Shown here piece after piece: positions 1-64,000 of a stretch of 64,000 bases of DNA (within the stretch, counting starts at the first letter, position 1; each line of letters starts with the position of its first letter). This DNA is from Schizochytrium sp. TIO01 (taxonomy: Eukaryota > Sar > Bigyra > Thraustochytrida > Thraustochytriidae). The notes beneath the pieces were generated by a model. It was given only the letters and a program-made list of their open reading frames with translations. It did not search any database and was not told the DNA's origin. The stretch spans positions 8,204,668 through 8,268,667 of the forward strand of contig SMSO01000032.1 of assembly GCA_004764695.1 (NCBI GenBank). Reading direction: 5' to 3'. The position numbers were made by a program, and so were the translations under genes.

Positions 1-3000
1 GCATTTTTTACATTTTATTTTATTTACCGAAATGTGTAGTCAGTTGAGTAAAGTTCGTTTGGGAACTCTCAACCTTTCCCTGTATTAATACGAGAAACGA
101 TAGTTTATTCTTTAAACTCTAAAACTAAAAAAAATAAATATTGGATTGACTTTTAATGGTAGACCAACAGTAAAACAAGATGTTTGAACATGCGGTCAGA
201 GGAAGGAGCCAGATCTGCAGATCATATATTCAATCAACAACTTATGTATTAGAAGCTTGAGTGATAGGTTAACCTATGTTGTTACACAGCAAATATAAGA
301 AAATAACAAAACAAGAGCTACCACATTTTGAGCCAAAATTGAACTGCCCTTTGGACTAGCTACATAAAAATGATCCAGCATTTTGAGATATATAGCTGTA
401 TGAAAACTTCTTCAACTACTCTCTCAGCTAGTATTTTATGTAATCTGCAAAGCACTAGATGGAAATTGTTGTAAGGTATTTAGAGTTGGCGAGGATAGTT
501 GACACCTTACCAAGAACTATATGAGATTGTTTGGTAGAGAATACTCACCTTAAATTCAGTCCTTGTTCTTTCTGCCCTAAACATAACCAACAAAGCAGGC
601 TTTTAGTACTACCTACCTGAGGTTAACTTCAATGCTAATAGGTCGAATAGAAAACTATCAAAGGCCTGCAGGGTCGTACTAAAATATTAATCAGGAATAA
701 TTTTACCAACGTTGGGAAGTTAGTAAGCCAACAATTCTGAGAAGATAAGCTAGATAAACGAAACGATAAAATCAGGCTTGAGAATATGTAGTCGCTGTCG
801 TTTGAGGAAATACAATACCTAGGTAGTGGACGTTTCTTGTAAATCTGAATAGGGCTTCATCATTTCCGAAGCAGAGCTGCTTGTCCCTTCTTTTCTTGGC
901 TCAGAACAGAGGGAGCTTTTTTGTAGACTATACAAGTACTAACAAATCGAAGTACTTGGTTCTGGAGATTACCTTCGAAAGAAAGCCCTGTAAGTCTTAA
1001 TCCAAATTATAATATTTTTACTAAATTCTAAAAAAGTTACTCCTTCCTAGTATGCCTCGAGCCATAGACTGTTTTATGCCTTGTGTCTTATTGGTTATTG
1101 AAAAATAAATGCTCTTTTGATTAGGTTATTCGTGTTTAGTTGATCCTTGCTTACTGGGACATACGGGTGTCATAGCAGCACTGTGCAGTTTTGTTTTGAC
1201 GAGGAAGCTGATAACACTACTAGGATGCCTTCCTGCTTGCTATGATAAACTTGTCGATGTTCTTCTTCCAGCTTGAAGGTTGAATTGTCCTTGGAATCCA
1301 CGTAACTTGGGCGTCGTAGAGAATCGCTAGACGTGATGCCAAAGCAAAAAGGACGGAAATCAAACTACAATAAAATGCTGCTGCCTGCTTTTTGGACCAC
1401 GTGTAGAAGAAGTGCTTCGTGAGTTGCATCGTCATCTAGTGCTTTCCTCTAACTGCTTAAAACATTTCGCGAATTTGATGGTACTAACTATTTAAGTGGC
1501 CTTGTAATGATTTCAGTTTGCGCAGATCCTCGGATGCGGTCCACGCACGAGCCTAGTTGCTCCGACTATGTTCCTATGCTATAATTAACCCTAGTACGTA
1601 CTGGAGGTGCGAGATTATTGTTCATCCAGTGTAAAAGAGGAAATGTCAAGTTGGTTACATCTGCAAGAATTACGAGGCTCAACCTCCGAGTCTGTCAGCC
1701 ACTCCGACTATATTTATCCCATCTTCTACACGTGATATGACTTGGCCATTCGGGCGATTGCCTTTAAAAACAGGGATCGATGACATTCTCTGGTATCATC
1801 ATTTGGCTTCCTTTTTTAACCATTGCATTTCTTTTTCCCTATCTATTTTATAATTCATTTTAAAAATTATTTTTTGGCAACTGTTTAGTAATTATTGCTT
1901 TATATATGAGTATTGAAAAAGTAAAAGTAGAGTTAAAGAAAAAGAAAAAGTAAGAAGAAACGATATTATTCTATTTATTTATTTTACCTTAGAAGAAAGA
2001 GAAACATTTGTTACGATTTGTTATAACAACGTCATAATCCACTCCACTCCACTACCCTTTTCTTTTTCCTTCTAAAAGCCACATTAATTAGTTCTAGTAG
2101 GCATGTGTTAGTTTTAAAACTTCACTCATTTTTAAAATGATATTATTATTTAAGCGTTAAAAAGAAAAATGTTGATGAGTTAATTAAAATATACCTATAT
2201 TAAAAAACAATACTTCCAAATTAAAACTAATAAAGACGTTTAAATTTTATTTTTAATGATTTGGAAAGTTACAGAGAATACTTCTTGTTATCAGAGGATC
2301 CTCGTGAAGGCTTGCGACACATCGTCTGCAATTGGTAGTAAGATAACTTTAGGTTCCAGTAGACAAAATTAAATGATACCAGCACTGTATTTCGAAGAGG
2401 TAAAATCAAAACTCGAGCAACTGAGCAACTAAAATGCGTTTTCTGAGTCACCAATCTGGCGCACCTAGCAACATGATTTAATCAAATCACAATATAGGTC
2501 ATAACGAATTTTGTATGCATAAAAATTGGATCTATATGAAAAAGCAAAATTTTAGTCTCGATTTTTCTTTTTAATGCAGTGATTGTACCCTCGTGTCGGC
2601 GAACTGGAATTTGAATTGCCGGAAGTGGTTTCATGAACATTTTGTCCTTCAAGGTACGTCGAATGAAATGTCAGTCAATCAACTGCAAGAATCGAAAATG
2701 AAACTATCTGATTAAGCTGAACTTATGGAATATAATGAATTAGCTTCAGTCATCTGAAAGCTATCTCTTACAGTTGCAAATTTATTAGATTCTGTTCTGT
2801 AATACACATCGAAACATGTAGATCAGACATTGTAGAATTGTTAAGAAAGTCTGAGAAAGCTTAATTTATGCAAAAAGGTGTTTCCATTTGGATAATACAT
2901 TTTGTAATTCAGGGATTTTTTTAATTGCTTGACCAGGTACGGCCGCTTCGAAACTTCGTCAGAATTTGGAACACGGCATAGAAGAAACTATTCCATATGC

Positions 3001-6000
3001 GACATTTGTCAGCAGTCTTGTTCTGAAAGAATGTGCATTCTCCATATTGAACTTAATTTGCATGCTAAAATATTAGCCTTATATAGAGACTTGCATATCG
3101 TTCATCAGACAAATTGAGTGATGTGAAAACCTATAAAGTCAAGAAGTTAGAATTCAAAGCGCGCCCATGAAACTTCTCCTTCTTCATATCATTGCCACTA
3201 GGCTCAGGTTTGATCAGGGAAATTTCGTAGATCTACTCAAAGAGATGAGGCATAGTACCTTCTACATTTCCCTTAAGGAGAGTGTGGACAGCACAGCTCA
3301 TCTCGCTTACTTGCTCAGATGATTGTATTCTTCAAGATACGGGAAATCAAAAGCTTAGCAATTTATATTAGGCGTTAGGCAGGTCTCATAGAAGTATTAG
3401 CACTGGCACCTACTATTTATCAGGGAATATTAATAGTGCTTGTTCAGATTTCAAGGCGAGGAGCCACTAGATAGTATTGCGTGAGTATATTCGAAGCTGC
3501 ATTTTCCGGAAATCTCGCATTCGAAAACTTCTTGTGCACATGTCTAAACTAATGCGGAGAAAAGAAATCCATCTGGTTAGTGCAACTTCCTGCAGATTTC
3601 GCAATCAACGTGTCTAATTACAGTCGTGTTGTCATTTGTGTAGTTGGTGGTGGTGGGAGGGTAGCTTTTTCTGAGTTCTCTATCTCAAAGAGTCTTTGAG
3701 AAATGCTGAGAGCAATATTTATGTTTGAACGCGGCGTAAAGTGAGCGAACCAGCTTGCAGACACGACACGTCCTTTTGATAATTTATGCCATCAAGATGT
3801 GTTCATCCCCATGCTCGATTTTCGATTGAAAAAAAGCTGCAAAATGCATCCAGTACTGTTGTTTCAAATTTTCTGGTCAATAACCAGGTAGTTTTTGCGG
3901 GCCTAGTATGCCCAAAACGTTATGAAGCACGAATACATACGTGTCAGAAGTTGTGGAAGATGAGGAGATATTGTATTCACGCAAGCAGAACGCTGGAGGG
4001 TCACTTCTATTTATAACGTACGAAAAGGTAACTAGTTCTGGAAGCAAATTTCATGGCTTGGGATACGACATAAAACATTAGATAAATTTTGCATCGACTT
4101 CGCACAAGAGTACCAAAAAGGGATATATAGGTACATGCATGACTATACAATTGGGTTATTTCCCTGCTTGGTTATATTGTCAAAGACAGCATAATCCTGT
4201 TGAAGAAGAACAAATCCAAGCCTCTGAAATTGCCAATAGAGAAGAGCGGCGCGAACTCCGCCAACGCAACTGTTTTACTGGAAATATACATATGGATCTA
4301 CAAATAATTCATAACATTCTATTATACAAAAAGTAATCGCAATACAAGAGAACCACATCATTCGTGCTCTCAGCGATTGTACAATTCAGAGCGCAAAGTA
4401 AAGTAGGGTCAACTTATATATTTTGTGAAATAAGTAAATACTTTGCTTAAGTTGGCCGGTTCAAAAGCTACCAGCTTAACATATCTATATTGACAAGACT
4501 ACTTCTTAGTGCAGCGGTGCTTTCATGAGCAAGCTTTGTTCACATTGTCCAAACGTCCACGTCAACGATGGCGAGCTTTCGTGCAGTCATTATCACAGTG
4601 TTGGTCATCACACTGCAATACAACATGAACCTTTATGAGACTTCTTTATTGTATTACTTTCATTTGAGGTACTTTTGATATACAGAGGTTTGTGTTCATA
4701 TTTAATAAGTAGGAGATTTGTTTAAAGACATGTTGCAGCTCGAGTACAAAGAAAGCCTCGACAGAAGCAACGTGGAGCTATTAGTCACCCAAAGATAAGG
4801 TCTGGCGGAAGTGAGGTTGTTAGAATAAACCATACATCTCTTCAAACAACATTCGACTAACTTTTAATAATGCAAATTTTACTATAGGTATTGCTGTTAA
4901 TACTAAGGTTGATAGTTCGAAGACAAAGTTTAGGTTTACAATTATGATTTTGGAGCAGTTGAATAAATTGAATTAATATCAGTACTTACAACTTACAGCA
5001 CAAATAGGTTCAATATATGATGACAACAGGTTTTGTTTGTGGCAATTGGAGGGCCCAACATGATGAGTCCACCTAGCCTATGATAACTTATCTAAAGTCA
5101 GAGGTGCCGGAGCATTTCTTAAACCTTTGAGCTATTCCAGAGACATACTGCGATGTGTTTAGGTCTAGGCATATGCAAGTGTAGTATAGACAGCATTATC
5201 ACACAGATGTGGGAATGCACCTTCAGCAATGACTCCATGGCTGTACGAGTATACCATAGGAGACATAACCTTTGGAACGAATAATGGCAAGTTGTCATGC
5301 GTTTGAAATATATCATTGAGCACTGAGCCAAAGAATGGAACTCACACTCAATAACGCTAATTTACAACAAAGGCTTCACAAGTGGGGTGTGCGGGGGTTC
5401 AAGATCTCACTGGTAAACCTCAGAAACCATTCTGAACTTGGAGCCCTAGTGACTGTATACTTAGCACCTTTGTAGGTAGCAGATTGGAGTAATAACTTGA
5501 TTGTCATGAACAAGGTCATGACGTTGCTTTCTGACTGGTAATTTTCTGTCATTTTACGACCAGTTTGGAAACCCTGTGTTCTTATTCCGCCAAGATACTA
5601 TATTTCCAAAGTATTTGATCTTATTTGCTAGAGCGGGAAGTCGAGGTGCTGTATCTAGATGAGCTTTGTTACAATGAAGTATTTATATAGTCTGCCTATT
5701 TAAGCCAAGATGTGTCTCACAACGAGACGCCAGCTTCAAGTAAAGACTGAGTGATCAGTAAAACTTTATTTGGCGAAAATCACATGTCTAGTCTCATGAA
5801 GTCAGAATAAACTTTGCTGTTTCTTCACTAGAAGAAAAGACCACGGAGGAAGAACTTTTACATAAATGAACCCGCTTAGACCAATTGACGCATCGTCTTA
5901 CATGAACATGTAGCATCTCCTCAATATAAAACTAATGCACCTTAACGTGCGCACTTTGGATCTAGAGCACACGCAATCAAGCGCTAACCTTAGCTCACTC

Positions 6001-6170
6001 TGTTCTTCTCGGTTTACCTTTTTCTTTTCTTTTTACAAGAAACATTGTTAATAAGCATGATTTTAGTTGAAACTTTACATTATAAAGCATTAAAAGTATT
6101 AATTTAAGAAGATATTAAACATTGCCAGTCTCTCATTGAAGAAATAAAACAAATATAAAAATGGGCTGTG

Positions 6171-6212
6171 GAAAGGAAAGGAAAGGAAAGGAAAGGAAAG
6201 GAAAGGAAAGGA
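6171..6212. repeat. (GAAAG)n microsatellite
   Basis: About eight uninterrupted copies of the pentanucleotide GAAAG. It sits in gene-free sequence with no gene nearby. Confidence 0.97.
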
Positions 6213-7610
6213 ATGACATAGGAATGAATATGACATAGCAACGAAAATATTCATAAATTTATGAAACGATGCAATCGATTGTGTAGAATATTACATAAAC
6301 AGAAATTGCAAAACAAATATGAGCTAACCCGAAAGTATTCGTTTGTCAACAAATTTCCTTCGACTTCTGTTTGTAATCCTTTAATTATTGACTATGTGCG
6401 AAGTACTTACAAAGTTAATTAAGTCAACCAGACCAATTTGATCGAGAAATTAAGATGTAAATGCTCACTAAATATGTCAATTGTTTTGGGGTCGTCTCTT
6501 TGTTCTAAATAGAGCTCTGCAGTAAATCTTGTAACTATCTGCATTTGTTGCTGGATCTTTTAGTTATACAAGGAAAGGGTTGAATTGAGTTCCTTTTTTG
6601 ACATTGCCTTATATTTTCAAGTGGGTATTTAGAATTAAGCTAGACCTATAATTCCATACCAATATTTCTTTCATTCTTTGGAGCTCTATAGATATCCCAC
6701 TTCATGATTTTGATCATTAAGGAATTTGGTGGAAAGTTATATGAAATCTTTTATTAGTCTGTCAACGAAATGCAACATATCAAATGATTGTGCATAACAA
6801 GCAATCCTTTCTATATGGATAATGTCTGTTCCTTTTCCCAGTTCCTAAAGTTCAATCTCACCTTAAAAGCTGAAAATAGCAATGATTATATTCATAGAGC
6901 AAACTGGTAAGAGCCAGGGATTTACTGAAGTCAGGCTATAGGAGGAAACGAATTAACATTTTTTATTGTTTGATGAATGTTCTCTATTTCCTATGTAGGC
7001 ACCTAACTTGGTGATTTTACAATATATATCCAATTACTTTGTCAATTATTTTCTCGAGAAGAAATGATTCATCAAAGTTTTGAAATACTTTGGTTTTATT
7101 TTTAATTTAAAGAAAAGGAGTACTATTCCTGCATTGAGATAAAGAAATAAACTTAAGAATTATATAGAGAACCCAGTATTTATTATTATAACCCTTAATT
7201 AACCCCTTATATCACTGAACTATGAGTTTTCATTTTCTCTTTTGTTTTGTACCTTGAGATCTATAGGAACCAAAAGTAATCAATCCTATCGGTTACAACA
7301 GTCCTTTTAGAAATGGAGATAACTTCATTTGAATATACGCCTTTAACTTTAAATAAAAAGAGGTTCTTTCAAAGAACAGTAAACCAACCTACAACTCACT
7401 ATGTCCACTCAGTAAGGCCTTTATGCTATCTCCTATTGTCACAAGTTGGTACCAAATGGTTCAGCAAAAGTTTAGGAAGTCTTGACATGTTTAGGAGGGT
7501 CTGTGCTTAGAAACAAGAATAAAAATGGGTCTACAATTTATCAATGGAGACGTTAACTTCCTTTCCCCATGGTTTGAGCTCTCCTTTTAACAATATGACT
7601 AAGCATTATT

Positions 7611-7652
7611 ATTTTATTTTATTTTATTTTATATTTTATATTTTATATTTTT
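7611..7652. repeat. (ATTTT)n and (ATATTTT)n runs
   Basis: Four copies of ATTTT pass directly into three copies of ATATTTT. This is simple AT sequence with no associated gene. Confidence 0.95.
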
Positions 7653-10600
7653 TGTTAATGACTGACAAAAGTTGAGATGAAAGAAAAGAAAGAGCAAAAG
7701 AATAGAAGAGGGAATGCAACAATACCACCCAAATTGTTTTGTAGAATTTGAGTGAACAAGGGGAAAAAGTAGCAGCTTGAACACAAGCAAGGAGAACCCA
7801 TCGGTGAAAGGTTGCGGCTCCCGCGCAGTCTCTTGTCAGGCAAATATAATATTCGGAGAACGCGAACAATGCGTTCAAACGAATTCTTGAGGAATAAATG
7901 ACGGCGATTTGCTCTACCTGAGGTTGTACAACGTTGGTTTTGATGGTGGCGCGTTTTTTGTTTGGTACATTTCATTTTTTGCTTTTAAGGCTACTGGAGA
8001 CCTCCTCAATAGTTTTGAATTATAAATTAATAAACTGCACTTGAGATTTTTTTTTGTTTTCAAATTAAGAATTAAGATAAACAAACCTCATATTCCAGAC
8101 GAAAGAGAAAGAAAGCGCTTGAAACCTGCCTGTTCTGAAGGAGCGCACTGCTAATATTGTTTCTTCTATTCAGTCGTAGCTTAGACCACCTCACAGCCAG
8201 ATAACCTTTTCCTTCGATTCTAACCAATTTGACAGAATCGACGCGCTTTACTATTTTTTATTTGTGATAGTCTTGAAAATTGTGCATTTTGGAGAAGATT
8301 CCGCGACTAGACAGACTTTGGACCGCGCATTGCGTAAAACCTTTTTCTTCAATTAAAAAGTAAAAGAAAACATTATATGAAAAATAAAAGCGAGCGCGGA
8401 AAGGATGGAGCAAAGCTTCATCTTTAGTTTGTAAATATTTACTAGTCATTATTTTGGCTTTTATAGAAAACTATATACAGTGGGCGCCGCCGCTTAGTGT
8501 TGACCAAAGTTTACTATGGATTTAACGATCTTAGGAAACCTTCGTAGACATTCAGGTTTCCTCCTCTACTTTCAAAACTTTTAGATTAAAACTGATACTA
8601 GTACACCATAAATGGGGCTTAGTTGTAGTGTTAGTGTTATTGTTATATTCACTAAATTTTTTAAGATTAAAAGGTAGCTTTGAACAGCAGCAAAAGAGTA
8701 TATACTTCACCGCTTTCATTGAGTAATAAATGGTTGTCAAGAAACCTTATAAGATGCTAATAGTTCCAAACACTGTCTTTTTGGCTAGAAAGGGGAGCAG
8801 ATAAGAAATAGAAATATAGAGTAATGCCTTATATAATGGAAACGATACGAGTGCGCAAGTAATAAGCAGTAGAGCTACACGCCATGATTTAGGAATTTGT
8901 CTGTCTCATAGATCATCGTTGTCGTCACACCCTTCCTTGCAGATGTAGATCTTCGTTAAAGTAACACCTCCAAGCAATGATTTGGAAACAAACTTGTCTA
9001 TTTACAAGCCCCCTTCAAAAGCACATCGGCGTCTCCTTGACGATTATAGGGAATGATTTTGCTTTCGAAATATTGGATGAGAAGTCCCACAGTCTTCAGA
9101 TGTGTTTACCTTTGAAGTAGGTATGGGCTTCAAAAGCTTATGTATGCTTCAACCGCTGTTTGATTCAGTCTAATTCAGGGTTTGCACGGTCTCTGCATGA
9201 TGCGCGGCACCGCCTGAGTATTAGACACTTAGACACTTACCATTTATGAGCTATCGGTTACAGAAACGGAAGACCCATTCGAAGAAGCCAGAGGATCTCG
9301 ATTCTCTGCACTCACCTGTAAATGGGTGCTGGCCATCTGTCAGAAGAGTTGAGACCAGGTACCAAAGGCCGCGGCGGCTGGTGAAAAAATCTGATAATTC
9401 AAAGAGATTCAATCGGGGGCATTTAAGATAACCCCGTTTCTTCGTTATGCACGTGTCAGTCAGCAGAAGCATCTCTTGCACTTCTTATTATGGAGCCGGA
9501 ATAGATTGCCTTTGCCAGCACAAAGCACCAAGAGTAAAAGAATTGGTTTCGAAGTTGAAAAAAAGAAGACATCATTACTAAGAAGTGGGTGTGTAATTTC
9601 GAAATTTTGGCGGCTAAGGTCGTGAAACTTCTGTGACATTTCTTATCGTTCTGCAGTCTCACTTACCTTCGTAATGTTTTGTCAAATCCTCCTTGTGGTA
9701 TAACGCCGATGTCGCCTGTTTCGCACTCGATTGTGGGGTTGTGAAGGTCTCAACGAGAAATTAGCGAGTGCTATCGAACACTGCTGTGGCAAAAAAGTTA
9801 TGCTGTGAAGTTGCGTAACCCGGGCTTGCAAGTGTCCGGGCCAAGCAGCGAAATAGAATGAAATGTCAGCATCACAGAATTAAATGCCACTATAGTTACA
9901 GTACATCTAGACAATTTTAAAGCCCACGTTAAGCTTTCACATACTTTATTGGATAGAATTTTTGAATTTGGTTTGTGATCTTTGTCTTCACACATTTGGG
10001 GTGTGATCAACAAGACCTCCAATTTCAAACGTATTTAGCCCTAATAACACGAGCAATCAAGTGCACGAGATCGAGATAAAGCCAGGCAAACCTGGCACGC
10101 TTGCCAAATGACTCTACGCTCACTTAACGCGTCAATCAATCGTTCACTGAGCGAGCCAGAGTTGCTGTTTCTGCGGCCGTACTAATCGTTCGAAAGGTTG
10201 AAGTTCGACGCGACGTAGACATGAGATTTGAGCAGCCGCAGAGTTGACCTTGTTACCTTCAACCGTCTACAATCCTACCTTAGTTTTTCAGTCGTGTGTT
10301 TGGGGGGCAAGATCACGGTAGTCCCTGTTCTTCAGAACCTGACAGATTGTTTTTGATCATACCTAGCATAGTGTGCAGAGAGTGGAACGGTAGCTGTTTG
10401 GTTCGTATTGCGCAGTGAGAGACACTAATGGAGTTCCTACACGCGGATGCGGAGATTGTGCTTGGCGGCTCTTCAAACGTTCCGAAAGAAACCAGGACTT
10501 GAAACTTGAAAGTTTTAACACAAGGTGGCGATGCGACAGAGAAGTACCGAAAACGTCTCAAGAGAAATTAACAATCGCACTGCTATTGGACGATTGAACG

Positions 10601-12991
10601 CTGAGCTAAGCTAAAGTGCACTTAATTTTCAATCCACATCTGTAGATTATCAAATATACAAATATTCGAATTTTAAATTAAAAAGAGACTCTGTAACCAT
10701 GTTATTAAGCTAGGTAGTACTTAGCCAAGTCACTAAGTTGTACCGAAGTCAATTTTAGTATTTTTTTTCTTTTTAATTAACTAAGTACTTGCTATATCGG
10801 CTCATCGTAATACACTTACGAAGGCTGTTATTAGTTTCAAGGTACTTTATCTTTTGTTGTTTCTAACTGTTTAATAAATAACCACAATAATAATAAAACG
10901 ACCTACGGTGCTCTTTTCTGTCTCTTTCAAGAAGGCCTGGTCAATTTGCAAATAGAAATTGGTGGTGAACATGGTACTTCAAATAACCAACAATTTCGTT
11001 CGTCAGCTGAGAAGTGCCATGAAGATAGTCTTTCAATAAATTTCCATGCACTAGCTCCAGCCCGCTCGCGCAACAATTTAAATCAACAGCAACACTCTTT
11101 AGACGCGAGATTTAGCGACTGTAAGTGTAAGCCATCAAAGTGTCTTTGCGTCTGGAGTATTGGACGGTGATTTCGACTCGCCTGACTCTTAGCTTAAACG
11201 GAATATGTGATCAGCTAAATTGAAATACCTAGCTTTGAATTGGAGTAGGCCTAAGAAGCGCTTCGTGTTCTGCTAGCCTTTTCTTAGTTTAAAACGGGCT
11301 AGAACAACTGCATGAGCCCCGTGCGTCGCTTCATTCTATTTACAGTATAGCTAACATTATAGCTAAACATTAAGGACTGTCACAGAGCATTGCCGCTTCT
11401 TGTTATTCTATAAGAAATCATTTTAATCGGAATAATACGTTGTAGGTACTTACTACTCTTTCTTTTTTGTAAACCTAATTCTTAAAACCATACATTCTAG
11501 TATTTACTTACGGGTAGTTTTGAAGGAATGTCGTCCTAGCAAGTTTGAATAAGACAAACGAACATACAAACGAGCACACAAACATCTAATGTAAAAGCAG
11601 TACGATATCAAAGAAGTAATCATCAACCGTGCCGCTGCGTTGCTGCGGGAACGTCGCTGACAAAGCTCGAGGATATGCTAGACGGCTCTTCTCAACGTAG
11701 GCATCGCCTCTAATAATTTGAGGCAACCCGAGAAGAACTAAACCAGAACAATCATCAATACAACATTCGTAAAATCTAGGTAGTTATTGGCAGTCTGCCA
11801 GTAGGAAGATGGTTGACTCCAGGCTTACAATCACACCTCACTGATCAGAGTCATCTACAAATTATTAAAACAGCTAAGCAACCTTACACTACAAAACCGA
11901 ACTCTATCAAAAGTTTGTAAAACTGAAATCGCTATCGAATACCGAACCTAAGCTCCACTTCGTTTTTTCTTTAATGGTGGCTCTTGATTGATTTTGCGTG
12001 GCTGCCGAAGTGCTGCTCCTCTAGTTAATGGTCACAGTGCCCAAATTTCAAGGATCTAATAAAAGTTTTTTTTTTTAATCTGTAAAACATTTTTTCTTTC
12101 TTATTACAAAACTGGTTGATAAAAAGAAAATGGGGAGAGTGTAGAAAAAGTATTTTTAATTTTATTTAAAATAGAAATTCATTATATATATTTCTAAAAA
12201 CATGTGATTTGACATAAATAAAAACATCTTAGAAAACTTTAAATTTTAAAAGGGTCTGTGGAGTACTGTAAAAAAAAATAGTACTCACCATTTAGAAGGG
12301 AGGGGAAAGATCCAGATTCAATCGAATTTGTGCTGCTGTATACTTCTTTCATTTCTTCGCATGAAAAACCATACATTACCTACTGCTACTCCCAGCTGAA
12401 GCCGTCGCTGGTGGTGGAGAATTCAATAATGTATATATTAATTCCATTCTGCACCACCTTTTTTTACTTTCATTCTAAAAGAAATGATATCATTTCATCC
12501 CCTTTTAATCAAAATCAACCTGTTTAGAAAGAGAGAAGAAAAGTGTGATGCGCTTATTGTAATCTTTCATTTACTTAATTTAAAAATAACATTTTTAAAA
12601 AAAAAGCTTCCGAGTCAGGACATCTGGGCCGTGTTTTATTCGTCCTTTTGTAGGATCTGCAGAAAACAGACTTTTAAAAAGAGAGAAACAACAGAACAGA
12701 GCTTTAGTAAGTTGGCTGGCTCGGACCGACTCGAGTCTAGCGCAAAGCAATAGTGAAACCCGCTCGCTTACATCGAAAAGTTCATGTAACTTGCTTGCTT
12801 GCTTGCTTGTTGCTTGCTTTCATCTTCTGCGTGGGCCCTCCTGCAACTTCCTTGTTTTTTTTTTTCGCGCGCCTTCTTCTTCGCTCTTTGCGTTTGTTTA
12901 TTCCTGAAGAATTCCATCGATCGATTTACAATACACAATGATCGATTTACACAGTGGTTGATTTACACAGTGATTGATTGATTGGTTCATG

Positions 12992-13099
<108 letters not shown>

Positions 13100-13280
13100 T
13101 TCGAGATGATATATATAATGGAATCTGCAAAGACGAAGCCGCGACCCCTTGAAGGGAAGGGCCCTTTTGGCCAACCTAGGAATGAACGGCTTTGGGCATC
13201 GTAACGAAGGCCGTGGTTGTGAGCATCTGAAGGCTTTACTACTACTTCTGCACAACCGCCAGGGAAGGAGGCCCAAGACC

Positions 13281-13303
13281 CAAGCAAGCAAGCAAGCAAG
13301 CAG
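13281..13303. repeat. (GCAA)n run
   Basis: Five to six copies of CAAG. It is the reverse-complement unit of the CTTG run at 12,790-12,809 on the other side of the GATT tract. Confidence 0.93.
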
Positions 13304-16230
13304 GTCCTGGCGGTCCCATCGCGAGCCTCCGCTTCATTTAAGCAAGCAAGCTGAGTTTGATTTCGAGTTATTTCCTCGCTTGCTTTCTGTTATTTATTCC
13401 CGAGCTTCAGGTCCTGCACTTGTGAGCAGTCCTTTCCCGACACGAGTCCGCGACGAGGAGGCGCGCGCACGCCTTAGTTAATCTGCCCATTTGCGCACAC
13501 TTGTTGCTTCCGTGTGGGTAGCCTGGGTCCTACGAGCGCCACTACTGCCGTGCACTCCCTCTATGTTTGCGCTGCCATTGGCACACGGGTTGTATGTAAT
13601 GGTTTGCCTCAGTGCCATGACTGGAGTCGCTTTCCCCGAATGCTTGCTTGCTAGCTTGCTAGCTTGCTTGCTTTGTTTGCATCGCTTGCCGCTGACTGAC
13701 TGAGGTTGCGGCGGTTCTGCGAAGGCTAGAGGGAGCTAGGACAGAGTGCTTACTCCTTTGGAGCAGCGTACAGCAGCGGTCTCAGTCGTCTTTGTTTCTT
13801 TTTTGCGACATCGTCACGGCCCAATTTTTTATTTGACATGCCAGTGTTAAGAACGGAGGGCGATCGTAGCAGCAGTAGGAAGGACCTACGTGAGTGAGTG
13901 CCGCCTTTCATCGAAACGACAGTAGCACGGGGAGTAGTAGTCGCTAGCAGTACCTTCAAAAGTTATTACTCAAAGAAGAAAAATTGTATGTACTTTTTTT
14001 TTCTCTTTTTAAAATAATACTTACAAAATAATAATAGAATAGATTCGGAGTAACTTGAACGTAGAATAAAAATAATCATATACTTACTTGGTGCTGATAC
14101 CAGTACATAGGTCAATTATAGTATTGGCCCGCAAGTGGGGTGGATGATCAACTGCATAACTTAAAAAGATCAGCTAGTGCTAGCGCACGAAGTCAGTATT
14201 GTACTTCGTCGGCCATAGGGAGTTGGTGCTAGAAGTTAGCTAACTATACCTACTAGTGCTGATGGGATTTTGGGATTTAATGAGTGGAGATTGCGGATTA
14301 TGAACAAACTATTGAGGGAATACTCTTACTACACTTTTACTTCTTTTCTTTTCTTTTCTTATTTTTCAACGAGAAATCTTCAATTGATTGCATCCATAAC
14401 CACGAGCTCCTAGTCAGTAATATCTCTAGAGGACCTGACCTTTCCCTTTCTTCAGAAGAGAAGTGCAATCTAAGCACCGGACCTCGTAGTGAAACAATAT
14501 TGCTCTGATATCGACATATAGTATAAGCGTTTGATTGACCATTTCTAAAGCTTGCAAGAAATTTAGATGAAAATGAAAGTCAAGAAGTTATGATCATCCA
14601 TATTTTAAAACGATCGTAACACTATAAGAGCTGGGAAAGTCTATTGAAAGTGAAGGAAAATACCCATATCTGCTGCCATTGTATCAACTTTAAGGTCTCT
14701 GGCAATTAAATTAATTATTTCAAGAAATTCACCAAACCTAACCGACGATAACCATGATATCTCGGTGTGAGTTGCTGAAAGATAATAGATAGCAGTATAA
14801 ATTTCAGGTAGAACATGTTGGCTTGGCCACAGTAAAGAGCGTAGACTAAGATTAAGTAAGCATTGGTCACATCTAAGAGAGCAATAGTGATGATCATACG
14901 TTGGTGGAATTTCGATCAGCATGGCTTGCACTAAAGCCTGATCTTGGCTGACAGCTGGTCGGTGTCGTTGTCCTATCAAAGTGCTCCTTTTTTGCTGTCG
15001 CAATTTGCTTGTCTTTGCGAAATCGGACTGCCAATTTCGTTCAGATATAAAACGTACAGAATAGAAATTGAGATGATGTCAGATTATGTTGGGCTTTTCA
15101 CAGAGAACAAGTAAGATCAAAGGAATATTTTTGTTAGATAATAAATGAATTGTAAGCAAAAAGGGAAATCAAACCAGTCAACCTTTTCCTTCGTAATCGG
15201 TAGCAGTCACGGATTGTTTCTTCTGTCTGAAAACCTTCTATTGATTCTTGGGCAAAAGCCCTCTGAGCAACATGATTTTTTAAATCTTTTAGAAACATTT
15301 AAATTAATAAAAGCTCCTCTCCACTCAGCCTTAAGCTCTTATAAATGTATGATAGGCAGAGCATTACTTATAAGAAAAACTTCAGAGTTTTGATTGATAC
15401 TTTCTCAAGAATATATCTACCAACAAACACTGTTCAGTTAAATAAATTTAAAAATTAAAAAATTAAAAACATCTTTTATTTTAAACTAACCATAGTGATT
15501 GCAAGAGGTAATACAGCTTCGCAGCCAACTCAAAAATATTTTTATATCTCAAAACATGACTGCTCGTTTACTTTTGCAACTAATGAAAGGATGTCTCAAA
15601 GAGATGTAGTTCACAGTGGAGATACGGAGATGGCATAACACGAATGCTCCTTAGCATTCGAGCTACTCATGCTTGTAAGTAAAACTGCAAGCAACCACTT
15701 ATACTATATATTCGTATTCACATTATTTATCAATTTAAAAGTGTCTTCAACAAGCTGGTACTAGTTCCTGTGCCCACTTGGGGACGCTTCTTCTATTTGA
15801 GTTTCCCCGATTTCCTAGATACTTGTCTTTTCTCGTATCAGCTTATTGTTTTCGTTGATATTGAGAAGCCGTAATCGAACGTCCTTACTTCATCAAACTT
15901 TTTCTTTTTTAAAAAAATTCAAACTTTGATCATACATCTCAAAAGCTGAATAATTGCATTATAAATTATATTTTATAAAAATAGTATGTACACATTGCAA
16001 TCTAGTGGGGCATACAGCAACATAGTTATAATTTCTGCTAAGGTCAACTGGCCGAGTTGGCTAGTCTAAATAATGGTGGGAATAAAATTGATTTCCCCCA
16101 ACATACGAATTGTTCATAGAGGGTATGGAAATGAACAACATGCTCCTTTACTGATAAGGGTCTCATACTTCTGTACACTTAGCCAGAGATTAGCACCCTG
16201 GTATGAACCATTCAACCAGTAGTTTCAAGA

Positions 16231-16520
16231 AAGTTACGGAGTGAAGACTGGCACGACAAACCGTTTTCTATGATATGGCCCGTCTTACAGGGGAAGAAAG
16301 TTTTTTTAGACCACACAAATTTAATTCCAGAACTAGTTGGACTTAAACTATTTGGGTGTAATCAATGCGTTCAATAAAGTTACGGAGTGAAGACTGGCAC
16401 GACAAACCGTTTTCTATGATGTGGCCCGTCTTACAGGGGAAGCAAGTTTTTACACCAAACAAATGTCATTTCAGAACTAGTTGGACTTAAACTATTTGGA
16501 TGCAATCAATGCGTTCTCGA
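16231..16520. repeat. Tandem duplication, two copies of about 145 bp
   Basis: The first copy starts at 16,231 and the second at 16,377; both begin AAGTTACGGAGTGAAGACTG. They stay closely similar through the shared segments GGCCCGTCTTACAGGGGAAG, AGAACTAGTTGGACTTAAAC and AATCAATGCGTTC. The first copy is about 2 bp longer because of a small indel in its middle. No open frame spans either copy. Confidence 0.93.
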
Positions 16521-17172
16521 CTTCATACTCAAATCGAACGCTACATAATACTGGTCACCCTATCTGTTGAATATTGGCTCTGTCCATCTCGAAACAATAG
16601 TTCGAGTGCTGGCCATTTAAAAAGTAGGAAGGCAACTAAGGAATAGGACAACTAAGGGCTGTTTCTCCAACTGATTCCAGCACAACAAAATCCAGAATTA
16701 AATTGTGATTAGGTTTTGGGAGTCTGCTGCAGGCTCCTACACCCGTTTATTTGATCCACCGCATTACTGTTTGTGCACTCTTCTGGGGTTAGAAGAACGA
16801 AGTAACCACTAGCGGTACACCGGAAATGATTACACTTGCAAGAAATGTGCCCCATCCAATTTAAAAAGTAAAACTCCAGAATGCTGGATCATTAGCATTT
16901 ATAACTTTTCCCAAAGAATAGAAACGTAGAGATACAGTTATAATTAATTTCACTTTAAATTTGAAGAAAGAATACCAAGCAAATTGTGATAGTTGAGATA
17001 ATGTAATGTGGTTTAAATTGCGTGGCACTTTCTGTTCTTGAAACTATTTCGTTTTGTTCTTATAATAATGTGACAAATAGAATCTACGTATTACTCATTT
17101 ATCATGATAGCAATAGCCAGGCTTCGAGGGCAATTGCTGAAACCCATATTTCATTTCTACTAAATTTGCATC

Positions 17173-17825
17173 ATAAAATTTATTAACATATCGCATACCA
17201 AAAAATTTAAAAGAAGCGGGAAATCTAACTCAAAAAAGAGCAACGCAAACCTAAAATAAACCTATCATATAGACTGCGAATAATGCTTAAATTCTGGTTT
17301 TGTATAATTGGGATAAAACTTCAATAAATTATACTAGCATGTACCTGTACGATTTTGTGATATGAAAATATTAAGCAAGCGTCTGAAAAACCTTACGATT
17401 AAAAGTGATCTATATGACATTCCTTTAATTCTGTATTTGATTTTCTTCTTTCAAGTGCCATTTGCACCACGGCACCTCTATATACATGTCTTAAAATTTA
17501 TTAACATATATCATGCTGAAAGATTAAAATGAAGCGGGAAATCTAACTCAAAAAAGAGCAACGCAAACCTAAAATAAACCTATTATATAGACTTTGAATA
17601 ATGCTTAAATTCTGGTTTTGTATAATTGTGATAAAACTTCGATACATTAAAATTTATAATTATTATACTAGCATATACCTATGATATTTTATGAAATGAC
17701 AATACTAAGCAAGCGTCTAAAAAACCTTACGAACAAATGTGATATATATGACATTCCTTTAGTTTTGTATTTGATCTTTTTTTCAAGTGTCAATTCCACC
17801 ACGGCACCTCTACATGTTTTAGATA
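17173..17825. repeat. Tandem duplication, two diverged copies of about 320 bp
   Basis: Copy 1 begins near 17,173 and copy 2 near 17,492, both with TAAAATTTATTAACATAT. Long blocks are shared (GCGGGAAATCTAACTC, GAGCAACGCAAACC, TTAAATTCTGGTTTTGTATA, AAGCAAGCGTCT, TATGACATTCCTTTA, CCACGGCACCTCTA). Copy 2 carries a roughly 15-bp insertion of ATTAAAATTTATAATT type before the TATACTAGCAT block. Each copy contains a short open frame beginning ATG (17,362 and 17,696) with a similar N-terminal peptide. Confidence 0.93.
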
Positions 17826-20601
17826 CTCATATTAGAATTCAGTGCCTATGCTATGAAAGAGGAAAAAAAATCAAATATCAACTATTGTAAATGATGTAGA
17901 GTAAATTAGTTCTTTTATGTCTCTACGAAATCGATCATGATGAATAATAAGCTATATTTAATACTTTTGTGTCATCAGCTCCAATTGGGGAAATTTTTCT
18001 TACAGAAATTTAATCACATTCGAGGTATTTATATTTCTACTACATTGATGAATTCCATAAAGGTTAATTCTCAGACTAGCCTATTTCTGGTGTATTACGA
18101 ATCTATTTCTATTAGAAGGAACAGGGAAGATGAGAAAAGGCAAACTAAGGAAAGGCCGAACTCGTTCAAATCTCATTGAAAAGGCTTAGACTAGCTTTGC
18201 ATAGATAGGCCCCTATAACTTATACAATGTTCCAATATCGAAATTACTCCAAATACTTGAATTTGAAATTGCGCGCCACCAGCGCTACCGTGATTCGCCT
18301 GCTTATGAGTGATTTTCATTTTCATCTAGATTAGCTTCTCTTTATAGAAGGCGTAAGCGGTCACGAAAATGAAATTGTCTACATTTCCTCCATGCACTAT
18401 ATTTATCTGAAACCTAAAATAATCTACTAGCATACTTTATATAGTTGAGCAACGGTACGGAAGAACGCACCAGGTCTCTTGCAGATGTAAGTGTGTAAGA
18501 TATCAATTTCTCGAAATAGAGCCGAGGTACTGGACTCCAGGGCCGTGGGAATGAGCTCTTCATTAAAATACACATCACACGGCTTTTAACTTCCATTTAT
18601 GCATGATTCATCCACAGAAGATGTCATATCTTGTGACCAAAATTACAGAAGGTTATACTTGTACTTTTTTCATTCACAGATTCACTACGAAAGGCTTTTG
18701 CATCCCCCCCCTCCTCCAAACAAAGAAAGAAAAGTATACGCGGCTACGGTTTGTTCGTTTAAGAATGAGATGATTAATTATTTCAAAGAGAAGGTACTCA
18801 TGTATAGTTTAACGTTAGAAATGTTATGAGTATTTACAGTTAATCTAACAACGATTATATATTTTAAACTTACTTATATATTTTATTTATTAATACTTTC
18901 TATTTTTATTAAAAATAACCTACATACTACCAATTAAAAATAAACATAAAATAAAGTGAAATGCTTGAAATTGTCGTAGGATTTAAAGAAGCTGTGTATT
19001 TGTTAACTTTTCCTCGTAGCTTTGTAAAAAGAAAGAAAAAAGGACAAGCTCTTACAGTTTCTACAATCTTGGTCTCTGGTTATCTGAGAGGCCACCTCAG
19101 CATCATCGACAAGAGATACTGCCGCACATCTGATGTTGCGTCGCTCGTGTACGCTTGTCAATTCCTAAGTGTTAACCTCCCGACATTCAACATTTTCAGT
19201 TGATCAACAGAGTTCTTCAAACCCAACTAGCCTCCGATCCTTACCATCCACTCACTCACTATGTACTAGAATTTCTGGATGGAAAAGGGAGGTCCCCCCA
19301 ACACACATGGTGAGGATCAATTCTAATAAATTACATTTCTGAATATTTCTAGAAGGATTGTGGGCAACATTGGTAGGCAATTATATATATTTCGCGGCAA
19401 AATTTATATATATATTTCCTGCAAGTCCAGCGTGCTGAGTTTCAACCGCCTAGTCAGTACCACAACCAATCAAGGTGTCTCTGACAATCGAATCTAACAA
19501 ATTTTGGGGAGAAAAGTAAGTTCCTAAGATGTTGCTTTTCTCTAGAAACTGGAATGTACTGATGTGGCCTTCCTCATCAAACAAAACTAAGGAGTAGATG
19601 CTATAAAATCGCACTAACTAGAAACCACCACCATTAAAACAGCTATTTCAACTCTTGAGGTCAAAACTTAAGTATCGCAGAAGCCATCGAGCCACACGCT
19701 GCAGTACTTCCGGACTTCCACGCAACATGCCATCAAAGAATCCAACAATCCTTCCATCGGCACAATCAGTCGTCTAACTAATCTGTAAGATATCTTTAGG
19801 AACAATACAATTTTCTTTCAAAAACAAATTTAGTATTATCAAATAAATTGGTGTTGAACAACAGCCCATCTGATGAATATAATCACTTGATACTCCACAA
19901 TCTCCGCTATGTTATTCGATAGTAAGGCGGTGTAGATCATACATAACACTATGTATCAATGTACCGTATTTCGTTTTAAATAAACATAAAATAACAATCT
20001 CGTTTTTTTAAGTATTTTCTTTCTTTTTTTACATTGAAAATATTCTCTGTTTTCTGGTCTGTCAATATCTCTATTTTTATTTACATATATCATGCTTCTA
20101 CCCCTAATTGAAAACAACAACGAGCTAAACTTAATTTTGCTATGGAATTTCGTCAAACCCATGAGTGAGGTACCTACCCGAGGCAGGAGTCGCGGTTTGC
20201 CCTCCCTGTATCCCTGCCCTTCCTCCAGCTGCTTCACGGAGTGACCTCGATCTCGATCTAGTCGAGCGTAAGCACAGCTCGGCTCGACTCGGCTCGACTC
20301 GGCTCGGCTTAGTGTTGCCGAAGCAGTGAGTGTGATATACACGTAGAGGACTGCTACCTCCACAAAGCGAAGTCCACACCATCCGTAGCGCGTGCCGGGT
20401 TACTATTACACGATACAGGAGAGAGAGCTGAGCGGCCAATTGATTTAATTATAAAAAGGTGGCATCAACTGAGGAGGCCCGTGCACCTTAGCGAGTGAGC
20501 GCAGTCTCGCGCAAGCTCGCTTATGTTTTAGAATGATCGAAAGAATGGATTGGTTAATTGAATTGGTGCGCGTGATGATTGTTGCGGCGCCCTTCCTTCA
20601 T

Positions 20602-20630
20602 CCATGCATGCATGCATGCATCCATCCATC
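20602..20630. repeat. (CATG)n/(CATC)n run
   Basis: CATG repeated four times, then CATC repeated three times. Confidence 0.92.
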
Positions 20631-20978
20631 TGTCCACAGAAACCGGTTCTCGCGACGCTTTGGAGGACGGAGGTTATAAAGCCTCGCGAATTGCCGGCTG
20701 CTTGGGCATCCCGGGAAGAAAGCAAACCATTACATTAAGAGACTATCAAACGATCGAACTGCCGAACTTTCGAACTATCAAGGTTTCGAGCAACCCAGCA
20801 AACGACGTCCTTGTCGGCTTGCTTGGTTTGAGGGGAGACTAATTAAAGCCAACCAGCTGGCTAACTAGGTAGGTACTCCGCAGCAGCGACCACACATCAG
20901 ACGCCGTGGTGAGCGAGGCTGGGCATTCATAAACACATATATATACATACATTCATATACACATGGCGCAAATGCACA

Positions 20979-21076
20979 CATAAATACATACATACATAAA
21001 TAAATACATACATAAATACATACATACATAAATACATACATAAATACATACATAAATACATACATAAATACATACA
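20979..21076. repeat. (ATAC)n/(ATAA)n compound microsatellite
   Basis: Nearly 100 bp of alternating CATACATA and AATACATA units. The minus-strand frames through it encode Tyr-Val-Cys-Met repeats and are artefacts. Confidence 0.96.
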
Positions 21077-21397
21077 TGCGCAAACGTCGTAATTGCCAAT
21101 AATGGGCTCAGGAGAATACTTCTGCATGGTTCCAAGCAATGTGCGACTCGACAGGCGTCGTCAAAGGCGGGGCTATAGGTAGTCAGTCAGCCAGCTTAAT
21201 GATCTCAATAAGGTAGCAAGCCAGACAGATGCCGACGTACCTCGCTAGGGAGCGCACCACACTATTTTGACTGATCGGGAGGATCGAGCATCGGAGTGGT
21301 GATTCTCGTGGTATTTGGATCACTATGGCCCTCTTAAACTGCTCTAGTTTGGCGGAGGTCACTCGGACAAAGTGAGTCTCAGAGAGAAAATAAATGG

Positions 21398-21399
21398 GA

Positions 21400-21470
<71 letters not shown>
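21398..21470. repeat. (GAAA)n microsatellite
   Basis: About 18 copies of GAAA without interruption. Overlapping frames read Lys-Glu-Arg or Phe-Leu-Ser repeats. Confidence 0.98.
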
Positions 21471-23551
21471 CCAACTAAGTATGTAGGTATCAAACATACG
21501 CACATACGCTCCCAGGAATCCCAGTGCCTACAACCATTGCGCGTAGACCAGCGGAGCCTCTGCAGTTGATGCCGACACATATCAGGAAAGCGGGTTAACT
21601 CGCGTATCTATCAGCGGTCCCTTTCGGCCCCGCTTTTCCAACGCCGGTCAACTGACTGGTTGATGTTGGCCTTTTATTTCGTCCGGTTGGAAGCGTTTCC
21701 AAATCGCTCTTGTTTGGTCAAGCCTATGCTTTCTTTGCGGTTCTGCTCATGGCCATTAGAACCACCTATGGCGCGACTAGCGTGTTTCGGAAGGTAGAAC
21801 TTGTAAGTTGATGAAATCAACAAGATAGCGGAAACTATAGCACCACTAGGGTGGTTCAGACTTGGGATTCATGATAAAGATTTTCTTCCCTAAAACGTTT
21901 AGACATTTTTTTAAAAGTTCATTATTTTTAATTTTTTTAAGTTTAAGAATAACAAATAATAAATAGTAAAAAGTTTGAGCGAACGAAGGGAAACTAAGAT
22001 GGTTGTGTCAGACTGTCTCATTCATGCTCCTCGTTGCCGTCTGTTTGCTGCCCCTTTCAAGGCAACCCCAATCCCCCCTTTAGTTTGCTCCATCGCAACA
22101 CGAAGGCAGATTATGAAAAAATGTGAAATGCCCTGAGAGCTGCGAATGCACCAGACACTGTGCCATTTAAACGAACTGAGTTTTCTCCCTGCTAGAAGAG
22201 ACAGAAGTAGTCCCTGCTAAGCTCTCGTCTCCAGAGGTTGAGCAGTTGAGGCATTTGCCGCAAGACAACTCAAAACAACTGCAAATTGTAATGCCCACAA
22301 TCAAAATATATGTGGTCAGATGGTTTCTTTCTGCCTCAGCGGTGGCCACTTTGGTGTCCACGGAGCTGCGATGGCTTGACGATGGCAGGTATGAAGTAGG
22401 GAAAACTACACTTCCCGACGGATATGGATGAATCAATGAATGACATCATACATTCGGCGATCGTTGTCTCTGTTGTACCTCCCCTCTGGTGAACTTGAAG
22501 AAGAAGAAGAAGAAGAAGAAGAAGAACTTAGAGAAACCAGTGAAGAACTCATCGCGAAACGAGGATGGTTGATTGCTGAAGCAGCAAATAACAGGCCATC
22601 AGTGATGAGTTTATTTAGTTTTTAACATGTTTTTTTCTACTTTTGGTGATAGCTCAGGGACCGAAGGGAGAAGCGCTTGCTAACGTAGTACTTCTTCTTC
22701 TTCTTCTTCAGTGCAGAATAGATGTCCTGAGCAGTTCCTGGGGATGCTTTAGAAGAACATTATGGAATCGAGGTAAGTAAACCACTCTTCGTGAAGACGA
22801 GAAAAGCTTTGCTTAAGCTGGGAAACGACCGCTGTCGGTCCACCCTCCGCACACTGTGGCGTTGACCCAGTACCTATAGATAAGCAGTAAATAGTTTAAT
22901 GAACAAAAAGGAGATGAAAAGAGAAAATGGGGTTTTGACTTGACTTAAATGACTTACTTCTTCTATTCATTCTCCTAAAGAAAAGAGCTATTTGAGAAAG
23001 TGAAATCATAAAACGTGGAGGAGTACCTTGGCAGAACTGGGCATTGATAGTGCGTGCGGCATACTAAAAGGAACAGAGCTTGAGTTTCGGACGGTCCTGA
23101 GGGAACGCGCTCTCTCGAAACAGCGTCAGTGGGACCTTTTATATAGCATCGTCCACCAGATTCACTACATTCTGATATTCTCCAACATATTTTTAATATA
23201 AGTGGTCTGTTTATTTCTTATTTTTTCTAGAAATGAATTTATGAACACACATTTTTATTTTTATTTTTATCTAGTCATGACTTTCAGAATATTTTATTTA
23301 TTTATTTATTTAATCAGAAAATTAGTGAAAGAAGAAAAAAAAAGTTTCACAATGCACGTATCGCAAAGAGACGAACATCGAGTGTCTCGCAAAGTCCCAC
23401 TCTTGTGTTCGGTGGCACTATGGGAGTAACGTTTTAAAGTTTTCTTGTTTACTTTCATCTAACGAATTGTATAAATGAAAGCAAAAAGATTGTCCACACA
23501 GAAAGCAATTTCTACTCTAGTAGAACAAAACGAATGTTTCTTTTTACCAGC

Positions 23552-23644
23552 GAATGAGTGAATGAATGAGTGAATGAATGAATGGATGAATGGATGAATG
23601 AATGAATAAATCAACCAAGAAGCAAATAAATAAATAAATAAATA
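23552..23644. repeat. (GAAT)n and (AAAT)n runs
   Basis: Imperfect GAAT/GGAT units to about 23,610, then AAAT units from about 23,624. Frames on the minus strand read Phe-Ile-His-Ser repeats and are not genes. Confidence 0.94.
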
Positions 23645-25172
23645 CAAGAAAGAAAACCCAATGCACAAATACCTAGGTACTACCCAGACACCACTGATAT
23701 TGGCTGGCTAGGCAGTCGTAGGCATCCGCGGTAGTTTCATAGGCAATACTCTGCAGGCTGAGGGGATCTATTGCCCACCTCTGTGGCGGCAGCGAAAGGT
23801 TCTTAGGGAATCGTCGCTCGCGGAGGCAAAGCGCGTTCCTGCTGCGTGGCAATCAGCCTTCATCTCACTCTTTGGTTGCTGATGTATGCATATATGTATC
23901 TCCGCGAGCGCCACTTCGTGGTATTCACAGACGCAGGCTTACTTTCCAAACAGAATGAAAGGATCATTACGTGGCGCGCGAAAGAAGAAAGAACGAAAGA
24001 ACGAAAGAACGAAAGAACGAATGAAAGGAAGAAAGAAAGCTTTCATATCTCTAAAGTCTTCATTTCAAAGCGTTTCGACTTTACCTCTCTAGAGAAGGAA
24101 CAGTGGAACAGAGGAGACTGGCTACGAAGAGAGGAAGAGAGGGAAAGAGGGAGAATGAAAGAAAATCTATCGAGTGTAAAGTCAAACACCAAACGATCGG
24201 AAAATTGCGGGTCCTCTTCAGAATGGATAAAACGTTTTGAAGATCTTCTTCTTTCGTCACTGTCTGTCTATCTGTGGAAGACGAGTACGTAGGTATTATG
24301 AGGTTATGAACGCTCGCCTCAAGGGAGGGCGGCAGCTGGGCGGCCGAAAGGAAAGAAGAAGCTGATGTTTTGCGTCTAGAAGCTGGCGGCAGGCTGCGTG
24401 CTTCGTGGTGCTGCTGGCTGTGCTCTCTGCCCTCCACGCAGCTGAAGAAGCTATTGCTCAATTGCTGTTTTGCCCTGCTTCCTGATAGTTCCAAGTAAAG
24501 GTCTCCCCCCTCTAATTTTAACCACGAGTGAGGTCTCTTTCTTCCGGTTTTATCCTGTTCGAGTTTCCTGTTTCCCGCAAAACTTTTAAACGCCTCCGCC
24601 GATTCGTTCTTAGAACCCTCTCTTGCTTGCTCTACTACGGCGCGCTGCTTTGCGATGCCCTGAGATCAGAGATCACTCGCCGAGGATCTCGAAGGTATTC
24701 ATTCATTCATTCACGCACGCGTACGCACGCGTGCATTCATTCGTAGTTTGAGTCTCGTTTTGTTTGTTGTTGCTATTGCTGCGGCTGTTGTGCCATTGTT
24801 GGACGCTGTGCGGAGTATCTATCTCACTTGAGTTTGTTTATCTTTTGGGATTTATTTAGTTTTCTGCGCTTTGCCTTTTCATTTTCGTTTAGTTTGGTTT
24901 TGAAATAAATCGAACTCGAAAGGTCAACAAAGTTCCAGATACATCATATAAACAATCCATCTGTTTAAAATAAAAATAAAAATGATCAAAACAACCTGCG
25001 CAATGATTTTTTTTTTTCAACTTTGGGCATTCGCTCTAATTTACTCGAAGAGTAAAAAGAAAGAAAGCTCGTATCAGGTGGATCTCCACCTCGGCACATG
25101 GTCGTACGCGATAGTTTTATATTGCTAACATCGTATTGTTGACGACAAAACGCAAATATGCTCTTGTTTAAG

Positions 25173-25200
25173 TTTTTTTTTTTTTTTTTTTTTTTTGCAG
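25173..25200 (+). other. Possible 3' splice acceptor in the 5' leader of the Myb-type gene
   Basis: Twenty-four T residues are followed by GCAG, the arrangement of a polypyrimidine tract and acceptor. It lies 500 bp upstream of the next gene's ATG, so it could end a 5' leader intron. The donor was not identified. Confidence 0.3.
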
Positions 25201-25403
25201 AGCATAAAAATTGTGAATTGAGATGGAAAATGCCCTTTTTACTTTTAGGGGAAAGATATCACCAAATCACTCTTTGTCTGCTTTTTGCTTTTATCTGATT
25301 TAAATTTAACAATAATAAATATTTTCTTTGGATCTTATCACAATGTTTGTTCAATAAATTGTTTTTCGAAATGAGATCATTTCATCTACTCCTCTACAAC
25401 TTC

Positions 25404-25405
<2 letters not shown>

Positions 25406-25435
<30 letters not shown>

Positions 25436-25442
25436 CTTCTTT
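25406..25442. repeat. (CTT)n microsatellite
   Basis: About twelve copies of CTT in the probable 5' region of the Myb-type gene. Confidence 0.95.
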
Positions 25443-25700
25443 ACAAAGAAAAAAGAAAGGTTTTTTAATTTAAACAATCAAGACGAAAATAGATGATAAA
25501 TATACTAAATGTGAAAGTTTCTTTTTAAACTCACATAAGAAAGCTAATTTACAAAAGAAAGAAAGAAAGAAAAAAGTGCAATCAGCTGAAGAGAGAAACA
25601 AAGCCCAAAGTGAGCATATCAAAAGCCAAAAGGCAAAAACCAAAACAAACAAAGCTGCAGTGGCGCAAAAGGAAATACCGCTGCCCTCGCGGCCGAGCGG

Positions 25701-27545
25701 ATGCCCGGCAAACCCAAAAGGTCGCCGAGGTCCCCGCCCAACAGCGCGCGGCCCTTTTCAACCAGCTCGACAGACTATCCTGGTGCAGGAGCTACTTTGA
25801 GCAACAGTAGTCAGAGCCTCTATAACAGCAGCATTAGCGGCAGCATCAGTAGCAACGAGTCCCACCAACAAGAAAACCAGAATCAAGGCTTGGGCCAACA
25901 GCAAAACAGACGACGTCGAAGACCTACGCCAAGCGGGACAGACTTGACGGCAGGCGACAGAGAAGAAGAACAGACCAAGCTTGGCCACCTCGAGATCACT
26001 GAGATGGGAGGCGCCCCAGACGGCCTGGTGAGGTCTGAGCAGCTAGCTTTAAGCGGAAGAAGTGGCCTTGAACACGGCGGAGGAAACCTGCTGGTGAACG
26101 CTAAGGAGCACAAGCTACCGCACAGGGTATCGCTAATGTACCCAAACTCAACAATGTCTGCTTTCGAAGACGAGAAAAGGGCAAGAGGCATAGAAGTAGA
26201 GGAATTAGAGGAGAACTCTGATTTTGGGGCAAGTGCTAGTGTTACTGGTAGCTATGATGATAGTGAGGGGACTACAAAGAAGCCGCACTTAAAGGGGAAA
26301 AAACGGCCTCTAGACGTGAGCAAGTATCCTCTGCATTTCCGCACGAAGCGTGAACGGAGAAAATTTTGGACTCCAGAAGAGTTAGCAGCGTTACTCAAAG
26401 GTGTCTCGAGATATGGTTGCGGAAAATGGGTGCATATCAAATGCGACCCAGAACTCGGAGAGATTCTCCACCAGAGAACCACCGTGGATATCAAAGATAA
26501 GTGGCGCACGTACAAACGAAACGAGCAACGTAGACAGGATGGAAAGTCTAAAAAGAGAATGGATGATCAGGAAAGCGAAGGGCGACCCAAGAGACAACGA
26601 AGAATGCTCACAGAGGCAGATGAATTTCCAGGAGCGATTCTTAGCAGCAGTAGCAACAGCAGCAGTGCAAATGCATTGTATGGAATTACTGCTATGCAAG
26701 CATCGCAACTGACAGCAGGAGTTCCACCAATGATTATGGGAAGTGCAATTTATGATCGTGATTTTGCTAATGACGAGGCTGTTGTTGCCCCTATCATCAG
26801 CCCCATTAACCTTGCCTCTTCAGAGCTCAGCGGCATGCAATATTCGTATCAGCAGCCCCAACTTCATATTGAACCCACAACTAGCCCTTCCCAAAACTGG
26901 ACAGTTAAGCTACAGCTTCTTCATCCTGAAAATTTCACTGCTGAAATGGCTGCCTGCCGTGACAAGGAGGAAGTACATATGATTAACGTTGCATTAGACT
27001 CCCAGACAAGGGATCTCGCCCAATATCTCATTCACCAGTGGTTCAAAAATGAAAATTTGAACCCAGAGCGCTATAGCTTTTACTTTGATGCCTCGCGTCT
27101 CAAGGACCACGACCTTCTAGCTATGCGCGGTGTTACAGATAAGTCTATTATTTTTGTAAATGTTGACCAAAGTCTACCAATGTTTCGAGCACCAGCTGTT
27201 TCTGCAGCGCACCTCCAACAGCAGTATCAGCAGCAGCAGCAGCAACAACAACAACAACAATATCAGTACACTCACGGCCGCTCTCATCTATCCTATGATC
27301 AAAGCCCACCTCGGGCTTCACATCCTCATATTACTCTTGCTACCTCTTCATCTTCATCTTCTGCATCCTCAATATTGCCATCCCCCAACAGCATACCAAA
27401 TATTGAAAGGGCATCCTCTCGGCAATACCAGCAGCAAAGGCAACAATTGCAGCTTCAATACCATCAGCAACAACAGACACAACTGCAACAAGATGTACGT
27501 GAAAGATATCATCACTTTCATAATCAGCAGAACCAGTTCCAATAA
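25701..27545 (+). CDS. Telobox-type Myb/SANT protein with a C-terminal ubiquitin-like region
   Basis: Single-exon gene of 614 residues; the ATG at 25,701 is the first in this open frame. Residues 1-218 are disordered and charged, with basic patches (KGKKRP, KRERRK). Residues about 219-275 form one Myb/SANT domain: W in KFWTPEE, GVSRYGCGKW, and the third-helix signature VDIKDKWR typical of telomere-repeat-binding (telobox) Myb proteins. Residues about 396-493 look like a ubiquitin-like beta-grasp fold (pattern RYSFYF...LKDHDLLAMRGV...SIIFVNV). A Gln run (about residue 507 onward) and Ser and Gln stretches end the protein. A nuclear DNA-binding role, perhaps at telomeres or as a transcription factor, is inferred from the domain. 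In plant telobox proteins, as I recall them, the ubiquitin-like part precedes the Myb; here it follows. The Myb call is firm; the fold of the C-terminal region is tentative. Confidence 0.85.
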   Translation: MPGKPKRSPRSPPNSARPFSTSSTDYPGAGATLSNSSQSLYNSSISGSISSNESHQQENQNQGLGQQQNRRRRRPTPSGTDLTAGDREEEQTKLGHLEITEMGGAPDGLVRSEQLALSGRSGLEHGGGNLLVNAKEHKLPHRVSLMYPNSTMSAFEDEKRARGIEVEELEENSDFGASASVTGSYDDSEGTTKKPHLKGKKRPLDVSKYPLHFRTKRERRKFWTPEELAALLKGVSRYGCGKWVHIKCDPELGEILHQRTTVDIKDKWRTYKRNEQRRQDGKSKKRMDDQESEGRPKRQRRMLTEADEFPGAILSSSSNSSSANALYGITAMQASQLTAGVPPMIMGSAIYDRDFANDEAVVAPIISPINLASSELSGMQYSYQQPQLHIEPTTSPSQNWTVKLQLLHPENFTAEMAACRDKEEVHMINVALDSQTRDLAQYLIHQWFKNENLNPERYSFYFDASRLKDHDLLAMRGVTDKSIIFVNVDQSLPMFRAPAVSAAHLQQQYQQQQQQQQQQQYQYTHGRSHLSYDQSPPRASHPHITLATSSSSSSASSILPSPNSIPNIERASSRQYQQQRQQLQLQYHQQQQTQLQQDVRERYHHFHNQQNQFQ

Positions 27546-28738
27546 AGCTCCCGAGTCAGACAACCTCCATCCTCTTTCAACCAGACTCTACACACACTAC
27601 ATTTGTACTCGAAGGTACGGTCAATTAATACCTATACCTCTCGTGTCACGTAAGAAAGAAGGGAAATGTGGGAAAAAAAAAAGGTGAGAACAAATATATT
27701 CTCAGGTTTTGAAGTTTGTCTCTTATTTTGAAGTGTGGCTGAGAGACAAACTTCATTGTTACAAACACAGAATAGAACTTTGCTAGAGGTAGTTTGGTAC
27801 TCCTATGTATTACTGCTGAATGAAAACGCAGTAATATCGCCTCTTGAAATGGGCAGTCTACCTTTAGTTCCCGTCATGTGGTCAAGGTTGACTTTGTATG
27901 TAACGGACATTATTTCATCATGTATGATGGCGCGGATGTGTGTACTTGAGCAAAGTTCTAGCGCTTGCGTTAATCAACTTCAAGACTCAAACTGCGCTCT
28001 GCGTCAAGATTGGTGCAGCATCGTTACGTCAAAATTATATGCTAGCACAGAATACTAGATTTTATTTTGTTACCAATCTTTGTATATTCGCATTGCTACT
28101 GTGATACTCTTATAGTAGCTAGCTAATTATAGATAAGAATGTTATTGGTTAGTGTTACTTGGCGCGGACTTGTCCTGCGCGGAGGTCCCTACAGCACTGG
28201 CCATTTTGCAAGAATGGATTATTGATAGACATCACTTGTTTGATTTGATGAGAGGGAAGAACCAAAAGAATCATTCCTATTCCAATCATGAAAACCAGCT
28301 TTGTTAGTCAAAATTAGGACAACGTGAAATGATTTGAACCCAACTCTAATTGAACAGTTTTGCCAATATAATCTTTATTTTCACTTGTTTCTTTCTGAGT
28401 GTATGTACTCAAACCTAGCAGTTTATGTCCCAGTAACAATGATATCATATCAAGGTTCTTGCGTAATTAGAGCAAAACCTTAACCTTAACCACGCGTGCA
28501 ACTGTCTATCTCATTCACTCTCTTCGAAAGAAAAAAAAACAAAAACTTATGTCAAGCAAGCTCTAGCATAACAAACCGCTAATTCACTTGTCTTCATATA
28601 GTTTGTGGCTGGTCTAAGAAATCCAAATATACGCCTGAGCAAGCAACTAGCTCGGCCAAACTTTGCTTGAGTGGACGGCTCGCCGCTGCAGAGTGCTTCT
28701 GGGAATAAGCCAACTTTTATTTTAAAAGTGAAGCGAAG
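27546..28738. other. Intergenic: 3' end of the Myb gene and promoter of the 7TM gene
   Basis: A 107-codon frame (27,735-28,058) starts at GTG and has no recognisable motif; I do not support it. The rest is ordinary AT-rich sequence. The last 130 bp (about 28,600-28,738) are somewhat GC-richer and probably hold the start region of the next gene. Confidence 0.6.
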
Positions 28739-30948
28739 ATGAGGTTCCTTGTATGGAAAGGTACGCGATCATGGCTTACAGCTGGTGCCGTGCTCCTCTG
28801 CAGTCACTACGTCACATCACAACCAGTTTTACGCGGTGAAAATCGATCTGACAAAGCTTCGAAACTTGACTATACTTCAGATATGCTTTACAATATATCT
28901 CGCATGCTGAAAACAACATTTTATGATCTTGAGACCACGAAAGATAGCGCAGACAATCGACTTCTGGTTCTCGGAGCAGTAGTAAGTAGTCTTGCCATTG
29001 CAGCAGTTGCATTTGGCATGATTATCTGGTACCTATATCGGCTTGCCCCTGTTATGCAGCTCTCCGCACCATGGCTAAAACACATTTACATCAGACTTTT
29101 ATTGCTTAATGTTTCAGCCCTGCTGGCTGAGATTCCCTCCCTAGCTTGCAGCACAAGTGCTTTCCTATTTTTTGCGTCGGCTCCATCGCTATGCATATTA
29201 ATTGGTCTCGTAGCAATCAAAGGCGTGATTGAAACAAAGCGCATACGTATTCCGTCAAAGCTCCGCACAAGGCCTTTACGTGTGCCTGACCGTTTCCTCA
29301 TGCTCCCAATGTACAGCATGGACGTTATTGTAGTTGGTTTTCTCGCTGCATTTCTCGTTTGGGAGGCTGATGATGTGAACCAAAGGATTGAAGGTTTTTG
29401 CATTCATGGTCAGGAAGGACCTAATATCCCAATTTCTGTCCTCTATGGTCTTACAGGTGCATCATGCTTGTTTGCTTTAGGTTCAAGTGCACGAGCATAT
29501 CGAGTTCTTTCTGTCGGTAAGTATTCTAGCTGCTACAGGTGTTCGCATTTTTTTTTTTGGCAGCGTTGTCTTATGAGAGCTATGAAAGCTCTAATGGCTT
29601 AAGAAACGTGTTCGTACTAACTTTATTAGATTGTACAGGCTATGAGTGTTTTGGCAATTTTCTCACAATCATTTGGCTACTACCTCTCCTTTGCCTTCGA
29701 ATTGCTCACTATGCAGGTAGAGGGACGATATTCTCTCAAACAAACCAAATGGCAGTCGCCAACGCTCTTTTTATTTTTGTGCTAACACTTGTATCCCTTA
29801 TTATGGTTTTGTTCCGGAAACTCCCATACGTTCACATGAGCGAGACAAGTGCTAAGGAAAATGCTGTTGTAAAATATGGTCTTGGCCTTGGCGCTATGCG
29901 CTACTTTCCAGGTGGCAGTGGACTGCAATCTATGTTTACACCGAGTGAAGAAGCTATTGCAAGACTCAAGATTGAGACTACATTTGGCGATCCTAGGCAA
30001 CCACAATACGACAACCAACGTGATATTCCCATGTATAACATACCCCGTCTGCCCAGCTGGACCCCAGAGGATGGGGGCAGAGACATTCTCACCGAGATCA
30101 ATAGGAAGTACGGCTATGTAAGTGATGAAGGCCTTCACATGGGCTCCGCCAGGGGCTTAAGCCCTCGTGGAGATCGCAGTAAACGAAGCCTAAATCAATT
30201 GAGCCCCAATGAAAAATCTCCTCACCCAATGACCCCTCAAACCCCTCATGAAAATATCTCTGCGACTGAAAACGAAGCCTCTATTCGTATTCAGGCAATG
30301 TTCCGTGGTGCAAATGCTAGATCAAAATTGCATTCAGTGATTTGGAGGACAAGATCGGCCTCAACCTCTGCGTCTACTAACAAGAACGGACCATCTAGCC
30401 AAGAGGATGATGTTGACGATGAGCGTAATATAATTGAAAGAGCAGCAACGCGTATTCAGGCAACCTTCAGGGGAGGTCGCGCTCGTCGGTGGCTTCATGA
30501 GATGAAGCAAGAGTTTATTGCTGCAACGAGGATTCAGGCCATTTTCCGTGGTTCTAAAAGCCGAAAGAAAGTGGAGAATTTACGTATTCGACGCAAATCA
30601 CTGATGGAAGTGTCGGGAAGTTCAGGAGCCGTCGCATCCATGCGTTCCGCTCCAGCTGTAACACACCACAAAGATACGAGTGACTTCGTTAAGGAGGAAG
30701 AAGATGACTATTTTGCCGATCTTCCACTCAAGAACCATGCCACAGCCCCAGGTCCATCTAAGCCAATTGCACCGGCAAGGAGTCATTCTCCTTTCTCTTT
30801 CCTGTCTGGTTCCGATGAGCCAAAGAGCCCAAAATCGCCCATTTCTCCGAGTCGCTTTGGCAGCCGTCTCATGAACATGCGAATCCCCACTGTACACCTC
30901 CCATCAAAGAAAGACGGTCGTGGGCACAAGAGAAACCAAACTATGTAA
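28739..30948 (+). CDS. Seven-transmembrane protein with a cytoplasmic tail carrying three IQ motifs
   Basis: Two exons: 28,739-29,516 and, preferred, 29,639-30,948, giving about 695 residues. The 122-nt intron starts GTAAGT, has a perfect TACTAAC branch site at 29,615-29,621 and ends TTGTACAG; phase is kept. A 47-nt intron ending at 29,563 is also in frame, but it would add a hydrophobic insert. Residues 1-28 are a signal peptide. Seven hydrophobic segments lie at about 75-98, 114-135, 138-162, 188-208, 229-250, 262-285 and 293-314, a receptor-like topology. The long Ser/Pro-rich tail has three IQ motifs (about 473, 527 and 554; each contains RIQAxFRG), which bind calmodulin or similar light chains. 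The first two are spaced 54 residues apart and the last two 27. The topology suggests a plasma-membrane or endomembrane receptor under Ca2+/calmodulin control; ligand and family are unknown. It does not match a classical GPCR class I can name. Confidence 0.85.
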
Positions 30949-31241
30949 ACAAAATCACGCTTTTAATACCCTGGACACTAATTTGATTTGTTTTTGCCTT
31001 TTACCATACATTGATTATTTTTTTAATATTAAGCCCAAGCTTGAATTCCTTGATTCGATGAAGCCTAAGTGATCGATCTCCGCAGTGTAGATCATAGCTA
31101 AAATACCAGGCTTTTCAGGATAATCAAAAATTAAATGCATGTCTGCCTAACCGAGGAGGTTATCTCCGAATCGAATACGAAACAACAATATTTCCATTAT
31201 TTTTACATGTATACAAAATGTACGCCCGCGAAGTCATAGGT

Positions 31242-32038
31242 TTATGAAACATTAAAACGCATGGATACTGGAGGACCTTTTGCCAAAAGTTGGTTAAAAA
31301 AACCCTCTTTAGGAGCACTATCAGATATAGGAGAGACAGAGACCTCAAATGGAAAAACTGGATACTTGCTAGAATCGGACTTGATTCGTGGGACAATGGC
31401 AACCGAATTTGCTTGTTGCAGTATTGAGAGAATGATGTTTCGAAGGCCTTCCTCTGCAGATACTGCTTGGAGAGAGCCTTTATGAACAACAACAGGTAAT
31501 CGCCAGCGCTCCCAATATACGCGTGCCTCAGTAGGTCCGCCAAGACCCAAAAAGCCCTTTCGCTGGCGAACCTCGAAAAATGAAACTTCAACATGACCTC
31601 TTACAAGATCTGGCCCAACAAGCTCAAGACGGTCGTCAAGATTATCTAATGCGTCGTCCACGGCCGCACGAACCTGATCTGCATCACATCGTATGTAGCT
31701 CAATGAAGGAAACTTCTGCAGGCGCTTTTCCTCAAACTCAACTTCCCCTAACGCGCGGTTGAAAAGAATCGTATGCACCACAGCCTCGACTGCTTCATGA
31801 ACTTGAGCCTCGTCTACTTCCTGAAGAATCAAACCACAGAGCCAGCATCCAAGAGTAAACGCGATTGCCCCGCGCCAAAGTAAAGCAAACGTCAGTACTC
31901 CAGTTTTCGCTCAACGCAGTCATCATTTCGTCATTCTCGTTCCTCTTTCTTCGTCTACGTACGCCCCAAGGGCTCTAAGTTCCTGGTCAAGTAGAAACCT
32001 ACCAAAGTCTCAAGATCGTGTTGCACAACGTTCGCCAT
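31242..32038 (-). CDS. ATG101: Autophagy-related protein 101
   Basis: Two exons on the minus strand: exon 1 at 32,038-32,003 (MANVVQHDLETL) and exon 2 at 31,820-31,242, with a 182-nt intron GTAGGT...TTCAG in phase 0. The long open frame of exon 2 has no in-frame ATG at its start, which is why the small first exon is needed. The product is 204 residues, the usual ATG101 size. Family features seen: the EVDEAQVHEAVEAVVHTILF start, WERWRLPVVV in the middle (the WF-finger neighbourhood), EEGLRNIILSILQQAN, and YPVFPFEVS before the C-terminus. ATG101 is a HORMA-domain protein that partners ATG13 in the ATG1/ULK kinase complex and acts at autophagosome initiation. It is divergently arranged with the glucuronokinase gene, ATG to ATG about 256 bp, so they may share a promoter. 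Confidence 0.92.
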
Positions 32039-32294
32039 GGTACAGAGTGATGAATAGACGCGTCAATGAAGGACGCTTATTCTAGTTTATGTGAGGCGAG
32101 TTGATTGCATTAGCACTTCTTCTCTTGAAGCCAGTTCTGCATGGGTTCCTGGATGGATCCGTGCTTATACAGGATTGAAAGATTGCAATATCCAGCATAC
32201 TTGCTATCGTTGGGACATCATTGTGACCCTTTTGTAGAACCCGTCCACCCACGGAGCGAGGGACATTACGTAACTTACCTTAACTGCGAGCAGG
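32039..32294. promoter_or_regulatory. Probable shared divergent promoter of ATG101 and the glucuronokinase gene
   Basis: 256 bp separate the two initiator ATGs, which face away from each other. No TATA-like element stands out. The assignment rests only on gene orientation. Confidence 0.5.
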
Positions 32295-34521
32295 ATGATT
32301 TGTATTATTCTTGTTGCTGGCGTAGGCAATCTTTTGGAGGCCGAACTCCTCCACGATGAAAAGCTGCGTGGTGTACCCCGAGCGCTGCTCCCAGTTGCAG
32401 GCAAGCCGATGGTAAGTATTTCCGAATAAAGGCCTGGCACGTTAGCGCAGCATGATTGAGAGAAAAGGGTTTGTGTTTGCGCTGGCGTAATGTTTTGGAG
32501 GCTTTAGCGAGCTTGTGTACTCACATTCTAAACTTGGACTTTGATAGTTGAGCTGGTGGTGGGACACTATCATGACCACGCGTGAGATCACCTCGGTTTA
32601 TCTCGTCTGTAATGCTAGTAACTACAAACCTTTTGAGCGTTGGGCCACAGCAAATGGTCTTCCAGCATCCAATGTAATCAACAACGGGGCTTCTTCTGTA
32701 CAGAATGCGCTAGGTGCTGCCAGAGATCTTGAACTTGGAGTTCGCAGAGCTGCGATAGATGGTCTCAACACCAAAGATGTGTGTGTCATTGCTGGTGACT
32801 CACTGTTTTTCAAAGAATTCGATCTTCCTCAGGTGATCTCTTGCTACAGGCGCTTGCAAAAGGTGGAAATTGAGAAGTCCGAGCCTCTCGAGTCTTCCAT
32901 TGATTCGGGAAGTCCGCACCCTCGAAGTGATTCGTTTTCCTCACAACCGCCCGCCGCGTATCGTGCATCACTTGTCCTATACTACAACCTTCCCAAAGGC
33001 GAGGACCCCGCAAAGAAGGGAATCATCTCTATAGACCCTGCAAGCAAGCGGGTGACTCACTTTTGGGAAAAACCTACTACCCCCCTGCCAGGCTCGCTCC
33101 ATTATGCTTGCCCTCTCTTTTATATTCTCGGCAGTGATGCATTATCTCAGTTGGAAGAATTCTGTGCCTATGAAGCTAGACCATCCTACTCCTGCGGAGC
33201 TTTTATGGCTCATGTGCACCAAAACACGAATTTCTACGGACTCCGTCTACCCGGTGCCTTTAGCTTAGTTGGTGTGAGTGCTGGTCTTAGAGAATATCGG
33301 GAACTAGACCGCTGCTTTGGGGGCTCTGGAAACCCTGGAGATTTGCAAAATCATGAATGTGAGGGTATCAGCAACGAAAAAACTGGAGTAGCCGGCAGTA
33401 ATTCTTCTGAACCTGAGCTATCTAGCGTATTAGGAGACACACCTCGGCGACAAGACCCGTACTGCATATCTTCAGCACCTCTTAGCTCTCTTGCACTGCC
33501 CAAAAGAAGTTATGGTATGGCCTATGCTCGCACAGGTCTCATGGGCAACCCGTCGGATGGATTCTTTGGCAAAACTCTTGCCTGCACAATTAAAAACTTT
33601 TCCGCACAGGTATGGTTGGTTGAGTCGGAGAAAATCCGCATCAAGCCGCACCCTCTATTCGACCCAAGTGAATTCGGCAGTTTGAATGACCTATACTCAA
33701 TTGCTCTTCGTGAGGGTTATCATGGTGGATTGCGCCTTCTGATGGCTACATGCAAACGTTTTTTCCAGCTTTGTGTGGAAAACTCAATTGCCTTGCCACG
33801 TCGTAACTTTACAGTGTCGTACGACACTAACATCCCTCGTCAAGTTGGCTTAAGTGGGTCTTCAGCCATCGTGACTGCCCTGTTCCGCGCTTTAATGAGC
33901 TTTTACGGTCTCACAGACAACGATATCCCTAAACCTTTGCAACCGGCATTTGTACTGAGTGTAGAAATGGAAGAAATGGGCATCCAAGCTGGTTTGCAGG
34001 ATCGTGTTGTGCAGTGTTATGAAGGTGTGGTGTATATGGATTTTAGCAAAGACCTAATGGATCGCGATGGCCATGGTTTTTACGAAGTTCTGCCTCCAGG
34101 CTCCCTGCCTAATCTTTTCTTCATTGCCTTTCGTGCCGATCCTTCTGACAGTGGCAAAATTCATAGCAACGTGAAGCAACGCTGGCTAGAAGGGGATTCC
34201 TCGGTCCATGAAGCCATGAAAAAGTTTGCCGGATTTGCTGAAGAAGGCCGTAACGCTCTTTTAGCTGCTGATATGGAAAAATTTGGTCAGCTCATGTCCC
34301 AGAACTTTGAGCTGCGTCGCCAGCTTTACTCAGACGAAGTTGTTGGCCAAGCCAATATTGATATGGTCGAGATTGGTCGGCGACATGGATGTTACTGCAA
34401 GTTTCCAGGTAGTGGTGGAGCTATTCTGGGTCTTGCACCTTCTCGCGATGTCTTTACGGAGCTTCGTAAAGACTACGAAAACAATGGCTGTGTTTTCAGC
34501 GTTCTTGAACTTGCTTTTTAA
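32295..34521 (+). CDS. Bifunctional sugar-1-phosphate nucleotidyltransferase / glucuronokinase
   Basis: Exon 1 is 32,295-32,411 and exon 2 is 32,548-34,521, with a 136-nt phase-0 intron GTAAGT...GATAG; 696 residues in total. Exon 1 supplies the nucleotidyltransferase start MICIILVAGVG...RALLPVAGKPM and exon 2 resumes at LSWWWDT. Further transferase marks are VCVIAGDSLFF and VTHFWEKP. From about residue 359 the protein matches plant glucuronokinase: YARTGLMGNPSDGFFGK, RIKPHP, YDTNIPRQ, the GHMP-kinase loop GLSGSSA (473-479), AGLQDRV, NPSDSGK-like DPSDSGK, and FPGSGGA near the end. Known chemistry: the kinase makes glucuronate-1-phosphate from glucuronic acid and ATP, and a pyrophosphorylase then makes UDP-glucuronate; cytosolic salvage. 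One chain would do both steps, though the transferase substrate is inferred. A 50-residue Ser-rich insert splits the transferase, and a linker of about 80 residues joins the halves. Confidence 0.93.
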
Positions 34522-35511
34522 ATGGCTTCTTGGATGTTTTCATTTCTTTGCTTATGTGTGTCCTTCAACTTTGTTCAATCCATTTCATCTCTATAACGCT
34601 TTATATTCAGCTTCGACTCTTCACGAATCCGAAATGCATTATTTTAGTCAAAGAATGTAACACTTCCACGTAATGATTAAGTTTATCTTTTTAGACAACA
34701 TTCCTTTTAAAACGTTTGAGCATCGTTTTCATCTCTCTAATTTTCAGTCCAACTCGTGAGTGCCTAAGTACCTACTAGTCATGATATTCCTATTACTGTC
34801 ACGATACCTATGCAAACGTCAAAACTTATATAACCCGGGCCTCCTAATGGTAGTAATTATTTCATATAAACAATACATTGTTGGTCTTTGCTGTAAAAAG
34901 AAGTGGAGGTTAGGTAAGAAAATGGAATGGCCAAGGAACCAGCGATCACCAAGCACTACAAATGAGGCAAACCTTCAACACAAGCCAGCAAAGTACTTCC
35001 ACCAAAAGTTTGGCGCCTCAGCAAGTGCCCTTCAAGCGCCTCCCTGGAGGCAAGCGCATGTACGCAGGTGACCACGTTGAGGCTGCGGTTTGTTCCGGCG
35101 GCCGAGAGCAACGAAGCATTGGCCTTGCCATTATCTACGCCATAGTAACCTCCACCAAGCACAAAGAGAATCTCAAATGTCAGATTAGTGACCTTCTCAG
35201 ACGCCTCAGCAATCTAAACTTGCCTATTAAATCTAAGTATTGATAGAGACATGGGGACATCTTATATCTGTCCTGTCATCCGTTCATTATTTTCTTAGGT
35301 CTTAATTGACTCGTTCTCGAGAACAGCACAGTTTTACAAGTTCCATACTATAAGTTCAACTGGCGAATATAGTATTTGTGTGCTGACGGCTAGCCGAGCC
35401 ACGAGAGTATTTCAAGAGCAATCCTTGTGAGAATATCGAATGTCTATGAGATCAATAATTTCTATAATTTAGTCGGGCGGGTGGTGCAGTGTTGAGAGTA
35501 CTTCACCTACC
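34522..35511. other. Intergenic, with a GC-richer open stretch
   Basis: The first 400 bp are AT-rich 3' sequence. Between about 34,920 and 35,160 composition resembles coding DNA and both strands are open (plus 34,962-35,243 with 93 codons; minus 35,162-34,956 with 68 codons). Neither translation has a motif I recognise. It may be a small gene or a missed exon; strand is undecided. Confidence 0.4.
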
Positions 35512-38500
35512 ATGGCCGAAGGCAAAAGGCTTCGGAGGGTTAGCAGAAAAAAAAGCCTTAAAATTGGTCAAGTCTTTATTAAGACAGAAAGCAAATCAAC
35601 AAAGGTGCGTGGTCAACCTGCAACGGGTGAGTTCTGTGAAGGCATATTCCTTCCACTTTCTCTCGGTCAAAACTTCCCCTATCATCATGAGTACAGGAGC
35701 CTTGGGAATGGAAACCCAGAGAGCAAAGCAGTGGAGCCGAAAACCTATATGCGAGATATTCGTGAAGAAAATCCACTGAAAATCAAATATCAGGGCACGG
35801 AGCCCGAAGCATGGGATCATCTAGAAGATTGCCACGAGTGGAGCATCAATTCCCAGCTATTATTACGTGAGGAGTATCTTAGTAGACTGCGTGCTGCCTG
35901 CTTGCCTCTAGCTGCACAATTAGAAAGTGAACGCAGCAGCCCTGAAGTACCCGATGAAGCTGAAATTGCTGACACTGCTGCTATTATCCACCTTGCTTCA
36001 CTACTAAGGAAGATCACAGTTGATGTTGTTGTCAACATTTGCCAATCGGATTTACCGCGCCCTTTCTTGTGGAAAGGTAGAAATATTCTGCTACAAATCC
36101 CATCAGAGCTTAATTTTGCTTCATGCTTCCCACAGATAGCTGCAATACTAAATCTGAAAACTTTACGTCGAAACCCATTTCTTGATGAAGAACCTTTACC
36201 AGAACCTCACAGTGAAAAAGGGCAGATAATATTACAGAACAATAGTGCGAAAGGGCACATCAGCTTGGCACGTCAAGCAATTCTAAGAGAAGAAGAACAG
36301 CATGGTATACAAACAGTTCATGGGTCATTTTTTGAGTGGAAAGAACTTCAAACTCAACAAGCTCAAGAACTTAAAAAAAAAGAAAAAAATCAGAAAATTG
36401 CAAAAGAACTCCTACCCAAGCTTGCTCGCGTTTCAATTAGTCCACACAATGTGCATTGTTTCCGACGACAAGATGCCGATGGTGATGGAATGTTGACATA
36501 CAAAGAGTTCTTGCGTGGATTTTACCTTTTACTGCTACCTTTCAAACTTGAAAGCGAACACGAAAAGGAGTGGCTGCTTGAGCAAGTTGATCCCCAACGT
36601 GCTGGTTGGGTAGCATACAACGCTTTTAACAAACTTTGTGAAGCTGCAAAGAAAAAAAAATCGTATAAGAACTTCAGAAAGCAGGAACAAAGCACTTCAA
36701 TGAGTCCGAGTACGACCCATCTTCGTAGCGGTGTTGAAGCTGCAACATCTCTTCAGAGGTGTTCGTCCCCATCAACTCGAAGCACTTTTCAAGCTGACAG
36801 TAAGGAAAGTTTCGCAGCAGAAATAGATGACGTTGCGTATATCTTGGAGACTCGCCAAAGTGCAATCCATAGCCAGCTAAGGCGTTTGACTGAACGTAGA
36901 GAAAAGCTCCAGAATGAGTATGATGAAGTTACACGTGAGTTGACAATATGTAACCCAGTTGGGAAAAACAACATTGGGCCACATGCCCACGTGGAGTATG
37001 CCCGAGCAAACGAAAGGAAGAAACAAGAAATTGTAGGGGAGCTTACTACATTTCGCCAAGAGCTTAAAGACGCTATTGGTCAGCTCAACTGCCGTGAGTC
37101 CTCTCTGGTTACAGAGCAGCTTGAGGTGAAAACAAAACTTCTCTGGCACCTGGAAATTCGTCAAAGCGAGAAAGAAGAGAGTGTTATGAAGGATTACGAG
37201 GCCTCCATCAGGCATCAACTGAAAGCTCAGGCCAAGGCAATTGCTGAGCAGGAGCGAGCACGTAGGAAAGAGGAAGAAAAAAAGTACAAAGTTGAGCAAA
37301 GACTTGTCAGAAAGCGAGCTCTGAGAGAGAAATTGCGCCGTGAACATTCTGCAGCTACGGTTATTGCAAACAGCTTCCGCTCGTGGCAATCAAGAATTCG
37401 ACTTGCTTGGCTTCAGCAGAGTGCCTTTGAAGCCTATGAGGCAATCCACACGTCTCGCATGTTTGATACTTCAGAAAGACGCTTGCTGGAACGACCAACA
37501 CCTATTTTACTCCTTGCCACAGGCAATCGTGGAGATCGTATTTTGAAATTTCTAAGGCGAGCAATGCCAGGAAACTTCTGGGGCGTTTTGCCGATGCTAG
37601 ATTGTAGATCAACAATAAATCTTGCAGGTACCATAGAAGAATATTTGAACAAGCACGCATCCCTTTTCTGGAAATTAGATCACGACCTGAATGAAGATCT
37701 CTCAGCAGCAATCCTTCTTTCTCTGGAGTCCGTTCACCCTCGACCTTTGATTCTATATACTGGTGACAGTGGCCGCTCGGTAAATGCTGGAACAAAGTGG
37801 CTGTCGGATGGAGCTTTGAAGTATGTCGATGCCAATTATTACAGTGAAATGCTGTATAACCAAGATCTAGGGGTCATGCGTATGCTTGAAGAAGCAACCA
37901 AGCTCCTTCTCCCAACAAGCAATGCTGATGCCAACAAGAATTCCGACCCAAATCTGTTTGAGCGCCTGGTACAATTTTGCAGATCAAATACCCCTTGGCG
38001 GCCTACAGCTCAGCAGCTCCGAGCTGCAACAGAGATTACAAATCAATCAACCTGGCTAAAGACCCCCTTTTGGGAAAGTCCTGGTCTCGCGGTACTCCGT
38101 GCGTACGTGGAGATCAAAGTAGGGCGACCGAGTCAGAATTTCACGAGAGAACTAGTGGATCTTGATCTCAGTGATAAAACTGTACAGCGGTGTGAAGATA
38201 TCATCGTGCATTTCAGTTTACGTGAATTGCGTATCTTCCAGACTCAGGCGAAAAAGGGCGCCTTTACTTCTAATGACCTTGGAACTACATTGTTTCGGTA
38301 TGGGCCAAGACATGTTGTAGTAAGAACAATTCCACGCGGTGATGATGCTGTTTATCGTTTATATGACGCTCGAGACCTCGCGAATCGTCTGGCCCTTTCG
38401 AGCGGAGGCGATTTTCGTACGCAAATTGACCGTATTAGGGCTGGGAAGCGTATACGAACAAGCGCCCAGATACCTGGGAATCAAATGCTAGATACCAACA

Positions 38501-38817
38501 AGAATCACAAAATAAACGATGGTAGCCTTGTTGTTGCACGAATTCATCCTGCTACTCGATTAATCGAGGATACTGAACATAATTTAATTATTTGTCGTGG
38601 TTCGAAAACGGGATATGTATGTTGGTTGCATAGGTCAAATAAGGCTGCACGTGTGCAAGTAAAGATGATTTCATGTGAGCCTCCGTTCGCGGAGCTACGT
38701 GGGACTATTCCATTTGACTCAAACCTTCAAGGCCAAGAGCTGCAAAGATATTTGATGGATGCCTTACGGAGACTGAGACCAAACCCTCTCACAGGATTGG
38801 TAAATCTAGCACAGTAG
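35512..38817 (+). CDS. Large EF-hand, coiled-coil and IQ-containing protein of unknown function
   Basis: Single open frame of 1,101 residues starting at the ATG in CTACCATGG. There is no signal peptide or membrane segment. A canonical EF-hand loop DADGDGMLTYKE lies at residues 321-332; the paired loop near VDPQRAGWVAYNAF is degenerate and probably does not bind Ca2+. Residues about 435-620 are highly charged, Glu/Lys/Arg-rich and predicted coiled coil (LTERREKLQNEYDEVTREL; EEEKKYKVEQRLVRKR). An IQ-like segment AATVIANSFRSWQSRIRL follows at about 613. The C-terminal 450 residues look globular (PILLLATGNRGDRILKFL; RPLILYTGDSG; YGPRHVVVRTIPRG) but match no family I can name. The GNRGDR loop is not a Walker A motif. 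Likely a cytoplasmic Ca2+-responsive scaffold, which is inference from the EF-hand and IQ only. The next gene is convergent, 200 bp away. Confidence 0.82.
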   Translation: MAEGKRLRRVSRKKSLKIGQVFIKTESKSTKVRGQPATGEFCEGIFLPLSLGQNFPYHHEYRSLGNGNPESKAVEPKTYMRDIREENPLKIKYQGTEPEAWDHLEDCHEWSINSQLLLREEYLSRLRAACLPLAAQLESERSSPEVPDEAEIADTAAIIHLASLLRKITVDVVVNICQSDLPRPFLWKGRNILLQIPSELNFASCFPQIAAILNLKTLRRNPFLDEEPLPEPHSEKGQIILQNNSAKGHISLARQAILREEEQHGIQTVHGSFFEWKELQTQQAQELKKKEKNQKIAKELLPKLARVSISPHNVHCFRRQDADGDGMLTYKEFLRGFYLLLLPFKLESEHEKEWLLEQVDPQRAGWVAYNAFNKLCEAAKKKKSYKNFRKQEQSTSMSPSTTHLRSGVEAATSLQRCSSPSTRSTFQADSKESFAAEIDDVAYILETRQSAIHSQLRRLTERREKLQNEYDEVTRELTICNPVGKNNIGPHAHVEYARANERKKQEIVGELTTFRQELKDAIGQLNCRESSLVTEQLEVKTKLLWHLEIRQSEKEESVMKDYEASIRHQLKAQAKAIAEQERARRKEEEKKYKVEQRLVRKRALREKLRREHSAATVIANSFRSWQSRIRLAWLQQSAFEAYEAIHTSRMFDTSERRLLERPTPILLLATGNRGDRILKFLRRAMPGNFWGVLPMLDCRSTINLAGTIEEYLNKHASLFWKLDHDLNEDLSAAILLSLESVHPRPLILYTGDSGRSVNAGTKWLSDGALKYVDANYYSEMLYNQDLGVMRMLEEATKLLLPTSNADANKNSDPNLFERLVQFCRSNTPWRPTAQQLRAATEITNQSTWLKTPFWESPGLAVLRAYVEIKVGRPSQNFTRELVDLDLSDKTVQRCEDIIVHFSLRELRIFQTQAKKGAFTSNDLGTTLFRYGPRHVVVRTIPRGDDAVYRLYDARDLANRLALSSGGDFRTQIDRIRAGKRIRTSAQIPGNQMLDTNKNHKINDGSLVVARIHPATRLIEDTEHNLIICRGSKTGYVCWLHRSNKAARVQVKMISCEPPFAELRGTIPFDSNLQGQELQRYLMDALRRLRPNPLTGLVNLAQ

Positions 38818-39018
38818 ATTTGCTTAAATTAGTCATAATATTTACCAATTTGAGGAGGAGGGGGGGGGGGAGGGTGTTACGCGCGAAGGCTAGAGTACAT
38901 TTTAACCATGACTAAAAATCTCTATGTTTTAATGAAGCTTTTATAAGGTCTGTGAGCTCTTGCTTCTGTATTTCTCATGAAGAAAACTTGAATAATAAAC
39001 AATACAATGTGAACTGGA

Positions 39019-40572
39019 CTAAAATGATTTGAACTTTTTGATTTGACCCATGAACTCACGAAATTGAGCCAAGAAAGACTCAGACGGTTCAGTGTACTCT
39101 GTGTGCTCAGGAGGCGGGACTTTTCCGTGGTCCGCCTCAAGAAGAGGACCGATATATAATTGCTTGAGAAAGATGAATGATTCACGTGTGGCATGGTATA
39201 CTTCAAACAGCACTGTTGCATCGACATTGAGGGCTTGAGCAGGGATAATGGTGTTTCCACCGGGGTGCAGGTCCAGCCAGTCGGTAACATCGCAAACCTG
39301 GTTATCAATGATCAAGAGAAGCTCACCATTTGCGTTCCGCTGTTTTATTTCCTCAAAAGGGATTCCTTCAAGACGCAACGAGTTAGAAAAATCGTTCTTG
39401 ACTTTTTCGCAGGCACGCTGAAGACCTATGAGACGTAGACTTTTGGCTGCCTCAAGGAGCTCATCAGCTTCATGCAGATCAATCTCATATTCGAGGCCCT
39501 TGGCTTCAGCCTCTAGATAAATGAGCACCTTATCAAAAAGGCAACAATCCAGGTCCACATCGAGGGATTCCGTATTGGGGGACAGAACTGTGTGAGCTAG
39601 TGTGATACAAGGCTGAAGCAGACGCTTTTTTACTGGAAAGTACTCTCCATCATTACAAGTCACGTGCACGATGTTGGTGGGCGGAATGCGTTCAAAGGGG
39701 CGAAATTCGCCATCCAGCATAAAACCAGGTACATTGATACCTTCGATGTGCCAGCGCGTGGTTGTTTGAACAACTCCACGAACAATATCCGGGAGGAAGA
39801 GGTCCTTATCTTCGTCCTCTTCAGCCTCTTCTTCTGCCACAACGTCTCGGATCGTCACAAGAAGGTCGTGCCCTTTAAAGTCAAGTCGGATCCGCTCGTG
39901 CTGTGTAATAATTTGCTGGAAGAGAGCTTTACCCAAAAAGCTGCGCAGCTCGCCACGCTCGATACGAATCTGCGACTCGGGCTGATTATTTCCAATCTTG
40001 TCTCCAACATTTGTCCCAGCATTGCCCATTTCTTTGTCATCAGCGTCTCCATCCGCGTCGTCGTCGTCGTCGTCGTCATCATCATCATCATTATCGCCGT
40101 CGGTGTCCATTTTGTCTTCACCGACGTCATAAGGCCTGACTTCGACAAGTACTTGCTGTAGCGCAGGTAGGGCCTCGACCTCTTCAGTCTCAAACCTAGA
40201 CCATGGGAAGCGGTCCTGGCCGACGACAACCTCAAAGTTTCTGCACTGAGCTTCGTCGAGGCAAATGGAGTCCTCAGGAAGCGCTTCGCACGGCTTCACT
40301 CGAAGAACAAACTGTGGATGTGTTCTTGCAAAGACTAGGATTGACCCGATGTTTTCATGTTCTCCGGCCAATTCTGTAAATGCTTTTGGCGACACCAAGC
40401 CAAGTTGCGATCCTCGAGCTGCCTCGCGCAAGGCAAAGTAATTGTTTGCGGCAGCAGATTCCACATTACTCTCATTGTTTTCGGTCACCGGAGAGAACGT
40501 CTCAAGACTTACAGTGCGGAGAGGTTTCTGCGCTCGAGTCGCATGGCGATTGTTGGCGGCCACCCAAGGCAT
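39019..40572 (-). CDS. NSF-N-like / SKP1-BTB-like / cytochrome b5 domain protein
   Basis: One exon; ATG chosen at 40,572, since the frame opens 11 codons earlier only with a TTG. 517 residues. Residues about 40-285 resemble the N-terminal substrate-binding domain of NSF/CDC48-type AAA proteins (double-psi barrel plus second lobe), with no AAA domain after it. An Asp run (about 157-172) interrupts the two lobes. Residues about 298-405 resemble a SKP1/BTB fold (HVTCNDGEYFPVKKRLL, later ADELLEAAKSLRLIGL). Residues about 412-475 are a cytochrome b5 domain: VCDVTDWLDLHPGG, with axial His 436 and His 460 spaced 24, as in classical b5. No membrane anchor is seen. A ubiquitin-ligase adaptor or heme-dependent sensor role is speculation. 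The b5 call is firm, SKP1/BTB good, NSF-N moderate. A GTAAGT near 40,510 is a possible unused donor. Confidence 0.88.
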   Translation of the reverse strand: MPWVAANNRHATRAQKPLRTVSLETFSPVTENNESNVESAAANNYFALREAARGSQLGLVSPKAFTELAGEHENIGSILVFARTHPQFVLRVKPCEALPEDSICLDEAQCRNFEVVVGQDRFPWSRFETEEVEALPALQQVLVEVRPYDVGEDKMDTDGDNDDDDDDDDDDDADGDADDKEMGNAGTNVGDKIGNNQPESQIRIERGELRSFLGKALFQQIITQHERIRLDFKGHDLLVTIRDVVAEEEAEEDEDKDLFLPDIVRGVVQTTTRWHIEGINVPGFMLDGEFRPFERIPPTNIVHVTCNDGEYFPVKKRLLQPCITLAHTVLSPNTESLDVDLDCCLFDKVLIYLEAEAKGLEYEIDLHEADELLEAAKSLRLIGLQRACEKVKNDFSNSLRLEGIPFEEIKQRNANGELLLIIDNQVCDVTDWLDLHPGGNTIIPAQALNVDATVLFEVYHATRESFIFLKQLYIGPLLEADHGKVPPPEHTEYTEPSESFLAQFREFMGQIKKFKSF

Positions 40573-41931
40573 CCTCCAGATGAATGAAGGTCGAACGCAA
40601 AGCAAATAGGCTCACCAGGAAAACGAGACGAGAACCAGAGCTACAGTTATAGTAATCCCGTCGCAGCTCAACAACAACAACAACAACAACAACAAGTAGT
40701 AGTAGTAGTAGAAGAAGAAGAAGAAGAAGCTGTACTGGAGTCTTTGTACAATGCGATGGAGAAAAGCAAAAGGAAAGATTGAGAAGAGAATGATTCGGAG
40801 GCATAACCTTGGAGTTGATTTAATCAAATATGCTCTTTTGCTTGCCAATTCTACAAACAATTCCATCGATCTATTACTTCAACGCCAGACTTACTGATTG
40901 GAAAGCCTATAGTCCCATATGCCTTTAAAGAAGAACGCTGTTCTGTTTGATGAGGGTTTTGTTTTTCATGGGGCTTTCCTGGTGTTAATTATCTGATTTT
41001 GTGTGATTTTTTATATTTTTTTCAGTTTTTTTAAATTAAATAAAAATGCGTCCCTATCGTTTTAGTTTGCATCGTTCGGTATCTCCAACCTGCTCCTTGT
41101 AAATAATGGAAAGGCCCGGGACCGAGTCAAGGAGAAGGGTAACAAAGAGGAATTTATTTTCACTTTCTTACGCACACACTTTCCCATATGGTTTGATTCT
41201 TCATAGAGTTCGACGTTTGCACAATATTCTCCACGTTTCATTGGTGAGAAGAGAAGAGACATTGTTACCCATTTGTTTTAACCGTAGCTAGGAAATCTTC
41301 CTGTTCTGGATCTTCATTTGCACCAACCATAATACTTGCATTCAAGAAATTCACAAAGAATTTCGCCAGCCCCATGTTACATGTTTGCGAACAACTATTG
41401 TAGGCTTCACACGAGAAAAAGCCTATATGAGTTGCAAAATGGTACCTATTTGCTGATATTATCACTTCTTTGATCCCTGCACAAACAGTTGTATCTCGCA
41501 TGATTGAGTGATCATCAACTGACTGTTTTCCTCCATTTCTCAATATATCTGTGCCCAAACTGAGCACAGATCAAACAAAGAATGGTCATCTGCTTGGCAG
41601 GGAGATCCCTAAACTCCAAGCATCGCAATAGCACTCTACCATATAGAATATTAGACATGAAGTAAGTATATACCAATAGGTCCATATAACTTATATACGA
41701 AATAAAAGGCCTTTCGGCGGTTTTCACCACTCAGATCAAAATCAACCACAAGAAGTCAGATTTGAGAGCGCCAAATCTCATCTGCAGGGCCCTTTGCAGC
41801 GCACTGGAGAACTGCAAGGAAGCCTAGAGATACACCGCTGAGGCGTACTCTTCAAGAAACGTCTCAGGTTATCCTGCTGGGTTGTTGAAGCTCGGTCAAA
41901 GATCTCAGTTCTCGAATTCAAGTAACCCAAA
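40573..41931. other. Divergent intergenic region between the b5 protein and SKA1
   Basis: It contains a compound AAC/AGT/AGA microsatellite next to the minus-strand gene, then AT-rich sequence. Open frames of up to 100 codons have no recognisable content. Promoters for both flanking genes should lie here; a TATATACGAAATAAA-like AT element at about 41,691 is 240 bp before the SKA1 ATG. Confidence 0.55.
40665..40729. repeat. Compound trinucleotide repeat (AAC)n(AGT)n(AGA)n
   Basis: About nine AAC units, five AGT units and seven AGA units follow each other, 90-155 bp upstream of the minus-strand gene's ATG and therefore in its promoter or leader. Confidence 0.95.
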
Positions 41932-42825
41932 ATGAGCCTTATGAGCGAGGCTCGTGTGGCTGCTGAGGCGTTCACCACAATGACAGCGCAGCTCGCACGA
42001 GAAGTAAGCGAACTCCAGGCACTTTGCGTCCTGGCAGGGTCTGATGCCAGACCCGCTGCAATGCAAAGACTTGCAAGTGGAGTTGATGAAGTTGAGGACC
42101 GCCTTTTGGCGCTCGAGGCTGCTGTGGAGGCTGAGCTCGCGCTCACAGAGGATGCTAGAGCTCTCGTCACAGAACTTGCTGCTCAATCTGAACGTGCAGA
42201 AGAATTGAAGCGATGCCTCGCAAAATCCGCAACGAGTACCATTGAAAATAGTGATGAGAATGATGTCGAGAATGACACTTACGAACACAACGTCGAAAAC
42301 GCCTCAACCCTCGGCAACTTAGGACCAAACTCAAGGTCTGAATGTGGTAAATCAAGGTATGAAGGTTCAGAGGAAGACCTTCAGGAAGGTGACGATTTTG
42401 CTGGTGAAGAAGATGATAATGGAGCTGGAGCTACTGTAGATCCTGAGACTGGCAAGGTTAGCGTGAGTGCGCCGTCGAAAGATCAGTTAGACGCGGTTCC
42501 AAATTATATGCGCGGAAGATTGACAGTGGAGAAGGTTGAAGCTGCGGTGCAGGTAGTGAATGCGACTTTTGAGTATAAACGAAGCACCATGCTTATTCCA
42601 AGGGGAAAGCAGAGCGTTACAGTGCGGGAGCAAATCATGGCCTGGAGAGACCAGGAACTTGAGGAAACGCGGGGGTTACACTTTGTTAGCCGTGATGACA
42701 TATTTGCACAGGCTGCTCGTGACGGAATCGATCTTAACATTGTCAAACAAGCGCTTCAAGTGCTCAGGTATACTGGTGCCTTACGGCATATTAGCGGTGG
42801 TGGTTGTGCAAGATTTTGCGTGTGA
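41932..42825 (+). CDS. SKA1: Spindle and kinetochore-associated protein 1
   Basis: Single exon, 297 residues, start in AACCCAAAATGAGC. Residues about 5-105 are Ala/Glu/Leu-rich and predicted coiled coil, the part that in SKA1 pairs with SKA2 and SKA3. An acidic linker (about 106-175) follows. Residues about 189-297 match the SKA1 microtubule-binding domain: VPNYMRGRLT at its start, then the KRSTML, AWRDQELEETRG, DIFAQ and LRYTGALRHISGGGCARF segments, which parallel the human end sequence ending in GG-x-TRY. SKA1 works in the outer-kinetochore SKA complex that tracks microtubule ends together with NDC80 during mitosis. Identification is from memory of the family, but the domain order, length and C-terminal motif all agree. 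The next gene is convergent. Confidence 0.9.
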   Translation: MSLMSEARVAAEAFTTMTAQLAREVSELQALCVLAGSDARPAAMQRLASGVDEVEDRLLALEAAVEAELALTEDARALVTELAAQSERAEELKRCLAKSATSTIENSDENDVENDTYEHNVENASTLGNLGPNSRSECGKSRYEGSEEDLQEGDDFAGEEDDNGAGATVDPETGKVSVSAPSKDQLDAVPNYMRGRLTVEKVEAAVQVVNATFEYKRSTMLIPRGKQSVTVREQIMAWRDQELEETRGLHFVSRDDIFAQAARDGIDLNIVKQALQVLRYTGALRHISGGGCARFCV

Positions 42826-43604
42826 GAGGACCCTTTGCAATACCGCGATGGAAGGTGATTTTGCACTGGCCATCGCTTTCGTACATGCATGCCTGCTCAC
42901 CTGTGTTACAAACAAAAAATTATATTAACCTGTGAAAACAATAACCATAAAACCCAGCTGTCTTCACGACGTATAAGTTTCTCTCTGCAGTTCCCATGCA
43001 AATAGTTACGCAGTTGTCTGCTGTCCTCTTGCTTTCTCGTCATAAAGGTCGTGAGATGCACCTTTACGTCTTTAGCTGATCGAAAATGCTAATGCTCCCC
43101 ATTTATTTCAAACTTCAACACATGCTCTGTTCTTGTGTTTGAGATATTATATCAAAAAAGAGTAGACTACTTGATCAGCCCTTTGTTTTTTTGTTTCTTT
43201 CAATTTTCTTTATTTCATGAGTAGTTCTCTAGAATTCCAGGGGAGAGAGTCTTGCAAGGCAATTCATTGATAGTCTTTTAGGATAAATGCAGGGATACCT
43301 AGACTCTACAGAAAAGTGGGGAATTTCAACGACAACTCAAGTGTAGAGACAGGAGCTACCGAAAAAACGTCACTATTATACCTTCACCTATCATCGTACA
43401 ACTATTCAGAAACAAGAATAAAGTCGAACAGTGACCCTAGTAAACTAGTTGATCTTGAAATTGTCACAAGTGAACGGGAAGGGGAAGAATCGGATCAAGG
43501 GAGGAAGAGGAATAAAGAAAAAGAGAGTGGGAGAGAGAATGTAGACAATGTAGACAATGTGAGAGAAAGCTACAACTTTATTCTGTTTTATCAGATCGTT
43601 ACGT
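42826..43604. other. Convergent intergenic region between SKA1 and COX6A
   Basis: 3' flanks of both genes. A 128-codon plus frame (43,316-43,702) overlaps the last COX6A exon antisense and has no motif; it is not supported. Confidence 0.6.
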
Positions 43605-44088
43605 TTAGTTGCCCTCCTCCTTGCACTTCTTCCAGCACTCGCCGTCGAAGAGAGCGCAGTCTGTTAGATTTGAATACACATCATGATAAAGGCATCACAT
43701 GAGCGGATATCATTCAAAGGATAGATTCTGTTAGTCAATCTGTTGGCTTTTCTAGGAAAACGAAATAATGGACCAGCATGGCCTATGGGACAAGGAACAT
43801 TTGAAACTTACGGGAGCACTTCCAGGGGAAAGCCTTCTTCTCAATGTTCTGGTAGAGCATCTTCTTCTCGACCTCGTGGTGGCCGTGGGACATGTGGATG
43901 AAAAGGTTGACGGTGGCAAGAACACCGATGAAGGGGATGGCCATCTTGGTGACCTTCTCCCACTGCTTCATGGTGGCCTCGTGGTGAGCCTGGTGGGAGT
44001 CTGCGGAGAAGCCACGGCGAGCCACGCGGGTCATGGTGTTGCGAGCAGCCGCAACGCGGGTGGCAGCAGAGAAGAGACCGGCAGACAT
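43605..44088 (-). CDS. COX6A: Cytochrome c oxidase subunit 6A, mitochondrial
   Basis: Two exons: 44,088-43,812 and 43,660-43,605, with a 151-nt intron GTAAGT...CTAACAG; phase 1 is kept. 110 residues. Residues 1-28 are an Arg/Ala-rich presequence (AATRVAAARNTMTRVARRGF). One membrane helix follows (about 48-66: MAIPFIGVLATVNLFIHM), then the family segment HGHHEVEK...NIEKKAFPW. Exon 2 supplies the C-terminus, which contains KCSHCALFDGECWKKC with four Cys, unlike the mammalian tail as I recall it. The protein is a peripheral/inner-membrane subunit of respiratory complex IV. Codon choice is more GC-ending than in neighbouring genes, as expected for high expression. A TACTAAAC box and CCCAG lie just before the ATG, hinting at a 5' leader intron. 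Confidence 0.92.
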
Positions 44089-45698
44089 TTTCCTGGGTTG
44101 GGTGTTTAGTAACTATCCACGCCGAAAAAGCAGTTAACATGCACAACAACAAATAGAAAAAACAACAGAACACAGCAAATTATTTTGCAACGAACACAAT
44201 GATGACCCCATTGATTTGTAGCGTGCAAGAAATACACGAATGCGTTTGGCCCATGTTCAACATCACATCATCACAGCATATTAAAATGCGGTGTAATTGA
44301 TAGATATCGAATACAATCGAATAGCAATGACAAATAATATAATAAATCAAGATCAAAAGAGAGAAAATGACAAAATATCAATCCACCGACGCCCATCGAA
44401 GGTAAGCCAGCGCATGGAGCAAAAAACGAGCAAAGCATGTAATCAATCCAAGGTCAGTCAGCAAGGTCTGTCCAAATATAATAAGAGCAGCGTCCTCCGC
44501 CTCAAACAGCGAGCATCTCATCGGCGCCAGGTAAGAGCAAAAGGCCGCGAAATGGCTGCCATCAGAAGCGTCCGCAGCGCCAAAAGGCCGCCTTCCGCAG
44601 CATATCCTACGCGGATAGAGGTAGAGATGGAAACCGGGGAGGAGTTGAACAGAGTAGACGCAGCGACGGCGGCGCAACAGGCCGCAGCGCGCACGAAAGC
44701 ACGTACCTGAGACGGACGAGGGGCGTAACGAGTTAGGCGCTTGGCGGCCATGGACTCGAGAGAGCAGCAGCAGCTGCCAGTGGAGGCCCCTCTCACTGCC
44801 CCCCTCTATCCACTGACACTATCTTCCTCTTAATTTTCCTGTGTGTCGTGAGACGCTTTGTGGGCATTTTTGCAGATTTTTACTGCGCCCCCTGCTTTCT
44901 TGTAGATAAATATTTTCAGTGGTAAAAGAGGTGAAAGGATAGGGTGTGAAGGGTTAAACAGTGACATTAGAAACCGAAATCTTCCTCTCAGCTCAGTGTA
45001 TCATAAACACGAGTTGTGCAGTCCAGATGAGTTAGCAAGACGAGTGTACGAAAAGGAAAAGAGTAACGGAGATAGCTGAGTGATCGAATTTAGTACGCTG
45101 TATTTTAATTGGGAGGGGCGCAGAGTGTGTGTCGCTCTTCCTAAAAGACACCGTAGGTATAAAGGATTATAAAAGCCTACCAGTACGCTACTATGGTTGT
45201 AACATAGAGACCCCAGTATGACATGCGATGCTGTAGATGAGGTCATTGGAGTAGTATTAGTTTGAGGAGATTACTATGATGTTAATAGCAGAGTGGTTAG
45301 GCAAATGGTTAGATACCGAGTAAGTGTATAGAGTCTTTAGACTACGTGCATGCTTTGCTCGGTTTTCATTTGCTATTTTACTCGAGTCTGTTTCTTAAGT
45401 TTATTTGGTGGTAATGTGGCTTGTTCTGTCTCTGTTAATATAGTTTGTTTCACTTGTGCTTAGAACTCACGAAGTTTTGGAATGATTCAACTAGGTATGT
45501 ACCTTCCTTTACAGTATGTTATTTGTTTTTGTATTTTGATTCTAATTAAAATTTTAATAAACAAAAAATATATACCATGTGCGATTTTTTCTTCATTTGT
45601 TTGCATTGCTGTTGAGGTTGCTGCAGCAAAGCGGCTGCTCACACTCGCGCTCAGGGTGAGGCGAGAATACGTGGCAGCAGTTGGCAAATATGGCCAAC
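44089..45698. other. Upstream region shared by COX6A (-) and the FERM gene (+)
   Basis: About 1.6 kb. On the minus strand, an ATG at 44,751 opens 15 codons (MAAKRLTRYAPRPSQ) ending at CAG|GTACGT. This could be a leader exon joined to CCCAG|GAAAATG at the COX6A start, but it would be out of frame with COX6A. A plus-strand frame of 137 codons (44,297-44,710) is basic and unrecognised; I do not support it. The remainder is AT-rich. Confidence 0.45.
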
Positions 45699-48600
45699 AT
45701 GAAGCTACAGGTCTTCTTGTTAGACCACACGTGCGAAGAGCTGGAACTTAGCTCAGACAGCACAGCGAAGGTGAGTTCATTCGGCTGAGCGGACCAGCCG
45801 AAGGAGGGGATGTAAAATCCTGGGGATACGCAAGCACACAGAATTGCATCAAAAAAGCAGCGATGAATTATATGTTGAAACTATTCGTAACAGAACTTGC
45901 AAGTTAAATGCAAATTCTGTTGCTGAATTCTATTGAGCAAAGCATCTGCTTAAATTTGACCTTGCAATTGCGCGCTTTGAGGTAGTGGTACCAAGGCACC
46001 TGATCACCTAAATGACAAACTAACTTGCGCGACACAAATGGCGTTGTATTGTGCTGATCTCCTTTATTTTTAAAGGATGTATGTAAGGGTATGGCTCGTG
46101 TTATGGGCCTCGTTGATAGCGATAGAGTTGCACAATACTTCTCAATTGTAGCTAATCTCGACGGCAAGCGTAAAGAAGCTATTATTCCGGAGCAAGACCG
46201 CATTGAAACCTGGGCAGTACGATGTTATAAGATCTTCTTACGGATTATCACCTTCGTTGATGGCCTTCTGCACTCTCGAGACCCTGGAATTTTGAGGCTT
46301 CGATATATTCAAGCTGTGCATGACCTTGTTTCAGGCAAATTTATGGCATCGGAGCGTACAATGGAAAAGCTGGCCGCACTTCAACTCCAGCATCGTTATG
46401 GACCCTATAAACGTGAAAACCGTAAGGACGGATTTGTGGTAGACCGAATTCTTGAGCTTTTACCAAGAAGTGCCCTGCCTCTTCGAAAACCATTCTTGTG
46501 GGAATCTAGAATATTTCGTGTTTATGAGGATCTTGGGGAACGTTGCGTAAACCCAAGAGCAGAATTTCTTCAACAAGTAGAAGCATTGGATCTATATGGC
46601 ACCTATCGATTTGTATGTCAACATAGTATGTCGCCACGCCGAGCAATGGGGTCGCTCTGCATCAATCGCCTAGGTGTTAACTTCGAAACTCGAGAGCGAC
46701 AGGACGCCGCATCATGGGAATGGCCAGAAATCTCTGGCTGGGCGTTTGACAAAAGGAACCCCCGATGGTTTCGTCTCTCGTTTCTGGGAGTAGATAGGAG
46801 CGATAAGGATAGTTTGCATGCTCAGGACAGCACTAGTAGTTCTGACCTGGAATCAATAGTATTTATTTGCAAAGACAAGGAGGCTCTCAACTTAGCAATC
46901 ATTTGCTGGAAATATACACAAGTTCTCAGCTCAGCAAGGCGTCCACTCATCGAAGCATCTCACCACATCGCAAGCCCACCTTCCTCTGTACGTCATGGTT
47001 TAGTAAGCTATGGGTCGGACGGATCAATAACGACCTTGCAAACTGGTTCAGGGTCTTTCCAACTTAAAAGCAGCACTAGCAACCTTGTTTCCACGGCATC
47101 CAGACATTCGGCCACGCACGAAGTTCCGGCAGCTACGAGAAACTATGACGGTGACAAAAGTAGTGAAAGCGAGAATCTTGAGGGCACAGGACCTTCGATT
47201 GAATCGCCAACCACAGACACTACCTTAAGAAGAGCCTTACCAGGGTCCGCTTCGAACGCCCATGCAAGCTATCCTTCAGGAGTTGAAAACAATCACAAAG
47301 AGAAAGCACCTCTGACCCCCCACAAGTCAAACGGAACCAGCAACTATTCTGTGCCTACCCATGCCAACAAGAAGGTATCTGAAGCAGGTAGTGGTTCTGA
47401 GGATGAAACACTCTCCCAGGATAGCAATGCCAGAGATAGTATAAGTCATGATAATAGAGACTATGTTGGAACAGTGGACGGGTATGCTCCTGTTTCGTTA
47501 CCCTGCTCACAAGGTAATGGAATTCCTCTGTCAGATCAAAGTAAGCAACTCCATCACAATGATGAAGAGACTCCCGATGGAGCGGATAAAGAGAGGATTT
47601 CTCACACCCGTGATAGATTTCGTGATGATAAACTTCATGTTGAACATCATGATGTTGAACGGCATGATGTTGAAAAAGATGAAGATGGACAAGATGAAGT
47701 TGAACAAGATGAAGATGATATGGATGAAGTTGAACAAGATGAAGTTGAACATGATGAAGTTGAACAAGATGAAGTTGAACAAGATGAAGTTGAACAAGAT
47801 GAAGTTGAACAAGATGAAGTTGAACAGGGTGAAGTTGAACAGGATGAAGTTGAACAGGATGAAGCTGAACAGAATGAAATCGAACAGAACGAAGTCGAGC
47901 AGATTGATGAACCTGATTTTGTTCATAGAAACTCTGGCAAAAGAGAAATGACAAATTTAGAAAGCAAGTCATTTGGAGAGATTCAAGAAGTTGATTCAGG
48001 TCCTGAATTTGGACACGTTAATGTGCAGGAACATATGGACCCAGAGCGAGAAGTATCAAGACTCCAGGAAGAAGAAACCCTGAAGAGGGAACGCGCAGCT
48101 ATCCTCCTTCAAGCGCAGGCGCGGGGTATCATTCAACGTAAACGGCTTGACGCTGAACTTGATGCCATGGAAGTGGAGGTTCAGGATCTTTGCGCATCTC
48201 GAATCCAAGCTATGTACAGAGGTTATATTGCGCGATGCGTATTTGACACCAAACGATATTGTGCTACACTAATTCAGGCTATGTTTCGTGGCTATGCTGC
48301 CCGGCGTGACTTTGATGAAATGGAGCGCGACTTTGCAGCCATTTATATTCAAGCACATGTACGTAAATTCCTTGTACGTTTACGCGTGCTGTCTCAAAAC
48401 ACCATGTCTATTCCACCTTCTCCTCCACAATCACCGCCTTCTTCACCCAGAAGTGAAGAATCAGCTTCGTTAGAGCCACCCCCACCGGGGCTGGAATCCA
48501 TCTCTGCACTGCCCCCACCCCCACCCTCAACACCACCACCACCACAAGTCCCCCCTCCTGGATTTGCAATAGAAGAGCAGAAACGCGATAGTGGTTCGCT

Positions 48601-48958
48601 CAACAAGATCTCCACGAGCTCAAACCCAACAGCTGAGAACAAGAAATTAGACAATAATGAACCTTTACCTGGTTCAGAAAACCAATCAGGTAACGTTGTG
48701 GCTCCACCGTTGCCTCCGCGTGTGCCCCCTCCAGGCTTATTGGATGACATTTATAATGGATTAATTCCAGGCGTTGTCGGATCTAAAGGAGGCCGAGCGG
48801 CTGAACAATCTGAGCGGACAGTCAACCGTACAAGTGACACCCAAGCACCTCGCCCTCCAAATATTCCACCTCCAAAGAACTCGAAAAACTTTGTCCCACC
48901 ACAGCCACCTCGAGCCCTTCCTCCTAATGCACCAGATGATGGCGAATATTCTGTATAG
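45699..48958 (+). CDS. FERM-domain protein with acidic repeats, four IQ motifs and a proline-rich tail
   Basis: Exon 1 is 45,699-45,770 (MKLQVFLLDHTCEELELSSD...), exon 2 is 46,076-48,958; 305-nt phase-0 intron GTGAGT...TTTTTAAAG; 984 residues. Residues 1-300 form a full FERM module: F1 ubiquitin-like start in exon 1, F2 with AALQLQHRYGPY and RVYEDLG, F3 PH-like with GSLCINRLGVNFETRE, WEWPEISGW and a closing helix. Ser-rich linker next. About residues 550-635 hold a DEVEQ five-residue repeat. Four IQ motifs follow (about 698, 731, 753, 778; SRIQAMYRGYIAR is the clearest). The tail is polyproline (PPPPPSTPPPP; RPPNIPPP), a profilin/SH3/EVH1-type ligand. The layout resembles a myosin tail with no motor domain. 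Likely a cortical membrane-actin linker with calmodulin input, inferred from domains. Confidence 0.88.
47640..47910. repeat. 15-bp coding minisatellite (GATGAAGTTGAACAA)n
   Basis: About a dozen near-identical 15-bp units inside the FERM gene encode DEVEQ. The run also keeps the opposite strand open (205 codons), which is a repeat artefact. Confidence 0.95.
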
Positions 48959-49206
48959 TACCAGGGATGTAGTACACTTAGATAGATAGAGCATCCCAAC
49001 ATCTAAACTAAATTTTAACCCAGAAAGAAAGATTGCCAGTCTGTAAAACAGGATGATGCATTTGTGATCTTGATCCGGCCATGCGAGCGTGCAAGTTGAT
49101 AGAAACAGTAGATGTAAACTTGAAAATGAAAAGGATATTGAAAAGAAGAAAAGAAGTTTAAAGGAAACATACAGCAGCGCGTTACTAAATGGTCAACGCA
49201 AGAAGA
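48959..49206. other. Convergent spacer between the FERM and small two-TM genes
   Basis: 248 bp of AT-rich 3' flank. Nothing else is seen. Confidence 0.6.
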
Positions 49207-49850
49207 CTAGAAATGCGCAGGAGTTGTCTGTCGAGACCAGTTTGCGTAATCTGGGTCATACTTGAAAGATGCCTCGTCGAGAAAAATGTAGTCAATCGTG
49301 AGAAGAGTAACCATGATACCAGCAAGTGTAACCTATAAATCGAATTTGGCAATTGTACAAGCAGAAATAGTCCAGCCACGGGTTTTACCATCATATATTA
49401 GAACGTCAACCGTGTATTCCAATCAATTATGCATTTCGCAATCATACGTTAATTCGTCAGTCCTTCAGTTCCTCACACCTAGTTGTAATTGCAACTATAA
49501 TAGTATATGCGATTTTAGAAAAGGCAAACAATAGCATCCCTCATGACATTACTCGTCGCATCCTCAAGATGCATGTGTCAACCAACATCTAATAGAGCTT
49601 TTGTCGAGCCCATATCTGTCAATTGTAGCAATGCATCCAGCGAGGAAAGCTCTGGAGCAGCTCACCTAACCGCTTTAGCAGCAGGGGAAGTAGCCAAAAT
49701 GGCATATAAAGAAGACAATCATTCACTTACGAAAGCAGCCTGGATGATATCATCGGCAACGGCGAAGCCCATGACCGTGAAGAGAACGATCAGGATAATT
49801 TCCGTGTAACGGCGGCCATTAAGGCCAAGCGTGTAGTAAAGCATCGGCAT
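49207..49850 (-). CDS. Small two-transmembrane protein, 81 residues
   Basis: Two exons joined by me: 49,850-49,731 (MPMLYYTLGLNGRRYTEI... to IIQAAF) and 49,332-49,207 (VTLAGIMVTLL... ending TTPAHF). The 398-nt intron has GTAAGT at its start and TTTATAG at its end; phase 0. Two hydrophobic segments lie at about 17-40 and 41-58, with a polar C-terminal tail rich in Tyr, Asp and Trp. Topology and spacing are reminiscent of signal peptidase complex subunit 1 (SPC12), which has two helices and a polar tail ending near a Trp, but the usual Pro/Trp pair after helix 2 is absent. I therefore do not assign it. Other small ER or mitochondrial membrane subunits are equally possible. Evidence for a real gene is the matched splice sites and continuous hydrophobic reading across the junction. 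Confidence 0.72.
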
Positions 49851-50380
49851 GTTTGATGTTGTTGTTGACGTAAAATGTGCTTGAAGTCCCTAAAATTCTC
49901 CAAAAGTTTCTCTGCAAACGCAAAGCTCAAGAAGCGAAAGCGAAAAACACGCCAAGAATGAGGCCGAAGAAAGCCAAGGCGTCTCTCGCGAGGTAAGTGT
50001 AGTGAGCAGAGAAAGAGGGGAAGGAGATGCCACAAGGAAAGAGGATCTCAAGTCGCCTCCGGATGCGGTCCCAGTGCAACGCAAGCGGAGACACGCGCGG
50101 CGAAGGCAGAGCTAGATCTGAATTGGGCACGTCTTGAGCATGATCGAAGTAGCGTAACAGGCTCCACCTCACCCACTAACCTGAACTAATCATGTTTAAC
50201 TGAGGCAAAAACCTAAATTAATCATGGATACCTGCGCACTTAGAACGCAGCATATTAGAACGACTCCACAAATAGAACGCTAGCTGGCTGTTCTTTTTAC
50301 TGTTCCTTTCAAGGCTCAAAATGAGAACGGATTCTGCAGAAAAGGGGAAACGGGGAAAGAATGAGTAGAAAACAGAAGAA

Positions 50381-50460
50381 GGAAAAGAAAAAGAAAAAAT
50401 CTTTTCTACAATGAGAGGAAGAAAAGAAAAAGAAAAAATCTTTTCTAAAATGAGAGGAAT
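50381..50460. repeat. 39-bp tandem duplication
   Basis: Two near-identical units with a 39-bp period; the key word CTTTTCTA recurs at 50,401 and 50,440, each preceded by an A/G-rich run and followed by ATGAGAGGAA. Confidence 0.9.
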
Positions 50461-51059
50461 AAAAGAGTCAAATTCAAGTTCATAAGGAATTTTGAAGTAA
50501 GATAGAACTAGATCTCTCTGAAGGGTATTGAGCGAAGCACTGCAAAGACTCAGGAGTACGTGTGCTTGATTCAAGAGCCCCCTCGCCGCGCTTCTCGTGA
50601 GCACTGGCTAATTGGGAGTTCGCCCACACTGGTCTTAAGCAGCGGTCCTTCTGGCAAGCAGGTAAATCAGTCATTCAACTTCAATCAGCGAATCCATTTT
50701 CTGTCACTCCTTGTAGGCCTTCCGCGGAGTCCAAGTTTTGCGAGACACGTGAATATCGCAGCTGCCGGGACCCTTCAAGAACAGGCGCAATCCAACAGCA
50801 ACAGCCTTGCATCAATCATCCCCGTCGAGCCCCGGACCTCCCGCGTCCCCCAGTCGGCTAGTTTGACCAGGTACACTTGAGAATCCGGTCTCTGCTAAGG
50901 CGGCCGAATTCCACTTGTTACCTTCACTATAACATAACAAACACCCCACTCCAATCATTGACCACGTTCACCTGATCGATCTCTCGCACTCCATTGACTC
51001 CTTTGAGTGCGTTGCGCCTCGGAACTCACTCAGGTTCATTGCTTTGGGTTGACTGCCTT

Positions 51060-51140
51060 GGATTGGATTGCCTTGGATTGCATTGCACTGCATTGCATTG
51101 CATTACATCGCATTGCATGCATTGCATTGCATTACGTTCA
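51060..51140. repeat. (GCATT)n imperfect run
   Basis: GCATT and related pentamers (GGATT, ACATT, ACATC) repeat about fifteen times, about 740-810 bp upstream of the SYLF ATG. Confidence 0.9.
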
Positions 51141-51873
51141 TTGGACTCCTAATTGCGTTTGACTCAGAGCAGCAATAGGTATAGATAGCTAGGTAAGCTA
51201 AGAGCATTCGTAGAGTAATTCGATTCTATCGACGACGCCTATTCCAGTAGCAGTACGGCGCGCCTTCTCGAGAGCTTCCGCGAGGATCGAAGAGACTCAG
51301 ATCACACAGTTAGTTCGATAACTTGAGTAGTTGGCTAGCTAGTAGCTGCTGGAGCGGCCTCGTTACAGCGTATTTTCTGGGAACCTGGCGCGAAGGGCTG
51401 TGCTTGTTGAGTTTGCGCGAGCGTCTCGAGGAGCTGGCCAGCTGGCTATCCGCGGTGGTAGAAGCATTGTTAAAACTTTCAGAGGAGTGGGATCGTTCTG
51501 GGCTAGGTATCCAAAAGCAAAAGCAAAAGCAAAACCGAAACAGCAAAGACCTAGCTAGCTGGGAACTTGGAGAGTACCTTCGGAGGAGACAGCGGAGCTG
51601 GATAGCTTGCTGGCTGACTCTTTGGAAATTAAAGCTGTCTATAATCTAGGCCGCGCTAGCCAGCGGAGGTGTGATCCATAGAGTGGGCAATTGGCTCGTG
51701 AAGTGTGTGGTGACTACTAATCTAATTGTTTCACTTTTGCCTGAGGACAGCGCAGGCTTCATTGGACTGAGAGCAAAACTCAAACTCAACAGGTCGTTCT
51801 GATCTGTCAAGGGAACTCAGCTTCAACAACATCTGATACAAAGTAGGTGCGTAGAAAAACCAACAGCAGCAAG

Positions 51874-53184
51874 ATGAAGCGTTGGTCTCTTGAGGGCTAT
51901 ACGGATAAATGCATCCGCATGCTCAATGACATGGTCAACCCTCGCTACGTGTCTGCTGACAAGCAGATTCCGGCAACCCTGATCCGCCACTGCGAAGGTA
52001 TTGCATTTATCACAATCCTGAAAGCTGGAATGTTCGTACTTGGAGCTAACGCAGGCGGTGGTTGCGTTATCGCCAAGGTCAAGGACCCCAGCTCGCCAAG
52101 AGGTTGGCGTTGGAGTGGGCCAGTCTCCGTAACAGTTGGTGGCCTTGGTGGTGGCTTCATCTTTGGCGGTGAAAAAATTGACTCTATCATTATTCTTAAC
52201 ACGAAGAGCGCTGTGCGTGCCTTCATGGGTAAAGGTCAGATCACCCTGGGAGGTAACGTCTCTCTTGCCGTTGGCCCTGTTGGTCGTGACATCGAAGCAC
52301 ATGCTGGTCTTTCCAACACCAAGCAGATCGTAGCAGCTTATTCATACAGTAAAGCACAGGGCTTGTACATTGGCGGCACTCTGGAAGGTGCATTTGTCAT
52401 TAGTCGCCCAAAGGATAACATTAAATACTATGGTGATCCTAATGCTACTGCTGAGAGAATTCTTTCTGGTGAGATGCGTCCTCCACTCAAGGTCGACACC
52501 CTCCACCGTGAGCTTTATGCTATTCAAGATCGCAAGGGAGACTACTCGAAGCTCCCGAGTTCAAAGAGCCAGAACCTCTCTCAACATGTGTCTTCTTCTC
52601 AGGGTTCGGAATCAAGTATGAACTTAGGACCCTCGAGCTCGGAACTCCCGCCAGAATGGAGAGAAGTATTTACTCCAGATGGCAAACCTTACTATCACAA
52701 TGTGAAGACCAATGAGACCTCTTGGGAACGCCCTGCGCCCCCGGCATCATCGCAAGCTAACCCGTACCAGTATCAGGCGGGAGGCAACATGGGCGCTTCT
52801 TCTGCTCAATCCAGCAATAACTTTCAAACAAGCAACCCATTTCAAAACAGCACATACGGTGGTTACGATGTCCCATCAGCTGAGCCTGTAAATCCAAGCC
52901 AACACAATAATAATACACCTCAAGCCATTCCAACGATGGGCAGCTCTCGGCCTTTCCAACAGACGTCAGCGCGCCCAATGCCACCTATGCCAGCACGTCC
53001 AGCTCAACCCCGCAATGATACCGCGTTAGCCATGTACGATTACACAGCTGCGCGCCCTGATGAACTTTCATTTAAAGCCAACGATCGCCTCACAGTGCTT
53101 GACAAGAGTGATGCAAATTGGTGGAAGTGCAGTGTTGCCGGGAAATCAGGTCTTGCACCATCCAACTACCTCAAGGCTGACTAA
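51874..53184 (+). CDS. SYLF-WW-SH3 protein (Ysc84/SH3YL1-like)
   Basis: Start chosen at the ATG at 51,874 (MKRWSLEGYTDKC); the frame extends upstream only to a GTG. 436 residues. Residues about 8-215 are a SYLF/DUF500 domain, with the hallmark IPATLIRHCEGIAFI, GANAGGGCVIAK, VGGLGGGFIFGGE, GGNVSLAVGPVGRD and YSYSKAQGLYIGGTLEG segments. A WW domain lies at about 258-287 (PEWREVFTPDGKPYYHNVKT, then W before ERP). A Pro/Gln/Asn-rich linker (with MPPMPARPAQP) follows, and an SH3 domain ends the protein at about 382-436 (ALAMYDYTAARPDELSF, DANWWKC, GLAPSNYLKAD). In yeast and animals SYLF-SH3 proteins bind phosphoinositides and actin and act at endocytic patches or membrane ruffles. The extra WW domain suggests a further proline-ligand partner. 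It converges with the next gene, stops 82 bp apart. Confidence 0.95.
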   Translation: MKRWSLEGYTDKCIRMLNDMVNPRYVSADKQIPATLIRHCEGIAFITILKAGMFVLGANAGGGCVIAKVKDPSSPRGWRWSGPVSVTVGGLGGGFIFGGEKIDSIIILNTKSAVRAFMGKGQITLGGNVSLAVGPVGRDIEAHAGLSNTKQIVAAYSYSKAQGLYIGGTLEGAFVISRPKDNIKYYGDPNATAERILSGEMRPPLKVDTLHRELYAIQDRKGDYSKLPSSKSQNLSQHVSSSQGSESSMNLGPSSSELPPEWREVFTPDGKPYYHNVKTNETSWERPAPPASSQANPYQYQAGGNMGASSAQSSNNFQTSNPFQNSTYGGYDVPSAEPVNPSQHNNNTPQAIPTMGSSRPFQQTSARPMPPMPARPAQPRNDTALAMYDYTAARPDELSFKANDRLTVLDKSDANWWKCSVAGKSGLAPSNYLKAD

Positions 53185-53266
53185 TACAGAACATAGATTT
53201 TTGTTTCTTTACTTCAATTCATATTTTTAGTGTTCATCCTTCACTTTCTGAAGACGCAAAGTATCT

Positions 53267-56041
53267 CTAAAACAAAGGTTTTACTTTCATGCCAGGAGGC
53301 CATAGTGTTTTTGTCCTTGGTATTTTTGCTCTGGAAGCTTGCTTATAACTCCTATTGGTATAAGAGTTGGATAACAGACCAACCATAGAGCTTTGTTCCA
53401 CCAAATCCGAGCATGCTGAACTTGAACGTACTGTATGAGACTCAGGAGGACACATTTTGGGCGCAAACAGCAAAGGAGACTTCGAGAGCTTCGAAAAATC
53501 CAAATGTGGAACTTGGGATTTAGTGGTGACTTGGGATCTCTCCAAAGGCCGTGTAGACTTTGCGCATGGCTCTGAACTCAGATCACATCTTAAGCCCTGC
53601 GATGATCGGCTTGATGAGCTTCCCAAAGATGGCGTGGAATGAACACTTTGAAAGGATGAGACCGGATGTTCATTAAGACGAACAATCACCGGTAGTCGTT
53701 GAGTGTTTTTCACCTCTGCAGCTACAGTCTCAACTTCCTCATAGCTGCAACTACAACAGCAGAAACCTTCTTTACTGCATGGTGAGCTAAAATCCACTGC
53801 TTTATTCGTTCGAGGAAGTAGTTGACTGGACGATTGTGAGGAGCTAGAGGCATCGTCATAGCTTGATGAGAGGGAAGATGATAAAATGTCTGCTTGTATC
53901 AAGTGCTGCGATGAAGAAGATGCATGATTAGAAGAGGTTGCAAATAAGATGTTTGCACTATTTTCGAACCTTGGGGAAGGGGAGGAGCTTGAGATACATC
54001 TGGAGTTCAAGGAGGACGCAGATAGCTCTGAAGAACTTGCTAAAGATGTAGGGCCAGATGCATCCTTATAATTTCTTGTTGACTGAGAAGAATTGAATGG
54101 CTCTGTGGAACTTGAGGACAATGAAGAGCTAGACGGCTCTATGGAACTCGAGGACGATGAAGAGCTAGACGGCTCTGTGGAACTCGAGGATAATGAAGAG
54201 CTAGACGGCTCTGTGGAACTCGAGGATAATGAAGAGCTAGACGGCTCTGTAGAAGTCGAGGACAATGAAGAGCTAGACGGCTCTGCGGAACTCGAGGACG
54301 ATGAAGAACTAGACGGCTCTGTGGAACTCGAGGACGATGAAGAGCTAGACGGCTCTGTGGAACTCGAGGACAATGAAGAGCTAGACGGCTCTGTGGAACT
54401 CGAGGATAGCGAAGAGCTAGACGGCTCTGTGGAACTCGAGGACAATGAAGAGCTAGACGGCTCTATAGGAGTCGAGGACAACGAAGAGCTAGACGGCTCT
54501 ATAGGAGTCGAGGACAACGAAGAGCTAGACGGCTCTGTAGAACGCAGGGATAGCGAAGAGCTAGACGGCTCTGTGGAACTCGAGGACAATGAAGAGCTAG
54601 ACGGCTCTGTAGAACTCGAGGACAATGAAGAGCTAGACAGCCCAGAAGAGATTGGTGATGAAGAAGTGGTGAATGTCTGTTCCGAGTACATAAGATTACG
54701 GACGTCAGGAGAAATAGGGGATCTCTCATGTTCATATCTTTCTTGGGCTCCTCTATACAGAGGAACTTCTATATGATTTTCCTTTTGTTCTGGCTGATGT
54801 GAATGTTCTGGTACTAAAATAGTTTTCTGGCAGCAAACTGAATAGTGAGATTGCGCTGTGGGTCGTGTTGCTGTTTTGAACAAGACTTTGGTAGAGTTAC
54901 TGATTGAAATTTTGCCTTGATCACCTGTATTACTGCAGTAAATGTTTTCATTCATAGCCTGATTTCGAACTTCTTTCATTTCTTTCTCCTCGAACCCAAA
55001 AGGTGAAGACAAATAATTACAAACAGAACTTTGAGGATGTTTAGGCCCTAACGTGGTATTCTCTGATTGCAAAACATTAGAATCTGGGGTTGAGCAATTC
55101 GAAAACTCTGAAGACATTTGTTCCAACTGGTCTGGTATTACAAAATATCTTTGCGGTTGCGAAGAGTCTTCCTCTGAACCTGATTGACTAGACGAGGTTA
55201 AATTCAAAATTTGGCCACGATGGTATCCTTGGTATGTTTCTGACATCCATGCATCCAATACATCTTGTTGGCCTTGTTGTTGGTGGCAAAAACCATGCAA
55301 AATAGAGCCTTCTGGATCCTTTGTTGAAGACTTCCTCTTTACAGTATTGCTTTCAGTCTTTGAGGGGATCTTCATCTTCTTCATTTTCTTTTTACGCTGC
55401 CCCAAGGAACGGTTTTTGACACGATTTGCTTCTTTACACTCGCGAAGACTTTGTTTAAATTTCACTGCTAATTTTATATCAACATTTTTGGCTTCTTCAA
55501 ATGCCTCGCGATAGACATCCTCGGCACGCTCAAAATTGCGGTTCCCCTCGAGAACAACCGCATAAGTATGCAATGCGATTGGAAGAATTGAAGTGCATTC
55601 CATTATTCTACAGTTCTCAACAGCAGCGCAGGCCACGGGGTAAGCATCAGCGTAACGCTTCTTTGCAACCAATAGTGAAGCATAACGAAGCAGAATCTCT
55701 GGCGAGCCGTGCTTTAGTTCGATAGATTTAAACCAGGAGGTCATTAATCTTAATGCTGCTTTGGGCTGCTTTGTATCTTGTAAAAGCTTCGCATGCCAGT
55801 CAGTGAGCTCACAGGCCATTTGTACAGACCCTAGCAACGCTAAGTGTTGAGCCAGGCGGTCACATAGCTGTCCAGTTCTTAGCCTAGCCTCACTCGACGT
55901 TCTCACTCGACAATCTGTATGCGCAAGGATACTCAGTAAGTCTAGGGCTGCACTCTCTAGAGTTGTTCTTGGGGCATCTCTTTCTACAAGCTCTACAACT
56001 TGAGATAGTGCCTGGCACGCATCCTCCGGGCATTGCTTCAT
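53267..56041 (-). CDS. Protein with helical-repeat N-terminus and long serine-rich repeat region
   Basis: ATG chosen at 56,041 (MKQCPEDACQAL); the upstream extension begins with TTG. 924 residues. Residues about 1-200 are helical with TPR-like spacing (ALRLMTSWFKSIELKHGSPEILLRYASLLVAKKRYADAYPVACAAVEN; NFERAEDVYREAFEEAK), consistent with a protein-binding solenoid. A basic patch (QRKKKMKKMK) could be a nuclear localisation signal. From about 467 to 652, fifteen or so copies of a 12-residue unit (SSSSLSSSSTEP) occur. The tail remains Ser-rich, with CCCSC near 760. There are no catalytic motifs and I do not recognise a family. The TPR part is inferred from periodicity, not a confirmed domain. 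Confidence 0.82.
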   Translation of the reverse strand: MKQCPEDACQALSQVVELVERDAPRTTLESAALDLLSILAHTDCRVRTSSEARLRTGQLCDRLAQHLALLGSVQMACELTDWHAKLLQDTKQPKAALRLMTSWFKSIELKHGSPEILLRYASLLVAKKRYADAYPVACAAVENCRIMECTSILPIALHTYAVVLEGNRNFERAEDVYREAFEEAKNVDIKLAVKFKQSLRECKEANRVKNRSLGQRKKKMKKMKIPSKTESNTVKRKSSTKDPEGSILHGFCHQQQGQQDVLDAWMSETYQGYHRGQILNLTSSSQSGSEEDSSQPQRYFVIPDQLEQMSSEFSNCSTPDSNVLQSENTTLGPKHPQSSVCNYLSSPFGFEEKEMKEVRNQAMNENIYCSNTGDQGKISISNSTKVLFKTATRPTAQSHYSVCCQKTILVPEHSHQPEQKENHIEVPLYRGAQERYEHERSPISPDVRNLMYSEQTFTTSSSPISSGLSSSSLSSSSTEPSSSSLSSSSTEPSSSSLSLRSTEPSSSSLSSTPIEPSSSSLSSTPIEPSSSSLSSSSTEPSSSSLSSSSTEPSSSSLSSSSTEPSSSSSSSSSTEPSSSSSSSSSAEPSSSSLSSTSTEPSSSSLSSSSTEPSSSSLSSSSTEPSSSSSSSSSIEPSSSSLSSSSTEPFNSSQSTRNYKDASGPTSLASSSELSASSLNSRCISSSSPSPRFENSANILFATSSNHASSSSQHLIQADILSSSLSSSYDDASSSSQSSSQLLPRTNKAVDFSSPCSKEGFCCCSCSYEEVETVAAEVKNTQRLPVIVRLNEHPVSSFQSVHSTPSLGSSSSRSSQGLRCDLSSEPCAKSTRPLERSQVTTKSQVPHLDFSKLSKSPLLFAPKMCPPESHTVRSSSACSDLVEQSSMVGLLSNSYTNRSYKQASRAKIPRTKTLWPPGMKVKPLF
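54093..54640. repeat. 36-bp coding minisatellite in the serine-rich gene
   Basis: About fifteen copies of a 36-bp unit whose plus-strand core is GAGCTAGACGGCTCTGTGGA, with a few substitutions between copies. On the coding (minus) strand each unit gives SSSSLSSSSTEP. The plus strand happens to stay open for 227 codons; that frame is an artefact. Confidence 0.96.
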
Positions 56042-56506
56042 CCCTCCTCTTTTGTTCAAAGGGTTTTGGCCACTTCTCCGAATGGTCGTCTGCGATTACC
56101 CTTCAGTAATGAGTCCTTCCAGGTCCCAGTAAGCACAGCTGACTATCGTTTGTTCAAATTCATCTTATGCATATGTCCGTTGAGACCAAGGCGCTCTCAA
56201 AATAATACTCCCTCCTAGTAAAAATAGTGGTTAAAATGAGTAGTATTGCCTATTACGGAGTAAATGATAAAGGATGGCTCAACATATATTGAGAAATAAA
56301 TAAAGACTTCAAATTTGATCGTATTTATTGCTCTCGAACACAGGGGTGAAAAAGTAGCAAAGACCAAAGTATGAGAAAAATAATCATTGAAAAACAAAAC
56401 AAATACATTTGTGTGAACGGTTTGTGTGAACAAAAAGAAAAAAGGAAGGTAAAGCAATTCAGTTACATTCTAATACAGGCGTCTCACTTTAGTTCGCAAT
56501 ATTTTA
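56042..56506. other. Spacer between two minus-strand genes
   Basis: 465 bp holding the Wee1-like 3' flank and the promoter of the serine-repeat gene. AT-rich, with nothing recognisable. Confidence 0.6.
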
Positions 56507-58831
56507 TTACATAGTGTTGGATCTGCGAAAGCGATACCTGTCGTCCAAATAGGCGGGATCCAGATAGGCCGCTTGTTGTTGCTGCTGATGTTGTTGTTGC
56601 TGCTGGTACTGTTGATGATAAATGTTTGCGAGCTCTGCAGCTTTTAAGCGGGCCAACTCCTTGCGGTATTCCTCTGCAGTTGCGCGCTCTCGAGCGAGCT
56701 CGGTTTCAAATTCTGTCCGAAGTATTCCGCCGGGACCTCCGGATAACAAAAGGGCCTCTGCACTAGGTCTTGTAGCAACATCCTTAAGAAGCATGAGACG
56801 AATCAGGGACTGAATATCCATAGATACACGGGACATAGCTTCCAGATTTAGGTTGCCGTCGCGAATTTCATGCCACTCGGGTCCGTTTGCAGGAAGCTCA
56901 CGGCCAAGAACCATTTCATAAAGCGACGCACCAAGAGAAAAGATGTCGCCTTTTGTCAGCTGGCGATAGTCCTCATTTAAAATCTCGCGTGCCATGTATC
57001 GAGAGTCTCCTTCCTCAACATCTTGCACAAACGAAAGTTCATCACGAGGCTTTGTGTTAGAGTCAAGCGTAAGCACCGACGGGGAGGATGGATTGATAGA
57101 CTGCATGGAGCTGAGGCGGCATAATGGCGTGCGACTTGCGTCACAGATTGACGTAGACCTCTGCAACGAGGGGCTTGGGTTTACTGCAGGAGTTGAGGAA
57201 GCCCCAAAAAATGTAGGACGTGAAACCCCTGCCTCTGCAGATGATGGAGACGGTAAATTAGACTGCTCCGGCTCGTTTTCGCCGGTAGTCGGAATTCTGG
57301 CGAGACAAGCATGTCCCAAATCGCCAACCTTAAACACATTGTTTTTGACAAAAATATTGGCTGGCTTGATGTCGAGGTGGACAAGATTGTGTTTATGGAG
57401 GCTCCGCAATGCCTCCAAAACTTGACGAGCCAAAGTACGGACGGCCACATCAAGACCTTGCGGATAGCTCTTTGTACGAATCATGTCCTGAAGACTCTTG
57501 TCGCAGAGCTCTGTTTGGATGAAGAGTCGTCCATCTTCAACGAATGCGCCAAAGTAACGTACAATGTGCGGACTATCCTCCTCATTACAGAGTGCAGACA
57601 ATGCAAAGACTTCCTTTAGAACACGTTCGCGATCGGCTCGGCCCTTAAATCTTTGTTTGGTGACTTTTACTGCATAAAGGCATCCATCGAGACGGTTCCG
57701 GCATTTAAACACAGTTCCAAAAGTACCTGTTCCAAGGATGCCCTCTTCTTCGAACTCCTCTTGGAAGCGAGACCGGGTAACCCCGCCGCCGGAACTTTCC
57801 GAAGATCCACGCGCACGTGCGGTTCTCTTCCTACGTGCACTCGATGCACATGGTGTGCGTGACTGCGCCGGCGATTGTGGAGGTGGACATGGGCTTGCAG
57901 TTCCGTGGTGTCGCATAAATCGGCGTTGAGGTCCTGATGACATTTCCTCTTCCTCATCAAGAAGGTCCCCTTCAGCTTTTGGTGATTCGCACCTGAAGAT
58001 TGGGGGTGGCATGTCCCGCTCCGAGACGCTACACGTGCGTTTCATCTGCGTACAGAGTGCAGAGTTCGGTGAACCGTCGCGGCCTGGCGTAGAGACTTCA
58101 GGGGTGCACGGAATTACCGGGGTGCTGCAGTCGCGAGGTTTGTTGAGTTTCTTTATTGTGCTTGGCATTACAGGTACTGGTGATTCACCGACATCAAAGA
58201 GAAGTGTTTCACCAATGTCTCCACGACCGCGAGGCTTTCTGACAGCAGTCTTTGCAGCCAGGGATGCTGTTGAGAACAAGTTCAAGTTCAAGTTCCCCGC
58301 CCCCGCGGGGTCCATTTCGTTCTCGTCGTTGACATCAGATTTCCGAGTTCTTCTACGCGGAGCTGGGCTGTTAAACAGCATTGTGACCTCAGGCGAGTGG
58401 TTTGCGATTTCGTCGCTATCCGTACTGCAACTGCTGCTGTTCATGCTCGGGTAGAAGCTCTGCGAATTGCAGGTGCTCGCATGGCTGAGCGAGGAATCAT
58501 TCAGATTAGCGGAATAGAATGGATTAATGTTGGTTTGGCGTGTACAGTCAAGCAGACCTTCGGGTTCGTCACCTGGTGACCCAAAGTCAATGTTCTGCCG
58601 TGACCTGTTGTTCTCCTTACTATCAGGGGAATCGAAAAGCATTTTGCGAGGACTCTGTGGATTGAATACTGGCTTTTCGTCACTCTCTCTACAGAGCTCT
58701 GGCGTGGAGCGGTAAAAACGCACAGGTGTGTGCATCTTGCGGCGTTTCCACGCAGGTGAATGCCCTCGCTGGCCAGGAGAGTCGAAAAGCCTGTCACCTG
58801 CATGACCTCTTGCATCAGTCTGCCCTGGCAT
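56507..58831 (-). CDS. WEE1: Wee1-family protein kinase
   Basis: Single exon, 774 residues, ATG at 58,831. The N-terminal 350 residues are disordered with many SP/TP sites, repeated LFDSP-type motifs (15-19, 65-69, and looser copies later) and a KEN box at 72-74. The kinase domain starts near 358: glycine loop GTGTFG (from 367), AVKVTK lysine, catalytic HLDIKPAN (485-492), GDLGH (503-507, DLG instead of DFG as in Wee1), and EGDSRYMAREIL (from about 606), a Wee1/Myt1 signature. About 100 Ser/Pro-rich residues are inserted between DLG and EGD. A Gln-rich tail (HQQYQQQQQHQQQQQ) ends in RRSNTM. Wee1 kinases phosphorylate the Tyr of CDK1 to hold entry into mitosis. There is no transmembrane segment, so it is Wee1-like rather than Myt1-like. 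Regulation by CDK and APC/C is suggested by the SP sites and KEN box. Confidence 0.93.
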   Translation of the reverse strand: MPGQTDARGHAGDRLFDSPGQRGHSPAWKRRKMHTPVRFYRSTPELCRESDEKPVFNPQSPRKMLFDSPDSKENNRSRQNIDFGSPGDEPEGLLDCTRQTNINPFYSANLNDSSLSHASTCNSQSFYPSMNSSSCSTDSDEIANHSPEVTMLFNSPAPRRRTRKSDVNDENEMDPAGAGNLNLNLFSTASLAAKTAVRKPRGRGDIGETLLFDVGESPVPVMPSTIKKLNKPRDCSTPVIPCTPEVSTPGRDGSPNSALCTQMKRTCSVSERDMPPPIFRCESPKAEGDLLDEEEEMSSGPQRRFMRHHGTASPCPPPQSPAQSRTPCASSARRKRTARARGSSESSGGGVTRSRFQEEFEEEGILGTGTFGTVFKCRNRLDGCLYAVKVTKQRFKGRADRERVLKEVFALSALCNEEDSPHIVRYFGAFVEDGRLFIQTELCDKSLQDMIRTKSYPQGLDVAVRTLARQVLEALRSLHKHNLVHLDIKPANIFVKNNVFKVGDLGHACLARIPTTGENEPEQSNLPSPSSAEAGVSRPTFFGASSTPAVNPSPSLQRSTSICDASRTPLCRLSSMQSINPSSPSVLTLDSNTKPRDELSFVQDVEEGDSRYMAREILNEDYRQLTKGDIFSLGASLYEMVLGRELPANGPEWHEIRDGNLNLEAMSRVSMDIQSLIRLMLLKDVATRPSAEALLLSGGPGGILRTEFETELARERATAEEYRKELARLKAAELANIYHQQYQQQQQHQQQQQAAYLDPAYLDDRYRFRRSNTM

Positions 58832-59019
58832 GATGTTATCGTCTGTTCTGCACTAGTTGATCCTCGTGATCTAAAGTTCTACGTTCCTACAATAGACTAT
58901 AACTTTATGCAGAGTTTAGCACGCGTTCCGCGAGAGCGCCAACTCTGGCCTCCGCTTTCGAAACCTCCAAAGGTTGCGAGCTCCACAATGTCTAATGCAC
59001 AGTCAACCTAAAGAACTTA

Positions 59020-59125
59020 AGCACACCTCAATGCCCTTCTTCTTGCCTTCGCCCTCAAAGTCCTTGATCTCCTCAAGGTTGACGCCGCAGTGATCTCGAG
59101 CAAAGCAGTTTTGCCCGTGCTGCTT
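59020..59125 (-). other. Candidate orphan exon
   Basis: Minus-strand frame encodes HGQNCFARDHCGVNLEEI followed by KDFEGEGKKKGIEV, with GC-ending codons typical of highly expressed genes here. It is preceded by CTAATCACAG, a plausible acceptor, and an in-frame stop lies just upstream of that acceptor. At the 3' side a GTGTGC could be a donor or the frame ends at TGA shortly after. I do not recognise the protein. It could be one exon of a split gene, or a relict. Confidence 0.3.
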
Positions 59126-59299
59126 CTGTGATTAGGCACTCTTTCCTATAGTAACAATAGGGACCACGAAAGCAGTTTTACACTCTCCTGGCAGAAGGAA
59201 GAAGAGCCCAAAAGAGAGAACTGATCGAAGCAGCACCAAGACCTCGCTTGACGAGAGCTGCGTGGAGAGTTTGTTGGTCTCAGGCACTTAGCCTCGATT

Positions 59300-59700
59300 G
59301 TGTATGTGAGTGAGTGTGCGACTCCGTCGACGCACTACCACGGTGACGTCTTCTTCCTTGCAGCGCTCTTCGTTTGGTGTTTGTTTCTATGTTTCCTGTT
59401 TCTTTGTTTGTTCTTACTACTTATTTTTTACTTCAGTTCGTGCTCTCTTTCTCTTCTTGTTTGTTTCTTTATTTGTTGTAGATCTTGACGCCAACTACAG
59501 CGCTGGTTCGTCCCCTCGCTCCCAGGTGCTTATCGAGACACTCCCAGGTCTTCTCTGCCGTCGCAAAGACCGAGTTGGCAGCGATGCGTGACTGCTTCGC
59601 CAATCGATCGATCAACCAATTGCTCGCGCGAGAGACCAAAAGTTCTCAACATTGCGGTATTTTTCTCTTTGATTTGTACTTTATTATTTTTATAATGTAA
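59300..59700 (+). other. Candidate spliced transcript of unknown nature
   Basis: A long T-rich tract ends in TTGTTGTAG at about 59,481 and is followed by an open 72-codon segment (LTPTTALVRPLAPRCLSRHS..., to 59,700). Another acceptor-like TTCCTTGCAG lies at about 59,358. The first exon and its start are unclear and no family is recognised. Confidence 0.3.
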
Positions 59701-60079
59701 AAACTACATAGAAAGCAATCATCTTAAAACGCTCCAGTTACCCCAAACTATAATACATAAATTTTAACGAGTAAACGAAGAGGGACAAAAGAGGATCATC
59801 ATCATCGCTTGATAACAGTACTACGTATTATGCAAATACCCATGGAGCGGTAGGCCTGTCAAGGAAGAGGAGTCCTCCTAGTAGTCGATTATTGCCACTC
59901 TCTCACAACGAGTCTCACTGAGGGCAAGTGGAGCATGGAAAAACAGTATTCATTTTCCCGCACGGAGAGCGATGACACAGAAGAAGAAGCCAAACTAAGC
60001 CAAGGTTAAAAAAACTACAGAAACAACTCCGTTTGATCTCGTCCCGCGAGGGGCTTTATGGGAGTTTCTTCATCTCATT

Positions 60080-60174
60080 ATACCAAAACCCCCAAACAGC
60101 CTTAAAATAAATCAATCCCCCAATGATTAATTGGGGGTTTTTAAGGAAGTTTTATGTTGGGGCAGTTTTGGTAT
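60080..60174. repeat. Nested inverted repeat, 95 nt
   Basis: Outer arms ATACCAAAAC (60,080-60,089) and GTTTTGGTAT (60,165-60,174) are perfect complements. Inside them CCTTAAAA (60,100-60,107) pairs with TTTTAAGG (60,139-60,146), and a perfect inner stem CCCCCAAT/ATTGGGGG (60,117-60,124 with 60,130-60,137) closes a GATTA loop. A CCCCAAACA/TGTTGGGG segment pairs between them with one bulge. No clear target-site duplication is visible at the ends. It may be a MITE-like element or a structured RNA. Confidence 0.85.
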
Positions 60175-62748
60175 TTAAGACTTGCAATGTAGCCCCTTTG
60201 GGCGGTTTCGGGCCAGCGCCATAGTTATTGTTGATTCATCGATCAATCAATCGATCGATTGATTCGTTCGTTCATTGATTCATTAGTTGAGGTGCCGTTT
60301 ATCTTTCGTTTGGGTGAGCACAAGTCGCGATTGCGCATGATACGAACCACGTAGTATGGCCTACTGTATATTGGAACTTGCTCTGGCAGGTCTGAGATCG
60401 TTCCTGGCCAGGTCGCTCTCAGTGAGCGAGACTGAGCATCGAACAAACTCAGGATTGATTGCAATCTGTGTATGAATGATCGATCTATCTTTTGCCGCGG
60501 CGGTTGCGGAAAAACGAGAGCGGCGATTGAAGATTTTTCAAAGCTTGCGCGAAGTCCCTTTTTTAAGTTCAGGTTTCCTTTAAAATATAAGCTACGAAAA
60601 GCGCGTGCTACTTTACCGGAATGGGAAGGTTATGGGAACGAAGGGAAGTCGAAGCTCCTGTTGAGGCGCTTGCGAGAGGCGTGGAGTTTGCTGGTGAATA
60701 CTAGAGGGCTTGTGAGCTTGAGGGACTGAAGGACTGGCGCGAAGAGCCCAGAGTTTGTGGAACATTGTTTTGTGGAGCGGCTGGAAAACTTGTGCATAGC
60801 AATATTAAATTTTGAAGATGTGTTGACTTTTTCATGGTATCGAGAGATCAATCAGGTTAGAGATAAATTGGAGTTTGAAGACATGGAGTGGCGTCTAAGG
60901 AAAGAGGCTAGTAGTGTTCTTCGAGCAGTATCCTCTATTTACTTTGAATAGAACACTCTAGGGTTCGTGTGATAGAGTGAGATTCATGTCAAATGCTGAC
61001 AGGAAAGGTTCTTCTTGCAAGGTTTTAAAAGAGGAGTACCATGGCGACACGAGACATCCCCGATAGTATTGTTTTCCATAGCCTTAAAAGGTATAGAACT
61101 TCTTCGGTCTTTCAAACAACTTTCCAAGATTACAATACAGAAAGTCCAAGGTTTTTGCTAGATTGATTCTCAGGCAAAATCAACATTCAATTTGAGAAGA
61201 TTTCTTCATGTAATGATTATGTGGGGTGCCCGGTTGATAAAGAAATTACGTTAAGATCTGAGGAAAGATTTGGGCATAAGATTTGGGCATAAGATTTGGG
61301 CATAAGATTTGATTCGACTAACAATCTTCAAGGATGGAATTTATATTAAACTAAACCTTTTTCCATACGAATCATGAGCGTTATCACCACAGAAAAATGC
61401 AAGATTTAAATATTCCTTCAACAATATACCCTATCTTCTTTAAGTGCACTTGCTTCTTTTAAAAAATAACTTTAATGTATCATGTTTCTGTATTAATTAG
61501 ATGCAAACAGAACTCAAACTTGAATCCACTTTAGATTACTTTATTACAAAAGTGTTGTCAGTCAATGCACGCCTGATGCGTCATATGATACTGTAAATTT
61601 AATTTCACAAAGTTGCATGCATCTACACGCAAAAAGGCCTTTTTCAATTTCACTTTGATCCAAAGAGAGCTGTTGTACATCTCAATTGATTACGTCGAGG
61701 CGGTCGCCGAATTCACTTTGATTTATCATGAAGTGTTATTTCCCATAACTTACCCCCGATTTGCTTAATGCAATAGTGCATTGTGTAGATATCAATCTTG
61801 AGGAAAATTGATCTCAGAGAAAAAAGTGCTTCTCCAAAAATTCAAGCAAGGCTGACCCTAAAGGAAGTCGTCACGCCTTTTCTTCTTCTTTTTTTTTTTC
61901 CGAGCTAGTCTGGGTGAGAATCGAATTGACTGAGCGAAGAAGAATCACCTTCTACATATTTGAGGCTCAAAAATCACGACCCAACAAAAGCAGTGGTAGT
62001 ATCATATCAACAAAAATAGTTTCAGCCTTTTTTCAAGTAGAACAATATCAAGTTGTATTCATCATCACAGTTAAAAGAATTTTCTCGCCCTCCCAAATTC
62101 ACGGCAAAATCCTCTGAAAATGTAACAGTGCTTTCATTTGACAAATCCAAAAAAGTTCATGCTATAAAGCTGCAAAGGAATCTCACAGACAAAAGAGTAT
62201 TTATTCATCTGCAAGTTTCCCTTCTTGACGCAAAAAAAAAGCCCTCCACATAACAGAGGCTCCATTTGGAAAGCAAATGGTGTGGCTTACTTGTGATCTT
62301 AATTTTCTTTTTTAAATGAAAAAATAATATAGAATATTTTCCTAATGTATATTGTTGGAAAAAGAAATTTCGTATTTAAAAATCAATCAACGAATGGTAT
62401 AACTCCTGGATTAATTCCGCAATGTCATTGGCTATTCTCGCTTTGCTTGAGCTCTATGAATTTGACTCGAGAAGCTCTTAATTAAAAATAATGCTTGCCC
62501 ATGCATTCGTAGCGTCCTTTGGGGTTACCTTTAAAATTATACACTGCGCACGGAGGAAGTTTCCGGACCGTTGGGCCTCTTTTGGCGGAACAAATAGGCC
62601 TCTATTCCAGGTGACCTCGGCAAGGACCCAACAACACAGGAGGGGGAGCGATTTTCTTGCAAAGGCAAGCTGGGATTCACAGGACGCGTAATTAAATTTA
62701 CGCAGAAGGTCTCTGAAGTCAGAGCTTAAATTAGCTGGGCCAGAGATC

Positions 62749-64000
62749 ATGAACTCGCGAAGAGGATCAAGTTTACATCGCCCAGGAACTCGAGTGGAGG
62801 CCAAATTTCGAGGAGGGCCTCGGTGGTACAAGGGGACTATTGCGCGGGCCAATCGTGATGGAACGTATGACATCGAGTACGATGATGGAGACGCAGAACA
62901 GGGAGTTGCAGACCATATGATTCGGGTGGCAGGGAGAGGTGCAATGGATGATTCGGCCATTTCGACTTCACCTACACGTACAACACGCGGTGCGAGCCCA
63001 GGTTTTAGCAGAAATGCAAGGGGAAGAGGCCCGTCTTCTTCTGCATCTTCATCAACCAAGCGCATTGAATTAATTGACAAACTTGAGGCAAAGGCGACCA
63101 GTCAGCGTGATATTGATCGATTTATGCAGGCATTTGAAGCGGCTGATCGCAAAGCTACGGGCACAGTTCATGCACGAGATTTTGGTAGAATTCTCAAGAG
63201 TCTGAGGATAGACTTTAATCCTGGCGATCTTCGAGAGGCTTTACAAAACTTTGGCGATGGGCGAACTTCTGTCGATTATCATAAATTATTAGGTGCTATT
63301 CAAAGTCAGGGTTCAGGAGGCGTCAGTCCATCCCGTGGCAGAGAACCCACTTCAGAGAGCGACGATGGTGGTCAAGTTTTTTCTCGAGGCGATCGAGTTG
63401 AAGCGCGTTACAAGAATGGAAGGAAGTACTTCCCTGGAGTAATTAAACGCAGTAACGGTGATGGTACATATCAAATTGCATATGATGATGGTGACGCAGA
63501 ATCGAACGTGGACGGCCGCATGATTCGCTTAATGTCTGACTCATCGGTCTCTGCTGATGACGATCCTTTGCAAAGTGGTGGAGGCGGCTCACCCCGTGGG
63601 AATAAGGAACAGGAAGCTCAAAGAATTGCAGATATGCTCGGCCGAATTAACACAACAGAAAAACGGATTACAGACCTACAAGACAGCTTTGAAATGCTTG
63701 ATCAGGATGGCAGTGGGAAAATCATGGCAAGGGAATTCGAGCGCAATGTTGATCGAGCTCGCCTTGGTATACCATTCTCTCTTGTTAAGGACATATCATC
63801 AGCACTAGGCTCTGACGGGAAAGTACGCTATAGCATTTTAATTAAAGCACTCCGGATCGCCAGTGGTCAGAGCGGTCGATCTAGCTCCTCCCCTACGAAA
63901 CGGGGTTCGCCCGCGCGAAGCTCCTCTAGGGAGAGAAGCAGCAGCATGGCCGAAGCAGACATAAAGTTTCGACCTGGTCAACGCATCGAAGCAAGAATGA
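62749..64000 (+). CDS. Tudor/EF-hand repeat protein, 5' part (runs off the window)
   Basis: Open from the first ATG after an in-frame TAA (62,689) through the right edge; 417 codons are visible and there is no stop. The visible part is built of a unit of about 200 residues: a Tudor-like domain (about 11-62: GTRVEAKFRGG, WYKGTI, DGTYDIEYDDGD), a Ser/Arg-rich linker, then an EF-hand-like helical pair (about 124-185). A second unit has Tudor at about 211-262 (GDRVEARYKNG, KYFPGVI, DGTYQIAYDDGD) and an EF pair at about 310-370 with one canonical loop DQDGSGKIMARE. A third Tudor begins at 407 (FRPGQRIEARM). Such Tudor/EF-hand repeat proteins occur in stramenopiles as I recall them; their function is unknown. 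Tudor domains often bind methylated Lys or Arg, but whether the aromatic cage is conserved cannot be judged here. Confidence 0.87.
   Translation, partial: MNSRRGSSLHRPGTRVEAKFRGGPRWYKGTIARANRDGTYDIEYDDGDAEQGVADHMIRVAGRGAMDDSAISTSPTRTTRGASPGFSRNARGRGPSSSASSSTKRIELIDKLEAKATSQRDIDRFMQAFEAADRKATGTVHARDFGRILKSLRIDFNPGDLREALQNFGDGRTSVDYHKLLGAIQSQGSGGVSPSRGREPTSESDDGGQVFSRGDRVEARYKNGRKYFPGVIKRSNGDGTYQIAYDDGDAESNVDGRMIRLMSDSSVSADDDPLQSGGGGSPRGNKEQEAQRIADMLGRINTTEKRITDLQDSFEMLDQDGSGKIMAREFERNVDRARLGIPFSLVKDISSALGSDGKVRYSILIKALRIASGQSGRSSSSPTKRGSPARSSSRERSSSMAEADIKFRPGQRIEARM

Follow-up and report, generated by a model that had tools for sequence, protein, structure and literature searches.

The gene and its surroundings

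The stretch of Schizochytrium sp. TIO01 DNA analysed here (the window, 64,000 nucleotides) carries on its minus strand a gene for a protein of 517 amino acids, in which a leader, two halves of a putative N-terminal module parted by a poly-aspartate insert, a SKP1/BTB-like region, a cytochrome b5 domain and a short tail follow one another (Table 1). The open frame begins with an ATG at 40572 that has an A at -3 and continues uninterrupted through 517 codons to a stop, an event with a probability of about 1e-12 by chance at the same composition. By codon score the frame ranks first among the six frames in all seven of seven segments, and three intergenic stretches used as controls were negative in 18 of 18 frames; the score was trained on 37 stop-to-stop frames of at least 350 codons from other loci, at least one of them antisense (over CDC48). 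Splicing was considered through a search for three donor-like hexamers in 39019-40572. The GTAAGT at 40512 is a possible donor whose first frame-keeping YAG lies 201 bases on, and its use would remove residues 21-87; the GTGAGT at 39059 is without any frame-keeping YAG. A division of the protein among separate genes is rejected on sequence grounds, the frame being open throughout.

Table 1. Features of the gene and its predicted product, in window coordinates
Feature	Position	Strand	Remarks
Gene, single open frame, 517 aa + stop	39019..40572	(-)	58.3 kDa, pI 4.5
Leader, residues 1-40	40453..40572	(-)	No acidic residue before E24; holds GTAAGT at 40512
NN-like half, residues 40-152	40117..40455	(-)	NSF-N profile; double-psi barrel expected from sequence
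Poly-Asp insert, residues 153-194, between halves	39991..40116	(-)	Charge -18 over 42 residues
NC-like half (CDC48_2), residues 195-300	39673..39990	(-)	Pfam CDC48_2; second acidic loop at about 246-258
SKP1/elongin-C/BTB-like fold, residues 300-402	39367..39675	(-)	Pfam BTB E 0.025; mixed profile
Cytochrome b5 domain, residues 407-477	39142..39354	(-)	Pfam Cyt-b5, PDB 3ner
His436, predicted first axial heme ligand, HPGG motif	39265..39267	(-)	Alignment with the genome's b5 domains
His460, predicted second axial heme ligand	39193..39195	(-)	Alignment; 24 residues from His436
Tail, residues 478-517, soluble	39022..39141	(-)	Helical moment of end not above shuffles

The encoded protein is soluble by hydropathy and acidic. 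No membrane anchor was found, the highest 19-residue Kyte-Doolittle mean being 1.0, and no AAA domain is present either in the protein or in the eight neighbouring frames scanned; the sequence-only reading had stated that neither an AAA ATPase nor a membrane anchor follows, and on both points it was right. A C-terminal amphipathic anchor gains no support from the helical moment of the tail, which 810 of 5000 shuffles reached; a mitochondrial leader was also weighed as a reading of the N-terminus.

Downstream, a convergent frame of 1101 amino acids with a weak, under cut-off EF-hand match ends 201 bases from the gene. Upstream, divergent from it and 1359 bases away, lies a gene for an SKA1-like kinetochore protein (window 41932-42825; Pfam SKA1, 83.3 bits). 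Elsewhere in the window, positions 1-25700 hold no open frame of at least 150 amino acids and have a G+C content of 0.32-0.45 per 2 kb, as against 0.40-0.49 in the remainder; simple repeats occur in this region, as do local duplications at 16.2-17.8 kb. A 36-base repeat is present fifteen times at 54099-54638, inside a 930-residue minus-strand frame (53267-56059). The genome searched comprises 64.06 Mb in 37 contigs; its gene content is eukaryotic (NSF, SKP1, BTB, SKA1 and COX6A), and it includes a PUFA-synthase-type, PfaA-like gene (best piece 925.7 bits, one-frame pieces 1157.4 bits), which in a eukaryote suggests a thraustochytrid or another labyrinthulomycete.

The cytochrome b5 and SKP1/BTB-like domains

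By its profile and structural matches the C-terminal domain is certainly a cytochrome b5. Pfam Cyt-b5 scores 52.2 bits against a curated cut-off of 23.7 (E 6.3e-14 for the whole protein, 7.6e-15 for the slice), and among solved structures the PDB search ranks cytochrome b5 type B highest (3ner, E 1e-8). Of the 35 b5 places listed by a genome scan, 20 loci were tried for an alignment and 15 came through a crude filter; one of these was a wrong-strand reading (L013) and was left out. In all 14 remaining, correctly translated domains of this genome the axial histidines fall in the columns of His436 and His460. Both the b5 domain and the correct spacing of these two histidines had been proposed beforehand, and both are borne out. 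The domain would thus hold heme b between His436 and His460. Other b5 domains of this genome occur in groups. The minus strand of contig C13 carries eight consecutive b5 domains in 3.9 kb (1643025-1646925; loci L019, L021-L023 and L029), where the open frames are of 196, 802 and 419 amino acids, two of them overlapping, and possibly constitute one multi-heme b5 polyprotein; an adjacent pair on contig C31 (787459-787953) shares a single open frame of 224 amino acids.

A SKP1/BTB-like domain at residues 300-402 is well supported, as judged from sequence profiles, although the signal differs considerably between methods. In Pfam, residues 295-402 are matched best by BTB (E 0.025, 15.2 bits against a cut-off of 20.5), with E values of 0.025 and 0.041 in two slices, both under cut-off; BTB is absent from the whole-protein list at E<=10, Skp1_POZ matches neither the whole protein nor the slices, and the genome scans with BTB (23 places) and Skp1_POZ (4 places) omit this gene. 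A PDB search with the middle slice likewise returned chance matches only, to ribonucleotide reductase (E 0.06-0.56), and a tRNA thiolase (E 0.05) from another PDB search was dismissed in the same way. A mixed profile of 17 SKP1, elongin-C and BTB rows, whose match spans residues 302-391 or thereabouts, scores 19.1 bits, a value reached by none of 2000 shuffles (best shuffle 8.3). With this profile, 33 of 602 tiles score higher, and every one of them belongs to a locus retrieved as BTB or SKP1; these loci also contributed 12 of the profile's 17 rows. Leaving aside the gene itself, the highest-scoring tile from any other locus reaches 6.1 bits. Narrower profiles discriminate less: the first ones tried on the slice were equalled by 21 (six-row SKP1/elongin-C) and 34 (eight-row BTB) of 2000 shuffles; the SKP1/elongin-C profile, enlarged by three rows and run under a different gap setting, gave 8.7 bits and 1 of 2000, with an unrelated tile at 8.3; and a later BTB-only profile gave 19 of 2000 and placed the slice 50th of 603 tiles, several unrelated tiles being ahead of it. 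The SKP1/BTB-like assignment made in the sequence-only reading is accordingly upheld by the mixed profile, while Pfam supports it weakly.

Two features bear on whether this domain could work as SKP1 does. In SKP1, the C-terminal helices bind the F-box; here they are missing, the profile match ending at about residue 391 and the b5 domain starting at 407. Further, the AANYL of SKP1, whose Asn-Tyr we take to be the Cul1-contact pair, reads AAKSL, with Lys-Ser in the Asn-Tyr position. Since the F-box-binding helices are missing and the Asn-Tyr pair is replaced, a place for the protein in an SCF complex is doubtful, and by the same sequence features it is not a SKP1. The genome has three clustered SKP1-type genes within about 5.3 kb (C33:1653463-1658805).

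The N-terminal module

A Cdc48/NSF-type N module at residues 40-300 is likely, on profile evidence, but not proven. Pfam CDC48_2 matches residues 204-248 with an E value of 0.012 in the whole protein and of 8.7e-4 in the slice 200-300, where it scores 19.3 bits against a curated cut-off of 22.4. In a genome scan at E<=1 this model lists five places, the present protein (E 0.04) among them; the other four, named by eye, are CDC48 and three UFD1-type genes, and the genome's own NSF is omitted at that threshold. A UFD1-type N domain is found in a 578-residue frame at C6:2224022 (L006), with a C-terminal extension that is UBX/UBA-like by eye.

A four-member NSF-N profile, run on residues 40-300 with the acidic insert taken out, gave 9.1-9.2 bits and was equalled by none of 2000 shuffles in each of three runs. 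Taken alone, the NC half was equalled by 0, 1 and 1 of 2000 shuffles and the NN half, at 3.1 bits, by 5, 3 and 3, and on the BTB and b5 slices the profile performed at chance level. With the insert kept, the score was 5.4 bits (0 of 2000 shuffles, or 1 of 2000 when only the flanks were shuffled). Similarly, a nine-member superfamily profile gave both halves without the insert 12.0 bits and 0 of 2000, a rank just under eleven tiles from the CDC48, NSF and UFD1-type genes of this genome, the best unrelated tile being at 6.8; with the insert kept it gave 7.3 bits, equalled by 2 and 0 of 2000 under two kinds of shuffling. A UFD1- or CDC48-type rather than an NSF-type N domain is less supported, given that on residues 40-300 without the insert a UFD1-N profile was equalled by 50 of 2000 shuffles and a one-sequence CDC48-N profile by 437, as against none for NSF-N. 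The NSF-N-like domain of the sequence-only reading is thus moderately supported for the NC half, through CDC48_2, and for both halves together (0-2 of 2000), but not with the same force for the NN half, which is weak by itself.

It is rather unlikely, in our estimation, that only the b5 domain and perhaps the BTB-like one are real, and that residues 40-300 represent a lineage-specific or different fold resembling NSF-N by chance. The weakness of the NN half is consistent with such an explanation: its slice has no Pfam match, CDC48_N included, a model that lists CDC48 and NSF alone in the genome scan at E<=10, and the superfamily profile on this half was equalled by 26 and 24 of 2000 shuffles. 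In hhalign comparisons with shallow profiles, the score of the true sequence was reached by 19 of 100 shuffles for NN, by 1 for NC and by 13 for the two halves together, and BLASTP with the genome's own NSF N domain found nothing significant. Further, the superfamily profile with the acidic insert kept exceeds an unrelated tile by a small margin (7.3 against 6.8 bits), and a SKP1 profile also matched the NC slice at 1 of 2000 through the acidic loop, from which it follows that such shuffle tests can mislead. When the second acidic loop is removed, however, a later SKP1 profile no longer matches NC, whereas the NSF-N profile on both halves is still equalled by 0 of 2000 shuffles. The superfamily profile is weakened by the same removal: its score drops to 6.4 bits, though again equalled by 0 of 2000, and NC alone is then equalled by 8 of 2000. 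The CDC48_2 match and the arrangement of the NN- and NC-like halves in NSF-N order also argue against chance resemblance.

Possible roles and known systems

The proposed fusion of three domains therefore holds with graded confidence: certain for b5, strong for the BTB/SKP1-like part and moderate for the NSF/Cdc48-N-like part. The reading that we favour, and on which we are evenly divided, is that of a soluble heme-b interaction adaptor composed of the N module, the SKP1/BTB-like domain and b5. The N module, as a diverged domain of the Cdc48/NSF type closest to NSF-N and freed from any ATPase, would bind a partner protein; the middle domain would dimerise the protein or dock it to another complex; and the C-terminal b5, with heme b between its two histidines, might gate the adaptor through heme occupancy or redox state, or deliver electrons to the protein that is bound. 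The families to which the two putative binding domains are assigned commonly serve protein-protein contact. The folds of the N module and the middle domain, the binding of a partner and of heme, and regulation by heme are all inferred from the sequence.

An electron-transfer protein in which b5 feeds an enzyme recruited by the N and BTB-like modules, with no ubiquitin link, is likewise rather unlikely. The HPGG motif and both ligands are retained and classical b5 domains are established electron carriers, but the protein contains no enzyme or reductase domain and the eight neighbouring frames scanned offer no obvious partner gene. Unlikely, in turn, is a heme- or redox-gated ubiquitin adaptor, the kind of role raised in the sequence-only reading, in which the BTB/SKP1-like domain would dock to a cullin, the N module would hold either a substrate or some cofactor of Cdc48, and the b5 domain would act as the switch. 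The presence of a SKP1/BTB-type signal beside an N module of the Cdc48/NSF/UFD1 superfamily speaks for it; the Lys-Ser in place of the presumed Cul1-contact pair, the missing F-box-binding helices and Pfam lists free of any E3, F-box or UBX family speak against it. Precedents, by analogy, are the hemerythrin-bearing FBXL5 and BRUTUS and, as given in an excerpt of PMC6924556, the b5-like subdomain of HERC2. The more specific proposal of a heme- or redox-gated adaptor linked to cullin and Cdc48, with a motorless NSF-type client-binding module, SKP1/BTB-like docking and a b5 switch, is quite improbable; were it true, protein turnover or the disassembly of complexes could respond to heme by this route.

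Returning to the soluble interaction adaptor, its implications depend on the N domain. If that domain holds, the adaptor-binding module of NSF/Cdc48 would be usable apart from its ATPase, joined to SKP1/BTB-like docking and a heme domain, and a heme- or redox-controlled adaptor would become directly testable. Each domain is already known, and the novelty of their combination is unproven; the union of NSF-N, SKP1/BTB and b5 is not named in the literature titles and abstract openings surveyed. Domain shuffling is common in protists. Searches for relatives in viral contigs, bacterial and archaeal genome contigs and phage records found none, and these virus and prokaryote collections say little on how widespread the architecture is; NCBIfam gave nothing at E<=1. 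Apart from the gene itself, its own genome gave matches to two b5 regions, one of which looks by eye like a flavocytochrome-b2 frame, and, via the poly-Asp tract, to one further frame. The latter is CDC45-like by eye, and blastp with the matched piece found nothing. Because no relatives were found, no argument from conservation is made.

Compared with known systems, the protein probably shares with the N domains of NSF/Sec18, Cdc48/p97 and UFD1 a two-part N module, whose NC half matches CDC48_2 under the cut-off. Unlike NSF it has no D1/D2 ATPase, its halves are split by the poly-Asp insert, and their pI is 4.7-4.8 as against 6.4-7.9 in four NSF-N sequences. Given that D1 and D2 are missing, the NSF-type N domain here could not act as a motor and the protein, to judge by its sequence, is not an NSF. 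According to an excerpt of PMC11532144, NSF contacts SNAP through the basic residues R10, R67, K68 and K104, and mutations of R67, S73 and Q76 weaken SNAP binding. In an ungapped alignment of the NN half, R67/K68 correspond to Cys110-Arg111 (a shift of one is possible) and S73 to Val116, while Q76 is kept as Gln119; the K104 region falls near the acidic insert, and R10 is not alignable. With R67/K68 and S73 changed in this alignment, aspartates near K104 and acidic halves, binding of SNAP is doubtful.

The match to the mixed profile similarly allies the middle domain with SKP1, elongin C and BTB-POZ proteins, from which it differs in its mid-chain position, in the absence of SKP1 C-terminal helices and in the changed Cul1-contact pair. 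With soluble cytochrome b5 domains such as b5 type B and RLF, the C-terminal domain has in common the Pfam Cyt-b5 match, the HPGG motif and two axial histidines, but the stretch from its HPGG helix to its DAT-type motif is longer by one residue, an insertion seen in none of the 14 other aligned b5 domains, and it is without a membrane tail. HERC2 is a giant HECT ligase which, like the present protein, has a b5-type domain, an analogy limited by its lack of an NSF-N or SKP1-like part. An excerpt of PMC6924556 describes it as a ubiquitin ligase that bears a b5-like subdomain and takes part in the iron-linked turnover of NCOA4, and an excerpt of PMC6063350 lists Cytb5 among the domain names of HECT ligases. 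FBXL5 and BRUTUS also place a metal-binding domain within a ubiquitin-ligase component, by way of analogy; theirs is a hemerythrin diiron domain rather than a heme b5, and any functional resemblance is hypothetical. Together, HERC2, FBXL5 and BRUTUS show that ubiquitin-ligase parts can carry metal-cofactor domains, although for the present protein they are analogies.
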